From Larkinella rosea (GTDB taxonomy: Bacteria; Bacteroidota; Bacteroidia; Cytophagales; Spirosomataceae): a stretch of DNA of 64,000 nt. The notes beneath the pieces were generated by a model. The model ran no database searches. It was not told the DNA's origin and saw nothing but the letters and a program-made list of their open reading frames with translations. Both the position numbers and the translations under genes were made by a program. Shown here one piece after another: positions 1 through 64,000 of this stretch. The DNA lies in contig NZ_RQJO01000011.1 in assembly GCF_003858635.1 (NCBI RefSeq), positions 439,739-503,738 on the forward strand, read 5' to 3'. Position 1 is the stretch's first letter. Each line of letters starts with the position of its first letter.

Positions 1-420
1 CCTCAATGACCACATTGGCCGCAGCCGTACAACCGTTGCCCGCCGTCACCGTCACCGAATACGTTCCCGCACTGGTGATGGTGCGCATGGGGTTGGTCGA
101 GGAGTCCTCCCAGCGGTAGGTGCTGCCTCCGCTGGCCGTCAGACTCAGTGCCGGACTGGCGCAGGTCAGTGTCGCGCTGGAAGGGCTGATCACGGCCGAG
201 GGAGCTTGACGATCTTCCTCAATGACCACATTGGCCGCAGCCGTACAACCGTTGCCCGCCGTCACCGTCACCGAATACGTTCCCGCACTGGTGATGGCGC
301 GTATGGGGTTGGTCGAGGAGTCTTCCCAGCGGTAGGTGCTGCCTCCGCTGGCCGTCAGACTCAGTGCCGGACTGGCGCAGGTCAGCGTCGCACTCGAAGG
401 GGTGATCACTGCCGAGGGGG
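1..420 (-). repeat. 216-bp tandem repeat inside the giant surface-protein gene
   Basis: The sequence beginning 'cctcaatgaccacattggcc' at base 1 recurs at 217 with only scattered substitutions, giving a period of exactly 216 bp (72 codons). The second copy fades near 420. More copies may lie left of the window. The period preserves the frame, so units can be gained or lost without a frameshift. Confidence 0.9.
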
Positions 421-3400
421 CTGATGGAATTTCGTTAATTGAAAAGGTCAGGTTTAGTGTACAGGTGGGGTTGATCGAGGAACGCACCTGGATCACGTAC
501 GAACCTGGATCGAGATTGCTGAAGGTTCCGCTGGATTGCCAGTCTGTGCCGTTGCGGGAATATTCAATGGTGCCGCTGCCGGTCGCACTCAAACTGATGA
601 TTCCCGTCGATGTCGTACAGGTCGGATGCGTAACCGTGCTCCCGGTCAAGGTTGGCGGTGCCACCACCGTTAACGCCGTGGTGGCGGTAACAACCGGACA
701 GCCGCTACTGGCTGGGACGGTATAGGTAATCGTATAACTTCCCGCTGGACTGTACGCGGGAATGACCGTCCCCGAACTGGGGTTAATCGAAAGGCTCGAT
801 GGGTTACTGCTGTAGGTTCCTCCGTTGCCCCCAATCCCCGAGCGGGTGACCAGGCCCACAGCATCGGTGTTGTTGCAAAATACCGTATTGTTATAGCTAA
901 TAACCGCAGTAGGCAATGTGGTCACAGTCAACCGTATCGCATCCGAGTTGGTGCTCCCCCCTTCATTGCTCACCACGCAGCGGAAATACTGGCCGTCCAG
1001 CCCTGAAACCGACGAGATTGTCAGCATGGGCGTGTCGGCTCCGCTGTAAACACCCGAATTGCCCAGATTTGAAGGGAAATTGAACGTGTTGTCGTTGGAC
1101 CGCTGCCACCGGTAACTGGTTGCATTTTCCGCACTGACTGAGAAACTCACCGGGCTGGAACTGCACACCGTCTGCGAAACCGGCTGGGTGCTGATAAGGG
1201 GTGTTTCTATGCCCCGGGTAACGATTATCTGGTAAGTCTTGGTCGTCACGCCATCCTCCGCCGTCACCTGCACGTCGATGGGGTTGGTGCCCACTGTAAG
1301 TGCCAGCGGATCGGAAGCCGTACCACTGGTTACGGGACTATAACTCCCGCCATTGACCCGCACCAGAATCGTCGCGTTGCTGTTTTCCGCAGTGGGCGTT
1401 ACGGTCAGGTTGCTTGTGCTATTGCCCACCGTGGCTGAATAATTGACGACGCTCGCAAAAAAAGCCGTAGACAGGCTCCCCGGATTTAAGGTCAGGTTCG
1501 ATAGATTGGCGTTGCCCGAAACAATCGGCGTATTGACCGAAGCCCCATTGTTGTTCGGATTCCCGTCCGTCGTACCAGACGAAATCGTTGCCGAGGTGAT
1601 CAGGGTACTGCCCGCCGAACCCGGTGCGGTTGTCACAACCAGCGTAAAACTGGCGGTACCACCGGTTGGAAAACTGGCCTGACTACAGGAAACCGTACCG
1701 GTAGTTCCCACCGACGGCGTGGTACAACTCCAGCCCCCCGGCGCACTCAGCGAAAAGAAGGTGATGCTGGTCGAAAGCGGAATCGACACCTGTACGGAAC
1801 CAGCCGTGCTTGGCCCATTATTGCTGGCCTGACCCGTATACGTAAGGCGATTGCCCGCTGCAACCGGATTGGGGCTACCGGAAAGCGAAAATGTTAAATC
1901 AGCCTCAGGAGTCAGCGCATTGACATCCGTTGCACTGCTGTTATCGGGATTAGGGTCCGTAATACCACCGGGCGAAGTAACCGTTGCGGTATTGGTCAAC
2001 ATGCCCGTGGAAGCCGGATTGGTGGCACAAACCGCCTGATAGGTCACCGAACTCCCCACGGGCATTGCTACGGACTGGTTGATGTTCCCGGTTCCCGAAG
2101 CCGTTCCCGAAGCCCCGCCAGAGAACGTTGCGGTCCAGGCTACCGAGGTGATGGATACGGGAAAAATATCGGTTACCGTGGCTCCGGTGACGGCCTGCGG
2201 CCCGGCATTGCCAACGGTAATCGTGTAGGTGGTCGGAACGCCGGGAATGACACTCGCAACGCCATCGGTTTTGTTGATGAACAGATCGGCGGAGGGGGCA
2301 TCACCAACGGTGAGTATATACGCCGACCCAACACCCGAACAGCCGTTACTGCCCGTTGCCCGAACCGTGATCGTGAAACTGCCGCTCTCGGTGGCCGTCC
2401 CCGATAAAACGCCCGTCGTGGACAGGGTTACGCCATTCGGCAGGGAACCACTCGCCACCGAATAACTGTAAGGTGTCATGCCGCTTGCCGCCGTGAAGTT
2501 TCGGCTGAACCCCGCACCTACGGTCGCCGTTGTCACAGCGGGATTGCTCACGGTGGGCCCCGCAGGAACCGCATTGATCGTAAAGCCCAGATTCCGCGTA
2601 CAGGTGGGGTTGTCCGACGAGCGCAACCGAATGACGTACGAACCCGGATCTAACCCGCTGAAAAAGCCACTCGACTGCCAGTCGGTACCATTCCGCGAAT
2701 AGTCGATGGTACCGCTGCCGGTGGCCGTTACGCTGATTGTTCCCGTTGGAATGGCACAGGTGGGCTGGGTAGTCGAACTGCCCGCCGACGTCGGCGGGGC
2801 TGTCACCGTCAAGGTGGTTGTGGCGGTCACCACCGGACAGCCCCCACTGGCCGCTACGGTATAGGTTACCGTATAACTTCCCGGTGTACTGCTGCCGGGC
2901 GTTACGATTCCGGTATTGCTGGTGATCGACAAACTCGAGGGATTGCTGCTGTAGACTCCGCCGTTGCTGTTGTTCCCCGAGCGTGTCACTAATCCCTGCG
3001 AGCCACCTACGGTACAGAGGAGCGGACTGGAATAGAATATGGTGGCCGTTGGGAGCGTCGTCACCGTCAGCATAGCCCCATTCGAGTTCACAGAACCTCC
3101 AGAGTTGCTGACCACGCAGCGGAAGTAGTAGCCGGTCATTCCCGAAATCGACGAGATGGTCAATACCGGCGTATCGGTGCCACTGTAGACACCCGAATTG
3201 GAGAGAATGCTGGGAAAATTGAACGTATTGTCAGCAGATCGCTGCCACTGATAGGTGGTAGCATTAGTGGCGTCTACCGAGAAACTAGCCGGGTTGGTGC
3301 TGCAAACCGATTGCGAAACCGGTCCGGTATTGATCACGACGGCCGGTATGGCGGTTACATCCAGAACATACGATGGTCCGACGCCCGAACACCCGTTGCT

Positions 3401-4519
3401 GCCTGTTGCCCGAACGGTAATCGTGAAGTTGCCCCCCTGCGTTGGTGTTCCCGACAGAATGCCCGTCGTTGCCAACGTCAAACCCGTGGGCAGGGTACCA
3501 CTCGCCAGTGAATAACTGTAAGGTCCTGTACCGCCCGGAACCGTGAAATTCTGGCTGAAAGCCGACCCGGTTGACGCCGTCGTTACCGTAGGATTGCTCA
3601 CCACAGGCGCCGTTGCCGCATTCAGGGTGAACGTTATGTTTCGACCACAGGTAAGGTTGTCCGACGACCGAACCCGAATCGTGTATTCGCCCGGCGCTAA
3701 CTCACTAAAGCTGCCACTGGTTTGCCAATCCGATCCGTTCCGAGAATACTCGATGGTACCGCTGCCGGTTGCCGTCACGCTGATCGTCCCGGTGGGCGTG
3801 GCACAGGTGGGCTGGATGACCGCGTTGCCCGTAATGGTCGGCGCGGCCGTTATCGTCAACGTGGTCGTGGCCGTCACTACCGGACAACCTCCGCGCGCTG
3901 GTATCGTGTAGGTGACGGTGTAACTTCCCGGCGTACTGCTCCCGGGTGTTACCTGACCAAAATTGCTGGTGAGCGACAAACTCGAAGGACTGCTGCTGTA
4001 GGTTCCGCCGGTTCCGCCAATGCCCGACCGGTTTATTCCTGTCTGATTGCCATCAAGGCTACAGAAAAGCGGATTGGAATAAAAAATCGTCGCCGTGGGT
4101 AACGTCGTCACCGTCAGCAACACCCCGTCCGAGTTGGTGGATTCACCGCCGTTGGTTACGACACACCGGAAATAGGACCCATTCAGATTCTCGACCGAGG
4201 AGATCGTCAACACCGGCGTATCGGCACCACTGTAAACCCCGGTATTGCCCAGATTTGAAGGGAAGTTGAAGGTGTTGTCGTAGGACACTTGCCACCGGTA
4301 ACCCGTCGCATTGGTGGCGGCAACCGAGAAACTAGCCGGACTGGTACTGCACACCGTCTGCGAAACCGGCTGGGTGGTTATGTTCGGAGGAGCGACGGTT
4401 TTGAGCAAACCTGGGTTAGGATTAGTGTAGGAAAAGGTTCGGGCCTGAATCCCTGTTTGGCCAAGCAGCCCGATGGCTGCAAGAAGCAACCAGAGAAATC
4501 GTAAAGGTTTAGTTCTCAT
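1..4519 (-). CDS. Giant secreted multi-repeat surface protein (N-terminal ~1,506 codons; C-terminus beyond the left edge)
   Basis: An uninterrupted reading frame starts at ATG 4519 and is still open at base 1. It begins with a signal peptide (MRTKPLRFLWLLLAAIGLLG). Modules repeat: an Ig-like unit ('TQPVSQTVCS...FRCVVTN') occurs three times, its 'VSQ' codons near 4361, 3314 and 1175; each is followed by a 'GGTYSS..SLS' unit and a 'TGTISVTATGSGTIEYSRNG' unit. Between them lie putative-Ig units ('SGTLPTGLTLATTGILSGTP'), two DUF11-like units near 1800-2300 and a cadherin-like unit near 1400-1500. The left end has 72-residue repeats. In this phylum such proteins are usually type IX-secreted adhesins, sometimes SprB-like gliding adhesins. 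The C-terminal sorting domain that would prove this is outside the window. Confidence 0.85.
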   Translation of the reverse strand, partial: MRTKPLRFLWLLLAAIGLLGQTGIQARTFSYTNPNPGLLKTVAPPNITTQPVSQTVCSTSPASFSVAATNATGYRWQVSYDNTFNFPSNLGNTGVYSGADTPVLTISSVENLNGSYFRCVVTNGGESTNSDGVLLTVTTLPTATIFYSNPLFCSLDGNQTGINRSGIGGTGGTYSSSPSSLSLTSNFGQVTPGSSTPGSYTVTYTIPARGGCPVVTATTTLTITAAPTITGNAVIQPTCATPTGTISVTATGSGTIEYSRNGSDWQTSGSFSELAPGEYTIRVRSSDNLTCGRNITFTLNAATAPVVSNPTVTTASTGSAFSQNFTVPGGTGPYSYSLASGTLPTGLTLATTGILSGTPTQGGNFTITVRATGSNGCSGVGPSYVLDVTAIPAVVINTGPVSQSVCSTNPASFSVDATNATTYQWQRSADNTFNFPSILSNSGVYSGTDTPVLTISSISGMTGYYFRCVVSNSGGSVNSNGAMLTVTTLPTATIFYSSPLLCTVGGSQGLVTRSGNNSNGGVYSSNPSSLSITSNTGIVTPGSSTPGSYTVTYTVAASGGCPVVTATTTLTVTAPPTSAGSSTTQPTCAIPTGTISVTATGSGTIDYSRNGTDWQSSGFFSGLDPGSYVIRLRSSDNPTCTRNLGFTINAVPAGPTVSNPAVTTATVGAGFSRNFTAASGMTPYSYSVASGSLPNGVTLSTTGVLSGTATESGSFTITVRATGSNGCSGVGSAYILTVGDAPSADLFINKTDGVASVIPGVPTTYTITVGNAGPQAVTGATVTDIFPVSITSVAWTATFSGGASGTASGTGNINQSVAMPVGSSVTYQAVCATNPASTGMLTNTATVTSPGGITDPNPDNSSATDVNALTPEADLTFSLSGSPNPVAAGNRLTYTGQASNNGPSTAGSVQVSIPLSTSITFFSLSAPGGWSCTTPSVGTTGTVSCSQASFPTGGTASFTLVVTTAPGSAGSTLITSATISSGTTDGNPNNNGASVNTPIVSGNANLSNLTLNPGSLSTAFFASVVNYSATVGNSTSNLTVTPTAENSNATILVRVNGGSYSPVTSGTASDPLALTVGTNPIDVQVTAEDGVTTKTYQIIVTRGIETPLISTQPVSQTVCSSSPVSFSVSAENATSYRWQRSNDNTFNFPSNLGNSGVYSGADTPMLTISSVSGLDGQYFRCVVSNEGGSTNSDAIRLTVTTLPTAVISYNNTVFCNNTDAVGLVTRSGIGGNGGTYSSNPSSLSINPSSGTVIPAYSPAGSYTITYTVPASSGCPVVTATTALTVVAPPTLTGSTVTHPTCTTSTGIISLSATGSGTIEYSRNGTDWQSSGTFSNLDPGSYVIQVRSSINPTCTLNLTFSINEIPSAPSAVITPSSATLTCASPALSLTASGGSTYRWEDSSTNPIRAITSAGTYSVTVTAGNGCTAAANVVIEEDRQAPSAVISPSSATLTCASPALSLTASGGSTYRWEDSSTNPMRTITSAGTYSVTVTAGNGCTAAANVVIE

Positions 4520-5018
4520 AGTAAGGTTGTAAAAGAAGTAAATCAATCCAGGAACGGTTCAGGCAATCTTGCCCAACATGGGCAGATACAAGGATGTCGG
4601 GCAGGACTGAAAAATGTAGAAGAGTCTGAAAATACCGGGCTGTATTACACGATCGAAAAAGGTTGAAAACGGAACACGTAATTCAGCTACAAAACTGATT
4701 TGTTACCACCAATTCCATTAGTCCAAATCCGACATTCTTTTGCTCATTTTCGCCAGTTTGCCCGCTTAGGTCCAATACGCTTTTAAATTGTCTCCCAAAC
4801 CCCAAAGGATTAGGTCGGCGTGTCGTTGCGCCTTGCGTTTCTGTTCATCGAAACCGTTGCCCGGTACGGACTCTGTTCATCCACGGACAGCGGTTTGTAC
4901 GATTTCGGACAAAGTAATGTAAATTCATCTGGTAATTGGCTGAAAATCAGTGAGTTTTCTGGTGCGGCATGAATGTTGATCATTCCGTTTAACCTAACCG
5001 CTCTCTCTTGTTGACCCT
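4520..5018. other. Intergenic region between divergent genes (surface protein / first permease)
   Basis: About 500 bp with no convincing ORF. It must hold the promoters of both flanking genes, but I found no exact TAnnTTTG element on either strand. The closest strings near 4895-4915 have the wrong spacing. No strong hairpin was seen. Confidence 0.5.
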
Positions 5019-7403
5019 ATGCTACGAAACTACCTGACCATTGCCTGGCGGAATATTCTGAAGGACAAGTTCTACAGCCTGATCAATATTCTGGGACTGA
5101 CCATCGGCGTCACCTGCGGCCTGTTGCTGCTGCTTTATGTGACTGATGAGCTGAGCTATGACCGTTATCATCAGAAAGCAGATCAGATCTACCGCATCGT
5201 TTCGTACATCACCGAGCCGGATAAGATCAACAACTGGACAAGCACACAGCCACCACTGGCCAAATCGCTGAAGCAGGATTATCCCTTCGTGCAAAACTAC
5301 GTGCGTTTTTTTTCCAACGGTCGGGTGCCTTTCCGAAAGGGCGAGAAGCGGTTTTACGAAGAAGATGTCTACGCAGCCGACTCCACGGTGTTCGACGTGT
5401 TTACCCATAAATTTATCGAAGGCGACCCCAAAACGGCATTGGCCCGACCCGGCAGTGTGGTGCTGACCGAGAAAACCGCCCGGAAATTTTTCGGTGACGG
5501 TAAGGCGCTGGGCCAGACGCTGCAAACCAACGACACGACATCCTATCAGGTGACGGGCGTGATTGAAGATGTGCCGCGGAATTCCCATTTCACCTTTAAC
5601 GCACTGATGTCGTTAAACCCGAATCAGCGTCGGGCCGACGGTTGGGGCGGTTTTTACATCCTCAGCTACCTGGTTTTGCCGAAAAACTTCGATACGCAAA
5701 TCCTGGAAAGCAAGTTTCCGCAGTTGTACGATAAAAACATGGCGTCGATCTTCAAGCGGATGGGTATCAAGATCACGTATCGGTTGCAGCCGCTGACGAG
5801 CATTCACCTGTATTCAAAAATGGATGGAGAAGCGGGTGGCGACATCAGTTACGTCTACATTTTCAGTGCGGTTGCCTTCTTTATGTTACTGCTGGCCAGC
5901 ATCAATTACATGAACCTCGCCACCGCCCGCTCGGCCAAACGGTCCAAGGAGGTTGGGCTGCGGAAAGTGATGGGATCGCTCCGGAGCGCGCTGATGGGGC
6001 AGTTCCTGACGGAGTCGGTGTTGATGACGGTTCTGGCGTTAGCATTAAGCCTGATTTTGGTGGCATTACTGCTGCCGTTTTTCAATACGGTTTCGGGTAA
6101 GGAAATCCAGTTTCGGGAGTTGCTGCAGCCGCAATTCATTCTGATTTCCCTGGCGATAATTGGGTTTACCGGTTTTGTCAGCGGGAGCTACCCGGCTTTC
6201 TATCTGTCTTCGTTTGAACCGGCAACGGTTTTGAAGGGCTCGTTCAACGCCAAAGGCGGCAGTTTTTTCCGGAAAACGCTGGTGGTGATTCAGTTCGCCA
6301 TTTCGCTGATCATGCTCATCTGTACCTGGATCGTTTACGACCAGTTGAATTACATGCGGGACAAGGATCTGGGATACAACCGGGAGCAGGTGTTAACGAT
6401 TGATTACCAGGATCGTCAGCCCCGCGAACGGTATAACGCGTTGCGAAAAACACTTTTAGATAATCCGAACATTCGGAGCGTAGCCACAGCGTCCTCGCCC
6501 ACCAGCAACATTGGCGGGCGGATTATTTTTGGCGTTGAATCCAACACCGGTTTGAAAGAAATGGGCTTCCGACCGATGGGCATCGATCACGATTACCTGC
6601 AAACGATGGGAATGAAGGTCGTCAATGGCCGTGATTTTTCGGATAAAATTCCGGCCGATACGAGCAACGGCGTGCTGGTGAATCAGGCGGCTGTCAAACG
6701 CATGGGCTGGAAAGAACCGATCGGCAAAAAGGTGCTGTTGGGTGGATTGCCGCAGGCGGGTCAGCCCGCTCCACCGGAAGCAAAGGTCGTGGGCGTGGTG
6801 AAGGATTTCCACCAGCAGTCGCTCTACAGCCCCATCGAACCGATGATCATGCTGTACCGCCCGAATAATGGTGTGATGCACATTAAAATCGACGCGAAAA
6901 ACGCCGACAAAGCGATCGAATTTATCGGCCAGAAATGGCGTGAAACCTACCCGGACAAGTTGTTCGAATACCGGTTTCTGGATCAGGATTTCGAATCGGC
7001 CTACCGGGCTGATGAACTGCGTGGCCGGATTTTTACGGCGTTCTCCGCCCTGACCATCCTGATTGCCTGCCTGGGTCTGTTCGGTCTGGCGACCTTCACG
7101 ACCGAGCAACGCGTCAAGGAAATCGGCGTCCGGAAGGTGATGGGTGCGTCGGTGTCAAGTGTCGTACTGCTGCTTTCGAAAGACTTTACGAAACTGGTAT
7201 TGTTCTCGTTTCCCATCGCCATCCCGGTGGCCTGGTATTCGATGGATCGCTGGCTGCAGCATTTTCCGTACAAAACCAGCATTGGCGTCGGGGTATTTGT
7301 GGCCGCCTGTGTCATCACGCTCCTGATCTGCTGGATCACCGTGGTCTACCAGTCCGTCAAAGCCGCTATCGCCAATCCCGTGAAGTCACTTCGGAGTGAA
7401 TAA
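5019..7403 (+). CDS. MacB/FtsX-family ABC transporter permease, paralog 1
   Basis: 794 residues with the duplicated FtsX layout: one helix at ~21-41, a MacB-type periplasmic domain to ~275, three helices at ~282-395 around the cytoplasmic motif EVGLRKVMG (~310), a helix near 425, a second periplasmic domain, and three C-terminal helices around EIGVRKVMG (~700). The family couples cytoplasmic ATP hydrolysis to export or mechanical work across the inner membrane. There is no ATPase domain, so a partner is needed; the nearest is at 17797. It heads three co-directional paralogs separated by about 95 bp. Substrate unknown. Confidence 0.93.
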   Translation: MLRNYLTIAWRNILKDKFYSLINILGLTIGVTCGLLLLLYVTDELSYDRYHQKADQIYRIVSYITEPDKINNWTSTQPPLAKSLKQDYPFVQNYVRFFSNGRVPFRKGEKRFYEEDVYAADSTVFDVFTHKFIEGDPKTALARPGSVVLTEKTARKFFGDGKALGQTLQTNDTTSYQVTGVIEDVPRNSHFTFNALMSLNPNQRRADGWGGFYILSYLVLPKNFDTQILESKFPQLYDKNMASIFKRMGIKITYRLQPLTSIHLYSKMDGEAGGDISYVYIFSAVAFFMLLLASINYMNLATARSAKRSKEVGLRKVMGSLRSALMGQFLTESVLMTVLALALSLILVALLLPFFNTVSGKEIQFRELLQPQFILISLAIIGFTGFVSGSYPAFYLSSFEPATVLKGSFNAKGGSFFRKTLVVIQFAISLIMLICTWIVYDQLNYMRDKDLGYNREQVLTIDYQDRQPRERYNALRKTLLDNPNIRSVATASSPTSNIGGRIIFGVESNTGLKEMGFRPMGIDHDYLQTMGMKVVNGRDFSDKIPADTSNGVLVNQAAVKRMGWKEPIGKKVLLGGLPQAGQPAPPEAKVVGVVKDFHQQSLYSPIEPMIMLYRPNNGVMHIKIDAKNADKAIEFIGQKWRETYPDKLFEYRFLDQDFESAYRADELRGRIFTAFSALTILIACLGLFGLATFTTEQRVKEIGVRKVMGASVSSVVLLLSKDFTKLVLFSFPIAIPVAWYSMDRWLQHFPYKTSIGVGVFVAACVITLLICWITVVYQSVKAAIANPVKSLRSE

Positions 7404-7406
7404 AGG

Positions 7407-7497
7407 GAGGATGGGAGGAGAGGAGTAAAGGGAAAAAGCTAAAACCTGAATTCCATACTACCTGCCTCCTTTCTTCCTTTTCTCCCTACTTCCATTC
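7407..7497. repeat. Intergenic purine/pyrimidine hairpin (between permeases 1 and 2)
   Basis: A purine run (GGGAGGATGGGAGGAGAGGA) after the stop codon is mirrored by a pyrimidine run (CTTCCTTTTCTCCCTACTTCC) ending next to the following ATG. About 20 of 27 positions pair, and most mismatches are G against T, i.e. G-U wobbles in RNA, so the transcript could fold into one long hairpin. Confidence 0.7.
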
Positions 7498-7499
7498 TT

Positions 7500-9893
7500 A
7501 TGTTCAACAACTACCTCAAAATCGCCTTACGGAATCTGACCAAAAACCGGTTTTATTCCGTGATCAAAATTGCCGGACTAGCCGTGGGCCTCGCGGCTGG
7601 CATTTTGATCGCTTTGTTTGTCTACGAGGATTTTTCGTACGACGGTTTTAATACCAAGAAAGACCGGATTGTGCGGGTTCTGACCATCGATCAGGCCGAG
7701 GGCGTCAAGAGTAAGCTGGTCGGGGTAAGCTACCCCGGTTTGGCTCCGGCCATCACACGCGATTTGCCCGAAGTGGTCAACAGCGTCCGGATTTCGGATC
7801 AGGGGCGGATTTCGCTCAAAGTGGGCGACAAATTGATTAGTTCCGAAGGAACGTTGCGCACCGAAAGTTCTTTCTTTGAACTCTTTGACTACAAGGTATT
7901 GACCGGTTCGACGAAGGGGATTCTGGACGAGCCGGAAACCGTCATTCTGACCGAGACCCTGGCGAAAAAACTGTTTGGGTCCGAAAACCCGGTCGGAAAA
8001 TTCGTCAAAACCGGTACGCTGGATCTGCAGGTCAAAGCCGTTATGGCCGATCCGCCGACGAACTCGCACCTGCGGTTTGACATGCTCCGCTCGCTGGTTC
8101 CGGCGAAAGGCGATACGAATTTTGCCCGGTTTCTGACGTCCTTCAACGGCATCAGCGTCTACAGTTACCTGCTGCTGGATCGGCATCGCGACCTGAACAC
8201 GATCATTCCGAAGCTCAAGCAGGTGGCGGATAAGAACCAGGGGTACGCGTTTTTTGTCCCGACCTTGCAGTATTTGAAAGACGTACACCTCAACTCGGGC
8301 GAGATTCTTTTCGAACACAACGCCAACAAAACCGATGCGGCCAATCTGTATGTACTGGGCACGATTGCCCTGCTGGTGGTGTTACTGGCCGCGGTCAATT
8401 TCATGAATCTGGTGACGGCCCACGCCACCGGAAGGGCGAAGGAAGTCGGTTTGCGCAAAGTAGCCGGCGCCGTTCGGACGCAACTGATCTGGCAGCATTT
8501 GCTGGAATCGATCGTTGTGACGGTCATTTCGGCGGTGCTGGCGGTTGGACTGGCGGTAGTGCTGTTGCCGGTTCTGAACGGTATTTACCAGCGGAATGCT
8601 ACCCTGCAATCCTTGCTGAACCCGCTGGCCCTTTCGGGAATAATCGGTTTTGTGTTGCTGCTGGGCCTGGTTTCGGGGAGTTATCCGGCTTTTGTTCTAT
8701 CGAAATTCCGTCCGGTGGTGGTGCTGAAAGGTGCTTTCAAAAATACCGATAGCGGTATTCGGCTCCGGCAGTCGCTGGTGGTGATTCAGTTTACGATTTC
8801 CATTGCGCTGATGGTCGGAACGGGAGTGGTTTTTCGGCAGATGAACTACATTCAGAGTAAAGACCTCGGTTTTAGCCGTGAGCAGCTCATTTCCATTCCA
8901 TTCAAAGGCCAGCAGGCTTCGGCCCGCGCCCGAACGTTGCAGACCGAACTGAAACAAAATCCGAACATTATTGCTACCGGCACTACCAGCAACCGAATGG
9001 GACAGCAACTGGGTCGCACGACCTTTGTGCCGGAAGGAAAACCGTCGACCACGAATTACATCGCCAGCGTAATGGCGGTCGATGAATCATTTGTGCCAAC
9101 GATGGGCATGCATATCCTGAAAGGACGCAATTTTTCGCTGGATTTTCCGGCGGATTCGGCTTCGTCAATGGTGATCAACGAAGAAATGGCGCGGATGCTG
9201 GGCTGGAAAGAACCGATCGGCAAAATCGTTCGGCTGCCCTCCGGCCCCAATCCAACGGATGCGACTCCTTATACGGTGGTTGGATTGGTCAAAGATTTTC
9301 ATTTCGCCACGATCCGACATAAAGTGGAGCCGTTGTTTATGCTCTACAACAAAAATAACAACCAACTGGCGGTTAAAATCAACACCGCCAATGCGCCGGA
9401 AACGCTGGCGTTTATCGAAAAAACGTGGAAACAGGTCAATCCCGAAACACCGTATGACTACAGTTTTATGGATGCGGATTTCGGAAAACTATACCGCAGC
9501 GAACAGGCCTTTGCGACGATGTTCAGCCACTTTACGGTGTTGGCGTTGTTCATTGCGGTTTTGGGCTTGTTCGGGCTGGCGGCTTTTACGGCCGAGCAAC
9601 GCCGGAAGGAAATCGGGATTCGCCGGGTGCTGGGTGCCGAAACCGGATCGTTGCTGTACCTGCTGTCCCGCGAATTTATCAAGCTGGTCGTGATTGCCTT
9701 CGTGATTGCCAGCCCGCTGGCGTGGTACCTGATGAACCGCTGGCTCAATGGTTTTGCTTACCGCACCGACCAAAGCGCGATTCTGTTTGTCGTTGCCGGA
9801 GTAGCAGCGGTTTTGGTCACGCTGGTCACCGTCAATTTACAGGTTTTCAAAGCCGTGAATACGAATCCGGTGAAGTCACTTCGTTCGGAATAA
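7500..9893 (+). CDS. MacB/FtsX-family ABC transporter permease, paralog 2
   Basis: 797 residues with the same architecture as its neighbour: N-terminal helix ~21-41, large periplasmic domain, core helices with EVGLRKVAG (~314) and EIGIRRVLG (~703). It starts MFNNYLKIALRNL, the usual opening of this family in Cytophagales. It lacks a nucleotide-binding domain. The start ATG directly follows the pyrimidine arm of the upstream hairpin. Probably co-transcribed with the flanking paralogs; alignment with them is along the full length, implying old tandem duplication. Substrate unknown. Confidence 0.93.
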   Translation: MFNNYLKIALRNLTKNRFYSVIKIAGLAVGLAAGILIALFVYEDFSYDGFNTKKDRIVRVLTIDQAEGVKSKLVGVSYPGLAPAITRDLPEVVNSVRISDQGRISLKVGDKLISSEGTLRTESSFFELFDYKVLTGSTKGILDEPETVILTETLAKKLFGSENPVGKFVKTGTLDLQVKAVMADPPTNSHLRFDMLRSLVPAKGDTNFARFLTSFNGISVYSYLLLDRHRDLNTIIPKLKQVADKNQGYAFFVPTLQYLKDVHLNSGEILFEHNANKTDAANLYVLGTIALLVVLLAAVNFMNLVTAHATGRAKEVGLRKVAGAVRTQLIWQHLLESIVVTVISAVLAVGLAVVLLPVLNGIYQRNATLQSLLNPLALSGIIGFVLLLGLVSGSYPAFVLSKFRPVVVLKGAFKNTDSGIRLRQSLVVIQFTISIALMVGTGVVFRQMNYIQSKDLGFSREQLISIPFKGQQASARARTLQTELKQNPNIIATGTTSNRMGQQLGRTTFVPEGKPSTTNYIASVMAVDESFVPTMGMHILKGRNFSLDFPADSASSMVINEEMARMLGWKEPIGKIVRLPSGPNPTDATPYTVVGLVKDFHFATIRHKVEPLFMLYNKNNNQLAVKINTANAPETLAFIEKTWKQVNPETPYDYSFMDADFGKLYRSEQAFATMFSHFTVLALFIAVLGLFGLAAFTAEQRRKEIGIRRVLGAETGSLLYLLSREFIKLVVIAFVIASPLAWYLMNRWLNGFAYRTDQSAILFVVAGVAAVLVTLVTVNLQVFKAVNTNPVKSLRSE

Positions 9894-9895
9894 AA

Positions 9896-9984
9896 AAGGA
9901 GAAAGGGAGGAAAGGATGAAAGGAAAAGATATGAATCAAACTCCTTCATCCAGTCCTCCTCTCATCCTTTAATCCTTTTTCCTT
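9896..9984. repeat. Intergenic purine/pyrimidine hairpin (between permeases 2 and 3)
   Basis: An A/G-only run (AAAGGAGAAAGGGAGGAAAG) after the stop is mirrored by a C/T-rich run (CTCATCCTTTAATCCTTTTT) ending at the next ATG (9987). Same class as the hairpin at 7407-7497, with a different exact sequence. Confidence 0.7.
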
Positions 9985-9986
9985 CT

Positions 9987-12413
9987 ATGTTAAAAAACTA
10001 CCTCAAAATCGCCCTCCGGAACCTTCGCAAACAGCGCGGGTTTACATTCATCAACATCTTTGGGCTGGCTACCGGTTTGGCCTGCTGCCTGTTGATCACG
10101 CTTTATGTCGTTGACGAATTGCGCTACGACCGCTACAATGAAAAAGCGGATCGGATTTACCGGATCAATACCGACATCAAATTTGGCGGCAACGATATGC
10201 ACATGGCCACATCGCCCGACCCGATGGGGCCGACGTTACTGAAAGATTATCCGCAGGTCGAAAACTTCGTCCGGCTACACGGGCGGGGGACGTTTCTCGT
10301 CAAGCAGACGGGGCAACCGAACAACCTGCGGGAAAATGACATCATTTATGCCGATTCGACGTTGTTCGATGTATTTACGCTGCCGCTGGTAGTCGGCAAT
10401 CCGAAACGGGCGCTGGTCGAACCCAATACGGTGGTGATCAGTGAATCGGCGGCCAAACGGCATTTTGGGAATCAGAACCCAATCGGAAAAACGCTGCTGT
10501 TCGACAATGAGTTTTCGTACCGGGTGACGGCTGTCATGCGCGACATGCCGACCAACTCCCATTTCCGTACCGATTTTTTTGTCTGCATGCGGAGCGACAA
10601 TTATGAGTGGGGAAGATGGCTCAGCAATAACCATCAAACCTACATTCTCCTGAAAGAAGGGGTTGATCCAAAGCGCTTTAGCCGGAATCTTGAAACCGTT
10701 ATTCAGAAATACGTGGGGCCACAGGCTCAGGAGTTTGTTGGCACAACGATCGACCAGTTGCGCAAATCCGGGAACCGGATCGACTACTCACTCATTCCGA
10801 TGACCGACATTCACCTGCACTCCAAACAGAACATCGAACTGGCCCCCAACAGTGACATTCAGTACGTTTACACCTTTTCGGCGGTGGCGGTTTTTATTTT
10901 GTTGATTGCCTGCATCAATTTCATGAATCTCTCGACGGCCCGCTCGGCCAACCGGGCGAAAGAAGTGGGCGTCCGGAAAGTGCTGGGATCGGTGCAAAGG
11001 CAATTGATCGGGCAGTTTATGACCGAATCCGTGCTGATGGCTCTTCTGTCGATGCTGCTGGCGCTGGTGATCGTGGCGCTGACGTTGCCCTTTTTCAATG
11101 ACATTTCAAGCAAGCAACTGACCATCGACAACCTGTTTGTTCCGCAGTTTCTGCCGGTTTTGCTCGCCCTGCCGTTGGGAGTCGGTTTGCTGGCAGGGAG
11201 TTATCCGGCCTTTTTCCTGTCGTCGTTCCGACCCATTAGTGTGTTGAAAGGCAAAATCAACCTGGGGCTGAAAAGTGCCGGTTTGCGGAGCGGGCTGGTG
11301 GTTTTCCAGTTCATGATGTCAGTTATTCTGATTGTCGGCACAATGGTGGTTTATCGCCAGATCCATTTTATTCAGACGACCAAAGTGGGTTTCAACCGCA
11401 ATCAGGTGCTGACCATCAACGAAGCCTACGCGCTGGGAAAACAGACCCAGGCTTTCAAAGACGAAGTGCGGAAACTGCCCGGTGTGGTGAACGGCTCCGT
11501 GTCCGGCTATTTGCCCGTACCCTCAAACCGGAGCGACAGTCCGCTGTTTCCGGAAGGTCAGGTTGATCAGAGCAAAGCGGTTTCGACGCAGCAGTGGGGT
11601 GTCGATTTTGATTACATCCCGACCTTGGGCATGGAACTAAAAGAAGGCCGGAATTTCTCGCGTGAGTTCGGTGCCGATTCAACCGGAATCATTTTGAATG
11701 AAACCGCCGTGAAGGTTTTCGGCTTTAAAGATCCCATCGGAAAACGGGTTTGGCGGATGCTGGACGACGAAGGAAAAGTCTTCAAAACGTACACGATTAT
11801 TGGTGTCGTGAAAAACTTTCATTTTGAATCCCTGCGGCAGAATATCGGTTCGGTGGCCTTGATGTTAAACCCGAATCAAGGCGCGGTATCGTTCCGGCTC
11901 AGTAGCCGGGATATACCGGCACTGGTCAACCAGATTGAAGCACGGTGGAAGCAGATGGCACCCGGAATGCCCTTTACGTATTCCTTTCTGGATGATAGCT
12001 TTGATACCATGTACCGCGCCGAGCAGCGCGTCGGCCAGATCGTGCTGACGTTCTCGGTGCTGGCCATTCTAATTGCCTGTCTGGGCCTGTTCGGGCTGGC
12101 GGCTTTCATGGCCGAGCAGCGCACCAAGGAAATCGGGGTTCGGAAGGTGCTGGGTGCCACAACGGCGAGCATTGTCGGGTTGTTGTCGAAGGATTTCCTG
12201 CGCTTAGTTCTGATTGCCATCCTGATTGCCACACCAATCGCCTGGTACGGCATGAACCAGTGGTTGCAGGATTTTGCGTATAAAATCGACGTGCCGTGGT
12301 GGGTATTCGCGCTGGCGGGCCTGGTTGCCGTCGTGATTGCGTTTGCGACGGTCAGTTTTCAGTCGATCAAAGCCGCGCTGACGAATCCGGTGAAGAGTTT
12401 GCGGAGCGAATGA
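9987..12413 (+). CDS. MacB/FtsX-family ABC transporter permease, paralog 3
   Basis: 808 residues with two FtsX halves. The N-terminal helix is at ~21-41 and the motifs are EVGVRKVLG (~324) and EIGVRKVLG (~714), each followed by two more helices. Large MacB-like periplasmic segments lie at ~45-280 and ~450-670. The C-terminus ends NPVKSLRSE, the same tail as the other paralogs. Last of the three-gene tandem; it converges on the LytTR gene with only 33 bp between stops. No ATPase domain, so it needs a partner in trans. Confidence 0.93.
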   Translation: MLKNYLKIALRNLRKQRGFTFINIFGLATGLACCLLITLYVVDELRYDRYNEKADRIYRINTDIKFGGNDMHMATSPDPMGPTLLKDYPQVENFVRLHGRGTFLVKQTGQPNNLRENDIIYADSTLFDVFTLPLVVGNPKRALVEPNTVVISESAAKRHFGNQNPIGKTLLFDNEFSYRVTAVMRDMPTNSHFRTDFFVCMRSDNYEWGRWLSNNHQTYILLKEGVDPKRFSRNLETVIQKYVGPQAQEFVGTTIDQLRKSGNRIDYSLIPMTDIHLHSKQNIELAPNSDIQYVYTFSAVAVFILLIACINFMNLSTARSANRAKEVGVRKVLGSVQRQLIGQFMTESVLMALLSMLLALVIVALTLPFFNDISSKQLTIDNLFVPQFLPVLLALPLGVGLLAGSYPAFFLSSFRPISVLKGKINLGLKSAGLRSGLVVFQFMMSVILIVGTMVVYRQIHFIQTTKVGFNRNQVLTINEAYALGKQTQAFKDEVRKLPGVVNGSVSGYLPVPSNRSDSPLFPEGQVDQSKAVSTQQWGVDFDYIPTLGMELKEGRNFSREFGADSTGIILNETAVKVFGFKDPIGKRVWRMLDDEGKVFKTYTIIGVVKNFHFESLRQNIGSVALMLNPNQGAVSFRLSSRDIPALVNQIEARWKQMAPGMPFTYSFLDDSFDTMYRAEQRVGQIVLTFSVLAILIACLGLFGLAAFMAEQRTKEIGVRKVLGATTASIVGLLSKDFLRLVLIAILIATPIAWYGMNQWLQDFAYKIDVPWWVFALAGLVAVVIAFATVSFQSIKAALTNPVKSLRSE

Positions 12414-12446
12414 GGTTTATTTTTTGAAACGCTAAAACCGCCCTCT

Positions 12447-13148
12447 TTATCGGTTACCGAGGGAAGTCAGAAAACCCTGGAAATTATCCCGATAGGCGGC
12501 TCCGATGGGAATTTGGGTGGTGCCGAGCGTAATCTGCCGAAACGAATAACTGGTAATTTTAGCCAGATTGACGATGTACGATTTGTGAATCCGCAGAAAT
12601 AACTGGCTGGGAAGAATCGCTTCCAAACTGGAGATGGTTTCGTTGACGGCCGTTACTTTCTGCTGGTTGACAATCTTGCAGTAGACGCCGTAAGCCTGCA
12701 GGTAATCGATATCGTTATAATCGAAACGCTGGACGGTATGGCCCGCTTTCAGAAACGTATAGGGCGGGTCAAGCGGGTCGACCGACGCACACCGGACATT
12801 TAACGCCCGGTTTACGGCCTTCATAAACCGGATCAGTGTAAACGGTTTGACCAGGTAATCGGCAACGTTCAGGTCAAAACTATCCACGGCAAAATCCGGG
12901 TGAGCGGATGTGACGATAACCGGAAGCGGTTCCGGAAAACCGCGTAACAGCTCAAGACCCATCAGGTCTGGAAGGTGCATATCCAGAAAAATCAGATCGT
13001 ATTTTTTGGTCTGGAGCAGAACCATCGCTTCAGCCACTGACTTACACACATCGGGCGGTAAAAAAAAGGGAACCCGGGACATATACTCCTCCAAAACCGC
13101 AACGGCTGCGGCAGAGTCTTCAACGATGAGGCATTGGCGTTGATTCAT
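12447..13148 (-). CDS. LytTR-family two-component response regulator
   Basis: 233 residues. The receiver domain (1-~120) has the acidic pair in 'LIVEDS', the phosphoacceptor Asp in 'LIFLDMHLPD' (~56) and the conserved Lys in 'YLVKPF' (~100). The C-terminal LytTR DNA-binding domain (~135-233) contains 'LRIHKSYIVNLAKI', typical of the fold. LytTR proteins bind direct repeats in promoters and are usually paired with a LytS/YehU-type sensor kinase; no kinase lies in this window. It points away from the DUF4097 gene, so the 470-bp gap between them is a natural place for an operator. That is inference. Confidence 0.93.
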   Translation of the reverse strand: MNQRQCLIVEDSAAAVAVLEEYMSRVPFFLPPDVCKSVAEAMVLLQTKKYDLIFLDMHLPDLMGLELLRGFPEPLPVIVTSAHPDFAVDSFDLNVADYLVKPFTLIRFMKAVNRALNVRCASVDPLDPPYTFLKAGHTVQRFDYNDIDYLQAYGVYCKIVNQQKVTAVNETISSLEAILPSQLFLRIHKSYIVNLAKITSYSFRQITLGTTQIPIGAAYRDNFQGFLTSLGNR

Positions 13149-13621
13149 ATATCAACAAGTCGTTAGCAGTCAGTTCGGTAATCCGAAATCCGGTTGTAAG
13201 CCAGTCTAAAGGTAGTCGATTTCGTTACAATGGCGTATGGTACACTGTTGTATTGCGGTTCTGTAGTTCATTCATTTTATCTGTTTATGGGCTTAAAAGT
13301 TCTGTTCATGGGTAGAAAAAGCGATTTTGTGCTACTTAGTTAAAAAACCGTTACAGATTATTTTTTTATCATATTCAGAATAACCGTCAAAAAGAGGCCC
13401 ATCCGATCTGGACAAAACCGCTATATCCGAAAACCGGAGTTTTAATCCGTCCGATCCCGGACAATTTTTTACTGGGGTTATTTGTTAATCTACTGAAATA
13501 AAACAGATTAGGTCTTTTGGTATATTCTTTGCCAACCTAAATAAGCCGGAGTCATGCAACTCCGGTAGTGCATTCTGCATCTTTTCTGCAAACTCTCAAT
13601 TAATCTCACAAGACAAATACC
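13149..13621. other. Intergenic region between divergent LytTR and DUF4097 genes
   Basis: 473 bp, AT-rich, with no convincing ORF. A short hairpin (CCGGAGT at 13546-13552 pairing with ACTCCGG at 13559-13565) would lie in the 5' leader of the downstream gene. A near-promoter string TATTCTTTG (13523-13531) has one base too many between TA and TTTG and no well-placed -33 element. Confidence 0.5.
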
Positions 13622-14665
13622 ATGAAACGTTCATCTTTCCTATTAACCGCTCTAGCCGCCCTTGCCTTTTCCTACCCAAGCATCGCTCAGGACAAAGACG
13701 AAACGCCCTACGATACCAAAAACTTCACCGGCAGCCTGAACACCGTCCAGGTAGAGACTTCCGGCGGTAGCATTTCGGTGGAAGGAAGCCAGTCGAGTGG
13801 TGTGAAAGTGGAAATGTACGTTCGGGGCAACAACTGGCCGAGTAATAAACTTTCCAAGGACGAAATCGACGAGCGCCTGAAAGAATACGAGATCAAACTG
13901 GGTGTTGAAAACAATACCGTTGTTGCAACCGCTAAACGGAAAAGGAACGACAACTGGGACTGGAAACGCTCGATCAATATTTCGTTCAAAGTATATACGC
14001 CCAAGAATTTCGCGACCGATCTGCACACCAGCGGGGGTAGCATCCGCCTGAGCAATCTGGTAGGGAGCCAGAACTTCGGAACCAGCGGAGGAAGTCTGCA
14101 CCTGACCGGTGTCGAAGGACTGATCAAAGGCCGGACCTCGGGCGGTAGCATTCACCTCGATCATTGCCGCAAAGACATCGATCTGTCGACCAGTGGCGGT
14201 TCGATCCACGCCGAAGATTCAGACGGTAACCTGGATTTACGGACCTCGGGTGGCAGCGTTCACCTGGCCAATCTGAGTGGTAAGGTAAACGCCCGCACCA
14301 GTGGCGGCAGCGTCAGAGGTGATGGCGTCAAAGGCGAATTGGTAGCCGGTACCAGTGGCGGATCGGTTCGGTTGTCCGGCATTTCGGGCAGTGTCGAAGC
14401 CAGTACCAGCGGTGGCGGTATGGACGTTGAAATTACGAAACTGGGCGAATACGTCCGGCTGTCGGGCGGTCCGGGCAGTGTGAATGTGAAATTGCCCCTC
14501 GACCAGGGCATCGACCTCGATCTGTCCGGAAACCGGGTCGATATTCCCCTGAGCAAATTCGACGGAACCGTTGAAAAAGACCGCGTTCGGGGTCGCCTGA
14601 ACGGAGGTGGTGTGCCCGTCCGCATTTCAGCCGGCAGCGGCAGCGTACGCGTAAACAGATATTAG
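13622..14665 (+). CDS. Secreted DUF4097-type beta-strand repeat protein
   Basis: 347 residues. A signal peptide (MKRSSFLLTALAALAFSYPS, cleavage probably after 'AQ') is followed by nine evenly spaced repeats of ~20 residues built on T-S-G-G-S (the last is T-S-G-G-G), between ~45 and ~275. The spacing and Gly/Ser content suggest a solenoid of short beta strands, as in DUF4097/DUF2807 'putative auto-transporter adhesin head' proteins. No catalytic residues or membrane anchor are visible after the signal. The product should be periplasmic or surface-exposed; its role is unknown. A hairpin and a strong terminator follow it. Confidence 0.88.
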   Translation: MKRSSFLLTALAALAFSYPSIAQDKDETPYDTKNFTGSLNTVQVETSGGSISVEGSQSSGVKVEMYVRGNNWPSNKLSKDEIDERLKEYEIKLGVENNTVVATAKRKRNDNWDWKRSINISFKVYTPKNFATDLHTSGGSIRLSNLVGSQNFGTSGGSLHLTGVEGLIKGRTSGGSIHLDHCRKDIDLSTSGGSIHAEDSDGNLDLRTSGGSVHLANLSGKVNARTSGGSVRGDGVKGELVAGTSGGSVRLSGISGSVEASTSGGGMDVEITKLGEYVRLSGGPGSVNVKLPLDQGIDLDLSGNRVDIPLSKFDGTVEKDRVRGRLNGGGVPVRISAGSGSVRVNRY

Positions 14666-14738
14666 GAGTTAAGAGTAAAGAGTTGGCTGACGCATGCTTA
14701 TGTGCGCCAGCCAACTCTTTACTCTTAATTCTTAACTT
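14665..14738. repeat. Intergenic long hairpin after the DUF4097 gene
   Basis: Arms 14671-14694 and 14703-14726 (AAGAGTAAAGAGTTGGCTG... mirrored) form a 24-bp stem with one mismatch and an 8-base loop. Weaker pairing extends outward. The left arm begins a few bases after the stop codon. Confidence 0.9.
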
Positions 14739-14755
14739 CTTCCTGTCCGTTTGTG

Positions 14756-14794
14756 AACAAAAGAGTGTCCGGTGACGGACACTCTTTTGTTTTT
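14756..14794 (+). terminator. Intrinsic terminator after the DUF4097 gene
   Basis: A 16-bp perfect stem (AACAAAAGAGTGTCCG / CGGACACTCTTTTGTT) with a GTGA loop runs into a T-tract ending at 14794. The A-rich left foot may also let it work on the minus strand. It separates the DUF4097 gene from the next permease. Confidence 0.9.
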
Positions 14795-14883
14795 AATGTG
14801 CCTATTCGGTTAATTACCAGCCTTTTGTTTTTCTGGCATAAGCCTTGAGTCTTTGGTAAGCATTCCGTCCATCTGACAACCGC

Positions 14884-17268
14884 ATGTTTCGCAATTACGT
14901 CGTCATCGCTTTTCGCAATCTCTGGAAACACAAACTGTTTTCCTTCATTAACATCGTCGGTTTGGCATCCGGAATCATGGTGTGTCTGTTGGCGCTGATC
15001 GACATCAAAGGTGCCTTTGACTACGGGAATTTTCACCCGAATGCTGATCGGACGTACCGGATTCTGACCGATGTCACCAGCAATGACAACCAGACTGCGG
15101 CATTTGCCACCACGCCCCTGCCACTGGCCGATGGTTTGAAGCGGGAGTACGGTTTTGTGGAGAAAACCACCCGGGTAATTCGGGAATACGCCGAATTTAC
15201 CGTTGATCAGAAAAAGCTGGGAGACTATTACTGCGCTGTCGATCCGGGCTTTTTTACTATTTTAGGTTATAAACTGGCGACCGGGCAACCGGCCACAGAA
15301 CCCCATACGGCGGTTTTGACACCCCAAACGGCGGAGAAATTTTTCGGCCTGTCGAACCCGATTGGTAAGGTCATTCATACCAAAGAATTTGGTTCAATAA
15401 CGATCACGGGTGTATTCAAGGAACTTCCAACCCGCTCACACCTTCGCTTCGGGCTGGTGATCTCGATGCCGACACTTTTGACGGAAAACCGGAAACAGCT
15501 GCAAACCGATTGGAAACAATACACAAACGGTTATACGTATGTTTTGCTGAAAAAAGGGGCGACGGTTGCCCAATTGGAAAAAGTCCTGCCGACCATTGCC
15601 GCGCGGGCGACCAAAGACATTCGCTTTAAGTCCGAGAAAGGATACACCTTTCGGGCGCAGTCCATGACCAGGCTTTCACCTTCCCGTGAAGATCTGGAAA
15701 TGGGAACCTGGGAGCAAACCTGGGGCAAACTGGCTACCGAAATGGCCGTTGGATTGCTAACGCTGTTGCTGGCGGTTTTCAATTACGTCAACCTCACGCT
15801 GGCCCGCTCGCTGAGTCGCGCCCGCGAAGTTGGTATCCGGAAAGTGTCCGGAGCCGTACGCTGGCAGTTGATGGGGCAGTTTATGTCCGAATCAGTGGTG
15901 TTGTCGCTCTTCGCGTTGGGAGTCGCCTATTTGCTCCTGATGCTGATCGAACCGATGCCATTCGTGCAGCAGTGGCTGATCGGAGGGGTGAAATTGAACA
16001 CAAAGCTCTGGGCGGTTTTTGTCGGGTTCAGCGTTTTGACCGGTTTGCTGGCGGGATTCGTCCCGGCACGGGTGTTATCCGGTTTCCGGCCGGCGCAGGT
16101 ATTGCGAAGCCAGACCGGTCTGAAAGTTTTCAAAGGCATCACATTGCGTAAGTCGTTGATTGTGGCGCAGTTTGCCATCGCCCTGATTGCCATGATCGCG
16201 CTGGTGTCGATGGCGCGTCAACAGCATTACATGGCGACGGCGGACTACGGTTTTCGGAGTGAACGCATTTTGAATATTCCTCTGAACAACGTTCCCTACC
16301 AACGGCTGGCGAATGAATTAAACCGGATTCCGGGCGTCGAACGCGTATCGGCAACCTCGGAACTGTTCGGCAGCCACGGTGGTGATCTTCGGAGAGTACG
16401 TCGGCAGAAATCCGGTGGCGATTCGGTTGTCGCTTTTACAACGGCCATCGATCCGCATTTTATCGACAATATGGACCTGACGTTGCTGGCGGGCCAGAAT
16501 TTGCCGGAAATGGCTGCGGATACGATCGGAGAAGGTTCGTTGGGGCGGTTTGTGCTGGTCAATGAAGAAGCCGTTAAAGCTTTCCGGATGGGCAATCCAC
16601 GGGAGGTAGTGGGTCAATCGCTCTGGCTAAACGATAGCACGGAAGTGCAGATTGCCGGGGTCATCAAAGATTTCCGGTTTACCACCTTTAACTGGCCCAT
16701 CAAGCCCCTGATTCTGAAATACCAGCCCAAGCGGTTTCGGTATGCCAATGTCCGGATTGCCGAGGGAACTACCGACGCCACGCTGGCCGGCGTGCAGCGC
16801 GTCTGGAAAAGTTTGAACCCGCGCGAGCCATTTGCGGGCGAGTGGTACAGCGATTTTCTCTATAAGCGGCACAGTCACGAAGACGATGTGAATTTCATGG
16901 GTTTATTGACGGCGCTGGCCTTTTCCATTGCCTGCCTGGGCCTGCTGGGAATGGTTACGTATACGACCGAAACCCGCGTCAAGGAGGTGGGCATCCGGAA
17001 AGTGATGGGCGCAGAGGTTCGGCAGATCATCTGGCTGTTATCCTGGGATTTTGTTAAATTACTGCTCATTGCGGGCGCAATTGCAATCCCGTTGGGGTAT
17101 CTGGCCGGAATGGCTTTTCTGATTAATTTTGCCTACCACGTTTCGATCGGTTTTGAAACACTGGGCGGTTGCATCGGCCTGTTGCTGGGCCTCGGCGGGC
17201 TAACCATCGGTTTCCGAACCTACCGGGCCGCGTTGTCGAATCCGGCGGATAGTTTACGGAGTGAGTAG
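14884..17268 (+). CDS. MacB/FtsX-family ABC transporter permease, paralog 4 (divergent)
   Basis: 794 residues with the same two-FtsX layout: helix ~21-41, motifs EVGIRKVSG (~314) and EVGIRKVMG (~700), and C-terminus NPADSLRSE. It is more divergent than the other three: the first periplasmic domain lacks the usual 'YDRY' segment after the first helix. It lies behind a terminator, so it is its own transcription unit. The ATPase at 17797 is on the same strand, 530 bp downstream, beyond an oppositely oriented Uma2-like gene. Confidence 0.92.
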   Translation: MFRNYVVIAFRNLWKHKLFSFINIVGLASGIMVCLLALIDIKGAFDYGNFHPNADRTYRILTDVTSNDNQTAAFATTPLPLADGLKREYGFVEKTTRVIREYAEFTVDQKKLGDYYCAVDPGFFTILGYKLATGQPATEPHTAVLTPQTAEKFFGLSNPIGKVIHTKEFGSITITGVFKELPTRSHLRFGLVISMPTLLTENRKQLQTDWKQYTNGYTYVLLKKGATVAQLEKVLPTIAARATKDIRFKSEKGYTFRAQSMTRLSPSREDLEMGTWEQTWGKLATEMAVGLLTLLLAVFNYVNLTLARSLSRAREVGIRKVSGAVRWQLMGQFMSESVVLSLFALGVAYLLLMLIEPMPFVQQWLIGGVKLNTKLWAVFVGFSVLTGLLAGFVPARVLSGFRPAQVLRSQTGLKVFKGITLRKSLIVAQFAIALIAMIALVSMARQQHYMATADYGFRSERILNIPLNNVPYQRLANELNRIPGVERVSATSELFGSHGGDLRRVRRQKSGGDSVVAFTTAIDPHFIDNMDLTLLAGQNLPEMAADTIGEGSLGRFVLVNEEAVKAFRMGNPREVVGQSLWLNDSTEVQIAGVIKDFRFTTFNWPIKPLILKYQPKRFRYANVRIAEGTTDATLAGVQRVWKSLNPREPFAGEWYSDFLYKRHSHEDDVNFMGLLTALAFSIACLGLLGMVTYTTETRVKEVGIRKVMGAEVRQIIWLLSWDFVKLLLIAGAIAIPLGYLAGMAFLINFAYHVSIGFETLGGCIGLLLGLGGLTIGFRTYRAALSNPADSLRSE

Positions 17269-17277
17269 GTTAGCGAA

Positions 17278-17322
17278 TGATGGCACCAATAGATTGATAA
17301 TTTATCATCTATCATTCTAAAA
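17278..17322. repeat. Intergenic hairpin between convergent genes
   Basis: GAATGAT...ATAGATTGATAA is mirrored by TTATCATCTATCATTC, with small bulges. It covers the stop codon of the minus-strand gene and could serve as a bidirectional terminator. It belongs to the ATGAT/ATCAT word family seen in other gaps. Confidence 0.65.
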
Positions 17323-17758
17323 AGTCGTTGAGGTTGATCTGGAGGATTTCCGAATAAGAAGATTCTGTCGTCAGGCCAGCGTCGCCTTTGCGGTATCGAA
17401 GCCACTGCAAGGTTTTGTAATTGTAAACAAAGGCTTCGCGAATGCCGTAGTTATTTTTGTCCGTAAGCCAAATGACTTTTTCAATATCATTTTGTAAACC
17501 AGCCGAATGGCATATTTCAATTATAACGGGCGTTTGATCCGTTCCGTTGTCATAGAGTAAAAGGTCAGGTGTCGGGCTGCTTTTTCCCTCGTCAAGCATT
17601 GTTTCAACAAACGGCTCAAAAGGGATTGTTTTTTCGGAGTAGAAGAGAGAACCTAATCCCAACATCAGTTTACCAATAACCCGTTGATGTTGTTTCGGAG
17701 CATTGGTACCCATTTTTTCACGGGCGAGAAACGGAACATCATCACCTGTGTAATACAT
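17312..17758 (-). CDS. Uma2-like (DUF820) restriction-endonuclease-fold protein, short
   Basis: 148 residues, shorter than the usual 180-210 of Uma2. The part with the fold's acidic core is present: 'SPTPDLLLYDN' (~62-72) followed by 'PVIIEICHS' (~78-86), matching the family pattern P-D-[hydrophobic]...h-h-E-I. Family function is unsettled; members resemble Holliday-junction or restriction nucleases and are abundant in Cytophagales and cyanobacteria. It stands alone, antisense to its neighbours, with its own TATATTTG element 24 bases upstream. Confidence 0.75.
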   Translation of the reverse strand: MYYTGDDVPFLAREKMGTNAPKQHQRVIGKLMLGLGSLFYSEKTIPFEPFVETMLDEGKSSPTPDLLLYDNGTDQTPVIIEICHSAGLQNDIEKVIWLTDKNNYGIREAFVYNYKTLQWLRYRKGDAGLTTESSYSEILQINLNDFLE

Positions 17759-17781
17759 AGTTAAATGGATTTACAGTTTTT

Positions 17782-17789
17782 CAAATATA
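17782..17789 (-). promoter_or_regulatory. Candidate -7 promoter element of the Uma2-like gene
   Basis: Reads TATATTTG on the minus strand, an exact match to the Bacteroidota -7 consensus TAnnTTTG, 24 bases before the ATG. No clear -33 TTTG/TTGG is visible. An identical element precedes the second Uma2 gene at almost the same distance. Confidence 0.5.
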
Positions 17790-17796
17790 CCCAATT

Positions 17797-18486
17797 ATGA
17801 TTTCACTACATAACGTTTCCAAGTACTACCCCGCCGGTTTCGGTAAGACATACGTGCTTCGTAACATCTCCCTCGACATCAACGAAGGCGAATTTGTTTC
17901 CATCATGGGGCCGTCGGGATCGGGTAAATCCACGCTGCTGCACATCCTGGGAATGCTGGAAGAACCCTCGGAAGGAGAGTACCTGTTTTTTGACCAGCCG
18001 GTACAGAAACTGTCGGAGAAACGTCGGACGGAATTGCACCGCAATTACATCGGTTTTGTTTTTCAGGCTTATCACCTGATCGATGAGCTGACGGTGTATG
18101 AAAACATCGAAACGCCCCTGTTGTACAAAGGCTTGTCGTCGTCGGAACGGAAAAGCCGGGTGGCCGAATTGCTCGACCGGTTTAACATGGTGGCCAAAAA
18201 AGACCTTTTCCCGACGCAGTTATCGGGCGGGCAGCAGCAACTGGTCGGGATTGCCCGCGCCGTTGCGTCTGAACCCAAGGTGATTTTTGCCGATGAACCC
18301 ACCGGAAACCTGCACTCCGACCACGCGAAGGAGATTATGGAGCTGTTCAAAAAACTGAATAAAGAAGATGGCGTAACCATCGTTCAGGTGACGCACTCGG
18401 AAGTAAATGCGGAATATGGAAACCGGATTTTGCGGTTGAAAGACGGCTGGCTGGAATCCTTCCCGGTTTCGGTCGAGCGGGAATAA
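17797..18486 (+). CDS. ABC transporter ATP-binding protein (LolD/MacB class)
   Basis: 229 residues with all ATPase motifs: Walker A GPSGSGKST (~39-47), Q-loop 'FVFQAY', signature LSGGQQQ (~142), Walker B 'VIFADEPTG' (~161-169) and the H-loop His in 'QVTHS' (~194). The sequence class is that which pairs with MacB/FtsX permeases, so it is the likely motor for one or more of the four permeases upstream, none of which carries an ATPase. TolC and MacA-type genes follow downstream on the same strand. Which permease it serves cannot be told from sequence. Confidence 0.95.
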   Translation: MISLHNVSKYYPAGFGKTYVLRNISLDINEGEFVSIMGPSGSGKSTLLHILGMLEEPSEGEYLFFDQPVQKLSEKRRTELHRNYIGFVFQAYHLIDELTVYENIETPLLYKGLSSSERKSRVAELLDRFNMVAKKDLFPTQLSGGQQQLVGIARAVASEPKVIFADEPTGNLHSDHAKEIMELFKKLNKEDGVTIVQVTHSEVNAEYGNRILRLKDGWLESFPVSVERE

Positions 18487-18493
18487 CGCAACT

Positions 18494-19315
18494 TTATAAA
18501 TTCGCGAAAACCGCTTGAAGCCGGTTTTGGGGCGATTTATCAAACGTTGTTTCACCGATTTGCCGAATCCACTGGATTCCGCTGACATTGGTACAAAGAA
18601 CGGCATCCACTCTGGCGAGAACGTCGGGCAAAAAAAGCCCCTGGTGAATCGAAAAACCGTGTTGCGGGGCCAAGCGAAGCAGTTGCCGACGCAGAATTCC
18701 GTCGATGCAACCACTTTCGAGAGCTGGCGTAAAGAGTTGGTTATCAGTTATCCAGAAGAGGTTTGAGGCAATGCATTCGGCTAAATGCCCGTGGGTGTCC
18801 AGCAAAATCATGTCGTCGGCGTTGTGCTTTTGTTTGGCAATTCCGGCCAGCACGTATGGCAAGGCGTTCAGCGTTTTGTAGGCCGAAACCGCTGAGGGCG
18901 ATAACCGGAAGGCATCGAAAACGCCAACCACCGGTTTTTCCGTGACGGCAAAGTCCGAGCCGGACCGGGCGGTAATCAGGAAATTGGCCTGAGAACTGGT
19001 CGGCGTGTACAGGCCACCGGGCTGCCGCCAGACCTGGAGTTTGATGCGTGCCGGTTGATGGAGCAGATTATTGATTTTGAGAAGGTCCAGAATTTGGGAA
19101 AGCAGTAAATCCCGGTCGAATTGGGCCGGTAGCCGGAGCGAAAAGGCGTCCATGCCGCGGGTGATCCGGTCGTAATGATCCGGCCAGAACCGGACTTCGT
19201 TTTGCTCGTACCGGATGGTTTCAAACAAGCCGTCACCGTATTGGAATGCCCGGTCGTTTGGCGTAAGACAAATGGCCTCTTCCGACTGTACATCCCCGTT
19301 TAAAACCACGTTCAT
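18494..19315 (-). CDS. Class IV (fold-type IV) PLP-dependent aminotransferase
   Basis: 273 residues from ATG 19315; an in-frame GTG at 19327 is possible. Resembles PabC (4-amino-4-deoxychorismate lyase), IlvE and D-amino-acid aminotransferase. It has 'NDRAFQYGDGLFETIRY' near the start, an 'YKTLNALPYVLA' segment carrying the probable PLP lysine (~140), and 'LAECIASNLFWI' (~180). The exact substrate cannot be assigned; a PabC role in folate synthesis is one option. It converges on the ATPase gene with a 7-bp gap and diverges from the TolC gene. Confidence 0.88.
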   Translation of the reverse strand: MNVVLNGDVQSEEAICLTPNDRAFQYGDGLFETIRYEQNEVRFWPDHYDRITRGMDAFSLRLPAQFDRDLLLSQILDLLKINNLLHQPARIKLQVWRQPGGLYTPTSSQANFLITARSGSDFAVTEKPVVGVFDAFRLSPSAVSAYKTLNALPYVLAGIAKQKHNADDMILLDTHGHLAECIASNLFWITDNQLFTPALESGCIDGILRRQLLRLAPQHGFSIHQGLFLPDVLARVDAVLCTNVSGIQWIRQIGETTFDKSPQNRLQAVFANL

Positions 19316-19382
19316 TTGTATTTTCACCGTTTATCTAAAATAATTCATCAGTACGCAAGATACTTTGTAACATTGAACAACC

Positions 19383-20897
19383 ATGAAGCGATTTACTATT
19401 TACAACAGCCCGGTGATCCGGTTTAAGGTTACGATCCTGGCATCGCTACTGGGGCTTATCGTCAATGCAACGAATGCCCAGACAACCGTGCAGAGCGGTC
19501 AGACGGCTCCGGCGTCCCAACGGTATTCGTTACGGCAATGTATCGATATTGCATTGCAGAATAACCTGCAAATCAAGCAGGGAGAATTGAACGTGCAGGG
19601 AAGCGCGCTGCAATTGCGCCAGTCGAAATTAAATCTTTTGCCGAGTATAAACGGTTTTGGAAGTCAATCATTCAGTTCTGGCCGGAACATCAACCCGGCA
19701 ACCAACGAATTTGTGGAGTCGTCGGTAACATCCAATAACTATCAGCTTTCGGGGCAGGTAACGGTATTCAACGGTTTGGCGCTGCAAAAGACGATTAGGC
19801 AGAATGACTTATTTCTGCAATCAACTCAGATGAATTTAAAGGCCATTCAGAATAATGTTTCGATTTTAGTCGTACAGAATTACCTGAATGTACTGACGTA
19901 TCAGGAGCAACTCGATATTGCCCGTCGTCAAGTTGAAACAACCCGTGGGCAACTGGATCGTACTACCAAATTAGTGAATGCCGGTACGCTGGCCGAAGCA
20001 CAGCTTTACGACCTCCGCGCCCAGGTTGCCAACGATGAATTGACTGTTGTCAATGCCCAGAATAACCTGGATCTGGCAAAACTGGCCTTGTTGCAAGCTA
20101 TGAACCTGCCAGCCGGAAATAGTGGTGCTCCCACACCCGGTAGCCTGGAAGTAGAAAGATACCAGTTGGATGATCCAACATTGGAACCCTATTCGGCTAC
20201 TGCACAGGCGGTTTACGAAACGGCGCTCCAGTTTATGCCGGACGTGAAAGCCGCTGAACTACGGGTACGAAGTGATGCCGAAGGGGTAAAAGTAGCTAAA
20301 GCTCAATTGTTTCCGACATTGACTTTGAGCGGAAGTATCAGCACATTGTATTCGAGCGTGGGTCGACAGAAACAGTTTGAAAATGGCACAACACTGGTTC
20401 CGCTGACGGTCGTGATGAATGGCGTTACATCAACTATTGGGGTTGTCAATCCTGCCTACACCTATCAGAATTTTACGTATGGTGAGCAATTGAACAACAA
20501 CCTGAACCGAGGGGCTTCACTGAACCTGAACGTTCCGATTTTCGGCCGGTTTGTGGCTCGTAACCGGATTACCAACGCAACCATTAACCAGAAAACCTCG
20601 GAGATTACTGCGGATAATACCCGATTGACCCTCCGCCAGAATATCGAAACCGCCTATACCAATATGCTGGCGGCTTCCAATCGGTACCGGTCAACGCAGA
20701 TTCAGGTTGAGTCGTTAGTGAAGGCGTTCCAGGCAGCTGAAAGCCGGTTTAATGCCGGAGCGCTGAACTCCGTCGATTACAACATTGCCAAAAACAATCT
20801 GGATCGTTCGCGCGCCAATCTGGTGCAGGCCAAGTTCGATTACGTATTCAGAACCAAGATTCTAGATTTTTACCAAAATAAACCGTTGTCATTTTAA
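19383..20897 (+). CDS. TolC-family outer-membrane efflux protein
   Basis: 504 residues. A signal segment lies at ~15-33 (ends 'NATNAQ'). Two tandem outer-membrane-efflux repeats follow: 'YSLRQCIDIALQNNLQIKQ' (~47-65) opens the first, and long helical stretches with 'LDLAKLALLQAMNLP' and 'RSTQIQVESLVKAFQAAESR' are typical of TolC coiled coils. The second repeat ends 'DYVFRTKILDFYQNKPLSF'. TolC trimers form the outer-membrane channel of tripartite pumps. The next gene encodes the adaptor, and an ABC ATPase with permeases lies upstream, supporting a MacAB-TolC-like exporter. Confidence 0.95.
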   Translation: MKRFTIYNSPVIRFKVTILASLLGLIVNATNAQTTVQSGQTAPASQRYSLRQCIDIALQNNLQIKQGELNVQGSALQLRQSKLNLLPSINGFGSQSFSSGRNINPATNEFVESSVTSNNYQLSGQVTVFNGLALQKTIRQNDLFLQSTQMNLKAIQNNVSILVVQNYLNVLTYQEQLDIARRQVETTRGQLDRTTKLVNAGTLAEAQLYDLRAQVANDELTVVNAQNNLDLAKLALLQAMNLPAGNSGAPTPGSLEVERYQLDDPTLEPYSATAQAVYETALQFMPDVKAAELRVRSDAEGVKVAKAQLFPTLTLSGSISTLYSSVGRQKQFENGTTLVPLTVVMNGVTSTIGVVNPAYTYQNFTYGEQLNNNLNRGASLNLNVPIFGRFVARNRITNATINQKTSEITADNTRLTLRQNIETAYTNMLAASNRYRSTQIQVESLVKAFQAAESRFNAGALNSVDYNIAKNNLDRSRANLVQAKFDYVFRTKILDFYQNKPLSF

Positions 20898-21016
20898 TGA
20901 ATAATGAACAATGAAAAATGAATAATTTGCGGGCTCGTTTGTAACCAGTAAATTACCCGCTTGTTCATTCCGGTTCGCCGGTAATCATATTCATTATTCA
21001 TTGTTCATTGTTCATC
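20898..21016. repeat. Intergenic long hairpin with ATGAACAATGA words (between tolC-like and adaptor genes)
   Basis: The left arm begins at the stop codon (AATGAATAATGAACAATGA) and the right arm (TTCATTATTCATTGTTCATT) ends four bases before the next ATG. An inner GCGGG/CCCGC stem closes the structure. The genes are co-directional and functionally linked, so a simple terminator role is unlikely. Confidence 0.85.
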
Positions 21017-21020
21017 TCCT

Positions 21021-22442
21021 ATGAAACGTAAATCAAACCGCATCTGGTGGATACTCGGTGGTATTGTTATTCTGTTGGTAGGCGGATTGGTAGCCGCCAA
21101 GCAAACCGGCCTGATTGGTAAAGCTAAACCGGCGGAAGTTGATTTTACCGCAGTTAAAAAAGTAGACATCATCGAACGGGTGAGTGCTTCGGGTCGGGTG
21201 CAACCGGAAGTGGAGGTTAAAATCAGTCCGGACGTTTCAGGAGAAATTATTGCTTTATACGTTGCCGAAGGCGATTCGGTGAAACAAGGGCAGTTATTGC
21301 TTAAAATTCGCCCCGATAACTACGAATCTCTCTTAGCCCGCGCCCGCGCCACAGTCAACTCCAGCCGGGCTCAGTATCTGCAAACCAAGGCGTTAGCTGC
21401 TCAGGGCCGGGCGCGACTGATCCGGTCAAAAGCGAATTACGAACGGAATAAGAAACTGCTGGCCGACAAAGTAATTTCGGCTTCGGATTTCGAGCAGATC
21501 GAAGCCGATTACAACGTAGCACAGCAGGAAATAGAGTCGACGGAAGCCAACATCAAAGCCGCTGAATTCAACGTCGCCGGTGCCGAAGCTGGTTTGCGCG
21601 ATGCCACTGAAAACCTTCGTAAAACCACGATTTACGCGCCGGTCAACGGTACGGTTTCCAAACTCAATGTCGAGTTGGGCGAACGCGTCGTGGGAACATC
21701 GCAGATGGCGGGTACGGAAATGCTCCGGATTGCCAACCTCAACAACATGGAAGTGCGGGTGAACGTCAACGAAAACGACATCGTTCGGGTGAGCCTGGGC
21801 GATACGGCGGACATCGACGTCGACTCGTATTCGACAACCGGTCGGAAATTTAAAGGCATTGTGACCGAAATTGCCAATACCGCCAACGGTCTGGCCGCCA
21901 GTGGTGCAACGGGTTCCACGTCGAGTATGTCGACGGATGCCGTAACCGAGTTCGAGGTTCGGATCAAAGTGCTGAACAGTTCGTACAAGGATTTAATGGC
22001 GAAGCGGGCCAAGCGTACTTACCCACTCAAACCGGGGATGACGGCTTCTGTCGAAGTCATCACCGACCGTCGTCCGGGCGTTTTAGCCGTTCCGATTGCC
22101 GCCGTAACCACCCGGGGAGCCGCTCAGGAAGCCATGAACCGCAACCCGAACGACGATAATAACAATAACAACAACGGCGAAAAACCGGCTAATCAGGCCC
22201 CGGCGAAGAAGGAGGAAGTCAAAGAAATTGTGTTTGTCCATCAGAACGGCAAAGTCGTTCAGCGGGAAGTAAAAACCGGGATCAGCGACTTTGAAAATAT
22301 CGAGGTTAAATCGGGACTGAAAGCGGGCGAGGAGGTTGTGTCCGGGCCGTTTATCGCAGTCTCGAAACGCTTGAAAGATGGCGATCCGGTAGTTAAACAT
22401 GATCCGTCTAAAGACAAAAAACCGGAAAAAACCGACCAGTAA
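21021..22442 (+). CDS. HlyD/MacA-family periplasmic adaptor subunit
   Basis: 473 residues. An N-terminal membrane anchor (~9-29) is followed by a barrel-sandwich (lipoyl-like) half 'VEVKISPDVSGEIIALYVAEG' (~68-88), a long coiled-coil hairpin (~105-190), the returning half 'IYAPVNGTVSKLNVELGERV' (~205-224), then beta-barrel and membrane-proximal domains. Adaptors of this kind link an inner-membrane ABC transporter to TolC. A low-complexity Asn/Asp stretch (~375-390) lies in a loop. It follows the TolC-like gene; a terminator sits just downstream. Confidence 0.95.
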   Translation: MKRKSNRIWWILGGIVILLVGGLVAAKQTGLIGKAKPAEVDFTAVKKVDIIERVSASGRVQPEVEVKISPDVSGEIIALYVAEGDSVKQGQLLLKIRPDNYESLLARARATVNSSRAQYLQTKALAAQGRARLIRSKANYERNKKLLADKVISASDFEQIEADYNVAQQEIESTEANIKAAEFNVAGAEAGLRDATENLRKTTIYAPVNGTVSKLNVELGERVVGTSQMAGTEMLRIANLNNMEVRVNVNENDIVRVSLGDTADIDVDSYSTTGRKFKGIVTEIANTANGLAASGATGSTSSMSTDAVTEFEVRIKVLNSSYKDLMAKRAKRTYPLKPGMTASVEVITDRRPGVLAVPIAAVTTRGAAQEAMNRNPNDDNNNNNNGEKPANQAPAKKEEVKEIVFVHQNGKVVQREVKTGISDFENIEVKSGLKAGEEVVSGPFIAVSKRLKDGDPVVKHDPSKDKKPEKTDQ

Positions 22443-22472
22443 CAACAACCGGGAATTCTGATAGAGCATATG

Positions 22473-22509
22473 AAAACGCCTGCCCTGTTAAAAGGTGCAG
22501 GCGTTTTTT
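22473..22509 (+). terminator. Intrinsic terminator after the adaptor gene
   Basis: Stem AAAACGCCTGC / GCAGGCGTTTT (11 bp) with a 13-base loop and a T6 tract, 30 bp after the stop codon. It ends the exporter unit before gpsA. Confidence 0.9.
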
Positions 22510-22537
22510 GTATTTTGCGGCTTCAATTACTTAGACA

Positions 22538-22619
22538 AAAGAGAAAAGACCAGAGAATAGAGACGTAACTATTTGGCAGTCAAAAGTCTTTTTTCTTTGT
22601 TCTCAAGTCTTTTCTCTTT
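22538..22619. repeat. Intergenic hairpin upstream of gpsA
   Basis: AAAGAGAAAAGACCAGAGAA (22538-22557) is mirrored by TTCTCAAGTCTTTTCTCTTT (22600-22619), 18 of 20 paired. The right arm ends six bases before the gpsA ATG. Confidence 0.8.
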
Positions 22620-22625
22620 ACAATT

Positions 22626-23624
22626 ATGAATCAACCCGCTCGGATTACCGTCGTGGGCGGTGGCAGCTGGGCCACTGCGATTATTAAAATTTTGTCGGAA
22701 GGGAACAATCACATTCGCTGGTGGTTGCGGAGTCAGCGCGATGCCGGTCATATCAAAAAATTCCATCACAATCCCAGTTACCTGAGCGATGTGCAGATCA
22801 GCCCGCGCAAGGTTCGGGTGTGCACGAAAATCAAAGATGCTTTGAGCGACAGTCAGTACATTATTCTGGCGGTTCCGGCGGCTTTTATTGGCGATGCGTT
22901 GCAAGGTGTAAAACCGGCCCAACTCGTTGGGAAAAGCATCATTTCGGCCATTAAAGGCATGATTCCTGAAAAGAATCAGTTGATCACTGATTGGGCCGAA
23001 CAAACCTTTGAGGTTCCAGCTGATCGGATTGCGGTAATTGCCGGGCCCTGTCATGCCGAAGAAGTAGCCCTTGAAAAACAATCCTATCTGACCATTGCGT
23101 CGCGGGATCTGGCGTTTGCTTCGGAGGTAGCTCAGTTTCTTAACGGGCGTTTCGTTCAGACGTCTCCGCTCGATGATATTTACGGTGTTGAATATTGCGC
23201 CGTGATGAAAAACATCATTGCGCTGGCTTGCGGAATGACGCACGGGTTGGGCTATGGCGATAATTTCCAGGCGGTTTTAGTCTCCAACGCCATGCAGGAA
23301 ATCCGGCGGTTTGTCGATAAAGTATATCCAATGCCGCGCGATTTGAGCGCGTCGGCCTATTTGGGGGATTTGCTCGTCACGGCGTATTCGCCCTTCAGCC
23401 GGAACCGAACGTTCGGGCATTTGATTGGCCGCGGCTACAGCGTGCAGTCGGCCCAAATGGAAATGAATATGATTGCGGAAGGGTATTACGCCGTAAAAAG
23501 TATTCACGAAATTAACCGGCAACACGGCGTTCTGATGCCGATTATGGAGATGGTGTATACGGTTTTATACGAAAAAACGTCACCGGTTTTGGCAACGAAT
23601 GCGTTGAAAACCGTCCTGAAATAG
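22626..23624 (+). CDS. gpsA: Glycerol-3-phosphate dehydrogenase [NAD(P)+]
   Basis: 332 residues, the normal length. The N-terminal Rossmann motif is GGGSWATA (~9-16), a variant of the family's GxGxxG. The family segments 'IISAIKGM', 'AGPCHAEEV' (~140) and 'EYCAVMKNIIALACGMTHGL' (~193-212, containing the catalytic Lys) are present. The enzyme reduces dihydroxyacetone phosphate to sn-glycerol-3-phosphate for phospholipid synthesis. Single gene; converges on the HIT gene with a 2-bp gap. Confidence 0.97.
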   Translation: MNQPARITVVGGGSWATAIIKILSEGNNHIRWWLRSQRDAGHIKKFHHNPSYLSDVQISPRKVRVCTKIKDALSDSQYIILAVPAAFIGDALQGVKPAQLVGKSIISAIKGMIPEKNQLITDWAEQTFEVPADRIAVIAGPCHAEEVALEKQSYLTIASRDLAFASEVAQFLNGRFVQTSPLDDIYGVEYCAVMKNIIALACGMTHGLGYGDNFQAVLVSNAMQEIRRFVDKVYPMPRDLSASAYLGDLLVTAYSPFSRNRTFGHLIGRGYSVQSAQMEMNMIAEGYYAVKSIHEINRQHGVLMPIMEMVYTVLYEKTSPVLATNALKTVLK

Positions 23625-23626
23625 TA

Positions 23627-24016
23627 TCAGAGAAAGCTCCGGATTTGGGTAGCTATTTCCATGAATTCTTCCGGACTCAGTTTCAACTTGTTATTGAAAT
23701 TCATATCCGCCATGCTGTTCAACGGGATCAGGTGAACATGGGCATGAGGCACTTCCAGGCCAACGACGGCCACCCCAATGCGTTTGCAGGGAACGGCTTT
23801 TTCGATGGCAGGCGCGATCTGTTTGGCAAACTTCATCAGTCCGGCGTACAGGTCGTCATCAAGGTCAAACAGGTAATCGATTTCTTTTTTAGGAATGACC
23901 AGTGTGTGCCCTTTTGCGGCTGGAAACACATCGAGAAAGGACAGATAATCGTCGGTTTCGGCAATTTTATACGCCGGTATTTCACCACTGACGATGCGGG
24001 AGAAGATGGAAGACAT
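23627..24016 (-). CDS. HIT-family nucleotide-binding hydrolase (HinT-like)
   Basis: 129 residues from ATG 24016; a longer start at 24040 adds residues not seen in the family. It begins 'MSSIFSRIVSGEIPAYKIAE' and contains the histidine triad HAHVHL (~97-102, H-x-H-x-H). These dimers hydrolyse purine nucleoside phosphoramidates. It lies 81 bp upstream of greA on the same strand (greA being transcribed first), so the pair is probably co-transcribed. Confidence 0.95.
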   Translation of the reverse strand: MSSIFSRIVSGEIPAYKIAETDDYLSFLDVFPAAKGHTLVIPKKEIDYLFDLDDDLYAGLMKFAKQIAPAIEKAVPCKRIGVAVVGLEVPHAHVHLIPLNSMADMNFNNKLKLSPEEFMEIATQIRSFL

Positions 24017-24027
24017 AGGCGTTAAAT

Positions 24028-24090
24028 GAACAAAGAACAATGAACAATGAAAGGCGCTGAGAACCAGCTATTCATTGTTCATTGTTCATC
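24028..24090. repeat. Intergenic hairpin with ATGAACAATGA words (between greA and HIT gene)
   Basis: GAACAATGAACAATGAA (24035-24051) pairs perfectly over 17 bp with TTCATTGTTCATTGTTC (24071-24087). An inner GCTG/CAGC adds to the stem. Same word family as 20898-21016. Confidence 0.9.
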
Positions 24091-24097
24091 TAAAAAA

Positions 24098-24571
24098 CTA
24101 TCGTCCGATTTCAAGTACTTCAAACTCAATGGTGCCCGCAGGGACTTTAATTTCGGTGGTGTCACCGACTTTTTTACCCAGCAACCCTTTTCCAATGGGG
24201 GAGCCAACCGAAATCCGGCCCAGTTTCAAATCCGCTTCCTCTTCCGAAACCAGCGTATACGTCATCGTAGCGCCATTTTTCCGGTTTTTAATTTTCACCG
24301 TCGATAATACGGATACGAGCGAAGCATCAATCGACGATTCGTCCAGCAGCCGGGCGTTGGAAACAATTTCTTCCATTTTGGAAATCTTCATCTCCAGCAA
24401 ACCCTGCGCATCCTTTGCCGCGTCATACTCGGCATTTTCGCTCAGGTCGCCCTTATCGCGCGCTTCCGCAATCTGGCGGGACATATCGCTCCGTCCCTTG
24501 GTTTTCAGATCATTCAGTTCGGCTTTGAGCCGGTTTAGACCTTCTTCAGTGTAATACGAAATTTTACCCAT
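24098..24571 (-). CDS. greA: Transcription elongation factor GreA
   Basis: 157 residues, the standard length. N-terminal coiled coil (~1-75: 'YYTEEGLNRLKAELNDLKTK', then 'DLSENAEYDAAKDAQGLLE', whose tip acidic residues stimulate RNA polymerase transcript cleavage), then a C-terminal FKBP-like domain ending 'VPAGTIEFEVLEIGR'. It rescues backtracked polymerase by inserting into the secondary channel. A consensus promoter 220 bp upstream is followed by an intrinsic terminator ~100 bp before the ATG (see separate entries), suggesting an attenuated leader. Confidence 0.97.
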   Translation of the reverse strand: MGKISYYTEEGLNRLKAELNDLKTKGRSDMSRQIAEARDKGDLSENAEYDAAKDAQGLLEMKISKMEEIVSNARLLDESSIDASLVSVLSTVKIKNRKNGATMTYTLVSEEEADLKLGRISVGSPIGKGLLGKKVGDTTEIKVPAGTIEFEVLEIGR

Positions 24572-24670
24572 GTTACATCTACTCTATAATTTTCGTTGCC
24601 TTTGGTTTCGCTACCCCAAGAGCCAATCAATCCCACTGTGGCCGATTATCAGAGGGTAACTGGCCACAAA

Positions 24671-24699
24671 AAAGAAAAGAACGGTTCGCTGACCGTTCT
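24671..24699 (-). terminator. Intrinsic terminator in the greA leader
   Basis: On the minus strand an 8-bp perfect stem AGAACGGT/ACCGTTCT with a 6-base loop is followed by TTTCTTTTTTG. It lies 100 bp upstream of the greA ATG and ~90 bases downstream of the promoter at 24797-24827, so transcripts starting there should partly stop here. Confidence 0.8.
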
Positions 24700-24790
24700 C
24701 CATACAAAATCTTGTTTCTTTGTAGGAAGCGTCAGGAGCCTTTCTGCGGAATTGTATGTATAGCTGTTCGACTAACCATAGTGGAACTCA
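24671..24790 (-). ncRNA. Candidate ~120-nt leader or small RNA upstream of greA
   Basis: Bounded by a consensus promoter (start expected near 24790) and an intrinsic terminator (24671-24699). No ORF fits. Inside, CATACAA can pair with TTGTATG just before the terminator. The arrangement resembles the attenuated E. coli greA leader that yields the short GraL RNAs. An independent regulatory RNA such as a 6S-like RNA cannot be excluded without folding and covariation. Confidence 0.5.
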
Positions 24791-24796
24791 GGAAGA

Positions 24797-24827
24797 CAAA
24801 AATAACAATTCCGTGGCATTCTCCCAA
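24797..24827 (-). promoter_or_regulatory. Promoter for the greA leader RNA
   Basis: Reads TTGG-N19-TATTTTTG on the minus strand (-33 at 24827-24824, -7 at 24804-24797). The -7 matches TAnnTTTG exactly and the -33 differs from TTTG at one base. Transcription should start near 24790. Confidence 0.75.
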
Positions 24828-24867
24828 CGCCCCAATCAGCAATTCGAGCAAATAACTAGTTACAGTT

Positions 24868-25794
24868 TTGGGAAGTGATTCTTTTCGCATAGTATTTATG
24901 GGCACGCCCGATTTTGCGGTGGCCAGCCTGAGTAAACTGCTGGAAGACGGCTGTCAGGTGGTGGCTGTGGTGACGGCTCCCGACCGACCTTCGGGGCGGG
25001 GACAACAACTCACCGAGTCACCAGTGAAACGGGCCGCCGTGGCGGCTGGCATACCGGTTTTGCAGCCGGAAAAACTGCGTGATCCTGATTTTCTGGAAAA
25101 ATTGCAAAGCTATCAGGCTGATTTACAGGTAGTCGTTGCGTTTCGGATGTTGCCGGAAGTCGTTTGGGCCATGCCCCGAATTGGTACGTTCAATTTGCAC
25201 GCATCGTTGTTGCCGCAATACCGGGGGGCGGCTCCCATCAATTGGGCGGTCATTAACGGCGAGAAAGAAACCGGAGCGACCACGTTCTTTATTGAAAAAG
25301 AGATTGATACCGGGCAGATGATTTTTCAGGAAACCGAGCCCATTCATCCGGATGATTCGGCCGGAACGCTGCATGACCGGTTGATGGAAAAAGGCGCTGC
25401 ATTGGTCCTGAAAACCGTTCGGGCGATTGAAGCGGGGGAGTATCCACGAAAACCGCAACCTCAGGTTGGCGAATTGAAATTAGCCCCAAAAATTCACCGG
25501 GAAACCTGCGAGATCAACTGGTTTCAACCCGCCAAAGCCGTGCGGAATTTTGTGCGGGGCATGTCGCCCTATCCAACGGCCTGGACGAAGATTAACAACA
25601 AGATTTACAAGATATATGCAGTTTCGTTTTCCGACCATTCACCGATCCCTGCCGAGCCGGGTGAAGCCTGGTCAGACGGCAAAAAGACGTTGCTGATCAA
25701 AGCCGCAGATGGCTGGCTGTCGGTGGATGAATTGCAGGCCGAAGGGAAGCGAAAAATGACGGTTGAAGAATATTTTCGGGGGAATAAAATCTAA
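24868..25794 (+). CDS. fmt: Methionyl-tRNA formyltransferase
   Basis: 308 residues. The only start that keeps the conserved N-terminus 'RIVFMGTPDFAVASL' is TTG 24868; the frame has a stop at 24853 and the first ATG (24898) would cut off the first strand. It contains 'NLHASLLPQYRGAAPINWAV' (formyl-tetrahydrofolate site, catalytic Asn/His region ~109-128) and the 'GATTFFIEKEIDTGQM' loop, then a C-terminal OB-fold domain. It formylates initiator Met-tRNA using 10-formyl-THF. It sits 3 bp from folA, another folate-linked gene. Confidence 0.96.
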   Translation: MGSDSFRIVFMGTPDFAVASLSKLLEDGCQVVAVVTAPDRPSGRGQQLTESPVKRAAVAAGIPVLQPEKLRDPDFLEKLQSYQADLQVVVAFRMLPEVVWAMPRIGTFNLHASLLPQYRGAAPINWAVINGEKETGATTFFIEKEIDTGQMIFQETEPIHPDDSAGTLHDRLMEKGAALVLKTVRAIEAGEYPRKPQPQVGELKLAPKIHRETCEINWFQPAKAVRNFVRGMSPYPTAWTKINNKIYKIYAVSFSDHSPIPAEPGEAWSDGKKTLLIKAADGWLSVDELQAEGKRKMTVEEYFRGNKI

Positions 25795-25797
25795 ACG

Positions 25798-26292
25798 ATG
25801 CTGATTAGTTTAATTGCTGCGGTGGCCGAAAACGGCGTTATTGGTCAGGATAATGATTTGGTCTGGCACTTGCCCGACGATTTTAAGTATTTCAAACAAA
25901 CGACTTCGGCCCATCCGATTTTGATGGGCCGGAAAACGTTCGAATCGCTGGGAAAACCGCTGCCAAACCGCCTGAACGTGGTCATTACCCGAAATCCGGC
26001 GTTTCAGCCCGAAGGCGCTGTGGTGGTCGATTCACTGGAAAAAGCGATTGAAGAAGCCCGAAAAACCGGTATTGCCGAAGCCTTTGTCATTGGTGGGGCC
26101 GAAATCTACCGTCAGGCCATTGGGTCTGCCGACCGACTTTATCTGACGGAAGTGAAAGCTTCGTATGAAGGAGACGCCCGGTTTCCGGATTTTGATAAAA
26201 CCGGCTGGCGGGAAATCAGCCGACGCCCTCACCCAGCCGATGACCGGCACGCAGTGGCTTTTGATTTTGTGGTTTGGGAGCGAAAACCGTAG
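25798..26292 (+). CDS. folA: Dihydrofolate reductase
   Basis: 164 residues. 'ISLIAAVAENGVIG' opens the fold, 'WHLPDDFKYFKQ' holds the substrate-binding Asp (~27), 'HPILMGRKTFESLGKPLPNR' binds NADPH, and 'EAFVIGGAEIYRQAI' is the second glycine-rich NADPH loop. It reduces dihydrofolate to tetrahydrofolate. The gene starts 3 bp after fmt, indicating co-transcription. No thyA is visible in the window. Confidence 0.97.
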   Translation: MLISLIAAVAENGVIGQDNDLVWHLPDDFKYFKQTTSAHPILMGRKTFESLGKPLPNRLNVVITRNPAFQPEGAVVVDSLEKAIEEARKTGIAEAFVIGGAEIYRQAIGSADRLYLTEVKASYEGDARFPDFDKTGWREISRRPHPADDRHAVAFDFVVWERKP

Positions 26293-26295
26293 TTT

Positions 26296-26907
26296 TTAGC
26301 GTAACAAGCTGAGATTAAATGTAAAACCGGGCAAGGTGTTTTCGCCGGACAGCACGTTATCAAACCCCTGAACAACCTGAACGGAACCGTCGGCATGGTA
26401 GATTCGGGCGGTTTCCGCTTTCGGATCGATCAGCCAGGCCAGGCGGCAACCGTTGTCGATGTATTCGCGCATCTTGTCTTCCGCCATTCGCAAAACGTCG
26501 GTCTCGCTCATTAATTCAACCAAAAATTCGGGGCAAAGTGGCGGAAATTTTCGCCGTTGTTCCGGTGTCAGTCGGTTCCACTGTTGCTGGCTAACCCAGG
26601 CAACGTCGGGCGAACGGTCTGCACCATTGGGTAATTTGAAGCCGGTCGATGAATCGAAAACGAGTCCCCGTTGTGTTTCGTCCGACCAGATGTCCAAACG
26701 GGAAGTCAATTTGGTATTTCTGCGACCTGTTTCTCCGCCAGTAAGTGCCATAATTTCAATGTTCCCGTTGGAATCACGCTCAAATTTAACATCCGGATTT
26801 TCCTGACAGAAATGGTAGAACTCATCATCGGTCATCGAGCGAAGACGGTCGGCCAAATCCGTACCAGACGGCAAATTTATGGTTTCAATCGGCAGAGTCA
26901 GTTTCAT
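26296..26907 (-). CDS. Uma2-family (DUF820) putative endonuclease
   Basis: 203 residues from ATG 26907. An upstream ATG (26928) would sit at or before the expected transcription start, since TATATTTG lies at 26937-26930. Family hallmarks: 'STGFKLPNGADRSPDVAWV' (PD motif), 'CPEFLVELMSETDVLRMAED' (catalytic E-x-h plus S-x-T/S-D) and 'KMREYIDNGCRLAWLIDP'. PD-(D/E)xK-like fold; biological role unproven. Isolated gene, converging on folA with a 3-bp gap. Confidence 0.88.
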   Translation of the reverse strand: MKLTLPIETINLPSGTDLADRLRSMTDDEFYHFCQENPDVKFERDSNGNIEIMALTGGETGRRNTKLTSRLDIWSDETQRGLVFDSSTGFKLPNGADRSPDVAWVSQQQWNRLTPEQRRKFPPLCPEFLVELMSETDVLRMAEDKMREYIDNGCRLAWLIDPKAETARIYHADGSVQVVQGFDNVLSGENTLPGFTFNLSLLR

Positions 26908-26929
26908 AGAACCAACAGTTGTGTTCAAT

Positions 26930-26937
26930 CAAATATA
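26930..26937 (-). promoter_or_regulatory. Candidate -7 promoter element of the second Uma2 gene
   Basis: TATATTTG on the minus strand, an exact TAnnTTTG match 23 bases before the chosen ATG and identical to the element in front of the Uma2-like gene at 17312-17758. No convincing -33 element. Confidence 0.5.
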
Positions 26938-26942
26938 TCAAT

Positions 26943-29018
26943 TTATCCCTTCATAAACCGAATCACCGCCACTTCGGCCAGTAAAAAAACCAGCGCGGCA
27001 ATCACAAAATACTTCCAGAGGTTGGTTCCCAGATTTTGCTGACGCAGTTCTTCCACAAAATCGTCGTCCTGAATGCTGTCGAAAATCTCTACATTGGGCT
27101 GACCGGCAAAAATCCGCCGAAGCTCGTCGGGTTTGTAAAACTCCATCTGCGACTCCCGGTTTCCGTGGTTGAAGGCCAGTAACTTCTCGGTTTTTCCGTT
27201 CAATTGCAACTCATAATACCCCGACGCCAGTTGCTGGCCGTCGTTGAGCTGATTGCTTTTCGGAAGTTCCATCAGCAACTGCTGCCCGTTGACGCGCTGA
27301 ACCGGAATGATCTCCAGTTTGTCGCGCTTCAGTTTATACACTGCGTTGGGCGATGCATTCGCAACCGGCACTTCGATGGTGTTGTCATCGAACGAATACG
27401 CGGTCCGCTCGGGCCGAACGCTCAGTGCCGCAATTTTGTACATGATGGGCACAAACAAGGCGTGTTGTGCCAGGTTTCCGTATTCGGTATTTAAAGGACT
27501 GCCAAAAATATATACCTGTCCGCTCGTTGAGCCACCGGCTCTGGATTGCGTCAGGAAAGGAACGCCGTTGCGGAGGGTCAATAACCGCTCACCCACAACC
27601 CGCCATTGCCAGACCGGAACCGCATTGGGCAGATTTTCAATACCTTGCTGATTGGTTTGCTCAAAAATATCGCGGAAGAACGGGTTCTGGCGGTTGGGGG
27701 GCGAAAGCGGTTGTTGCGGGGGCAGGGGGGGAGCCTGCGTTTGTAAACCGCCGACACCCAATCCCGCAAAAAATGGCGACCAGGTGGCGGCATCCGGTGT
27801 CGAGGGAGGAATAATAACCAGGCTGCCACCCTGCCGCACAAACCGCTCCAGTTCGCTTCGCAGCGTCCCACTGACCTGATTGACCCCTTCCAGCACCACC
27901 AGATCGGCGGTTTTTAATTGACCGACGTCCACGTTTTGTGCGCTGAAGCTCCGGCGGACAAACAGGCTGTCGTTGCCGTAGACATTCTCGATGTAATTCG
28001 CTTCCGTTTTCTGGTCATACAAATGAAGTACCCGGATGGATGGCGATGCCTGAATGACAAAGTAATATTCGTTATCGAACGTAATCGGGTAATCCTCGAA
28101 TGTGATGCGCCCCCGGCGGAAACCTTTCTGGGTAACATTAAAATTGAGCGTGGCCGTTGCGGCTCCTTTGCCCGGTAGGGTGACGGATGCCGTTGAAACC
28201 TGCGTCTGGTCGATAAAAAGCTTGATTGGGAAATTGCGAACGGATTCATCTCCACTGTTCCGGACGCGGACGTTGAGCGTGTTATTCTGCATTTCCCGAA
28301 TGAATGGGGTACTCAGCCAGACCGAATCGACGAAAACGTTTTTGGTGGGTTGGGTTTCCAGCGGCACCAGAAAAAGGCGGTTGGTGGTGTCGATTTTCAT
28401 TCTGGAAAGATCACCGGCGGTGCTTTTCTGAAAATCGGAGAACCAGAATAACTGATTGGGACCGCTTGGGTTGTGCGACGCCAGCAGGTTAAGTTGTCGA
28501 CGGTACACGTCGGGTAAGGAGCGGGGCGTATGGGCAAACCGGATGGTCGTTACCCGGTCGCGCAGGGCTTCGGCGGTTCCAACGGTTTGCTCCTGACTGC
28601 TAAAGTCGTTGGTAACCAATTGCAGGGAAGTCGCGTTGCGGAACAAGCCTAACAACTGGTCCAGCTTACTGGTCGCAATATCCAGATACCGCTTTTCATT
28701 GGCCTCATTCTGCATGCTGTATGAGTTGTCGAGATACAAACTCGTCAAACCCGTTCGCGACAGGCCCAATTTACTTTTACTGGGCAGAAATGGCTGCGCA
28801 AAGGCCAGCACCAGGCAAATTACGAATAACGTCCGAAAGAGCAGGATCAGATAATGTTTCAACCGCCGAAACGATTTGGTTTCGGTCTGGACGGTTTTTA
28901 ACAGGGCGACGTTGGTAAAAAATACCCGGCGCGTCCGGCGAAAATTAAATAAATGTATGGCAACAGGGACCGAAACCGCCAGCAGCCCAAACAGAAAGGT
29001 AGGATATAGAAAACTCAT
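26943..29018 (-). CDS. BatA-domain membrane protein with a von Willebrand A-like region
   Basis: 691 residues. The N-terminal BatA (aerotolerance regulator) domain has 'FLYPTFLFGLLAVSVPVAIH' (helix ~4-22) and a second helix (~57-77). A VWA-like segment follows with 'LYLDNSYSMQNE' (a D-x-S-x-S MIDAS-type motif, ~94). The middle contains 'LVVLEGVNQVSGTLRSELER' and 'GGSLVIIPP', resembling a glutamine-amidotransferase-like fold. A single C-terminal helix ends 'VIRFMKG'. Predicted inner-membrane anchored with a large periplasmic part. In Bacteroidota such proteins occur with Bat operons, but no batB/C/D is adjacent. Function unknown. Confidence 0.85.
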   Translation of the reverse strand: MSFLYPTFLFGLLAVSVPVAIHLFNFRRTRRVFFTNVALLKTVQTETKSFRRLKHYLILLFRTLFVICLVLAFAQPFLPSKSKLGLSRTGLTSLYLDNSYSMQNEANEKRYLDIATSKLDQLLGLFRNATSLQLVTNDFSSQEQTVGTAEALRDRVTTIRFAHTPRSLPDVYRRQLNLLASHNPSGPNQLFWFSDFQKSTAGDLSRMKIDTTNRLFLVPLETQPTKNVFVDSVWLSTPFIREMQNNTLNVRVRNSGDESVRNFPIKLFIDQTQVSTASVTLPGKGAATATLNFNVTQKGFRRGRITFEDYPITFDNEYYFVIQASPSIRVLHLYDQKTEANYIENVYGNDSLFVRRSFSAQNVDVGQLKTADLVVLEGVNQVSGTLRSELERFVRQGGSLVIIPPSTPDAATWSPFFAGLGVGGLQTQAPPLPPQQPLSPPNRQNPFFRDIFEQTNQQGIENLPNAVPVWQWRVVGERLLTLRNGVPFLTQSRAGGSTSGQVYIFGSPLNTEYGNLAQHALFVPIMYKIAALSVRPERTAYSFDDNTIEVPVANASPNAVYKLKRDKLEIIPVQRVNGQQLLMELPKSNQLNDGQQLASGYYELQLNGKTEKLLAFNHGNRESQMEFYKPDELRRIFAGQPNVEIFDSIQDDDFVEELRQQNLGTNLWKYFVIAALVFLLAEVAVIRFMKG

Positions 29019-29136
29019 TCGCTGTAGCGATTATTTTCTTTAATAACGGCCAAATAAAACAATGTTGTTCTGGCTATGATGAATTTAGCAAGATAATACG
29101 GATCGCTCAGATTTACACGGAACAATCCGCGAAAGA

Positions 29137-29850
29137 CTATTTCAGAACGGCGGTTTCAATCGTGTAAAAAGCTTCCTGGGTCTGTAAAACATCCGTATAG
29201 GTGATGGAACCGGTTTCGTCGCCGATCGTCGTAAAGGCCGGAACGGGCGAATGACCAACAACCTGATGCACCCCCCACAGGTAATCGCCCGAGGTTTCCC
29301 GTTTGTCAGCCCAAACGGGTCCACCGGCTTCATCATAGCCCCCTCGCAGGTAACTAACATCGAACAAAGTCGTTCGCATCATTCGATCCTGATGCATTTC
29401 GTTCATCAAATCGGCCAGTTGATGCAGCGACTGCAAATTTAGGTCCAGATTTTGGCTTCCATTGCCCTTTGGTAAATGAGCCAGCCAGCGGTTTGATACG
29501 CCTGCGTGGGTAAACAGGTACTCATCTTCCTGATAGGCAATCTGAAACAAACGAATGTGATCTCTAAAAAGCTTACTCAGCGCGGGTTGCATCGACGGCC
29601 GAAAACCGGAGCAGCGGTAATGCGGGAAATGCATATACTGCGCATCGTGGTTACCGATCAACAAGACAATTTTATCCGGGTAATGACATTTGAGCCGGAT
29701 AATTTGTTGCAGGTTATCTAAAATAATATCGTCACTCAGGTCGTAGCTATCGGTATAATCACCCAAAAAGATCACCTTGTCGTATTGATCGACATCAACC
29801 TGAAGCCAGCTATTGCGCCCGTGAAGATCTGGTATGGTGATAATTTTCAT
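29137..29850 (-). CDS. Metallophosphoesterase (calcineurin-like)
   Basis: 237 residues from ATG 29850; the longer frame reads through the infB terminator and is unlikely. Dimetal motifs: 'IPDLHGR' (D-x-H), 'VIFLGDYTDS' (G-D-x-x-D), 'LLIGNHDAQY' (G-N-H-D/E), and later 'FTHAGVS' and 'VVGHSP' (G-H-T/S). It resembles serine/threonine phosphatase-like or Ap4A-hydrolase-like enzymes; substrate not determinable. It lies downstream of infB behind a strong terminator, so it is probably transcribed separately. Confidence 0.9.
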   Translation of the reverse strand: MKIITIPDLHGRNSWLQVDVDQYDKVIFLGDYTDSYDLSDDIILDNLQQIIRLKCHYPDKIVLLIGNHDAQYMHFPHYRCSGFRPSMQPALSKLFRDHIRLFQIAYQEDEYLFTHAGVSNRWLAHLPKGNGSQNLDLNLQSLHQLADLMNEMHQDRMMRTTLFDVSYLRGGYDEAGGPVWADKRETSGDYLWGVHQVVGHSPVPAFTTIGDETGSITYTDVLQTQEAFYTIETAVLK

Positions 29851-29867
29851 AGAGCTACCAATATATT

Positions 29868-29905
29868 GAAAAAGCCTTTGCCACGGGTTGCAGCAAAGGC
29901 TTTTT
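29868..29905 (-). terminator. Intrinsic terminator of the rimP-nusA-infB operon
   Basis: A 13-bp perfect stem (AAAAAGCCTTTGC / GCAAAGGCTTTTT) with an 11-base loop, 25 bp after the infB stop. Its T-runs on both sides may make it bidirectional. Confidence 0.92.
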
Positions 29906-29929
29906 ATATTTACCAAACGCAGTGATGGC

Positions 29930-32900
29930 TTACAGCGTCCGCTTCACTTCTTTCAATTCGAAACTTTCGATCGTATCACCGACCTGAATATCGTTGAAAT
30001 TTTTGATGCTCAGACCGCACTCATAGCCAAAGCGAACTTCGTTGACATCTTCCTTGTAGCGTTTCAGGGCGCTGATTTCGCCGGTATGCACCACGATGAA
30101 GTCGCGGACAACACGAACTTTGTTGTTCCGTTTGATGATTCCTTCCGTTACCATACAACCGGCAACCGTACCGACGCGGCTGATCTTGAAGACATCGCGA
30201 ACTTCGATGTTACCGATGATAACTTCTTCGGTTGTTGGGGCCAACAGACCTTCCATAGCATCCCGAATCTCGTTGATCGCATCGTAAATGATCGAGTACA
30301 AGCGGATTTCGATCTGCTCCTGTTCGGCCAACCGGCGGGCACTGACCGAAGGCCGTACCTGGAAGCCGACGATGATCGCATCCGACGCTGACGCCAGCAG
30401 AATATCCGATTCGGAAATCTGACCCACGGCTTTGTGGATGATATTGACCTGAACTTCTTCCGTCGAAAGTTGCAACAGCGAATCCGAGAGGGCTTCTACC
30501 GAACCGTCTACGTCACCTTTCACGATCACGTTCAGCTCTTTGAAGTTACCAATCGCTTTCCGGCGACCAATTTCTTCCAGCGTAATATGCTTGCGGGTTC
30601 GGAGATTCTGCTCGCGCAACAATTGCTCCCGTTTGTTGGCAATTTCGCGGGCTTCACGCTCCGTTTCCATGACGTTGAACTTATCTCCCGACTGCGGAGC
30701 GCCCGGCAGACCAAGAATCTGCACTGGCGTCGATGGGCCGGCTTCTTTCAAGCGCTGGCCAATGTCGTCGGTCATGGCGCGAATCCGACCGAAGTGGGCA
30801 CCTACCAGAACGATATCCCCTTGTTTAAGCGTACCGGTTTGTACGAGCATCGTCGTTACATAACCCCGGCCTTTGTCCAGCTCGGCTTCAATAACCGTAC
30901 CGGTTGCCCGTTTGTTCGGATTGGCTTTGAGATCAAGTAATTCGGCCTCGAGCAAGACTTTTTCGAGCAATTCCGAAATCCCCAAACCGGATTTGGAGGA
31001 AATCTCCTGTGTCTGATATTTACCACCCCATTCTTCAACGAGCATGTTCATCTGAGACAGTTCTTCCCGCACTTTTTCCGTATTGGCACCCGGTTTATCG
31101 ACCTTACTGAAGGCAAACACAATCGGCACCCCTGCAACCTGCGCGTGGTTGATCGCTTCGCGCGTTTGCGGCATGACACTGTCGTCCGCAGCAATCACGA
31201 TAATAACAACGTCGGTTACCTTCGCACCCCGTGCCCGCATGGCCGTAAAGGCTTCGTGACCCGGTGTATCGAGGAAGGTAATCATGCGGTCGTCCGTGGT
31301 TTTCACGCTGTAGGCACCAATGTGCTGCGTAATCCCCCCGGCTTCACCAGCCGCAACGCGGGTCCGGCGAATGTAGTCGAGCAGCGACGTTTTACCGTGG
31401 TCGACGTGACCCATAATGGTCACAATCGGGGCGCGGTGTACCAGATCTTCTTCCGCATCCGGTTCTTCCACCAGACCTGATTCGATCTCTTCTTCAGCCG
31501 ATACAAATTGAACTTCAAAATCGAATTCATCGGCAATCACCGTAATGGCTTCTGCATCAAGGCGCTGGTTGATGGATACGAACATCCCCAGGCTCATACA
31601 GGTCGCAATAACTTCGTTCACTGAAACATCCATCAGCGACGCCAGGTCGTTTGCGGATACGAACTCGGTTACTTTCAGAATTTTTGCTTCTTCGTTTTCC
31701 AGGTCAAGCCGTTCGCGTTCCCGTTCGGCGCGTTCCTGACGGCGATCCCGGCGACGGTCGGCGCCCCGGTTCGGTTTGTTACCGGTCATCCGGGCCTGAG
31801 TCGCCTTGATCGAATCTTTTACTTCGCGTTGGGTCGGTTCTTCCCGGCGGTCGCGTGTACCACCCCGGGCTCCGGCTTTTCCTTTATTGGCTGTTCCGGA
31901 ACCTGCGGCAGTTCCCGCGGCCGGTTTATTCGCCTGACCCGGTTGCTGATTGCGGTTTGGCGGATTGGTCGCATCCCGTTCCCGGTTTCGTGGAGCTCCG
32001 CCCTGTCCTTGCGGTTGAGCCGCCCCGGCTGTCGCTGGGCCACTCACCGGGTCACGACGCAGCCGTTTCCGTTTCCGTTTTTTATCACGTTCATCCGTTG
32101 AGGCTACCGGCCCATTCTGTTTCTTGGCGCGTTCCGACGGCAGTTCGATGGTTCCTAAAACCGTCAGACCACGCAGTTGTTCACCACGGGCGCGGATGGT
32201 TTCAATCGGCTCATCCGGCAGTTCAACGATTGGTTCAGGACGAGGAGCTTCTTCCATCCGGGGAGCGACGGGCCGTGGCTGCGGTTCAACCGGTCGCGGT
32301 GGTTGCTGCCCCCGGTTGTCCTGTGGACGGTTCCGGTCGCGATCCGGGCGGTTTCCACCCTGTCCCTGCCCCTGAGGAGTGCCCTGGCGATTGTCGCCGG
32401 GACGATCCGGACGTCGGTCGCGTGAGCCGTCATTCCGGTTCGGTTGTTGCCCCTGCCGGTTATCCGGCCGCTGATCGGGTCGTGGGCCATTCGTTCGTTG
32501 GTCGCCCCGGTTCGGCTGTTGCTGACGCGCATTCGGGTCGTTGGACCGTTGCGAAGAGGGCTTCCTCTCTAAATCAATTTTACCCAAAACCGTCAGTCCC
32601 GGTAATCGGGGCGTAGAGATTTCCGGTTGGGCGGGTTCTTTAATTTCCGGTGAGGTCACTTGCGGACGTGTTTCAACCTGAGGTGTTTCGATTGGGCGTG
32701 GGGGCTCAACCGGTGCTACCGCCACTGGCTGAATGGGTTCCGGTTTTTTCTCAACAACGGGTTCGGGAGTTACGGCTTCTGGCTTGGGAGCCGGGGCCGG
32801 AGTCTCGCGGGGTTCGACCGGCGTCGTCGGCTGGCGCGCTTCAACTGGTACGGGTTGTGGAGCCGGTTCGGGTTTCGATGGGCTTGGTTCCGGCGCTGTA

Positions 32901-33313
32901 ACTTTCTCTGCTACAACGGGTTGTGGCTGTACAACCGGCTGCGGTTTCGGTACTTCCTGAACCGGTGCGGGTACGGGTTTTGGAACGATGAGCTCGGCAA
33001 TCGGCTGAGGTGACACCGGCTGGGATGGCCGGGCGGGCTCATTGCGAAAATATTGCGGCAGATCATCGTCGTCCCGACGCTTGGGTTCGGGCACAAAAGT
33101 CTCGGGAGCCGGTTTACGGGCAGCTCCGCCATTCAACAGTTCAGTGTTACCAAATTCTTTCGCCAAAATTTCCACCTGATCCGTAGAAATTTTGCCGTTG
33201 GGGTTACTATCAACCTTAATCCCTTTGGCAGAAAGACGACTCACCACAGTAGACGAACCTACTCCGAGTATTTTTGCCACTTGGCTAAGGCGCATGGATT
33301 TATCTTCTGCCAT
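29930..33313 (-). CDS. infB: Translation initiation factor IF-2
   Basis: 1,127 residues, long for the family because of a Pro/Glu/Gln/Arg-rich low-complexity region (~70-500) after the N-terminal IF2_N helix ('[20 protein letters not shown]'). The GTPase domain has G1 GHVDHGKTS (~633), G2 'GITQHIG', G3 'DTPGHEAF' and G4 'FSKVDKP', where Ser replaces the usual Asn of NKxD. Domain II and the C-terminal fMet-tRNA-binding domain follow. It places initiator tRNA on the 30S subunit and promotes subunit joining. Last gene of rimP-nusA-infB; a terminator follows. Confidence 0.97.
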
Positions 33314-33360
33314 ACAAATGGGTTAGAATGAAAAAAGCATTTAAATGATACGCTATAACT

Positions 33361-33412
33361 AATGAACGATGAATGGATCGACTTAATTCATCGCTCAGCA
33401 TTAATAGTCCAT
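33361..33412. repeat. Intergenic hairpin between nusA and infB
   Basis: CGATGAAT (33367-33374) pairs with ATTCATCG (33386-33393); AATGA/TCATT words flank it. Within an operon, in the ATGAA/TTCAT word family. Confidence 0.6.
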
Positions 33413-33417
33413 CATTT

Positions 33418-34662
33418 TTATTCAAATTCCTGGCGTAAAATAGCCAGAATCTCTTCAACCGTATCTTCCTCCAGATCCGTCATCCGGACAAGTTCTTCTT
33501 TCGAACGGGCGAGTACGCTCTTGGCGGTATCCAAACCAACCCGGCGCAACTCTTCGATCATCCAGTTATCGATTTCGTCGTTGAATTCAGACAGATCGAC
33601 GTCTTCATCATCTTCCTGCCCTTCAACATCCCGGAATACGTCGATTTCCATACCCACCAGCCGACCGGCCAGTTTAATGTTCTGACCACCTTTTCCGATA
33701 GCCAGTGAAACCTGATCAGGTTTCAGGAAAACCGAAACGCGTTTGGCTTCCCGATCCACGTTCATCGTACTGATTTTGGCCGGACTCAACGCCCGACTGA
33801 TCAGCAGTTCAAAGTTATCGGTATAGTTAATAACGTCAATGTTTTCGTTACCCAGTTCGCGAACAATACTGTGAATCCGCGATCCTTTCATCCCGACGCA
33901 GGCACCCACCGGATCGATCCGGTCGTCGTACGATTCAACGGCAACTTTGGCCCGCTCACCCGGCTCGCGAACGATCCGGCGAATGGAAATCAGTCCGTCG
34001 TAAATCTCCGGAATTTCGTTTTCGAACAAACGCTCCAGAAAAACCGGTGATGTCCGCGACAAAACGATCTTGGGCGTACCATTGATCATTTCAACGCGGT
34101 GAACGACGGCCTTCGTGGTTTCGCCTTTCCGGTAGCGGTCTTTCGGAATCTGTTCCCCTTTCGGAAGGCTGATTTCATTGCCTTCGTTATCGAGCAAAAT
34201 TACTTCATTTTTAAGCAATTGGTAGACTTCCGCATTCAGTAAATCACCAACCTGGTTTTTATATTTATCGTACAGGATCTCTTTTTCCAGGTCCTTGATT
34301 TTCTGAATCAGTGTCTGACGGGCAGTTTGTACCACGCGACGGCCAAAATCCTCCAGCTTCACTTCCTCGGCTACTTCTTCACCCACTTCAAAGTCGGCCT
34401 GAATCTTGCGGGCTTCGGCCAGCGGAATTTTGTCATAATCCCAGATATCTTCCGAATTGTCGTCCACAATCTCGCGGGTACGCCACATTTCGAGGTCACC
34501 GCTTTCGGCGTTGATGATCACGTCAAAGTTTTCGTCAGTACCGTATTTTTTGCGAATCATTGTCCGGAAGACGTCTTCCAGAATTTTGATCATGGTCGGG
34601 CGATCGATGTTTTTCGACCGTGCAAAGTCTGCAAACGACTCAATGAGTATTCCGCTATCCAT
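33418..34662 (-). CDS. nusA: Transcription termination/antitermination factor NusA
   Basis: 414 residues. N-terminal RNA-polymerase-binding domain (~1-125), S1 domain (~130-200: 'LPKGEQIPKDRYRKGETTKA'), then KH1/KH2 with 'VGACVGMKGSRIHSIVRELG' (~230-250) and 'SLAIGKGGQNIKLAGRL' (~297-313), and a short helix-hairpin-helix-like C-terminus ('ELVRMTDLEEDTVEEILAIL'). The acidic repeats of E. coli NusA are largely absent, as usual outside proteobacteria. It stabilises RNA hairpins in the polymerase exit channel. Lies between rimP and infB in the conserved order. Confidence 0.97.
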   Translation of the reverse strand: MDSGILIESFADFARSKNIDRPTMIKILEDVFRTMIRKKYGTDENFDVIINAESGDLEMWRTREIVDDNSEDIWDYDKIPLAEARKIQADFEVGEEVAEEVKLEDFGRRVVQTARQTLIQKIKDLEKEILYDKYKNQVGDLLNAEVYQLLKNEVILLDNEGNEISLPKGEQIPKDRYRKGETTKAVVHRVEMINGTPKIVLSRTSPVFLERLFENEIPEIYDGLISIRRIVREPGERAKVAVESYDDRIDPVGACVGMKGSRIHSIVRELGNENIDVINYTDNFELLISRALSPAKISTMNVDREAKRVSVFLKPDQVSLAIGKGGQNIKLAGRLVGMEIDVFRDVEGQEDDEDVDLSEFNDEIDNWMIEELRRVGLDTAKSVLARSKEELVRMTDLEEDTVEEILAILRQEFE

Positions 34663-34691
34663 AATTTCAGTTGTCAGTTTTTCAGTTTAGG

Positions 34692-34744
34692 GTTTTCAGT
34701 TGCAGGTTTCCAGTCAGAATAAACAGAAACAACGAACTGAAAAC
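34692..34744. repeat. Intergenic hairpin between rimP and nusA
   Basis: GTTTTCAGTT (34692-34701) pairs perfectly with AACTGAAAAC (34735-34744). Further CAGTTTTTCAGTT copies lie to the left, offering alternative pairings. Confidence 0.65.
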
Positions 34745-34767
34745 GCTACTTAGAAACCGATACTTCT

Positions 34768-35247
34768 TTATTTGAATGAAACTTGTATTGTACTTTTCTT
34801 AATATCCGTAAACGGGATGACCACTGGTTCAATCGGCGGATCGTTCTTTTTCGGCTTCTTGAGCGGTTTTTCGATGATCACAATCTGATCTTCACCGACA
34901 CTCTCCAGTTTCCCATTGCGCGTCTGACCGTCGTTCAGTAACACTTCCACCTCCCGACCTATATTTTTCAGGTATTGTCGTTTGAAAACCAGGGGTTCAT
35001 CGACGCCGGGTGATGATACTTCCAGGGTAAAAGGCTGGCTGTCAAATACTTCCAGTTCTTCCAGTTGGTTGCCCAACTTACGGCTGATGCCCGCACACTC
35101 TTCAATAGTAATACCGGTATCGCTATCCAGCAAGACGGTTATTTTAGCACGAGTACGGGAAGGAGATACCTGGATATCAACGACAAAATACTGATCTTCG
35201 TTCAGATACGGCTGTAACAGTTCGTTGACTTTCGCCTTTACATCCAT
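34768..35247 (-). CDS. rimP: Ribosome maturation factor RimP
   Basis: 159 residues, the normal length. The N-terminal alpha/beta domain has 'YFVVDIQVSPS' and 'VLLDSDTGITIEECAGISRK' (~38-57). 'FTLEVSSPGVDEPL' (~77-90), the strongly conserved family segment, is followed by an Sm-like C-terminal barrel ('GKLESVGEDQIVIIEK'). It is needed for 30S subunit maturation. First gene of rimP-nusA-infB. The ATG lies 8 bases after the T-tract of a leader terminator. Confidence 0.96.
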   Translation of the reverse strand: MDVKAKVNELLQPYLNEDQYFVVDIQVSPSRTRAKITVLLDSDTGITIEECAGISRKLGNQLEELEVFDSQPFTLEVSSPGVDEPLVFKRQYLKNIGREVEVLLNDGQTRNGKLESVGEDQIVIIEKPLKKPKKNDPPIEPVVIPFTDIKKSTIQVSFK

Positions 35248-35254
35248 AAATTAA

Positions 35255-35279
35255 CAAAAAAGGGAGTCAAAAACTCCCT
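35255..35279 (-). terminator. Intrinsic terminator (attenuator) in the rimP-nusA-infB leader
   Basis: On the minus strand AGGGAGT-TTTTG-ACTCCCT (7-bp stem, 35279-35261) is followed by T6. It begins ~20 bases after the predicted transcription start and ends 8 bases before the rimP ATG. All operon transcripts from this promoter must read through it. Confidence 0.85.
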
Positions 35280-35306
35280 GCCATGCATAAATGCTGATAA
35301 GTGCTG

Positions 35307-35338
35307 CAAAGATAAGTATTTTATGAATGGATTCCCAA
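35307..35338 (-). promoter_or_regulatory. Promoter of the rimP-nusA-infB operon
   Basis: Minus strand TTGG (35338-35335), N20, TATCTTTG (35314-35307): exact -7 consensus and one mismatch at -33. Start expected near 35300, giving a leader of about 53 bases to the ATG. Confidence 0.75.
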
Positions 35339-35408
35339 TCAATTCTCCGAACTGCCGGTAACAATTTTTACGCCTGATTAAATGGGACATTTTCCGAACA
35401 AACGTTCG

Positions 35409-35416
35409 TAACTTTG
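35409..35416 (+). promoter_or_regulatory. Candidate -7 element for the endonuclease/phosphatase-family gene
   Basis: TAACTTTG matches TAnnTTTG exactly, ~75 bp before the ATG at 35491. No -33 TTTG/TTGG is seen at the right spacing, so this is tentative. Confidence 0.35.
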
Positions 35417-35490
35417 TACTCCTACGCCCTACATCTGTCGTTACTGAAAAAAGTCGGTCTGCGAGATCCGCACCCATCTGATTCGCTTGT

Positions 35491-36660
35491 ATGAAATTTT
35501 CGCTTAGGCTTGGCGTACTGGTTTCTTCGTTTTTTTCGTCGCTGCTCTGGTCGCTGAACTTGTTGTTGTTTCTGTATACACTTCTGGTTTATTACCTGCT
35601 CTACGAAACGCCCATTGGTCACTGGACGGCCAGTGTACTGATGATTTCGTTGCCGGTTGCGTGGGGGGTTAATCTGTTCTTTATCATATTCTGGCTGCTG
35701 GTGCGGCCCTGGCGGGCGGTGCTTCCGGTTTTGACCATGTTAATCGGCATTCCGTTCTGGCGACGGACACTGACGTATAGTCAACCGGGCAGCCCTACGG
35801 AGAAACGACCGACGATTCAGGTGATGAGTTACAACGCAATGGGATTTAACAAATACGACCTCGTTGATACCCAGCGCCCGGACGAAGCCAACAACATGAT
35901 CGACTGGGTGTTAAAGGAACCGTCGGATGTGAAATGCTTTCAGGAATTTTATAACGATAACAACTCGGTGGTCTTTAAAACGATTCGCCGTTTGGAAAAA
36001 GCCGGTTATCCGTACTACGCAGTTCTGCATCCGCCCGAACGCGAGGGTCCGGGCAAATTCTTTGGCGTAGCGGTTTTTTCCCGCTACCCGATTGTCAAGC
36101 GGGGCGACGAGGTTTTTGATAATTTCAATGGCCTGGTTTGGGCCGATGTTAAGGTCGGGGCCGATACGATTCGGGTGATCAGCGTGCACATGCAGTCGAT
36201 GGGAATCCGGGTCGGCGGTATGCTGAACGAGAAGGAGTCCAGCCGGGTCCGAAAAAATACGCAGGGGGTTTTACGCCAGCTTCGTCAAGGGTTCACGATG
36301 CGTCGCAATCAGATCGTTCGCGTGGAGGAACATTACCGGAACAGCCCGCATCCGGTTATTATCTGCGGAGATTTCAACGATACGCCTTACAGCTATACGT
36401 ACGGAAAACTGCGCCGAATCCTCCGCAATGCCTTTGAGGATGCGGGTCGGGGCTTTGGCTTCAGCTACAACAAGGCACCCGGTTTTCTCCGCATCGACAA
36501 TCAGTTCTACAATGCCCGGTTTCTGGAACCGCTCAACTTCATCACGTACCGCGACGTCAAGTTCTCCGATCATTATCCCATCATGGCCCAGTACGCCATC
36601 AAACCGCGCGAATACAGCAAAGACCGCACGCCCAGAACCCACGTTGAGTTTGACTTTTAA
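35491..36660 (+). CDS. Membrane-anchored endonuclease/exonuclease/phosphatase (EEP) family protein
   Basis: 389 residues. Three hydrophobic segments lie in the first ~95 residues ('LNLLLFLYTLLVYYLLYE', 'VLMISLPVAWGVNLFFIIFW', 'AVLPVLTMLIGIPFW'). The EEP domain follows: 'QVMSYNAMGF' (~110), 'KCFQEFYND' (metal-binding Glu), 'RVISVHMQSM', 'PVIICGDFNDTPYS' (~289-302) and 'KFSDHYPIMAQ' (catalytic Asp-His). The fold covers Mg-dependent nucleases and phospho-/sphingomyelin-phosphodiesterases; the membrane anchor places it at the cell envelope, but the substrate is unknown. Divergent from rimP. Confidence 0.9.
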   Translation: MKFSLRLGVLVSSFFSSLLWSLNLLLFLYTLLVYYLLYETPIGHWTASVLMISLPVAWGVNLFFIIFWLLVRPWRAVLPVLTMLIGIPFWRRTLTYSQPGSPTEKRPTIQVMSYNAMGFNKYDLVDTQRPDEANNMIDWVLKEPSDVKCFQEFYNDNNSVVFKTIRRLEKAGYPYYAVLHPPEREGPGKFFGVAVFSRYPIVKRGDEVFDNFNGLVWADVKVGADTIRVISVHMQSMGIRVGGMLNEKESSRVRKNTQGVLRQLRQGFTMRRNQIVRVEEHYRNSPHPVIICGDFNDTPYSYTYGKLRRILRNAFEDAGRGFGFSYNKAPGFLRIDNQFYNARFLEPLNFITYRDVKFSDHYPIMAQYAIKPREYSKDRTPRTHVEFDF

Positions 36661-36663
36661 ATC

Positions 36664-36715
36664 GAATGAAAAAGGAACAGCTTCGCAGGATCAGCTTACG
36701 GTTCATTGTTCATTC
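36664..36715. repeat. Intergenic hairpin between convergent genes (EEP protein / moaE)
   Basis: GAATGAAAAAGGAAC (36664-36678) is mirrored by GTTCATTGTTCATTC (36701-36715), 13 of 15 paired. Only 60 bp separates the two stop codons, so it may also end both transcripts. Confidence 0.7.
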
Positions 36716-36720
36716 AAAAA

Positions 36721-37131
36721 TTAAGGATGTGCGTCGACCCAAACCTGGCCGTCTTCGAAAATCTCTTTTTTCCAGATCGGAACCTGCTGCTTGAGCGTGT
36801 CGATGATGTAACGGCAGGCATCGAAGGCGTCGGCGCGGTGGGGAGTGGCCACGGCAATCAAAACCGCTATGTCACCGATCGCCAGATTTCCCTTGCGGTG
36901 AATGATCGCGTATTTCCGGACGTCCCAGCGTTGGCCGGCTTCGTCGGCAATTTCCTGCATTTTAGCTAATGCCATCCGGTCGTAGGCTTCGTATTCCAGC
37001 CGTTCGACGGGGCGGTTTTGCGTATTGTCGCGAACCGTACCGAAAAAAAACGTAATGGCCCCGGCCGCATCCGTCGAAACGTGTTGATAGGCCGCGTTCA
37101 TGTCGATAGGCTCAGTCGTAATGGAAACCAT
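36721..37131 (-). CDS. moaE: Molybdopterin synthase catalytic subunit MoaE
   Basis: 136 residues. 'GAITFFFGTVRD' (~24-35), 'LEYEAYDRMALAKMQEIADE' (~45-65), 'HRKGNLAIGDIAVLIAVATP' (~78-97) and 'VPIWKKEIFEDG' (~118-129, with the catalytic Lys). With MoaD it inserts two sulfurs into precursor Z to form molybdopterin. It is the last gene of the long minus-strand cluster that begins with the FhaA-like gene, separated from moaD by a 108-bp hairpin-bearing gap. No other moa/mog genes are in the window. Confidence 0.95.
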   Translation of the reverse strand: MVSITTEPIDMNAAYQHVSTDAAGAITFFFGTVRDNTQNRPVERLEYEAYDRMALAKMQEIADEAGQRWDVRKYAIIHRKGNLAIGDIAVLIAVATPHRADAFDACRYIIDTLKQQVPIWKKEIFEDGQVWVDAHP

Positions 37132-37137
37132 GCGTTT

Positions 37138-37234
37138 GGAATGATGGGTTATGAATGATGGATTATGAATAGGAGCGGTTTTTTAATTCATCGTTGATCA
37201 CCGCGCGGGCGGCCCCGTCATAACGCATCATTCC
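37138..37234. repeat. Intergenic hairpin between moaD and moaE
   Basis: Arms 37138-37154 (GGAATGATGGGTTATGA) and 37218-37234 (TCATAACGCATCATTCC) pair at 16 of 17 positions. A further ATGAATGATGGATTATGAAT copy lies inside the loop. Confidence 0.85.
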
Positions 37235-37239
37235 GGATT

Positions 37240-37488
37240 TTATCCTCCGCTGACCGGCGGAATCAGGGCAATTTCGTCGTTGGGGTGCAGGGGCTGGTTT
37301 AATTCGGCGTATTCGCCGTTGACGGCCACCAGCAGCGACCGAAGGCCGGTCAACGCGGGATATTGTTCTTTAAGATTCGACAATAATTCGCCCACCTGAC
37401 CGGTTTTGGGCAGGTCGAGCGTCAGGGCCGAGGTGCCGACGATCTCGCGGGTGATGCCAAAAAGTTGAACAGAAACTCGATTGCTCAT
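37240..37488 (-). CDS. moaD: Molybdopterin synthase sulfur-carrier subunit MoaD
   Basis: 82 residues from ATG 37488; a TTG at 37494 would overlap the FHA gene by 4 bases. Ubiquitin-like fold ending in the diagnostic Gly-Gly tail ('IPPVSGG'), which is activated as a thiocarboxylate. 'LRSLLVAVNGEYAELNQPLH' is typical of MoaD. It starts 2 bp after the FHA gene stop, so it is very probably translated from the same mRNA as the FHA/kinase cluster. Confidence 0.93.
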   Translation of the reverse strand: MSNRVSVQLFGITREIVGTSALTLDLPKTGQVGELLSNLKEQYPALTGLRSLLVAVNGEYAELNQPLHPNDEIALIPPVSGG

Positions 37489-37490
37489 GC

Positions 37491-38390
37491 TCAAAGATAC
37501 GAAAACAACAAAACAACTTCACCACCCAACTCAATTTGGTCGCCATCCCGAAGCGGGTAACCCATTCCGGCAATGTCGGCTCGTTCGATGGTGTTGTCCG
37601 GGTGCATGATTTTCGTTTTGTTGCCGCTGGCGGGCAGCCCGCCCGAATCGACCAGCAGTGCATACTGTCGCTGGGGAGCATTGTATTGAATTGTTGCGTG
37701 CGCCCGGCTAACCGCCCCGTTTCCCGCTCCTTTGATCGGATCGAAACCGGCATCTTCGTCGTTCAGAATCACAATGTCGTTGGTTCGTACCCGGCCCGAG
37801 GTGGTTTGGGCCGTATGGCCGCGACCAATGCAAAACGTCGTTTTCTGGACCGAATTGAGTACATACTCGGCTTGCTCCGTTTGTCCGACCAGCGCCACAA
37901 CCCGGGCCAGCAGCGGGACGGCACCGGTTTTTGAATGGTCCAGTACCAGTAGCCCCAGGTTTCCTTCCCGGTAGGTACTGGCTGGCAATTCATCCGTAAA
38001 AAAGGCGTATTCAAACTGCCAGTTTTTGGGTAGAACAATGTAATTGTCGGCCAGTTGCCGGTTTAATTCCTGTTGAAATTTCCCCGGCTGACTGGCCCAC
38101 AAGACGACCCGGTACAATTCTTCGTCTTCCGGCGTCGGACAAAGAATCGCGAGTTTAAGGCCGATCGGAGCGGTTTCCGGTTCATTTTGATACGCCCGTA
38201 GTTTATTGATGATAAACCGGAGGAGCTGATCCCGGCGCGGGGCAGCAGGAGGGGGGCCGGATCGAACCGGTTTTGGCGCCGTCTGCGTTGATTCGACGCG
38301 CCTGATTTCGGGGGCCGGCGCAGCCACTGCGGCTGGTGGTTCCGCCGGTGTAAACCCGAATAGTTTCTTCACATTTTCCAGAAAGCTCAT
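37491..38390 (-). CDS. FHA-domain phosphothreonine-binding protein
   Basis: 299 residues, no signal or membrane segment. A Pro/Ala-rich linker (~15-50) and an N-terminal alpha/beta region (~52-180) precede a C-terminal FHA domain: 'CIGRGHTAQ' (G-R, ~187), a long insertion, then 'GAVSRAHATIQYN' (S-x-x-H and N, ~226-238) and 'LRDGDQIELGG' (~280). FHA domains bind phosphothreonine, here plausibly on the adjacent kinases or the cell-wall synthase. Lies 20 bp after the SEDS-PBP fusion gene. By position and content it parallels FhaB/FipA of actinobacterial clusters. Confidence 0.85.
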   Translation of the reverse strand: MSFLENVKKLFGFTPAEPPAAVAAPAPEIRRVESTQTAPKPVRSGPPPAAPRRDQLLRFIINKLRAYQNEPETAPIGLKLAILCPTPEDEELYRVVLWASQPGKFQQELNRQLADNYIVLPKNWQFEYAFFTDELPASTYREGNLGLLVLDHSKTGAVPLLARVVALVGQTEQAEYVLNSVQKTTFCIGRGHTAQTTSGRVRTNDIVILNDEDAGFDPIKGAGNGAVSRAHATIQYNAPQRQYALLVDSGGLPASGNKTKIMHPDNTIERADIAGMGYPLRDGDQIELGGEVVLLFSYL

Positions 38391-38410
38391 AAATAATGTC
38401 GGTTTGCGGG

Positions 38411-41400
38411 TTAAAAGCTACCCAAATATCGGCGTTGTTTTAAGATGGGAGCCACGACAGTATTCGCCAGATTGACAGCATCCGCCGAGGATTCACCCAA
38501 TTCGATGCGCACGGTTACGACGGTATTTGACCGGCCATCGGGCGTTGGAGCGAAAAATACGTACCAGCCGTCGTTTTCCTGAACGCCCTGCACGATCCGT
38601 TCGGGCGTACCGGTTTTTCCGGCCACCCGCGCAATGCTGATCTTGCTCCGTCCCGGCGGGTTCGACTGCTCGATCATGAATTCCTTCAATTGTTCCGCGT
38701 AATCCGGATTGCGGGCGATCGGTTTGCCGGTTCCGACCGATCGCGGTTTTCCGGCCTGGGACACCACGTAGCGCGAGGGTTGCAGGATGCCTTTATTGGC
38801 AATGGCTCCTGCCATTCGGGCCAGGGCTGCGGGCGTTGTGGACAATTGCCCCTGTCCCCAGGCCAGCCCCGAAAACTCACCGCGATACCGTCTCGGATAC
38901 TGCAAACTTTGGTAGAGTTTCCGACGAACCACAAACGAGGAGTCGCGCCAGTGCTTCCGAATCTGCTGGTCTTCCAGAGCCGTGTGCGTATCCGAAAACG
39001 AATAACCGCCAATGTAATCGACGTTCATGCCCGTCGCCAGATAAAGATCGGACAGTTCTTTGTCCAGCGCCTGATCGTTCGCCAGCCGGATGAAATACAC
39101 GTTACTCGACCGGACAATGGCCTTTCGCATGTCAACCGATTCGCCACAGGGTTCCGACTCCCGCGGCCCCCGGCGAATGATTTCCTGACACGAAATGGCA
39201 TACCGAATCGCCGAGGCCGATGAGCCCAGTTTGTTAAAAGCGGCCATTGCCGTCATAATTTTCGCCGTTGAGCCGGGGGCCGTCGGGAAGGTCATGCCCA
39301 GATCCCGTTCGGTCACCAGGTAGGGCAATTGCAGCCGCTCCCGGTCCGATAACAACATGGCTTCCGGGGTTTTCAGATTGGGCAGGGGATGGATGGCTGA
39401 TGCCAGAACATCGCCCGAAGCCGCATCCAGCACCACTACCGAAAGGCGTTTGTCCCGGTATTGCGATTGTGCCAGCGATTGCTGCAAAGCCACTTGCAAA
39501 CCGGCGTCGACGCTCAGCGACAGATCGCGGTTTTTCGCTTTTCGCTCGGCGACTTCGCGGCTGTCGATGCCCGCCCGCAACGCCGGTGCCAGTTCCCGGT
39601 AATCATAAACCGACAGCGTACGGGTTTGTTGCACCGTCGGGCTAAAGCGATCGGCCCGGTAGTTGGTGGCAACAAGCTCGGTTTTGCGGGGGCGGCTGTT
39701 AAAACCGCGCAACTCGCTGAAGTGCGTAGCCTCAGCATAATACCCGTTGCTTTGTCCCCAGAACAATTGCGTGTTCAAATCGCCCGTCCAGAAAAACAGG
39801 TGTTCGCCGAAGGGATAATAGCGTTGCAATCGCTTCTGAGCAATCTTTTTCACCTGATCCGACTCCAAACCGCTTTGCTTCAGTCGTGCTAATTGCTCCG
39901 TAACCCGTTCCGGCGAACTCGTAGCCAGCACCAGGCCCTTTCGGTCGTAAATTGTGCCCGAAGCCAGCACCCGCGTCAGCCGCTCGATCCGGGGATTGTA
40001 GCTGTAAATGGGGTCGCCGGTGCGGGTGATGACCCGGGCGGGCCGCACAATGTAGTCGTTCCCACGCCAGCCCACAATCGGAATTAACCGACCAATCAAA
40101 ACCGCTACGCCGATCAGAAAACCCGCAATACCGGCCATCAGCACGGCGTCGTAGTTTTTTTCGAGGTATTCGCGTTGCTCGACCTGTCCCGGCCGGTGTG
40201 CCACACTGAACACGACACCCATCGCCATGAGGTTGATGATGAGCGAAATCTTGCCGTAACTCAGAAACGGCACGCTAATGCCCGTGAGCGGCAGCAAACC
40301 GATGGAACCACTGGCGATAATGAGAAATTGAACACCCGTCGCGATGGCAATACCGGCCACCAGAAAAAAACTGAACGGCTGACCCGCCCGCCGGGCGTGT
40401 AAAAACGTCCGATGGAGCAGAATGCCCATGAGCAGAAAAACCGCAATGACGCCCAGGCCGCCCAACTCTTCGCCGACACTGGGCAGAATCATATCGGTAT
40501 GGGCGGCTGGCATGGCATTCGCAAAACCCTTTCCCAGACCCTGCCCCGTCCAGCCGCCCGACGCCAGCGTCCAGAAACTATGCGCCAGGTGATCACCGCC
40601 GTAGACATCGTTGTTCCACGGGCTCAGCCAGATCGCTTTGCGGTCGGCCAGGCGGTTTCCGACAAAAGGCAATTGATCGCCAAATGTAAATATAGCGATC
40701 ACCATCAGGAGCAAAACCGGTGCTTCCGTCAGTAATGCGGCCCAACCCAATGCGGTTTTGGAACGAGCCTCGCCCCGCCAGAACATATAGCCGATCAGAG
40801 TAATGAAGCCAAGAACCGTTGCCAGCCAGCCGGGCAGCAGCCACAAGGCGATCCCATAGCCAAGACCTGTTGCGAGCGTGAGCGACAGGTTTCCCCGGGC
40901 AATGCTATAGAACAATAAAAACGTGAAACAAACGACTAGCGCCGGGCCCATATCGCCCAGCAACAGGTACAGCAGCATGAGTAAACCGGCCCCGGCCAGC
41001 GCCCCGAAACTCACCGCGAACCGCCACCGTAAATCGGGCAGTTGGCGAATTTTCTGCTCGTTGGCGGCAAAAAAACCGGCAAAGAAAACCAGCAAGAGGT
41101 ACTTGGTGATTTCACTCGGCTGGAACGTCAATCCCAAAACCGACAGGTTGACCCGGACGCCACTGCCTTCCGGCCCCGAACCAATAAACAATGTCAAGGT
41201 AGCAAGACCCAGGGCAAGCACCAGCCAGGTCCAGCCCGATAAACGCACGGAAGAGCGGTTGTAAAACGCAAAGAGCGCGTCGAACCGCCAGTCGGCGTAA
41301 AACCGGCCGATGTTGAGCTGCGATATAATCAGCAAACCGAACAGGCCAGCCGCCACGCCCTGCAGCGTCTGCCAGGCAAAAAGCGTATCCTGCAACGGGT

Positions 41401-42394
41401 CCTGAATGGCCAACAGCGTCAGCACGGAAATCCCCGTTAACAGCATGAGGACCGGCAAAAGCAGCGGATCGGCGTAAAACCGCCGAACGGACCAGATACT
41501 ATGCACAGCCCAGAAAGCACCAATAAATAGCGTGATGATAATCCAGAATTGTACGGTAAAAGCCGTTGGCGTGCGGACAATAAACGCATGATCGGACTTC
41601 AGTTGGCTATAAACGACGGAGCCGATGAGCCGGATCTGGTGCGGGCGGGCCGTAAAGGTAAACGATTGATTACGGGTCAATTGGCTCGTCCCCCGGCGGC
41701 TGCCAAACTCGAAACCGGGTTTGAGCGCAACCACACTATAGCCTGCATTCGCTGTCAAACCCGTAAAGGAAAACCGCCCGTCGGGATCGGTTCGGGCGTA
41801 CGAAAACCGGTCGGGCAGCGTATCCGGCTGAGCGGTGGCGGGGTGACTTTTGAGCTGGACCAATACACGGGCCATCGGTTGATCCTTCTCTGCGTGCGTA
41901 ACCCGCCCCGAAATGCTGGCTGATCCGTTGCCCGCGCCGACAATGGCCGGATACGGTTTTGGATCGTTGAGTTCGCGGATATACAAGACCGAGTCGAACC
42001 CCATTTGCTGGCGGGAGAGTTGCAGGCGATTTTGAAAGTCGGCCCCACCAATCCGGCTGCGCCAGGCAACGGGTGCCTGAATGGAAAATAACCGCTTGTT
42101 AATGGCTCCCAGGTTATCGGGCGACCCATTTTGACCCAGCTTGTGCGCTAACGAATCGGCCACCAGGGTGCGATCCGCGGGATCGCTGTAGTAATTGCCG
42201 CTGTCGAGTAAACGCTGGATCGCGGCTGGTTTCAAACCGGGCTGTAACGGGACGGCCTGTCCGTTAACGAGGGCTTGTTTCGCCAGATTCAGCGCGGGAG
42301 ACAGGTTGATGTACAGACGTATAGCCAACAGGAGCAATAAGACCGATGCACCCAATAAATACAAACGACCCGACGATACCGAAGGAACTTTCAT
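38411..42394 (-). CDS. SEDS (RodA/FtsW) peptidoglycan polymerase fused to a class B penicillin-binding transpeptidase
   Basis: 1,327 residues without interruption. Order: helix ~11-28; extracytoplasmic region with an Ig/carboxypeptidase-regulatory-like domain ('ISGRVTHAEKDQPMARVLVQ', ~160-250); SEDS multi-helix domain ~281-730 with 'FQPSEITKYLLLVFFAGF' (~424), 'GDMGPALVV' and the family motif 'HTDMILPSVGEELGGLG' (~630); another helix ~750-770; then a transpeptidase domain with S-T-A-K (Ser ~1042), S-S-N (~1096) and K-T-G (~1260). SEDS proteins polymerise lipid II glycan and class B PBPs cross-link it, normally as two interacting proteins; here one chain carries both. It follows two kinase genes and precedes an FHA gene. 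Confidence 0.93.
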   Translation of the reverse strand: MKVPSVSSGRLYLLGASVLLLLLAIRLYINLSPALNLAKQALVNGQAVPLQPGLKPAAIQRLLDSGNYYSDPADRTLVADSLAHKLGQNGSPDNLGAINKRLFSIQAPVAWRSRIGGADFQNRLQLSRQQMGFDSVLYIRELNDPKPYPAIVGAGNGSASISGRVTHAEKDQPMARVLVQLKSHPATAQPDTLPDRFSYARTDPDGRFSFTGLTANAGYSVVALKPGFEFGSRRGTSQLTRNQSFTFTARPHQIRLIGSVVYSQLKSDHAFIVRTPTAFTVQFWIIITLFIGAFWAVHSIWSVRRFYADPLLLPVLMLLTGISVLTLLAIQDPLQDTLFAWQTLQGVAAGLFGLLIISQLNIGRFYADWRFDALFAFYNRSSVRLSGWTWLVLALGLATLTLFIGSGPEGSGVRVNLSVLGLTFQPSEITKYLLLVFFAGFFAANEQKIRQLPDLRWRFAVSFGALAGAGLLMLLYLLLGDMGPALVVCFTFLLFYSIARGNLSLTLATGLGYGIALWLLPGWLATVLGFITLIGYMFWRGEARSKTALGWAALLTEAPVLLLMVIAIFTFGDQLPFVGNRLADRKAIWLSPWNNDVYGGDHLAHSFWTLASGGWTGQGLGKGFANAMPAAHTDMILPSVGEELGGLGVIAVFLLMGILLHRTFLHARRAGQPFSFFLVAGIAIATGVQFLIIASGSIGLLPLTGISVPFLSYGKISLIINLMAMGVVFSVAHRPGQVEQREYLEKNYDAVLMAGIAGFLIGVAVLIGRLIPIVGWRGNDYIVRPARVITRTGDPIYSYNPRIERLTRVLASGTIYDRKGLVLATSSPERVTEQLARLKQSGLESDQVKKIAQKRLQRYYPFGEHLFFWTGDLNTQLFWGQSNGYYAEATHFSELRGFNSRPRKTELVATNYRADRFSPTVQQTRTLSVYDYRELAPALRAGIDSREVAERKAKNRDLSLSVDAGLQVALQQSLAQSQYRDKRLSVVVLDAASGDVLASAIHPLPNLKTPEAMLLSDRERLQLPYLVTERDLGMTFPTAPGSTAKIMTAMAAFNKLGSSASAIRYAISCQEIIRRGPRESEPCGESVDMRKAIVRSSNVYFIRLANDQALDKELSDLYLATGMNVDYIGGYSFSDTHTALEDQQIRKHWRDSSFVVRRKLYQSLQYPRRYRGEFSGLAWGQGQLSTTPAALARMAGAIANKGILQPSRYVVSQAGKPRSVGTGKPIARNPDYAEQLKEFMIEQSNPPGRSKISIARVAGKTGTPERIVQGVQENDGWYVFFAPTPDGRSNTVVTVRIELGESSADAVNLANTVVAPILKQRRYLGSF

Positions 42395-42410
42395 GCAAAT
42401 GTGTTGAGAA

Positions 42411-43697
42411 TTAATTACCCGTCTTCGTTGAATCGGGGGCGGTTTTGGTTGAATCCGGGGGCGATTCCGGCGCGGTGGGAGCGCTGGGTTCGGCCGTGGT
42501 TGCCGGGCTGTTGTACAGTTGGGTTGAATCGATTACGCTTTCAACGGGTTCGTCCGACGAGGAGGTGGCAGTGTCTTCTTCCATTTGTTCCCTTGCCGAC
42601 GAGTCCGTTACCATCGTCGTCGAGTCTGGCGAAATAACCGTTTCGTTCCTGTCTTTCTTTCCTTCGTACGTATAAAAAACCGCTAAACCAATCAGAATAA
42701 CAACCAGAACGCCCAAACCAATTCCCCAGCCAGACAAGCTGCGGGCCGGTTCTTCTTCCGGTTCGGACAAATCCGGTTGTGGCAGTGGTTGGGGAGCGGC
42801 CATTGTGCGGGACACGACTGGCGGACGCAAACCGGTTGGTCGGCGGTTTTGCAACTGTTCCACATTCGCCTGACCGAACAGCAGCACCAGTTCGTTGACG
42901 TCGCTCAGCCGCTCGGCCGGGTTTTTGGTGAGCGTCCAGTCCAGAACGGTGCTGAGGCTGGGGGGCAGAAACTGGTCCGCTGGCAGAAAAACCGGTGGCG
43001 GTGGCGTCTGCAAAACTTCCCGCATAAACGTGGCAATACCGGTATTACCGGCCATCGAGAACGGCACCCGGCCCGACAGACATTCGTACAAAACGACGCC
43101 CAGCGAATAGTAATCCGTGGCTACATCCACACCCCGGGGATTGTCGAACTGCTCGGGGGAGGCATATTCGTACGTCATCAGCGATTGACCGGTCATGGTT
43201 TGCGTCTGTTCGCGCAACCGGGCCACGCCGAAGTCCGTCAACAGAAAATGCAGTTCGCCACTCGGCAAAGACCGAAATAGAATATTTTCCGGTTTGATGT
43301 CGCGGTGAATGATTCCGCGCGGATGAATCGCCTGAAAGGCTTCGGCCATTTGCAGGCCCAGCCGGATGACGGTCTGTATTTCCAGGTGCCCTTTTTCGGT
43401 CAGCAGCGTCCGTAAATTACCGCCCTCGATCCACTCCATAACGATAAAAGGCATGGGCATATCCAGTTGAACCTCCCGCACACTCACCACGTTCGGGTGG
43501 CGAATGTCGGTCATCAGCTGCGATTCGAGCCGAAACCGCCGGAGCGTTTCGGCGTCGGTATTGAGGGCGAAGTGTTTGATGGCCACCAGATCACCGCTTG
43601 CCAGGTGACGGGCTTTCAGCACACGGGCGTTCGAGCGGCCCAGTTCGCCGATAATTTCGTATCCCGGAAAATGCGTATTGACGCTGACGGTTGGCAT
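42411..43697 (-). CDS. Membrane serine/threonine protein kinase (second of the tandem pair)
   Basis: 428 residues. Kinase domain ~10-275: degenerate glycine loop 'ELGRSNARVLKA' (no G-x-G-x-x-G), Lys41 in 'AIKHF', catalytic 'HRDIKPEN' (Asp132), 'DFGVAR' (Asp155), 'YEYASPEQF' (activation-loop end). A juxtamembrane segment and one helix (~323-344) follow, then a ~85-residue Ser/Thr/Glu/Pro-rich extracytoplasmic tail without PASTA or other recognisable domain. Closely similar to the upstream kinase through the catalytic domain, so a tandem duplicate. 4 bp separate the two kinase genes and 16 bp separate this one from the SEDS-PBP gene. Confidence 0.95.
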   Translation of the reverse strand: MPTVSVNTHFPGYEIIGELGRSNARVLKARHLASGDLVAIKHFALNTDAETLRRFRLESQLMTDIRHPNVVSVREVQLDMPMPFIVMEWIEGGNLRTLLTEKGHLEIQTVIRLGLQMAEAFQAIHPRGIIHRDIKPENILFRSLPSGELHFLLTDFGVARLREQTQTMTGQSLMTYEYASPEQFDNPRGVDVATDYYSLGVVLYECLSGRVPFSMAGNTGIATFMREVLQTPPPPVFLPADQFLPPSLSTVLDWTLTKNPAERLSDVNELVLLFGQANVEQLQNRRPTGLRPPVVSRTMAAPQPLPQPDLSEPEEEPARSLSGWGIGLGVLVVILIGLAVFYTYEGKKDRNETVISPDSTTMVTDSSAREQMEEDTATSSSDEPVESVIDSTQLYNSPATTAEPSAPTAPESPPDSTKTAPDSTKTGN

Positions 43698-43701
43698 GGG
43701 T

Positions 43702-45285
43702 TCATTCGTTGGTTGTTGAGTCGATGGCGGCTGGTATCACGCGCATCAGGGAATCCAGATTTTTCGGCAAATCATATTTCAGAATTTTGCAACTGATCCG
43801 GGTTCCCCGGTCGCTGTCGGGAGCCGACCGAACGGGTGAGGAGTGGGGCGGAACGTTTATAAAGAAGATTTTCTCGGTTTTATACAGCCCGCCCTGATCT
43901 TTGAAATAACTGATCTGAACGGCCACCGCCGGAAACGGAAACGGGCTGGGGTTCTCTAATTGAATCCGGGCCTGTTTGATGCCGCCGAAGAAACCAACTT
44001 TTAAACCAAGCACGTCGACGCTCAGGGTTCTGCCCGCAGCGGCCACCTGTTCCCGGATCTGCTCACGCCGTTTGGCTTGTTTTGCGCGATAAAGATTCAT
44101 GGTATCCTCCTCAACAGCAGCGGTTTCTTCGTCCGTTTGCTGAGCCGGAGCAAGGGCGGCTGTGGTATCGTTGCGGGGCAGTACATTGGCGATGGGTTTC
44201 GGTATGGAACCGGTATTGGCATAATAGAGACCCGCGCCAACCGCCAGCACAACCAGTACGAGAACGGCCAGTACCCACGGTTTTCGCGATGGATTTGGCC
44301 GGGCCGGACTTGCCGGTTCTGGTTTTAAGGGGCCCGATTCGGGCCGAACGGCCTCGGGCACTTCGGGTTTGGGTCTGGTCTTACCCGAATCAATAACGCT
44401 GGCCGGTGGTGCAGTTTTGGAACTGGTTCGGTTCGTGCGCAGGAAGTTCAGCTCCGACTGCTTCAGTAACCATGTCAGCTCGTCCGGATCGTTCAGGCGC
44501 TCGCTGGCTTTCTTTTTTAACAAGCCTTCCAGCAATTCCCGAAACAGATCCAGCGTCGGATTTTCACTGGTCAACGTCAGGGCGGGGGGCGCTTCGGTCA
44601 GCACTTTGTTCATGAAGGTCACAATCCCTGATTGATCGTCGAGTGCAAACGGCACGCTGCCGTGCAGGCATTCGTACAAAACCACCCCCAGCGAATAGTA
44701 ATCCGTGGCCGGACCAACGCCCCTGGGGTCGTTAAACTGCTCGGGCGATGCATATTCGTACGTCATGAGCGATTGTCCCGTCAGCGTATTGGACTGTTCG
44801 TGCAGCCGGGCAATGCCGAAATCGGTCAGCAGAAAATGCAGTTCTCCGCTGGGCAGGGGGCGATACAGAATGTTTTCCGGTTTTACGTCGCGGTGCACGA
44901 TTCCCTGCGGGTGAATGGCCTTGAATGCACTTGCCATTTGCAGACCCAGCCGGATGGTGGTCGAAATGTCGATGCGGTTTTGACCGGCGATGAGTTGTTT
45001 CAGGCTGCCGCCTTCGATCAGTTCCATCACGATGTACGGTAGCTCGGCTTCCAGCTGCACCTCCCGAACCTTCACCACGTTGGGGTGGGCAATGCTGGTC
45101 ATAATGGACGATTCCCGCTGAAACCGGCGGAGGGTTTCGTCATCAGTATTGAGGGCGAAGTGTTTGATGGCCACCAGATCACCCGTAGCGAGGTGACGCG
45201 CCTTCAGAATGCGGGCGTTGCTACGCCCCAATTCACTCAGCACTTCGTAGCCCGGAAACCGTGTATCAAACCGGATGGTGGACAT
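43702..45285 (-). CDS. Membrane serine/threonine protein kinase (first of the tandem pair)
   Basis: 527 residues. Kinase domain ~10-275 with Lys41, 'HRDVKPEN' (Asp132) and 'DFGIAR' (Asp155); the glycine loop is again degenerate ('ELGRSNARILKA'). A Pro-rich linker leads to one helix (~337-355). The ~170-residue extracytoplasmic part has a charged helix ('YRAKQAKRREQIREQ', ~399-413) and a compact beta-rich domain (~420-505: 'LSVDVLGLKVGFFGG', 'PFPAVAVQISYFKD'), unlike PASTA repeats. Its start codon overlaps the phosphatase stop by one base (TAATG), implying coupled translation of kinase and phosphatase. Confidence 0.95.
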   Translation of the reverse strand: MSTIRFDTRFPGYEVLSELGRSNARILKARHLATGDLVAIKHFALNTDDETLRRFQRESSIMTSIAHPNVVKVREVQLEAELPYIVMELIEGGSLKQLIAGQNRIDISTTIRLGLQMASAFKAIHPQGIVHRDVKPENILYRPLPSGELHFLLTDFGIARLHEQSNTLTGQSLMTYEYASPEQFNDPRGVGPATDYYSLGVVLYECLHGSVPFALDDQSGIVTFMNKVLTEAPPALTLTSENPTLDLFRELLEGLLKKKASERLNDPDELTWLLKQSELNFLRTNRTSSKTAPPASVIDSGKTRPKPEVPEAVRPESGPLKPEPASPARPNPSRKPWVLAVLVLVVLAVGAGLYYANTGSIPKPIANVLPRNDTTAALAPAQQTDEETAAVEEDTMNLYRAKQAKRREQIREQVAAAGRTLSVDVLGLKVGFFGGIKQARIQLENPSPFPFPAVAVQISYFKDQGGLYKTEKIFFINVPPHSSPVRSAPDSDRGTRISCKILKYDLPKNLDSLMRVIPAAIDSTTNE

Positions 45286-46703
45286 TAATGACGTATCGTT
45301 TTAGATGAATCAGCCTGATTCTGTAAAGTAACCTGTATACCGACATTGCGGAACGTATCCTGGCGAACAACCGCCTGAACCGGCAAATCTACGTTGCGAA
45401 AGTACACCTTTGTCAGCTGCAATTTCGTTTTGGGAGTGGTTTCAATGCCGGTTTTAAAACCGCTGATGACAATGTTCTCGACATGCACCGGACCGGAATG
45501 ACTGATCCGGAATGCCAGCGGTACTCGCGCACTGTCGGCCGGAACAAAAACCGTCAGCCGCTGATCACCCAGGAGGCTAAGCAGGGAATCGTTCAGTACG
45601 ACCGGTTTGGTCAGTCGGAACGTATCTGCGGGCAATGTCAACTGGTGATCGGGGCTTCGGGAAGCGGCTTGCAGCAGGGAGTCCAGTCGGGCAACCGCCG
45701 AGGAATCTACCGGAAACATGTCATCCGTCACGAGTTCGGCAGTACTGATAAGATCGTCGACAGGCCGATTGTTGTACCAAACCAGCCCAGCGATGCCACC
45801 AACCACGAACAGGCTCAACAGAATCCAGATGCCCAGCAGACTGCGTTGGGGCGGTTTTGGGTTTGGGGCAACCGCGTTGGGCCTGACGGGTGGGGCAGAA
45901 ACCGGTTTTGGTATGGACTTTCGGGCGGGCGGAATGGAACGCCCGTTGACCGGCGTCTCGTTCCGGGCCAGCACTACCGTAATATTATCGTTCCCGCCCT
46001 GCTCATTGGCCAGACGAATCAGCGCGGTTACCTGCTCGTCGAGGGACACGTTCTGATCCAGAACACTCCGGATCTGGGCCTGTGTAATCATATCGGTCAG
46101 GCCATCGCTGCACAGCAGCAGTTGATCGTCCGGCAGAAAATCCGTCTCGCCCGATTCCAGAAAATCCGGATCATCGACGCGGTGGTGCAGGGAGCCAACG
46201 TCGCGCAGAATTTCATTCCGTCGGGGGTGCTGCATGGCTTCGGCTTCCGTCAGTTCGGCCGCGTCTTCCCGCGCGCCCACCATCGAATGGTCGCGGGTGA
46301 GCTTTTCAAGGATGTCCCGGCGGTATCGGTACAGGCGGGTATCGCCCACGTGCACAAAATAGAGCTTATTCGTGCGACTGTCGGCCACGGCAGCCGTTAA
46401 CACGCAACACATTTGCGCCAGCTGGCGGTTTTGTTCACGCTGGCTGTTGATCTGGTTATTGGCAAAAACGACGGCTTCGCGCAGCATCGACAGCGGATCG
46501 CCGTTGGGTGTGGCCATATACTGTTCAATCGATTCCTTCGCGATAGCCGCAGCCCGGTCGCCCCCGGCATACCCGCCAACTCCATCAATCGCGGCCAGCA
46601 GCACGCTGGATTCCGACCAGATTGGTGTGCAGATAAAGGTATCCTGGTTATCGGTTCGGCGTTGGCCTACATCAGTCTGACCGGCAATTCGGAACGAATT
46701 CAT
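45285..46703 (-). CDS. Membrane-anchored PP2C-family protein phosphatase (PstP-like)
   Basis: 472 residues. The cytoplasmic PP2C domain (~1-245) has all metal motifs: 'RRTDNQD' (~15-21), 'AIDGVGGYAGGD' (~38-49), 'FVHVGDTRLYRY' (~116-127), 'LLCSDGLTDMI' (~196-206) and 'GGNDNITVVLAR' (~235-246). A Pro-rich linker and a single helix (~292-312, 'LGIWILLSLFVVGGIAGLVW') follow, then ~155 extracytoplasmic residues of short strands ('VHVENIVISGFKTGIETTP', 'KVYFRNVDLPVQA') that look like right-handed beta-helix turns. It should dephosphorylate the two kinases and their targets. PstP of actinobacteria has the same catalytic-helix-ectodomain order. Confidence 0.95.
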   Translation of the reverse strand: MNSFRIAGQTDVGQRRTDNQDTFICTPIWSESSVLLAAIDGVGGYAGGDRAAAIAKESIEQYMATPNGDPLSMLREAVVFANNQINSQREQNRQLAQMCCVLTAAVADSRTNKLYFVHVGDTRLYRYRRDILEKLTRDHSMVGAREDAAELTEAEAMQHPRRNEILRDVGSLHHRVDDPDFLESGETDFLPDDQLLLCSDGLTDMITQAQIRSVLDQNVSLDEQVTALIRLANEQGGNDNITVVLARNETPVNGRSIPPARKSIPKPVSAPPVRPNAVAPNPKPPQRSLLGIWILLSLFVVGGIAGLVWYNNRPVDDLISTAELVTDDMFPVDSSAVARLDSLLQAASRSPDHQLTLPADTFRLTKPVVLNDSLLSLLGDQRLTVFVPADSARVPLAFRISHSGPVHVENIVISGFKTGIETTPKTKLQLTKVYFRNVDLPVQAVVRQDTFRNVGIQVTLQNQADSSKTIRH

Positions 46704-46772
46704 TGAAAAAGGGAAACGTGAAAAATGGAACAGCTCTCGTTAAAGAACCGCTGACCGGACAAACTGTTGCCT

Positions 46773-46856
46773 TTACCGGGGTAAATCCCGAAAATGGCGG
46801 ATCACCAACAGCAGCACAAAAGCCAGTAAAAGAACCACAACCAAGGCATCAATCAT
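46773..46856 (-). CDS. 27-residue single-helix membrane microprotein (candidate)
   Basis: An ATG at 46856 opens a 27-codon frame ending TAA: 'MIDALVVVLL' + 'LAFVLLLVIR' + 'HFRDLPR'. It has an acidic N-terminus, ~17 straight hydrophobic residues and a basic C-terminal tail, as expected for a small membrane subunit with the basic end in the cytoplasm. The start overlaps the end of the FhaA-like gene by 8 bases, and the PP2C start is 70 bp downstream, so it would be translated within the operon. No family recognised; small size makes chance possible. Confidence 0.5.
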   Translation of the reverse strand: MIDALVVVLLLAFVLLLVIRHFRDLPR

Positions 46857-47856
46857 GACGTTGGAACGTTAACGTGACCATGCTATTGAGCAAAATCTGA
46901 GCCTGATCCGGCAGGGTGTACCAGTGCGGATTCGCCGGTTCGCTGCGGGGAATGAGTTGTTCGTTCACCCGCGTTTCGTTTCGGCTGAAGGAAGCGATCT
47001 GGAAATGCTGTAGTTCGTCGTTGTAGCGAATCCGGGCGTGGGGGTTCGATACGTATGCCGATTCGAGCAACAGGTAATTGGGAAAATGCTGGTTTTCGGG
47101 TTCTTTGCGGGCCACTACAATCTCCCGGTCGCGCATCAAATACGAATCTTCCTTGTTCAATTCCGCAATGTAGTGCGTGATCTGGGCCAGTCCGGCACCG
47201 TGGCTGCGCGGTAATCCCGGCGCCGGCTGGGGTGCAGAAGCTGCGGTCGAAGGTCGTGCCGTTGGGGCTTTGGGAATCTCAAACCGAAACTTGACCACAA
47301 ACGCCCCCGGTTCCCGAAAGTCGATATGCTGGAAGGTGTTGAAGTCAATATCTACTTTTTCGAACCGATTGGTCTGCTTGACCCGGCGGGTGACGTGAAT
47401 TCGATCGGCCGACTGAGCCTGTTCATTACCGGGTAAAATACCGGTCAGGGCACCGACCACTTTCACATCCGCCGGACCGATGGGCTCGCCCCCGAACTCG
47501 CGACCGCCCCCAAACTTGAAATACCAGCTGGAAGCCACCGGAACGATGTTTTCAAACTGCTCTTTCTTCGATTCGATGCGGTTTTTAAAAGCGTCGACGG
47601 CTTCGTTGACGATTACCGGGAAGGCATTCTGGCGCGCTTCGTACGTATCGGGATGCAGAATAATCAGAAAATGAGCGTTGAACAGCATACTTTTTCCGAC
47701 GGATTCGCGCTGCAAAGAATCTTCGAACGACGCAATCAGTTCGTTCAGAATGCGCGTATTGGTAACGGTAGCGATCGGATCGACCCGGGTTGGCTGGGAA
47801 GTCGGTACCAGTAGATTTCCTAATTTACTAAGCCAGTCGCTGGGCTGATCTGCCAT
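46849..47856 (-). CDS. FhaA-like protein: N-terminal FhaA_N-type region plus C-terminal divergent FHA domain
   Basis: 335 residues from ATG 47856 ('MADQPSDWLSKLGNLL'); the longer frame is unlikely. Region ~35-115 ('LNELIASFEDSLQRE', 'AHFLIILHPDTYEA', 'WYFKFGGG') recalls the N-terminal domain of mycobacterial FhaA (DUF3662) in order and spacing. The match is by eye only. The C-terminus (~255-335) carries 'LLLESAYVSNPHARIRYND' with the FHA S-x-x-H and R-x-N features and ends in strands 'ILLNSMVTLTFQ'. First gene of the kinase/phosphatase/cell-wall cluster. Cytoplasmic; possible phosphothreonine reader. Confidence 0.7.
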   Translation of the reverse strand: MADQPSDWLSKLGNLLVPTSQPTRVDPIATVTNTRILNELIASFEDSLQRESVGKSMLFNAHFLIILHPDTYEARQNAFPVIVNEAVDAFKNRIESKKEQFENIVPVASSWYFKFGGGREFGGEPIGPADVKVVGALTGILPGNEQAQSADRIHVTRRVKQTNRFEKVDIDFNTFQHIDFREPGAFVVKFRFEIPKAPTARPSTAASAPQPAPGLPRSHGAGLAQITHYIAELNKEDSYLMRDREIVVARKEPENQHFPNYLLLESAYVSNPHARIRYNDELQHFQIASFSRNETRVNEQLIPRSEPANPHWYTLPDQAQILLNSMVTLTFQRHD

Positions 47857-48087
47857 GAGTGAATTCCAGTTGAAGGATATTGAACCTTTAACGATGAATG
47901 TAAAAGATTTCTTTTGACCAATCACTAAGTTACTGCGTAGGAATTGGAGTTTACAAGGCCAATCGCACCCTTTTCAGTCCAGATTTATAGTTTTTACAAA
48001 ATAAGTCTGATATTTGAAGCCCGGCTTTCGGATTTGACGCACCGAACGGACCCGGGTTTTATAAACCCAATCCTACAATACTTTTTT

Positions 48088-49266
48088 ATGAAACAATACT
48101 TTCTCTCCGCCGTCCTGCTGGGCTTGCTGGTCGGCTGTAATAACTCCCAAAACAAAGCAGAATCTTCAACCATGTCGGATAGTACAAGTACAGTGACCGC
48201 CGATTCAGTGAGCGGTTTGCCGGAGCGTTCGCGTTTTCAGAAAGACGTTGATGGCAAAAAGAACGATTTATACGTGTTGACCAATTCCAAAGGCATGAAG
48301 GTCGCCATTACGAATTACGGCGGACGCATCGTCAGCATTCTGGTGCCGGATAAAACCGGTAAACTGGTGGATGTGAACCTGGGGCACAGCAGCATCGACG
48401 ATTACCTGGCGAACGAGTCGTTCTTCGGAACGCTGGTGGGTCGCTACGGAAACCGGATTGGCAAAGGGGAATTTAAGCTGGACGGAAAAACGTATAAACT
48501 GGCGACCAACAACGGCCCCAACTCGCTGCACGGCGGCAAAAAAGGCTTCAACGCCAAAATGTGGGATGCGACGCCAGCGGGTAACAATGTGCTGAAACTC
48601 CACTACACCTCGCCGGATGGAGAAGAAAATTACCCGGGTACGTTAAACGTCGACGTAACGTATACACTGACAGACGATAACGGAATCCGGATTGATTACC
48701 AGGCGACTACCGACAAGGCAACCGTTGTCAATCTGACCAATCACGCTTACTTCAATTTGAACGGCGAAGGCTCGGGCTCGGTGGCCGACCACCTCGTGGA
48801 AATCAAGGCCGATCGCTACACGCCGGTGGATGCCACGCTGATTCCGACGGGCGAACTGGCGAAGGTCGATGGAACCCCCTTCGATTTGCGGAAACCGGTG
48901 GCCATTGGGGATCGGCAGGATTCGGACGATCAGCAGATGAAAAACGGGGGCGGTTTTGATCACAATTTCGTACTGAACGGTGGCCAGACTGCTGAACCGC
49001 GGGTGATTGCGACGGTGACTTCACCCAAAACCGGTATCTCAATGGATGTGCTGACCACCGAACCGGGCGTGCAGTTCTACGGCGGTAACTTCCTGAACGG
49101 CAAACGCACCGGCAAAGCGGGAAAACCGTACGAAAAACGCAACGCGTTCTGCCTGGAAACGCAACATTTCCCCGATTCGCCAAACCAGCCGAAGTTCCCA
49201 ACAACGGTTCTGAAACCGGGCGAAACCTACAAAACCACGACGGAATACCGGTTTTCGGTGAAGTAA
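48088..49266 (+). CDS. galM: Aldose 1-epimerase (mutarotase), lipoprotein
   Basis: 392 residues from ATG 48088, which gives a lipoprotein signal ('KQYFLSAVLLGLLVGCNNSQ', lipobox L-V-G-C). An upstream in-frame start adds ~48 residues that hide the signal. Galactose-mutarotase fold: 'VAITNYGGRIVSILVPDKTG', 'NRIGKGEFKLDGKTY', 'NLTNHAYFNL' (catalytic His), 'GGGFDHNFVL', and 'FCLETQHFPDSPNQPKFP' (catalytic Glu). It interconverts alpha and beta anomers, here outside the cytoplasm. The next gene encodes a glycosidase, consistent with polysaccharide use. Confidence 0.95.
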   Translation: MKQYFLSAVLLGLLVGCNNSQNKAESSTMSDSTSTVTADSVSGLPERSRFQKDVDGKKNDLYVLTNSKGMKVAITNYGGRIVSILVPDKTGKLVDVNLGHSSIDDYLANESFFGTLVGRYGNRIGKGEFKLDGKTYKLATNNGPNSLHGGKKGFNAKMWDATPAGNNVLKLHYTSPDGEENYPGTLNVDVTYTLTDDNGIRIDYQATTDKATVVNLTNHAYFNLNGEGSGSVADHLVEIKADRYTPVDATLIPTGELAKVDGTPFDLRKPVAIGDRQDSDDQQMKNGGGFDHNFVLNGGQTAEPRVIATVTSPKTGISMDVLTTEPGVQFYGGNFLNGKRTGKAGKPYEKRNAFCLETQHFPDSPNQPKFPTTVLKPGETYKTTTEYRFSVK

Positions 49267-49276
49267 GTTAGTTGAG

Positions 49277-49381
49277 TTGTAACACAGGGTTGATCAGAGG
49301 ATATCAGGGTTGATCAGAGTTTTTTTTACTAAAATTTCCCCTGATCAACCCTGATATCCTCTGATCAACCCTGTGTTGCAA
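49277..49381. repeat. Near-perfect 41-bp inverted repeat between galM and the glycosidase gene
   Basis: Arms 49277-49317 and 49341-49381 pair at 40 of 41 positions with the remaining pair a G-U wobble. The 23-base loop contains T8. Each arm itself holds a direct repeat of CAGGGTTGATCAGAG with a 20-base period. It lies between two co-directional genes, ending 36 bp before the next ATG. Confidence 0.97.
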
Positions 49382-49417
49382 CCCCCAATTCTCTATAAAA
49401 TTTTTGAACAATCACTT

Positions 49418-50551
49418 ATGAATCAACTTCGATTAGTTCGACGGCTTACGTTGGCGGTTTTGCTGAGTGCGTCGTCTTTTTGGGCCATCGCGCAGCAGTG
49501 GACGCCGAAGCAGGCCAACGACTGGTACAAAAGCCAGCCGTGGCTGGTAGGAAGCAACTTTCTGCCCGCCAGCGCCATCAATCAACTGGAAATGTGGCAG
49601 GCCCAGAGCTTCGACCCGAAACGAATCGACAAGGAACTGGGCTACGCCGAAAGCCTGGGCATGAATACGATGCGGGTTTTTCTGCACGACATGGTGTGGC
49701 GGCAGGACGCCAAAGGGTTCAAAAACCGCATCGACCAATTTCTGGCGTTGTGCGCCAAACACAAAATCCGGCCGATGCTCGTGCTGTTCGATTCGTGCTG
49801 GGACCCGCAACCCAAGCTGGGCAAGCAACACGCCCCGGTTTTGGGTCGGCATAATTCGGGCTGGGTGCAGGGCCCCGGTGCGGCCATTCTGAGTGACAAA
49901 ACCAAATGGGAAAGCCTGCGGAGCTACGTGAAAGATGTGGTGGGCACCTTCCGGGCCGACAAGCGGATTCTGGCCTGGGATATCGTCAATGAACCGGACA
50001 ACGAAAATAGCAACAGCTACGGCAAAAACGGCAAAATCAAAACCGAACTGCCAAACAAAGCGCAATTGGGCGTTGAACTGGTGAAAGCCGGTTTTGGCTG
50101 GGCGCGCGAAGCGAAACCGACGCAGCCCATTACGTCCGGCCCCTGGAAAGGCGACTGGTCGTCGCTCGAAAAAATGGATGAGATGAACAAGTTTCTGGTG
50201 CAGAATTCCGACGTGATCACGTTCCACAACTACGGTCCGCCCGCCGAATTTCAGAAGCGCGTCAATGAACTCAAGAAGTTCGGTCGCCCGCTGATCTGTA
50301 CGGAATACATGGCTCGTCCGGCGGGAAGCACATTTGAAGGCTCGTTGCCGATTGCCAAAACCGAGCACGTGGGTATGATTAACTGGGGATTTGTGTCCGG
50401 CAAATCGAACACCATTTATCCGTGGGATTCGTGGCAGAAACAGTACACGGCCGAGCCGCCGGTCTGGTTCCACGATATTTTCCGTGAAAACGGACAACCC
50501 TACATTGCCGCCGAAACGACGTTCATCAGGAAGATGACGGGAAAAAAATAA
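49418..50551 (+). CDS. Secreted glycoside hydrolase, family-5-like (cellulase/mannanase fold)
   Basis: 378 residues from ATG 49418 with a signal peptide ('LTLAVLLSASSFWAIAQQ'). TIM-barrel features: 'GMNTMRVFLHDMVWRQ' (~85), 'LVLFDSCWDPQ' (~135), 'AWDIVNEPDNEN' (N-E-P, catalytic acid ~190-200), 'VITFHNYGPP' (~267) and 'PLICTEYMARP' (nucleophile Glu ~295). The pattern places it in the clan GH-A cellulase-like group, often labelled 1,4-beta-xylanase or mannanase in Bacteroidota; the substrate is not certain. It follows the extracytoplasmic mutarotase. Confidence 0.88.
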   Translation: MNQLRLVRRLTLAVLLSASSFWAIAQQWTPKQANDWYKSQPWLVGSNFLPASAINQLEMWQAQSFDPKRIDKELGYAESLGMNTMRVFLHDMVWRQDAKGFKNRIDQFLALCAKHKIRPMLVLFDSCWDPQPKLGKQHAPVLGRHNSGWVQGPGAAILSDKTKWESLRSYVKDVVGTFRADKRILAWDIVNEPDNENSNSYGKNGKIKTELPNKAQLGVELVKAGFGWAREAKPTQPITSGPWKGDWSSLEKMDEMNKFLVQNSDVITFHNYGPPAEFQKRVNELKKFGRPLICTEYMARPAGSTFEGSLPIAKTEHVGMINWGFVSGKSNTIYPWDSWQKQYTAEPPVWFHDIFRENGQPYIAAETTFIRKMTGKK

Positions 50552-50552
50552 A

Positions 50553-50645
50553 GGAAAAAAGGAGGAGGGGAGGAAAGGAGAAGGAGAACAGCAAATTTGA
50601 GCTGCGTTCGACCTTTCTTCCTTTCTTCCCCTCCTCCTTTTTTCC
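50553..50645. repeat. Long purine/pyrimidine hairpin between convergent genes
   Basis: GGAAAAAAGGAGGAGGGGAG... (50553-50584) is mirrored by ...CTTCCCCTCCTCCTTTTTTCC (50612-50645): 18 consecutive perfect pairs at the base, then wobble pairs, and an inner GAACAGC/GCTGcGTTC stem. Same class as 7407-7497 and 9896-9984. May terminate both convergent transcripts. Confidence 0.92.
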
Positions 50646-50650
50646 CTTTT

Positions 50651-50980
50651 CTAATTCTCCTGCATCTTCTCACCCGCTTTTTCTACTTTCTTCCCGGTTT
50701 TGCGTTTGGCTTCGCGGGCTTCCTGCTTCGTTTCTTTCGCGGTTTCGCGGACTTCATCGCCCGCATCGTCAGCTGCTTTTTTTACTTTTTTTCCGGCTTT
50801 TTTTGCCTTCTGCTTTACTTCCTGCGATGTTTCGCGGGTTTCATCACCTACTTCATCAGCCGCTTTTTTTACGGTTTGACCTGCATGGTGCGCGGTTTCT
50901 TTCGCTTCCTCTTTCACTGTCTGCGCATTTGCTGTAAACCCGAATGTGGCCAGCAGAGCGGCAATCCACAATTTTTTCAT
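50651..50980 (-). CDS. Secreted LEA/apolipoprotein-like helical repeat protein
   Basis: 109 residues from ATG 50980; this start gives a signal peptide ('KKLWIAALLATFGFTANAQT'). The mature part is almost only Lys, Glu, Ala, Asp, Thr and Gly, with two ~30-residue repeats opening 'VKKAADEVGDETRETSQEVK' and 'VKKAADDAGDEVRETAKETK'. This suggests amphipathic helices like late-embryogenesis-abundant or CsbD/YtjA-type stress proteins. No enzyme motif. Probably periplasmic; role in envelope or desiccation stress is inference only. Stands alone between convergent and upstream same-strand genes. Confidence 0.8.
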   Translation of the reverse strand: MKKLWIAALLATFGFTANAQTVKEEAKETAHHAGQTVKKAADEVGDETRETSQEVKQKAKKAGKKVKKAADDAGDEVRETAKETKQEAREAKRKTGKKVEKAGEKMQEN

Positions 50981-51048
50981 GATATTGGTTGGTAATGTTT
51001 TGTTTCTACTTCTATAAACCGTGTGGATCGTGAATTGTTGGGATAAAA

Positions 51049-51083
51049 ACAGAAAATCCTCCCGCCGGGGGAGGATTTTCTGT
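51049..51083 (-). terminator. Intrinsic terminator after the lipase-like gene
   Basis: 15-bp perfect stem ACAGAAAATCCTCCC / GGGAGGATTTTCTGT with a 5-base loop and, on the minus strand, a TTTTTA tail. It begins 25 bp after the stop. Confidence 0.92.
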
Positions 51084-51107
51084 TCAATCGATTGTGTAAC
51101 CGGTTGA

Positions 51108-52331
51108 TTACAGGATACTTGTGAAATAGGCATACGTGCCTAATAAATAATCCATGATAGCCGTGGAGTGATCTTTTCCCTCAATCGGTTTTATCTCGAC
51201 GTTGGTTGCGCCCCGTTTCCGCATGGCGTCGTAAGCATCCTGCGTATTGAAAAAGAACACCAGGTTATCCGATTTTCCGTGGTACAGATAAGTCGGCGTT
51301 TTAGGCTTCCAGTCGTACACATCGTTGTCTTTGATGGCGTTCAAAAAACCGGTATCGGTACCGTCGTTCACCGCTTTTTTAAAGCTGTCGGTAAAAATAT
51401 CACTGATGCTGGTATTGATCGTGACGTTGTACCCGTTTTGCGTGGCCTGCGTGGCATACGGTTCTTTCAGGTAATAACTCATCGGTTTGTTCAGCTTATA
51501 CAGGTTGTTGTACGTAATCATCGTCCACAAATACAGGCGATTGTAAGCGGCAATGCCGTGGGTTTTCTGGTTGATGATGTAATTCATGAAGGCCGATTTG
51601 TGATAAGCCCCGGCGCCCATGCTCGAAGCCGTCAGCGTAAATTCGGTCGGAAACTCTTCTTCAATTTTTTTCTGTAACGACATCGTGGCAAAACCGCCCT
51701 CCGAATAACCGCTGAGAAACAGCCGGTTATCCCACTTGATCGATTTGGCTTTCACAAACTCTTTGGCCGCCCGAAGCATATCCAGCGAAGCCGTTGCCAG
51801 TGATTCGCGGTGTTCGTACGTGTGCGGAATGGCTTTCGATTCGCCGTAACCGATGTAATCCGGGCAAACCATGATGAAGCCAATTGATGCAAACAGGGTG
51901 CCGCCAAAAGCCGCTTCACTGTTGGGACCGAAGTTCGACGGTGCGTCGGTATCGCTCAGAATCGTACCGTGCTGCTGGCTGAGCATTGGAACCGCTGGCA
52001 TAGTGGTTGTCGATGTCGGAACCAGAATCGCTCCCGACGCTTTGGTCGCTGTCCCGTCGGGCAACTTGGTGTTATACACCAGTTTATAAACTTTTACGTC
52101 GTATTTCAGCAAGACCGCAACGAGATTCTGGTATTGGGCCGGAAACTGCTGGCCAATTTGAGCGGCTAACTGTGTTTTGGTAAGCGAAGCTTCTTCATCG
52201 CTACTAACCAGGTAGGTATCAGGTTCCGGCTTTGGGTCGTCCGTTCCCTTATTGGCGGTATCACAGCCGGAAAACAGGACCGTAACGGCCAGGAGAAGTG
52301 ACAGTAGAAACTCCTTGCGATTGATCGTCAT
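51108..52331 (-). CDS. Lipoprotein alpha/beta hydrolase (secretory-lipase-like)
   Basis: 407 residues. The signal has a lipobox ('LLLAVTVLFSGCDT', L-F-S-G-C). Alpha/beta-hydrolase landmarks: 'VPMLSQQHGTI' (oxyanion region), nucleophile elbow 'FLSGYSEGGFATM' (G-x-S-x-G, ~205), 'TPTYLYHGKSDNLVFFFNTQ' (acid, ~345) and 'GKDHSTAIMDYLLG' (His, ~388). The layout resembles fungal/bacterial secretory lipases (LIP family) and acetyl-xylan or cephalosporin esterases; substrate uncertain. Outer-envelope localisation expected. A strong terminator follows. Confidence 0.88.
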   Translation of the reverse strand: MTINRKEFLLSLLLAVTVLFSGCDTANKGTDDPKPEPDTYLVSSDEEASLTKTQLAAQIGQQFPAQYQNLVAVLLKYDVKVYKLVYNTKLPDGTATKASGAILVPTSTTTMPAVPMLSQQHGTILSDTDAPSNFGPNSEAAFGGTLFASIGFIMVCPDYIGYGESKAIPHTYEHRESLATASLDMLRAAKEFVKAKSIKWDNRLFLSGYSEGGFATMSLQKKIEEEFPTEFTLTASSMGAGAYHKSAFMNYIINQKTHGIAAYNRLYLWTMITYNNLYKLNKPMSYYLKEPYATQATQNGYNVTINTSISDIFTDSFKKAVNDGTDTGFLNAIKDNDVYDWKPKTPTYLYHGKSDNLVFFFNTQDAYDAMRKRGATNVEIKPIEGKDHSTAIMDYLLGTYAYFTSIL

Positions 52332-52369
52332 TCGAAAAAGGTAAGATTATGTAGAAACAGGGTAGAAGA

Positions 52370-52398
52370 ACGGGCGTTTCCGGTCCGGAAACGCCCGT
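52370..52398 (-). terminator. Hairpin after the S9 peptidase gene
   Basis: A near-perfect palindrome ACGGGCGTTTCCGG / CCGGAAACGCCCGT, GC-rich, 39 bp past the peptidase stop. The T-tract is poor (TTCTTCT on the minus strand), so it is a strong hairpin but a less typical terminator. Confidence 0.65.
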
Positions 52399-52436
52399 AT
52401 AGTTAACAACGTTGAAAAGGGCTTAGTTCGTGTCGG

Positions 52437-54926
52437 TTAAAGCCGTTCTTCAAATAATTTTAATATCCGTTTGTATTCGTCCATCCAACTGGTCGGTTCG
52501 ACAAAACCGTGGTCTTCAAGCGGATAGGATGCTACTTCCCAATTTTCCTTTCGCAACTCGATCAGCCGCTGCGTCAGCCGCACAACGTCCTGATAATGAA
52601 CGTTCACGTCCACCATGCCGTGGCAGATGAGCAAATGCCCTTTCAGGCCGTTGGCGAAATAAATCGGCGAACTGCGCCGGTAAGCCAGCGTGTCGGTGTA
52701 AGGCTCGTTCAGGATGTTGGCGGTGTAGCCGTGGTTATAAGCCGCCCAGTCGGTTACCGGTCGCAGCGCAGCCCCGGCGGCAAACACCTCGGGCGTCGTA
52801 AACATGGCCATAAGCGTAATAAAACCGCCGTACGAACCGCCGTACAAACCGATCCGTTTGGCATCGACACCGTGTTCTTTCACCAGCCACTGAACCGCAT
52901 CGATGTTGTCGGTCAAATCCTTGCCGCCCATGTGCCGGTAAATGCCCGTTCGCCAGTCGCGGCCGTAGCCCGCACTGGCCCGGTAATCGACGTCCAAAAC
53001 CGTATAGCCCTTGTCGGCCAGCAGGTTATGAAACATGTATTCCCGGAAATACTGGCTCCACCATTTGTGGGCATTTTGCAGATAACCGGCACCGTGGACA
53101 AACAGAACCGCTTTGCCATTCGGTTTGGCGGGTTTGAAAAGCCGGCCGTAAATAGTCTGTCCGTCGCGCGCCGGAATCGTAACAATGGCCGGATCGCGCC
53201 AGGGATACGCCTGAAATTCTGGGGTTAACGATTGCGTTAGCTGAACCGGAGTTGTCGAAACAATAGCTTTCTTCTTACCGGTATTCATTGTTAATGGTTC
53301 ATTCGGGGCCGCCCGGCGGTTCATTAAAACCAGCTCCCACGGTTTGTTGCTATACGAATAGCGAACGGCCAGTTGCGTTTCGTCCGGCGAAAGCGTTACA
53401 TCATTGGCACCGGTCATCGTTGTGAGTTTGGTGCGCTCTCCACCGGTGACGGCCATCCGGTAAAAATGCTGTTCGCCGGGATGTACCTCGTTGGTCGTCA
53501 GGTAAAAATAATTTTTGTCTTTCGACAACTGAATCTGCTGAACTTCAAACTTCCCCTTTGTCAACTGTTTCTTTTCGCCCGTTGCCACGTTGACAGTATA
53601 CACGTGGGAATAACCGTCGGCTTCGGAAAGGAAATAGAAGGTCTGGTGATCCGCCAGAAAACCACTCGTCCCCGACTGAGGACCAAAACCGCTCACCCAG
53701 GCTTCGTCGCGCTGGCGGTCGAGGAGTTTCAATTGGCGGGTAGCCGGGTCGAGCAGCATGATCCAGCGGTCTTTGTTGTCGAAGGAACGGATCGTGACCA
53801 CGGCATTTTTCCCGTCTTCCGACCAGATCGGGCCGGAAATCGTCACGGCCCGATTAGCCGGCTTGGTTACTTTCCTGGTGGTATCGGCCGTGATTTCACC
53901 CGCCGAAGGACCTCGTTTTATCGTTCCATCGGGAACGGAAGCCGGAACGGGGGCGGTTTTGGCGTAATCCGGCGAATCGGTGATACCCGGAATGGTTTTG
54001 GTCGAAACGGCCTGAATGGTATCGCGCTGAATGTCATAGACATAAAATTCCGAACTGGAAAAAGGCGCGCCCACTTTGGTACGGGCGGTGAGGTCTTCCG
54101 TAAAACCGGATTCGGTCACGTAGCTCGGCACAATGGCGGTTTTAGCACCCTGCGCCGATTTCAGCAACGAAAACGTTACAAACCGGCCGTCGGGGCTAAG
54201 CTGCGGATTCTGGACGGTCCGGCCATCGGTATAAAATTGTTTCGGGCGTTTGGGCTGATCGGTTTTGGTGATTTTCTCCCCCTCGTCCTTTTTGGCTTTC
54301 CGCTCTTTCAGCACGTCGAACAGCGCCAGTTGGTCGCGTTTGAGCCAGGCTTCCTGGTCGTTGGTTTTAGGAGTTACTTTTTTGGTTCCGGAATCAAGAT
54401 TGGTTACCTGCGTCAATTCGCCGTTGGCCAGCGAAAGCGTGAACAGATTATTCGCCCGGACGAAAACCACCCGCTGCTCATCCCCGCTAAAAACTGGGTT
54501 GCTTTCCCGCTCAACGGTATTGGTGAGCTGCCGTACGGTAAAACTACCGGTTTTGCCTGGTTTGGTATCGAGCAGAAACAAATCGCCGTCTTTTTCGTAA
54601 AGTTTCAGGGTATGCGCCCGGTTGTAGCTTCCGCCCGTGGCTGGAGATAGTTTTTGCCGTTCTGCCGGGCTGACCTTCACGGGCTTACGGTCGCCGGAAA
54701 GTACAATTTTATACAACGAATCGCCTTTGGCCTGAACCGGATTCCAGTTGAAGTAAATCGTTTTGGAATCTTCCGCCCAAAAGATTCCCGAAGGCGAGGT
54801 TCCGATCCAGCTTTTCGGGTCCTGCATGATTTTTTCAACGGTGAGTTGGGAGGGGGGCGGGGTCGGCGTTTGGGCTGTTGCGCTGACAATCAGCAGGCAA
54901 CCCAGGCCGATGAATAGTTGTTTCAT
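52437..54926 (-). CDS. Secreted S9 family peptidase (prolyl oligopeptidase/DPP IV-like)
   Basis: 829 residues from ATG 54926, giving signal peptide 'KQLFIGLGCLLIVSATAQ'; the longer frame has no signal. A WD40/DPP IV-type beta-propeller spans ~40-560 (repeated 'P-x-W-S-x-D-G' and 'LSPDGRFVTFSLL'). The C-terminal hydrolase domain (~580-829) has 'LFVHGAGYLQNAHKWW', nucleophile 'RIGLYGGSYGGFITLMAMF' (G-x-S-x-G), 'LLICHGMVDVNVHYQD' (Asp) and 'YPLEDHGFVEPTSW' (His). It cleaves dipeptides or oligopeptides, typically after proline, in the periplasm. Single gene. Confidence 0.93.
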   Translation of the reverse strand: MKQLFIGLGCLLIVSATAQTPTPPPSQLTVEKIMQDPKSWIGTSPSGIFWAEDSKTIYFNWNPVQAKGDSLYKIVLSGDRKPVKVSPAERQKLSPATGGSYNRAHTLKLYEKDGDLFLLDTKPGKTGSFTVRQLTNTVERESNPVFSGDEQRVVFVRANNLFTLSLANGELTQVTNLDSGTKKVTPKTNDQEAWLKRDQLALFDVLKERKAKKDEGEKITKTDQPKRPKQFYTDGRTVQNPQLSPDGRFVTFSLLKSAQGAKTAIVPSYVTESGFTEDLTARTKVGAPFSSSEFYVYDIQRDTIQAVSTKTIPGITDSPDYAKTAPVPASVPDGTIKRGPSAGEITADTTRKVTKPANRAVTISGPIWSEDGKNAVVTIRSFDNKDRWIMLLDPATRQLKLLDRQRDEAWVSGFGPQSGTSGFLADHQTFYFLSEADGYSHVYTVNVATGEKKQLTKGKFEVQQIQLSKDKNYFYLTTNEVHPGEQHFYRMAVTGGERTKLTTMTGANDVTLSPDETQLAVRYSYSNKPWELVLMNRRAAPNEPLTMNTGKKKAIVSTTPVQLTQSLTPEFQAYPWRDPAIVTIPARDGQTIYGRLFKPAKPNGKAVLFVHGAGYLQNAHKWWSQYFREYMFHNLLADKGYTVLDVDYRASAGYGRDWRTGIYRHMGGKDLTDNIDAVQWLVKEHGVDAKRIGLYGGSYGGFITLMAMFTTPEVFAAGAALRPVTDWAAYNHGYTANILNEPYTDTLAYRRSSPIYFANGLKGHLLICHGMVDVNVHYQDVVRLTQRLIELRKENWEVASYPLEDHGFVEPTSWMDEYKRILKLFEERL

Positions 54927-55059
54927 TGATGAATGTGAGGCTAGCACGGTTTTAAAAGATGAAATTAGCGAGAAAATGGGAAAAGGATTAGATTTGGACA
55001 AAAACAAGCGTTGATTAGCCGCACTTTGGTATTATTTTTTGTTGTATTATTGAAAAATT

Positions 55060-55347
55060 ATGCTGTACGTTCTTCACGCTTACGATTTTACCGACGATCA
55101 GGCCATGGACCGACGCCTGGCCGTTCGTCCGAAGCACTTCGAAGGAGCCCGCCAACTGAAAGCAGCGGGCCAGTTTATCCTTGGTGGTGCGTTACTCGAT
55201 CCCGACGGAAAGATGATCGGTTCGATGATGCTCCTGGATTTTACCACAACCGAGCAACTGAACGACTGGCTGAAGTCGGAAGTGTACATTACCGGAAAAG
55301 TTTGGGAACGAATTGATATTAAGCCGTTTAAACAGGCGGAGGTTTAA
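55060..55347 (+). CDS. YciI-family protein
   Basis: 95 residues. Ferredoxin-like fold segments typical of YciI: 'VLHAYDFTDD', 'RLAVRPKHFEGARQLKAAGQ' with the conserved His (~28) and R-x-x-H pattern, 'ILGGALLDPDGKMIGSMMLL' and 'WLKSEVYITGKVWERIDIKP'. Family members are small dimeric proteins, some with cis-enol lyase-like activity; function here unknown. Followed by a hairpin-bearing gap before a HAD phosphatase on the same strand. Confidence 0.9.
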   Translation: MLYVLHAYDFTDDQAMDRRLAVRPKHFEGARQLKAAGQFILGGALLDPDGKMIGSMMLLDFTTTEQLNDWLKSEVYITGKVWERIDIKPFKQAEV

Positions 55348-55357
55348 AATAGGTGGA

Positions 55358-55465
55358 CGGTATACGGTTTACAGTTTTCGGTGGCTGACGCATTTCGAAA
55401 TTCAGTATTCAAAATTCGTTATTTAAGAGCGCGTCAGCCTGCCGTAAACTAAAAACCGGATACCG
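55358..55465. repeat. Intergenic long hairpin between the YciI and HAD genes
   Basis: CGGTATACGGTTTACAGTTT... with GGCTGACGC (55358-55391) is mirrored by GCGTCAGCC...CCGGATACCG (55431-55465), about 27 of 34 paired. The right arm ends ~20 bp before the next ATG. Confidence 0.85.
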
Positions 55466-55483
55466 AATGCCGCAGAAAAACGA

Positions 55484-56170
55484 ATGATTCAGGCAGCAAT
55501 ATTTGACATGGACGGCCTTCTGGTCGATTCGGAGCCGTATTGGCGGGAAGTTGAGATTGACGTATTTCGAACGGTTGGCCTGGAAATGGACGACGAGATG
55601 TGCAAACGAACGACCGGTTTACCGACTGACGCGGTTGTACGGTATTGGTATGAGAAGCATCCGTGGCACAATCGCAGTATTGAAGACGTAGGCGCGGAAA
55701 TTATTCAGGGCGCTTACGACCAGATCGGTAAACACGCGGGGCCGATGCCGGGCGTACCGGAAATTCTGGACCTGTTTCGGCAGCGGGGGATTCCGATGGC
55801 GATTGCGTCGGCCTCGCCCATGCACCTGATCGAAGCCGTGATCGATCGGCTGAATATCCAGTCCTATTTCACGCTCTGGCATTCGGCCACGCTCGAAAAA
55901 CGGAATAAACCGCATCCGGATGTGTATCTGGGAACCGCCCGCAAACTGGGTGTTGAACCAACAGTTTGTGTCGCCTTTGAAGATTCCGGAAACGGACTGA
56001 AATCGGCCCATGCGGCCGACATGCTCACGGTAGCTGTTCCGGCCGATTACGAATTCGACGACCCCAAGTTCAACATCGCTACGCTAAAAATTTCGTCAAT
56101 AACGCAGTTTAATCAACAGAAACTGACGGAATTAGAAACTCAGTTATCCATAAGTACGACAATCCGCTGA
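55484..56170 (+). CDS. HAD-superfamily sugar phosphatase (HxpB/YniC-like)
   Basis: 228 residues. HAD motif I 'FDMDGLLVDSEPYW' (nucleophile and acid Asp at ~8 and ~10), motif II 'MAIASASP' (Ser ~108-110), motif III Lys in 'LEKRNKPHPDVYL' and motif IV 'VAFEDSGNGLKSAHAADM'. A helical cap spans ~18-85. It is closest to 2-deoxyglucose-6-phosphatase / beta-phosphoglucomutase-like enzymes, though the cap residues do not settle phosphatase versus mutase. The PhzF gene follows after 15 bp, suggesting co-transcription. Confidence 0.92.
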   Translation: MIQAAIFDMDGLLVDSEPYWREVEIDVFRTVGLEMDDEMCKRTTGLPTDAVVRYWYEKHPWHNRSIEDVGAEIIQGAYDQIGKHAGPMPGVPEILDLFRQRGIPMAIASASPMHLIEAVIDRLNIQSYFTLWHSATLEKRNKPHPDVYLGTARKLGVEPTVCVAFEDSGNGLKSAHAADMLTVAVPADYEFDDPKFNIATLKISSITQFNQQKLTELETQLSISTTIR

Positions 56171-56185
56171 AATCCTAAACTCACT

Positions 56186-56986
56186 ATGCCTATCCGCTTT
56201 TATCAACTTGACGCGTTTACCGACCAGCTTTTTGGCGGTAATCCGGCCGCAGTTTGTCCGCTGACCGAATGGTTGCCCGACGAAACCATGCAGACCATTG
56301 CGGCTGAAAACAACCTGGCCGAAACTGCCTTTTACGTCCCCGTCGACCGCGAACAGGGGTTGTATCACATTCGCTGGTTTACACCCACGGTGGAGGTCGA
56401 TCTGTGCGGACACGCTACGCTGGCGTCGGCTTACGTGGTGTTTTTTCTGGAAAAAACCGAAGAAGGCGAGACACTTTCCTTTGATTCCCGAAGCGGTATT
56501 TTGAAGGTTCGGCGCGAAGAGGATTGGCTGATTCTGGATTTCCCGACGGATTCCACGCACATTGCCATTCAGCCACCGGCGTTGGAAACCAGTTTGGGCG
56601 GTCTCAAACCGATCGAGGTGTTGAAGGGAAAAACCGACTATCTGATTGTTTTCGAGAACGAACAGCAGATCCGGGACATGCAGCCCGACTTCCGGGAACT
56701 GGCGACGATTCCGGCGCGGGGCATCATCGTGACAGCTCCCGGAAATGCCCCGATTGACTTTGTTTCGCGGTTTTTTGGTCCACAATCGGGCATCGACGAA
56801 GATCCGGTGACGGGTTCTGCCCATACAACGCTTATTCCGTATTGGGCCGAAAAGTTGGGTAAAACCGAACTCACGGCGCGTCAGATCTCGAAGCGGGGCG
56901 GTTTTTTGAAGTGTAAATTACTGCATGAGCGGGTTGAAATTGGTGGGCAGGTGAAGCTGTATCTGACCGGCGAATTCGAACTCTAA
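56186..56986 (+). CDS. PhzF-family isomerase/epimerase-like protein
   Basis: 266 residues. Starts 'YQLDAFTDQLFGGNPAAVCP', typical of the family, with the catalytic Glu in 'NNLAETAFYVP' (~47) and 'VDLCGHATLASAYVVF' (conserved Asp/His region, ~74), then in the second half 'FFGPQSGIDEDPVTGSAHT' (~195). The two-domain fold resembles diaminopimelate epimerase. PhzF itself isomerises a dihydroanthranilate in phenazine synthesis, but most homologues occur without phenazine genes and none are seen here. Its stop overlaps that of the convergent DoxX gene by 4 bp. Confidence 0.94.
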   Translation: MPIRFYQLDAFTDQLFGGNPAAVCPLTEWLPDETMQTIAAENNLAETAFYVPVDREQGLYHIRWFTPTVEVDLCGHATLASAYVVFFLEKTEEGETLSFDSRSGILKVRREEDWLILDFPTDSTHIAIQPPALETSLGGLKPIEVLKGKTDYLIVFENEQQIRDMQPDFRELATIPARGIIVTAPGNAPIDFVSRFFGPQSGIDEDPVTGSAHTTLIPYWAEKLGKTELTARQISKRGGFLKCKLLHERVEIGGQVKLYLTGEFEL

Positions 56987-57393
56987 CGTTCATCGAAAGA
57001 CGGTTTTCCGGGACCGTTTAGAAGCAGAAAGACACTCATCGCCAGCAGATTAATGGCGGGGAGTGCATTTTTGTAGGTGTCGTTGATGGCGACATGCCCG
57101 ATCAGAACGGCAAACACAAAATTGATCAGCAGAAAAAAAGCCGCCCAGCGCGTCCAAAGCCCGATAATCATCAGAATACCGCCCAGAAACTCCGCGTAAG
57201 CCGAGAAGGTCGCGCTGACCAGCGGAAGCGGAAACCCCAAATCTTTTAGCCAGTTACCATAGGCCGTAATCCCCTCAGTGGGGTGGAGGGCCGTATGCCC
57301 GGCTGCGTCGATAAGCTGGTAGCCAAACGCCAGTCGGAGCAGAAAAGGCGCATAGGGCCGAAACCGGTTTAAGGTGGTAAAAATTGATTTCAT
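56983..57393 (-). CDS. DoxX-family membrane protein
   Basis: 136 residues from ATG 57393 ('MKSIFTTLNRFRPYAPFLLR'); the much longer frame upstream overlaps another gene and is not credible. Four hydrophobic segments: 'YAPFLLRLAFGYQLIDAAG', 'PLVSATFSAYAEFLGGILMI', 'WAAFFLLINFVFAVLIGHV' and 'ALPAINLLAMSVFLLLNG', with the family's 'AEFLGGILMIIGLWTRWAA' pattern. DoxX-like proteins are small inner-membrane proteins, some tied to redox or thiol stress; role unknown. Confidence 0.88.
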   Translation of the reverse strand: MKSIFTTLNRFRPYAPFLLRLAFGYQLIDAAGHTALHPTEGITAYGNWLKDLGFPLPLVSATFSAYAEFLGGILMIIGLWTRWAAFFLLINFVFAVLIGHVAINDTYKNALPAINLLAMSVFLLLNGPGKPSFDER

Positions 57394-57449
57394 GGAAAAT
57401 TCAAAGGAAATGAAAGTATAGAGCAGACTATTCTTGGAATAAACAATGA

Positions 57450-57480
57450 TTGGATTTGTTCTAAATAAGCAATATCTTTG
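57450..57480 (+). promoter_or_regulatory. Promoter of the small Cys/Lys-rich protein gene
   Basis: TTGG (57450-57453), N19, TATCTTTG (57473-57480): exact -7 consensus, one mismatch at -33 and ideal spacing. Start expected near 57487, 15 bases before the ATG. Confidence 0.75.
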
Positions 57481-57501
57481 GGTCGCAATGTAGAAAGCGC
57501 C

Positions 57502-57666
57502 ATGATCGGATTGACTGAAAAATCGTTTGAATACTCGTTTTTGACCGAATCGCCCAAGGAATTCGACCGGAATCCATTTGCGGGTGACCTGGAATGTGTC
57601 TTCAAAAAGTGCTGTAAAAAATGGAAAAAGAAAGGGAAGCATTGCAAAAAATGCCCTGAAAAATAA
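57502..57666 (+). CDS. Small Lys/Cys-rich protein (54 residues)
   Basis: Starts at ATG 57502, 22 bases after a consensus promoter. N-terminal half 'MIGLTEKSFEYSFLTESPKE'; the C-terminal half is strongly basic with four cysteines in two pairs ('ECVFKKCCKKWKKKGKHCKK' then 'CPEK'). No signal peptide. The C-x(4)-C-C-x(8)-C-x-x-C spacing could bind a metal ion or nucleic acid. No named family recognised. It lies between divergent DoxX and co-directional GNAT genes; the promoter supports it being real. Confidence 0.65.
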   Translation: MIGLTEKSFEYSFLTESPKEFDRNPFAGDLECVFKKCCKKWKKKGKHCKKCPEK

Positions 57667-57741
57667 CTTTTTCCGAACGTAACTCCATTTTTTTTGACCG
57701 TTGGATAAATAGGTCAGCCGGATTTCTGCCAACTTTGGGCC

Positions 57742-58194
57742 ATGCAAATTCGGTATGAAATTTACAACGGTTTTCCGCCCGAACCCACGCTTCAGGCAAT
57801 TATTCATTTACACCAACGTGTTTTTACCGGGCAAACCGCCGGCGAACTGCTTCAGGAATTTGAAGAGGTGAAAAACCGCAATCTGCTGACGGTACTGGCT
57901 ATCCACGATCTGGCCGTGGTTGGGTATAAAATGGGTTATCAGCGTAAACCCGGCCATTTCTACAGCTGGCTCGGCTGCGTCAGTCCGGATTACCGGCGGC
58001 AGGGTATCGCGGGCGAATTGATGCACCAGCAACATGACTGGTGTCGATTCAACGGCTTTTCGGCCATTCGGACCCATACCCGCAACCAATGGCGTGACAT
58101 GCTCATTCTCAACATCCGCTCCGGTTTTGACATCATTGGTACCATCGCCAGTGCCAACAGCCACACGACAATTGTCCTGGAAAAGAGACTTTAA
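57742..58194 (+). CDS. GNAT-family N-acetyltransferase
   Basis: 150 residues. The acetyl-CoA-binding motif A is 'GCVSPDYRRQGIAGELMHQQ' (R-x-x-G-I-A, ~78-90), preceded by strand 'VVGYKMGYQ' and followed by 'FSAIRTHTRNQWRDMLILNI' and 'GFDIIGT'. It acetylates an unknown amine. HemW follows 57 bp downstream on the same strand. Confidence 0.9.
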   Translation: MQIRYEIYNGFPPEPTLQAIIHLHQRVFTGQTAGELLQEFEEVKNRNLLTVLAIHDLAVVGYKMGYQRKPGHFYSWLGCVSPDYRRQGIAGELMHQQHDWCRFNGFSAIRTHTRNQWRDMLILNIRSGFDIIGTIASANSHTTIVLEKRL

Positions 58195-58251
58195 TGGATA
58201 CCGAAGTGGCCCTTCGGGAACTTGAACTTCGCCAGATTTGTAGTTTCGCCA

Positions 58252-59400
58252 ATGCATCTTTACGTCCATATTCCTTTCTGCAAACAGGCCTGCCATTACT
58301 GCGACTTTCATTTTAGCACCAGTCTGAAGCAGAAAACCGCCCTGATCGATGCGCTCTGCCGGGAAATTGAACTGCAAAAAGATTACCTGCCCAATCGCCG
58401 GCTCGAAACCATTTACCTGGGCGGTGGAACTCCGTCGCTGCTCGCCGAGCAGGAATTAAATCAACTTTTTGAAACGATTCACCGGTTTTATACGGTTTCG
58501 CCGGATGCAGAAATAACGCTTGAGGCTAATCCGGACGACCTGATCGGCCCCGAGGCTGATCCGATGGTTCCACTGCGGATTTTTCGGAAGTATGTAAACC
58601 GGTTAAGTATTGGCATTCAGTCGTTTCACGAGGCCAATTTGCGGTTGATGAATCGGCCCCATTCCGCGCCCGAAGCCGAAAACTGCGTGCGTCTGGCGCA
58701 GGAAACCGGGTTCGAAAATCTGACGATTGATTTGATCTACGGTGTTCCCGCCGAAACGCACGCAGTTTGGCAGGCGGATTTGGCGAAAGCGATGGCGTTG
58801 AATGTGCCGCACGTTTCGGCGTATTGCCTGACCATCGAACCCGGTACGGTTTTTGGTAACTGGCACAAAAAAGGGCGTTTGCAGGCTGCTGATGATGAAT
58901 TTGCGGCTGAACAGTTCACGAAGCTGGTGCAAACGCTGGCAGAGAACGGCTACGAGCAGTACGAAATCTCGAATTTTGCCAAGCCGGGCCGGGAAGCGCG
59001 TCACAACAGCAGTTACTGGAAACGGCGGCCCTACCTCGGCATTGGTCCAAGTGCGCACTCGTTCAACGGTCCGAGCCGCCAATACAACATTGCCAATAAT
59101 TCGCAGTATATCCGGGCGATTGAAAAGAGCGAAATTCCCGGAACGGTGGAAAAATTGTCGCGCGCCGATCAGGTCAATGATTATTTATTGACGGGAATCC
59201 GGACCAAATGGGGGTGTGACCTCCGGGAACTTACCAATCTGGCAGGGGCTGATTTTCAGGTGCTTCGCCGAATTGAACTGCAAAAGCTACAGAATCAGGG
59301 CTGGCTTTTGCTCGAAAACCACGTACTCACCTTAACTCCAGCCGGCAAGCTCTTTGCCGACCGTGTGGCCGCCGAACTGTTTATGGATGATGAATTATGA
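58252..59400 (+). CDS. hemW: Radical SAM heme chaperone HemW
   Basis: 382 residues from ATG 58252; an earlier in-frame start lacks family similarity. Begins 'LYVHIPFCKQACHYCDFHFS' with the C-x(3)-C-x(2)-C cluster motif (here followed by D-F rather than the extra Cys pattern of HemN), 'YLGGGTPSLL' (SAM site, ~63) and 'ARHNSSYWKRRPYLGIGPSA' with the HemW signature H-N-x-x-Y-W (~252). C-terminal HemN-type domain present. HemW inserts heme into respiratory proteins rather than acting as coproporphyrinogen oxidase. An ATGAACGAT-type hairpin begins at its stop codon. Confidence 0.94.
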   Translation: MHLYVHIPFCKQACHYCDFHFSTSLKQKTALIDALCREIELQKDYLPNRRLETIYLGGGTPSLLAEQELNQLFETIHRFYTVSPDAEITLEANPDDLIGPEADPMVPLRIFRKYVNRLSIGIQSFHEANLRLMNRPHSAPEAENCVRLAQETGFENLTIDLIYGVPAETHAVWQADLAKAMALNVPHVSAYCLTIEPGTVFGNWHKKGRLQAADDEFAAEQFTKLVQTLAENGYEQYEISNFAKPGREARHNSSYWKRRPYLGIGPSAHSFNGPSRQYNIANNSQYIRAIEKSEIPGTVEKLSRADQVNDYLLTGIRTKWGCDLRELTNLAGADFQVLRRIELQKLQNQGWLLLENHVLTLTPAGKLFADRVAAELFMDDEL

Positions 59401-59468
59401 ACGATAAATGATGAATTGACGACCGCAAATGAAATTCATCGTTCATAACTCATCATTCATCATTAGTT
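59397..59468. repeat. Intergenic hairpin between hemW and mtgA
   Basis: ATGAACGAT (59397-59405) pairs with ATCGTTCAT (59438-59446); alternatively GATGAATT (59410-59417) pairs with AATTCATC (59433-59440). Further TCATCATTCATCATT lies to the right. Two mutually exclusive stems are possible. The left arm overlaps the hemW stop. Confidence 0.75.
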
Positions 59469-59477
59469 TTGCGTTTA

Positions 59478-60278
59478 ATGAGTACTTCCCGTCCCGTTAA
59501 TCGCTTGCGCTCAACACCGCCACATTCGGTTTCATCCCGCCCGGGTCGCTCCCCGCGTACGGGTTCTGCCATCCGCCAGCGACCCTGGCTGGAAAGAGCC
59601 ATTCGGTTGGTGGCCAAACTGATCACTGTTTTATTTTTGACATCCTTTGGCTGGGTAGTGTTGCTGAAGTACCTCCCGGTTTCGATTACACCGCTGATGA
59701 TTTCACGAAAGATTGAGGCTTCATCGGAAGATCAGGACAGCAAGATTTATAAAAACTGGACACCTTACGAAGACCTCTCCAAAGAAGCCGCGCTGGCGGT
59801 TGTTGCGTCGGAAGACCAGGCGTTTCCGAGCCATTGGGGCTTCGATTTTGATGAAATTCAGGACGCCATCAAAGAAAACCAGCGCCGGAAACGGCAACGG
59901 GGGGCTAGTACCATTTCTCAGCAGGTGGCTAAAAACGTCTTCTTGTGGAATGGGCGGAGCTATATCCGTAAAGGGCTCGAAGTCTATTTTACATTTCTGA
60001 TCGAACTGATCTGGGGCAAAGAACGCATTCTGGAAGTGTATCTGAACGTCGCTGAAACCGGTCCGCTTACGTTCGGAGTGGAAGCTGCATCCCGGCGTTA
60101 TTACGGCCATTCGGCTAAAACGCTCAGCCGTACGGAGGCTGCCCGGATTGCCGCCGTACTACCCAATCCCCGTTTGTTTTCCATAAAAAAACCGTCTGCA
60201 TATACGCAACGCCGGACCCGTCAAATTGCCCGCCAAATGCGTTATCTGGGTGGCCAAAATTACCTGACTAATTTGTAA
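59478..60278 (+). CDS. mtgA: Monofunctional peptidoglycan glycosyltransferase
   Basis: 266 residues from ATG 59478; a TTG 9 bases earlier is possible. A basic cytoplasmic N-terminus (~1-40) is followed by one membrane helix (~45-65). The GT51 domain has 'VVASEDQAFPSHWGFDFDEI' (catalytic Glu ~112), 'GASTISQQVAKNVFLW' (~145-160) and 'ERILEVYLNVAETG' (~187, second Glu region). It polymerises lipid II into glycan without transpeptidation. This is the third wall-synthesis gene in the window besides the SEDS-PBP fusion and the lytic transglycosylase. Confidence 0.95.
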   Translation: MSTSRPVNRLRSTPPHSVSSRPGRSPRTGSAIRQRPWLERAIRLVAKLITVLFLTSFGWVVLLKYLPVSITPLMISRKIEASSEDQDSKIYKNWTPYEDLSKEAALAVVASEDQAFPSHWGFDFDEIQDAIKENQRRKRQRGASTISQQVAKNVFLWNGRSYIRKGLEVYFTFLIELIWGKERILEVYLNVAETGPLTFGVEAASRRYYGHSAKTLSRTEAARIAAVLPNPRLFSIKKPSAYTQRRTRQIARQMRYLGGQNYLTNL

Positions 60279-60476
60279 GATCGTTGATTTAGTTGTATTT
60301 TTAATTTAAATAAAAACGGATTAAAAATAGTTGTAACGCATACATTTCTTACAATTAAGTTAGTGATCCTCTCTTTTAATTTAGGATTAATATCGTTTTG
60401 ATCGACTCATAAACCGGGCTTTTTCTATATCCGGTAGATAAGATTTTGTCCGTAACTTGAACCGAATCGTACAAAA

Positions 60477-60956
60477 ATGCCATCATCAAACAGGTTACTA
60501 AATTCACCCTCCCTACAGCGAAAAATCTCTGTTTTTATTGTAGATGACGATGAAGATGACCGCCAATTTATTCATCGGGCTTTTCAAAATGTGGGAGCTA
60601 AACACCAGATTGTTCAATTCGAAGACGGCGAGCAATTGATGGAAAGCCTGATCGGTAGGAGCGATTCTGCTGAAAAAATAGCCCGGTGTGCATTAATTAT
60701 CTTAGATGTAAATATGCACCGAATGAGCGGAATTGAAGTACTGAATGCGATCAAATCCAATGATTTGTTAAAACATATTCCAACTGTGATGTTGTCGACT
60801 TCCATCGAAGAAGATCTGGTGCAAACCGCCTATCAAATGGGGGCAAATGGCTATTTGCAAAAACCCAATCTGATGGACGATTATAATCACCTTGTTATCA
60901 GCATGCAGGCCTGTTTTCTGGAGGTTCCCAGCGTACGCTGGTCCACTTTAGTTTGA
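60477..60956 (+). CDS. Single-domain response regulator (CheY/Rcp1-like)
   Basis: 159 residues with only a receiver domain: acidic cluster 'FIVDDDEDDRQF' (~20-31), phosphoacceptor in 'ALIILDVNMHRMSG' (Asp ~80), Thr/Ser 'TVMLSTS' (~107-110) and Lys in 'GYLQKPN' (~131). The D-D-D-E-D-D stretch and length are those of stand-alone receivers that work with phytochrome-like or hybrid kinases. No output domain and no kinase nearby. The 200-bp upstream region is AT-rich without a clear consensus promoter. Confidence 0.93.
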   Translation: MPSSNRLLNSPSLQRKISVFIVDDDEDDRQFIHRAFQNVGAKHQIVQFEDGEQLMESLIGRSDSAEKIARCALIILDVNMHRMSGIEVLNAIKSNDLLKHIPTVMLSTSIEEDLVQTAYQMGANGYLQKPNLMDDYNHLVISMQACFLEVPSVRWSTLV

Positions 60957-60964
60957 GATTCCGA

Positions 60965-61291
60965 TTAGGCTAATTCGGTGGCAGGATCCCACAGCACTTC
61001 CGAGAACTTCACAACGCGATCGTCTTTTACCTCAATTCCTTCAGCGGTTAACAGATCCTGCATGGCCGTTGGATTTCCAAAGAAATGCTTCCCGGACAAA
61101 ACGCCGATGCGGTTGACCACGCGGTGGGCCGGTACATCGCGGCCATGAGCGGCATTCATCGCCCAGCCAACCATGCGCGCTCCGGCCCGTAGACTCAGGT
61201 AACGCGCAATGGCGCCGTAGGTCGTTACGCGACCCGCAGGAATGAGCCGAACTACGTCGTAGACATCTTCAAAATAATCGCGCTGTTCCAT
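60965..61291 (-). CDS. Alkyltransferase-like protein (MGMT family, no active-site Cys)
   Basis: 108 residues covering only the DNA-binding half of O6-methylguanine methyltransferase: 'VYDVVRLIPAGRVTTYGAIA' (recognition helix region) and 'ARMVGWAMNAAHGRD'. The P-C-H-R active site reads P-A-H-R-V ('VPAHRVVNRIG'), so it cannot accept an alkyl group. Such ATL proteins bind O6-alkylguanine and hand the lesion to nucleotide excision repair. It lies 15 bp downstream of the DUF3109 gene on the same strand. Confidence 0.93.
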   Translation of the reverse strand: MEQRDYFEDVYDVVRLIPAGRVTTYGAIARYLSLRAGARMVGWAMNAAHGRDVPAHRVVNRIGVLSGKHFFGNPTAMQDLLTAEGIEVKDDRVVKFSEVLWDPATELA

Positions 61292-61306
61292 GACCGCCGG
61301 GGCCGT

Positions 61307-61870
61307 TTACTTTTCCTCTATTTCCCTGACAAGCTCGCCATACCAGGCCTGGCCGTACATGCGGATCAGCGGTTCTTTCAGAAACTTGTACACTTCAACG
61401 CCCAGTTGCTCGCCAAAGTCACAGGCCGGGCTGCAAATGGGCCAGCGGTCGTAATTGAGGGCGTGAAAACTGTCGTATTTCGTGATTCGAATGGGGTAGA
61501 GGTGGCACGAAATGGGTTTCTTGAAATCAACTTTTCCGTCGTTATAAGCCGCTTCGATGCCGCACTTCAGAATACCACGGTTGTCGTAGTTTGCAAACAC
61601 ACATTCGCGCCCTTCGATGGTCGTTGTTACAAAACCACCATCTTCGTCGGATTCGTATAAACCGTGTTTCTCGATGGCCTTTACGCCTTCGGGCATCAGA
61701 TATGGTTTCACCAACGGGTAAATTTCATCCAGAATCGGTAATTCCGATTTTTCCAGTGGTGCCCCCAGATCACCTTCAACGCAACAGGCACCCTTGCATT
61801 TTTCCAGATTGCAAACGAAAAACTTTTCAGCAACATCGTCGCTGATGCAGGTATTATCAATGAGTATCAT
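61307..61870 (-). CDS. DUF3109 family cysteine-cluster protein
   Basis: 187 residues rich in ordered cysteines: '[19 protein letters not shown]' (~18-36), '[20 protein letters not shown]' (~87-106), '[12 protein letters not shown]' (~119-130) and '[15 protein letters not shown]' (~142-156). The pattern resembles YkgJ-type Fe-S or zinc cluster proteins. Function unknown; the family is common in Bacteroidota. It lies 12 bp after the LysM transglycosylase gene and 15 bp before the ATL gene, so the three are probably one transcript. Confidence 0.92.
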
Positions 61871-61882
61871 CGGTTCTGAACC

Positions 61883-64000
61883 TTATTTCTTAATGATTTT
61901 CAACTGCTGGCCCACGTTGACACCACCGCCCGAAAGCTGGTTCCAGTTCTGAATCTGATCAACCGTAACGCCATATTTTCGGGAAATACCGAACATGGTT
62001 TCGCCCTTCTGCACCGTGTGGTAAACAATTTCCTCCGAAACCTGTGGGTCTGGGGAGGCACTGCCCGACGAACCGGATGGGCTCCTGGAAACTTCACCGC
62101 CCTCGCCTTTGATGATGAGCGATTGTCCAACCGCCAGTTTATCGTTCTGGGTCAGTCGGTTCCATTGGAGTACCTCATCGACAGTCACATTATAAAGCCG
62201 GGAAATGCTGTAATACGTTTGGCCTGATTCTACTTTATGCGTAAACGAGCGGGTGCCTGAACCGTTGGACCGGGTCGTCGTAGCGGCCGGGGTGGAACGG
62301 CTAACAGCGGGGACTGGGGTTGGTTCTTCCCGCGACTCGGTTACCGGACGTCTGGCACTGGCGGTCACAGGTGCGGAAGTCTGACCTGCGTCGACCGGTT
62401 TGCGTTCGTTGGGGCGTCTCGCCGAGGCCGTTGACGTACCGGAACTGGTTCGCATCGGTGTTGCATCCCAATCGGATTTGGGCGAATTTGAATTTTCCGG
62501 GCGGACAATCACCACCCGTTGCGTATTGCCGGAGCTTTGCGAAGTCACCGTTGGAGCGCTCACGGGTTCCGCCGAAACCGGCGTATTGGTTACGGTACTG
62601 GTCGGATTGTCAATGGGTTGACTGGTTGCCGGAGCGGCTGTAGCAACGCGTGACTCTGGCTGAGCCGAAGGCGCAGAGGCCGGTGAATCTTTTGATTCGA
62701 CCAGTTTCGGCGAATACATTTTTCGCTCCGATGCATTCCTTGGAATAGTGTTGGCCGGGCGAGTCGTATTCGTTGACTGGCTCAACTGGCTGTCCGTTGT
62801 TGTAGGCTGGCCCGCAATGGGTCGCGAAGAAGGCGCGGGCGTAGTTGGCATTTTGATGATTTCGACGGCTTTATTGCCCGGACGACGTTCGCGCAGCCAC
62901 ATCACCCGACCCACCTGTAAGCGATCCGTTCGATCCATGCGGTTGTAGCGCAACAGCTTTTTCAGCCGGATGCCGTACATCTGCGAAATGCTCTGGGTGG
63001 ATTCGCCCGCCTGAACCGTATGGCGGGGAACAACCGCTTTCCGCATTTTCTTGGCCAGGTAATAGACTTCATTTTCTGTAACCGGATCGCGGTCACTCAT
63101 GTCGTTGTAGCGCAAAAAACTCGACAAGCTGATGCGGGCTTTACTAGCCAGCGTGGAGGCATTGTCGCCCGCCAGTGCCTGAATACCGGGCAAACCGTTA
63201 ATTTCGTACAGCACAACATCCGGTTTTCCCTTGGAATAATTGACCTTGCGCAACACCGGAAAACCGGTGTCGAATTTGGCCGCAGCCGGGGCTTTGGCCT
63301 GACTCACCAGTTGGGTTCGTTGCAGCTGTTTCCGCAGGGAAGCTGCCTGTTCGCTTGTGGCCGGAATGGCCAGCACGTATTCCTTATCGTCCGGAATGTT
63401 GTCGCCCAGAATCCAGCGGTTGTATTTACGAATCTCTACATCGCTGATTTTCAAATCCTGCGAAACCTGAGCGACGGTTTTTCCACTGCCATACGGATAT
63501 TCGACCAGCGCAATCGGATTGGCGGTTCGGTAGGTCGGCAGCACACTTTCGAAGGCAAATTTGTGGGCAAAAAACCGGAGAATGTACCGATCGGTTTTGT
63601 CGTCCAGTGTGATTTCTTTGGCGTAGGACCATTCCGCCGGAATCAGTTTGCTCACACCGGTGGTGCCGAGGTAATACGAATAGAGTGAGGTGACCCAGTT
63701 GTTGTAAACCGTATTGTTCCGCTTGAAATACCGGGCTGCACCGTGCGTAGAGGCTACAATACTTTTGCGCTCGTCCACTTCGTCATCGACGCGCATGCCG
63801 TGGTCGGTAGCGGTTTCTTTCTTGAACTGCCAGTAGCCCACGGCGACCGAAGCCGAAACCGCATCGGGCGTCAGCGAGCTTTCCTGAACGGCTAAATATT
63901 TCAGATCGATGGGCACTTCTTCCTCCGCCAAAATCGACTCGATCAGCGGGAAATACAGCACGACACGGTCGAGTTTGGCTTCCCAGTATTTCTTGTTGGA
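61883..64000 (-). CDS. LysM-containing lytic transglycosylase (MltD-like), N-terminus beyond the right edge
   Basis: 706 codons present; the frame is open at base 64000 so the start is missing. SLT-type lysozyme-fold domain near the beginning: 'LKYLAVQESSLTPDAVSASV' (catalytic Glu in Q-E-S-S-L) and 'AVGYWQFKKETATDHGM'. At least three LysM domains follow: 'VQAGESTQSISQMYGIRLKK' (~330), 'VESGQTYYSISRLYNVTVDE' (~590) and 'VQKGETMFGISRKYGVTVDQ' (~660), separated by a Thr/Ser/Pro-rich linker (~390-585). It should cleave glycan strands to 1,6-anhydro products during wall growth. Confidence 0.93.
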   Translation of the reverse strand, partial: SNKKYWEAKLDRVVLYFPLIESILAEEEVPIDLKYLAVQESSLTPDAVSASVAVGYWQFKKETATDHGMRVDDEVDERKSIVASTHGAARYFKRNNTVYNNWVTSLYSYYLGTTGVSKLIPAEWSYAKEITLDDKTDRYILRFFAHKFAFESVLPTYRTANPIALVEYPYGSGKTVAQVSQDLKISDVEIRKYNRWILGDNIPDDKEYVLAIPATSEQAASLRKQLQRTQLVSQAKAPAAAKFDTGFPVLRKVNYSKGKPDVVLYEINGLPGIQALAGDNASTLASKARISLSSFLRYNDMSDRDPVTENEVYYLAKKMRKAVVPRHTVQAGESTQSISQMYGIRLKKLLRYNRMDRTDRLQVGRVMWLRERRPGNKAVEIIKMPTTPAPSSRPIAGQPTTTDSQLSQSTNTTRPANTIPRNASERKMYSPKLVESKDSPASAPSAQPESRVATAAPATSQPIDNPTSTVTNTPVSAEPVSAPTVTSQSSGNTQRVVIVRPENSNSPKSDWDATPMRTSSGTSTASARRPNERKPVDAGQTSAPVTASARRPVTESREEPTPVPAVSRSTPAATTTRSNGSGTRSFTHKVESGQTYYSISRLYNVTVDEVLQWNRLTQNDKLAVGQSLIIKGEGGEVSRSPSGSSGSASPDPQVSEEIVYHTVQKGETMFGISRKYGVTVDQIQNWNQLSGGGVNVGQQLKIIKK

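Follow-up and report, generated by a model that had tools for sequence, protein, structure and literature searches.

A cassette that, judged by its sequence, is distantly related to the actinobacterial wall-growth control genes is present in Larkinella rosea, a member of the Gram-negative Bacteroidota. Gram-positive bacteria are the best-known setting for control of peptidoglycan synthesis by phosphorylation. Here Bacteroidota harbour a relative of an actinobacterial control cluster in which the synthase is one polypeptide. With moderate confidence, we interpret the cassette as encoding an accessory, horizontally mobile synthase of peptidoglycan that is controlled locally by Ser/Thr phosphorylation, and as a diverged relative of the fhaA–fhaB–pstP–rodA–pbpA–pknA–pknB cluster.

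Gene content of the locus

The cassette lies within a 64,000-nucleotide stretch of L. rosea DNA (the window), on the minus strand at 37491–47856. It is composed of seven genes, encoding an FhaA-like protein, a 27-aa membrane microprotein, a membrane PP2C, two membrane Ser/Thr kinases (STK1 and STK2), a SEDS–transpeptidase fusion and a second FHA protein, FHA2 (Table 1). A first-pass annotation had described seven closely spaced genes on one strand. All were found, with spacings of −8 to 69 bp, and Pfam confirmed the domains: FHA in two genes (both barely above cut-off), PP2C, Pkinase in two genes, and FTSW_RODA_SPOVE plus Transpeptidase in a single ORF. The FhaA and microprotein genes overlap by 8 nt and those of PP2C and STK1 by 1 nt; the gaps are 69 nt (microprotein–PP2C), 4 nt (STK1–STK2), 16 nt (STK2–fusion) and 20 nt (fusion–FHA2). 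Relatives of FhaA open at the same Met, confirming its start at 47856. The lower limit had been misplaced: 37240 is the end of the neighbouring moaD, and the cluster itself ends at 37491. As candidate members, moaD and moaE were rejected: they follow the cluster here and at four of the 12 other family loci read (L005, L006, L007 and L013, all Larkinella), and do not do so at the other eight. Promoter and terminator scans gave 4 and 15 candidates, no more than shuffled sequence (6.4 and 16.4), so the operon assignment rests on spacing and conservation.

Table 1. Features of the locus, in window positions
Feature	Position	Strand	Basis
FhaA-like scaffold, 335 aa	46849..47856	-	PF00498 22.2 bits (cut-off 20.7); AlphaFold model
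Microprotein, 27 aa, single-pass membrane, MIDA...HFRDLPR	46773..46856	-	relatives, pN/pS, slot count
PP2C Ser/Thr phosphatase, 472 aa, one TM helix, C-terminal part past membrane	45285..46703	-	PF13672/PF00481
STK1 Ser/Thr kinase, 527 aa, TM helix	43702..45285	-	PF00069 152 bits
STK2 Ser/Thr kinase, 428 aa, TM helix, short Ser/Thr/Pro-rich tail	42411..43697	-	PF00069 152.4 bits
SEDS–transpeptidase fusion, 1327 aa	38411..42394	-	PF01098 134, PF00905 79, PF13620 33 bits, one ORF
Fusion N-terminal ectodomain, ~residues 31-270	41585..42304	-	model pLDDT 86; conserved stretch
Fusion SEDS glycosyltransferase, ~residues 310-735, Asp in AHTD	40190..41467	-	Pfam, motifs, tree
Fusion class B PBP transpeptidase, residues 985-1318, STAK, SSN, KTG	38441..39442	-	Pfam, motifs, tree
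FHA2, 299 aa, no TM	37491..38390	-	PF00498 21 bits (cut-off 20.7)
moaD (ThiS family), neighbour gene	37240-37494		Pfam

The microprotein is a real gene and is under selection. Relatives of 27 aa were found in 12/12 loci tried, with pN/pS of 0.20, and the slot is occupied in 24 of 26 modules versus 6 of 336 control genes. At one locus, L012 of Spirosoma telluris, the reading frames of the module are broken. This locus was excluded from the fusion alignment and all trees and was still counted for gene order; its microprotein is intact and was also counted.

The fusion runs from a TM segment through a periplasmic ectodomain with a CarboxypepD_reg (Ig-like) part, the SEDS domain, a second TM segment and a pedestal to the transpeptidase. 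In the alignment of 25 fusions, all 25 retain the active-site motifs (transpeptidase SxxK, SxN and KTG; SEDS Asp). The fused synthase of the first-pass annotation is thus confirmed as one ORF and can be counted among natural SEDS–PBP fusions, although such fusions as a class were already known; the portion of the source available (PMC10449877) likewise places SEDS and PBP in one ORF, and mentions neither organism nor context, whereas here the fusions group in a single clade, have constant FHA partners and carry an ectodomain before SEDS. Because fusion settles which SEDS pairs with which PBP, kinase effects on the synthase become testable on one protein.

Kinship with the actinobacterial cluster

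In the SEDS tree, 13 fusions, five actinobacterial cluster RodA sequences and the Monoglobus SEDS form one clade (100/99). AU tests, with groups picked after inspection of a tree whose SEDS branches are long, reject placing the fusion SEDS with Bacteroidota FtsW (p 0.0044), with RodA or with the two together (p 0.0003 each); it is not an orthologue of the SEDS member of either canonical pair, FtsW–FtsI or RodA–PBP2. This final tree was built without the fusion of the Rhodococcus plasmid pLW2, the lone Rhodococcus fusions (L093 and L106), an R. ruber FtsW-like row and L049, second fusion of G131. In an earlier tree, also with long branches, the Bacteroidota fusions were grouped with the pLW2 fusion and Nocardia RodA (92/96) and not with the lone Rhodococcus fusions. 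The clade and the AU rejections argue for true kinship of the SEDS half with actinobacterial cluster RodA, beyond mere analogy and beyond what the first-pass annotation had claimed.

The remaining genes are less clearly placed. The transpeptidase half lies beside ActPbpA and Monoglobus at just 63/35, and a grouping of the fusions with ActPbpA alone is rejected (p 0.010). Nine module PP2Cs form a single clade (100/99) without firm placement relative to PstP, and the window PP2C scores 189.6 bits with NF033484, below the cut-off of 230. For the kinases, trees spoke partly against the proposed parallel: those of different Bacteroidota modules do not form one clade (AU p 0.004), while a tie of the window-family kinases to PknA/B is not rejected (p 0.077) and receives no support in the tree. 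The Pfam scan detected no PASTA domain in either kinase, NF033483 gave 203 and 188 bits against a cut-off of 450, and the two kinases give no support to a PknA plus PASTA-bearing PknB pair. Pfam found no FhaA_N domain (PF12401, DUF3662) in the window FhaA, and direct hhalign comparison with actinobacterial FhaA was not significant (E 0.12). The distant homologue L044 passes PF12401 (27.4 vs cut-off 25), and the FhaA families compare with one another in a chain, f1 to f4/f5 at E 1.6e-23 and f1 to another class at E 4e-4.

We compared the locus with the actinobacterial cluster as represented by Actinomyces oris (L110) and Tsukamurella (L109) and as described in PMC6554272. One record gives the order FhaA–FHA–PP2C–SEDS–PBP–STK–PknB, and a second is alike without a listed PP2C. 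Both systems have, on a single strand, FHA genes, a membrane PP2C, SEDS, a class B PBP and a pair of kinases, with the SEDS proteins in a common clade, FhaA first and PP2C behind a short TM-bearing gene. They differ in that SEDS and PBP are here fused, with an added ectodomain and no separate PbpA; the kinases precede the synthase, lack PASTA and are not one clade between lineages; and a soluble second FHA gene stands at the end. Between fhaA and the PP2C gene, a 27-aa TM protein without an FHA domain takes the place of FhaB, which has both TM and FHA. The locus is also patchy and mobile and occurs alongside intact FtsW/FtsI and RodA/PBP2. The first-pass idea of the same functional module as in M. 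tuberculosis is supported in part, by the conserved neighbourhood and the SEDS half; FhaB is absent as such.

Differing kinases, a transpeptidase half and a PP2C without firm PbpA or PstP grouping, and a window FhaA whose N-domain fails PF12401 would all fit a convergent origin, in which the cluster was built inside Bacteroidota from local FtsW/RodA, PBP, kinase, PP2C and FHA genes. We consider this unlikely in view of the SEDS placement and the AU rejection of local FtsW and RodA, the PF12401 match of the distant FhaA, and the common order of FhaA, TM-bearing gene and PP2C.

Co-inheritance and mobility

Among 200 family genomes, 46 carry the fusion and 47 carry FhaA; all 46 are common to both, leaving one genome with FhaA and no fusion. 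In four of the 46, FhaA and the fusion lie apart, and where the locus is split (G533 and G447) the two are still retained together. The genes are a co-inherited module. Conservation of their neighbourhood extends from related to distant Bacteroidota, so the lack of conservation that the first-pass annotation had named as evidence against itself did not occur. The L. rosea genome also encodes separate FtsW, RodA, FtsI and PBP2, which makes the fusion an extra synthase.

Spirosoma oryzicola carries a module copy on a plasmid. In G033 the module genes group with family f4 while the genome's own FtsW and RodA group with f5, and G530 holds a second, f4-type module; by these groupings, transfer is seen in two genomes. 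The module is patchy and horizontally mobile. A wall synthase together with its own signalling can thus be plasmid cargo. Searching plasmids with the L044 FhaA gave no match, but FhaA genes known to be present in two of the plasmid records searched were missed as well, so this negative carries no weight. Rhodococcus plasmid loci, such as that of the conjugative plasmid pLW2 (L105), likewise place PP2C, FHA and a SEDS–PBP fusion side by side, but no kinase is annotated in the 23 kb read and no TM microprotein lies between PP2C and FHA; the pLW2 fusion has a very long SEDS-tree branch, and its relation to the Bacteroidota fusions is unsure. Monoglobus (Clostridia) has an FHA–SEDS–PBP trio (L111) with SEDS in the same clade and FHA adjacent, but its PBP is separate and no kinase or PP2C is annotated in the 17 kb read, where the gene table is possibly incomplete.

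Signalling components and a proposed mechanism

PP2C, STK1 and STK2 each have a single hydrophobic segment (residues 290–308, 338–356 and 323–341). Of 13 loci in the window's family, 11 have STK2, a paralogue of STK1, and the C-terminal part of STK1 gave nothing above cut-off in the Pfam scan. VAIK, HRD and DFG of the kinases and the PP2C motif strings are present; these strings, and GxGxxG, are taken in their usual meanings. The glycine-rich loop of the window kinases is unusual, reading GRSNAR in place of GxGxxG, and GRSNAR or GRGNAR occurs in 18/18 kinases read in the window's family. In the L037–L042 kinases, HGD replaces HRD (12/12).

In M. tuberculosis, FhaA acts as a hub for wall synthesis in a phospho-dependent manner (PMC6180346). 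The window FhaA has an N-terminal alpha/beta domain followed by a C-terminal FHA domain with the motif AR, SxxH, N. FHA domains are the best PDB matches of its AlphaFold model, and PDB and Foldseek searches returned them alongside weak matches elsewhere, such as AcrB; for the N-terminal domain there was no convincing partner among the matches listed. The FhaA-like call of the first-pass annotation holds for the FHA domain, whose motif is incomplete in the window protein and in 16 of 20 aligned sequences overall. Both GR and SxxH occur in four, all of another class; nine, of the window's family, have AR and SxxH; and seven, of f4/f5, have neither GR nor SxxH, so that FhaA of f4/f5 may be unable to read phosphothreonine. 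In FHA2, a conserved N-terminal domain that matches no Pfam family precedes a C-terminal FHA domain, and GR and SRxH are retained in 19/19 aligned. L047 was excluded from both FHA alignments, and L046 also from that of FHA2.

For this system we infer phosphorylation within the module, FHA binding, the enzyme steps, the input and when the system is used. The membrane kinases would respond to an envelope signal by phosphorylating themselves and their partners. FHA2 is the likelier phosphothreonine reader because its FHA motif is complete, and FhaA, with a motif partly kept in the window's family, is possibly more of a scaffold. Together they may bring the kinase and the synthase, and perhaps precursor proteins, together at the membrane, where the SEDS half would polymerise lipid II and the transpeptidase half cross-link the strands, and PP2C would reset the system. 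At the position of the membrane-anchored actinobacterial FhaB, the microprotein may link the FHA scaffold to the synthase; its conservation makes it a small, testable candidate for such a link.

Local phospho-control is not universal, since no kinase was found near five modules of another class, nor a PP2C near four of these. All five of these modules have FhaA, the fusion and a second FHA gene, which, with the odd kinase loops, the incomplete FhaA motif and Rhodococcus plasmid fusions that, within the stretches read, can occur by themselves, would suit a stand-alone spare synthase, tolerant for example of wall-targeting compounds, whose kinases, PP2C and FHA proteins are degenerate or regulate something else. 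We find this improbable, given co-retention with FhaA in 46/46 genomes even at split loci, FHA genes on both sides of the fusion in every kinase-less module, and an FHA2 motif kept in 19/19 aligned.

A more specific form of the phospho-controlled synthase, which we put forward only tentatively, is a transferable cassette that plasmids carry between bacteria. It would couple a self-contained extra SEDS–PBP synthase to a fixed core made up of the FHA scaffold, the TM microprotein and, in most cases, a PP2C, and different kinases would be plugged in per lineage, so that kinase exchange rewires one output machine to new envelope signals; the microprotein would be an FhaB anchor without its FHA domain. 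If true, the microprotein would show how the actinobacterial cluster could be dismantled and rebuilt. The contrast between varying kinases and a constant FHA/microprotein core also helps to tell input from output.

It is very doubtful that the SEDS half makes or moves another polymer, such as an exopolysaccharide, with the Ig-like ectodomain as an adhesion module: the module is accessory and plasmid-borne and the ectodomain resembles CnaB/pilin-type folds, but SxxK, SxN and KTG throughout the fusions point to peptidoglycan stem peptides, and the SEDS Asp is retained. Foldseek matched the ectodomain model to pilin/CnaB and dioxygenase folds, all with low TM-scores, and it is taken as Ig-like, with no closer fold assigned. 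Its N-x-G-x-x-N-K ... G ... R stretch is conserved and recurs in two sequences from a different class.

Gene content and the fused synthase

The cluster is transcribed on the minus strand in the order FhaA-like gene, 27-codon gene, PP2C phosphatase, two kinases (STK1 and STK2), 1327-codon SEDS–transpeptidase fusion and FHA2, and Pfam bore out the domains of its proteins. This confirms the gene cluster described in the first-pass annotation, which had also rightly spotted the microprotein. The next gene after FHA2, moaD, overlaps it by 4 nt if the moaD TTG start is correct. This adjacency is confined to the window and 4 of the 12 other loci of the family (f1; Larkinella, Spirosoma), so the lower limit originally set for the cluster lay one gene too far. 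NCBI assigns Larkinella to Spirosomataceae. PP2C, STK1 and STK2 each have one hydrophobic segment downstream of the catalytic domain, and none was found in either FHA protein (FhaA, FHA2) of the window.

The fusion is laid out as TM, ectodomain, SEDS, TM, pedestal and transpeptidase, the pedestal being assigned by position. All 25 fusions aligned (the broken L012 copy was excluded) retain the HTD Asp of SEDS together with S-x-x-K, S-x-N and KTG of the transpeptidase. The ectodomain includes an Ig-like CarboxypepD_reg part and a stretch conserved as N-x-G-x-x-N-K ... G ... R ... S ... G, present also in two sequences from another class. Its model is of good confidence (pLDDT 86), and its Foldseek hits, low in TM-score, are CnaB/pilin and dioxygenase folds.

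The source genome (8.17 Mb) encodes three SEDS proteins, FtsW, RodA and the fusion, together with separate FtsI and PBP2. The stand-alone proteins were named from tree positions among named RodA, PBP2 and PBP2B rows, and PBP2 also from the adjoining RodA. A PF01098 search of ten more genomes, nine of which carry the fusion, likewise found separate SEDS proteins in every one. The fusion is therefore an additional synthase. At the limits used, the source genome has eight Pkinase and four PP2C places, so the module kinases and phosphatase are not its sole ones.

FHA2 has GR and SRxH in 19/19 aligned sequences. FhaA has GR and SxxH in 4/20, all from the other class; the nine aligned from f1 have AR with SxxH and Asn, and the seven from two further families of the same class (f4, f5) have neither GR nor SxxH. 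If these are the residues that matter for phosphothreonine reading, FHA2 is the likelier reader and f4/f5 FhaA may not be one. VAIK, HRD and DFG are present in all 18 f1 kinases read, with GRSNAR or GRGNAR replacing the usual glycine loop. In kinases of L037–L042 (f4/f5 loci), HGD stands in place of HRD and the Asp is retained (12/12); those of L043 have HRD and HND. Since the aspartates are kept in all kinases read, activity is likely.

Coordinates of the cluster and of related loci
Locus	Coordinates	Source	Feature
Window	47856 to 37491, minus strand	Larkinella rosea	FhaA through FHA2
Window	42411–45285	Larkinella rosea	Both kinases, each with GRSNAR
L012	4306–15062	Spirosoma telluris	Several module genes frame-broken; sequencing error or decay
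L046	2072–4342	GC-rich other-class genome	LysM/SLT lytic transglycosylase gene before FhaA
L048	1949–4153	GC-rich other-class genome	LysM/SLT lytic transglycosylase gene before FhaA
L049	5165–9088	G131	Second SEDS–PBP fusion, very diverged
L094	NZ_CP089545.1 66405–88286	S. oryzicola 137-kb plasmid	Complete module, then response regulator and sensor kinase
L105	NZ_CP079227.1 49032–72060	Conjugative Rhodococcus plasmid	DUF4407; PP2C, FHA and SEDS–PBP fusion side by side
L111	7539–10524	Monoglobus (Clostridia)	Consecutive FHA, SEDS and PBP genes
L147	G539:C1:1093000–1112999	G539	Further module type

Conservation of the module and its proposed mode of action

Ten named loci of Larkinella and Spirosoma carry the fusion. 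FhaA, PP2C, STK1, the fusion and FHA2 occur in 13/13 f1 loci (window, L005–L014, L035 and L036), those of L012 with broken frames; 11/13 also have STK2. FhaA, PP2C, the fusion and FHA2 are also found in all seven f4/f5 loci (L037–L043), with kinases both before and after, or after only in L038. At the five other-class loci (L044–L048), the fusion always lies between FhaA and a second FHA gene, and PP2C is present in one, L046. Neither a blastp search using the kinases of the window nor Pfam on some ORFs of L044, L046 and L048 found a kinase there. FhaA of L045 and L047 and FHA2 of L044 and L047 were assigned by place, size or alignment, and the L044 FHA2 gave no Pfam match at 0.01. The second FHA gene of L046 carries a HEPN_Swt1 domain.

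The distribution of the fusion is patchy: 15/395 sampled genomes of the phylum and 46/200 of the family, with its N-terminal domain in 8/345 genomes of the class (samples overlap) and 6/195 of another class. FhaA occurs in 47/200 family genomes, namely all 46 with the fusion and G509, where FhaA and PP2C sit at a contig end. FhaA and the fusion are no more than 10 kb apart in 42/46 genomes, as judged from two tables compared by eye. Of the remaining four, G533, G447, G445 and G458, the first two were read: G533 retains every part, split ~79 kb apart into FhaA–PP2C–STK1–STK2 and fusion–FHA2, and in G447 FhaA alone is placed on a different contig. The second fusion of G131 has a kinase and a protein weakly matching DUF4384 in its vicinity, and no FHA gene was found in its 14.8-kb contig.

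A short ORF for a protein with a single hydrophobic helix directly follows FhaA in the modules. The Larkinella and Spirosoma version encodes 27 aa ending in HF(Q/R)(D/N)LPR (12/12 loci tried), with a pN/pS of 0.20 over all pairs, and it is encoded on the S. oryzicola plasmid too. The f4/f5 microprotein is 32 aa long and ends in an HFxDIK-like sequence (L038: HFAEIK), except in L043, where it has 22 aa; that of the other class has 27–31 aa. Fixed rules (20–40 aa, strong hydrophobic stretch, start −20 to +60 nt from the FhaA stop) recovered it in 24/26 modules versus 6/336 other genes of the same loci; in the two misses, L036 and L039, it is present with a different start or at greater distance. 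In Actinobacteria, FhaB occupies this position. Actinobacterial FhaB starts with a hydrophobic segment (Tsukamurella, Actinomyces, Nocardia). One guess would be that the microprotein is FhaB minus its FHA domain; likeness between hydrophobic helices can arise by chance.

In M. tuberculosis, CwlM and MurJ are substrates of PknB, and CwlM in its phosphorylated form binds FhaA at the FHA domain (PMC6180346). By analogy, we infer that the module kinases would phosphorylate threonines on themselves and their partners, that FHA2, and in part FhaA, would gather phosphorylated proteins at the fusion, and that PP2C would reverse the phosphorylation. Because local kinases are missing in the other class and differ elsewhere, we suggest that the synthase, FHA proteins and microprotein form a constant core, with the kinases as changeable input.

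Kinship with the actinobacterial cluster

Single-ORF SEDS–PBP fusions are mentioned in PMC10449877, and PMC6554272 describes the conserved actinobacterial locus and pknB–fhaA linkage in some Firmicutes. A title and abstract search found no paper on such a cluster in Bacteroidota; as most subscription literature lies outside that search, this is weak evidence of novelty.

The first-pass annotation had read the cluster as an actinobacterial-style module, which proved right in part. By its SEDS half it is genuinely related to the actinobacterial cluster and not a look-alike, rebuilt as an extra, mobile synthase with differing kinases. In a Bacteroidota-only tree, 16 fusion SEDS halves formed one clade separate from 22 stand-alone SEDS proteins (100/100). 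When outgroups were added, one clade (100/99) held 13 fusions along with five RodA of Actinobacteria and a single SEDS from Clostridia, that of Monoglobus, with all FtsW and the remaining RodA outside. AU tests, on groupings picked after the tree was seen, rejected the fusions with Bacteroidota FtsW (p 0.0044), RodA (p 0.0003) or both (p 0.0003), and did not reject the fusions with actinobacterial RodA alone (p 0.41). The Nocardia RodA comes from the known cluster (successive ORFs there match PP2C, SEDS, PBP and a pair of kinases), as do those of Tsukamurella and Actinomyces by annotation; those of Nonomuraea and Embleya were taken as cluster RodA by similarity only.

The transpeptidase halves of the fusions also form one clade, whose joining point the tree did not resolve. 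Nine module PP2Cs group as a single clade (100/99), separate from the source genome's three others, in a tree that did not resolve kinship to PstP. The module kinases are not a single clade: the f1 pairs, those of f4/f5 and both G269 (f5) kinases differ, and AU rejected one clade of all module kinases (p 0.0039) and of f1 plus f4/f5 (p 0.016). Grouping f1 kinases with PknA/PknB was neither shown nor rejected (p 0.077).

The identity of FhaA follows from a chain with one weak link. In hhalign, the f1 FhaA N-domain matched that of f4/f5 strongly (E 1.6e-23) and that of the other class weakly (E 4e-4, probability 34), with no direct match to Actinobacteria (E 0.12); other-class FhaA of L044 passes PF12401 (27.4 versus 25 bits), and that of L046, at 19.9, falls below the cut-off.

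Mobility of the module

Six annotated module genes of Spirosoma oryzicola lie on a circular plasmid of 136,743 bp. FhaA, PP2C, FHA2 and SEDS of G033 (f5) all cluster with f4, and its own FtsW and RodA with G269, a long branch in the trees; the module moved in either G033 or G269. G530 (f1) has a second module, whose SEDS falls inside the f4-type clade (100/100) and whose FhaA, PP2C, fusion, FHA2 and kinase are 55–67% identical to f4 proteins.

The gene order of L105 has a similar counterpart on another Rhodococcus plasmid, and these PP2C–FHA–fusion sets are possible relatives of the Bacteroidota modules. Rhodococcus plasmids L093, L106 and L107 carry a SEDS–PBP fusion near metal-handling or transport genes, with no annotated FHA or PP2C neighbours. 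In the module type of G539, also a genome of the family, the fusion shares its strand with PP2C and FhaA, and an FHA2-like gene and kinase-like genes lie opposite.
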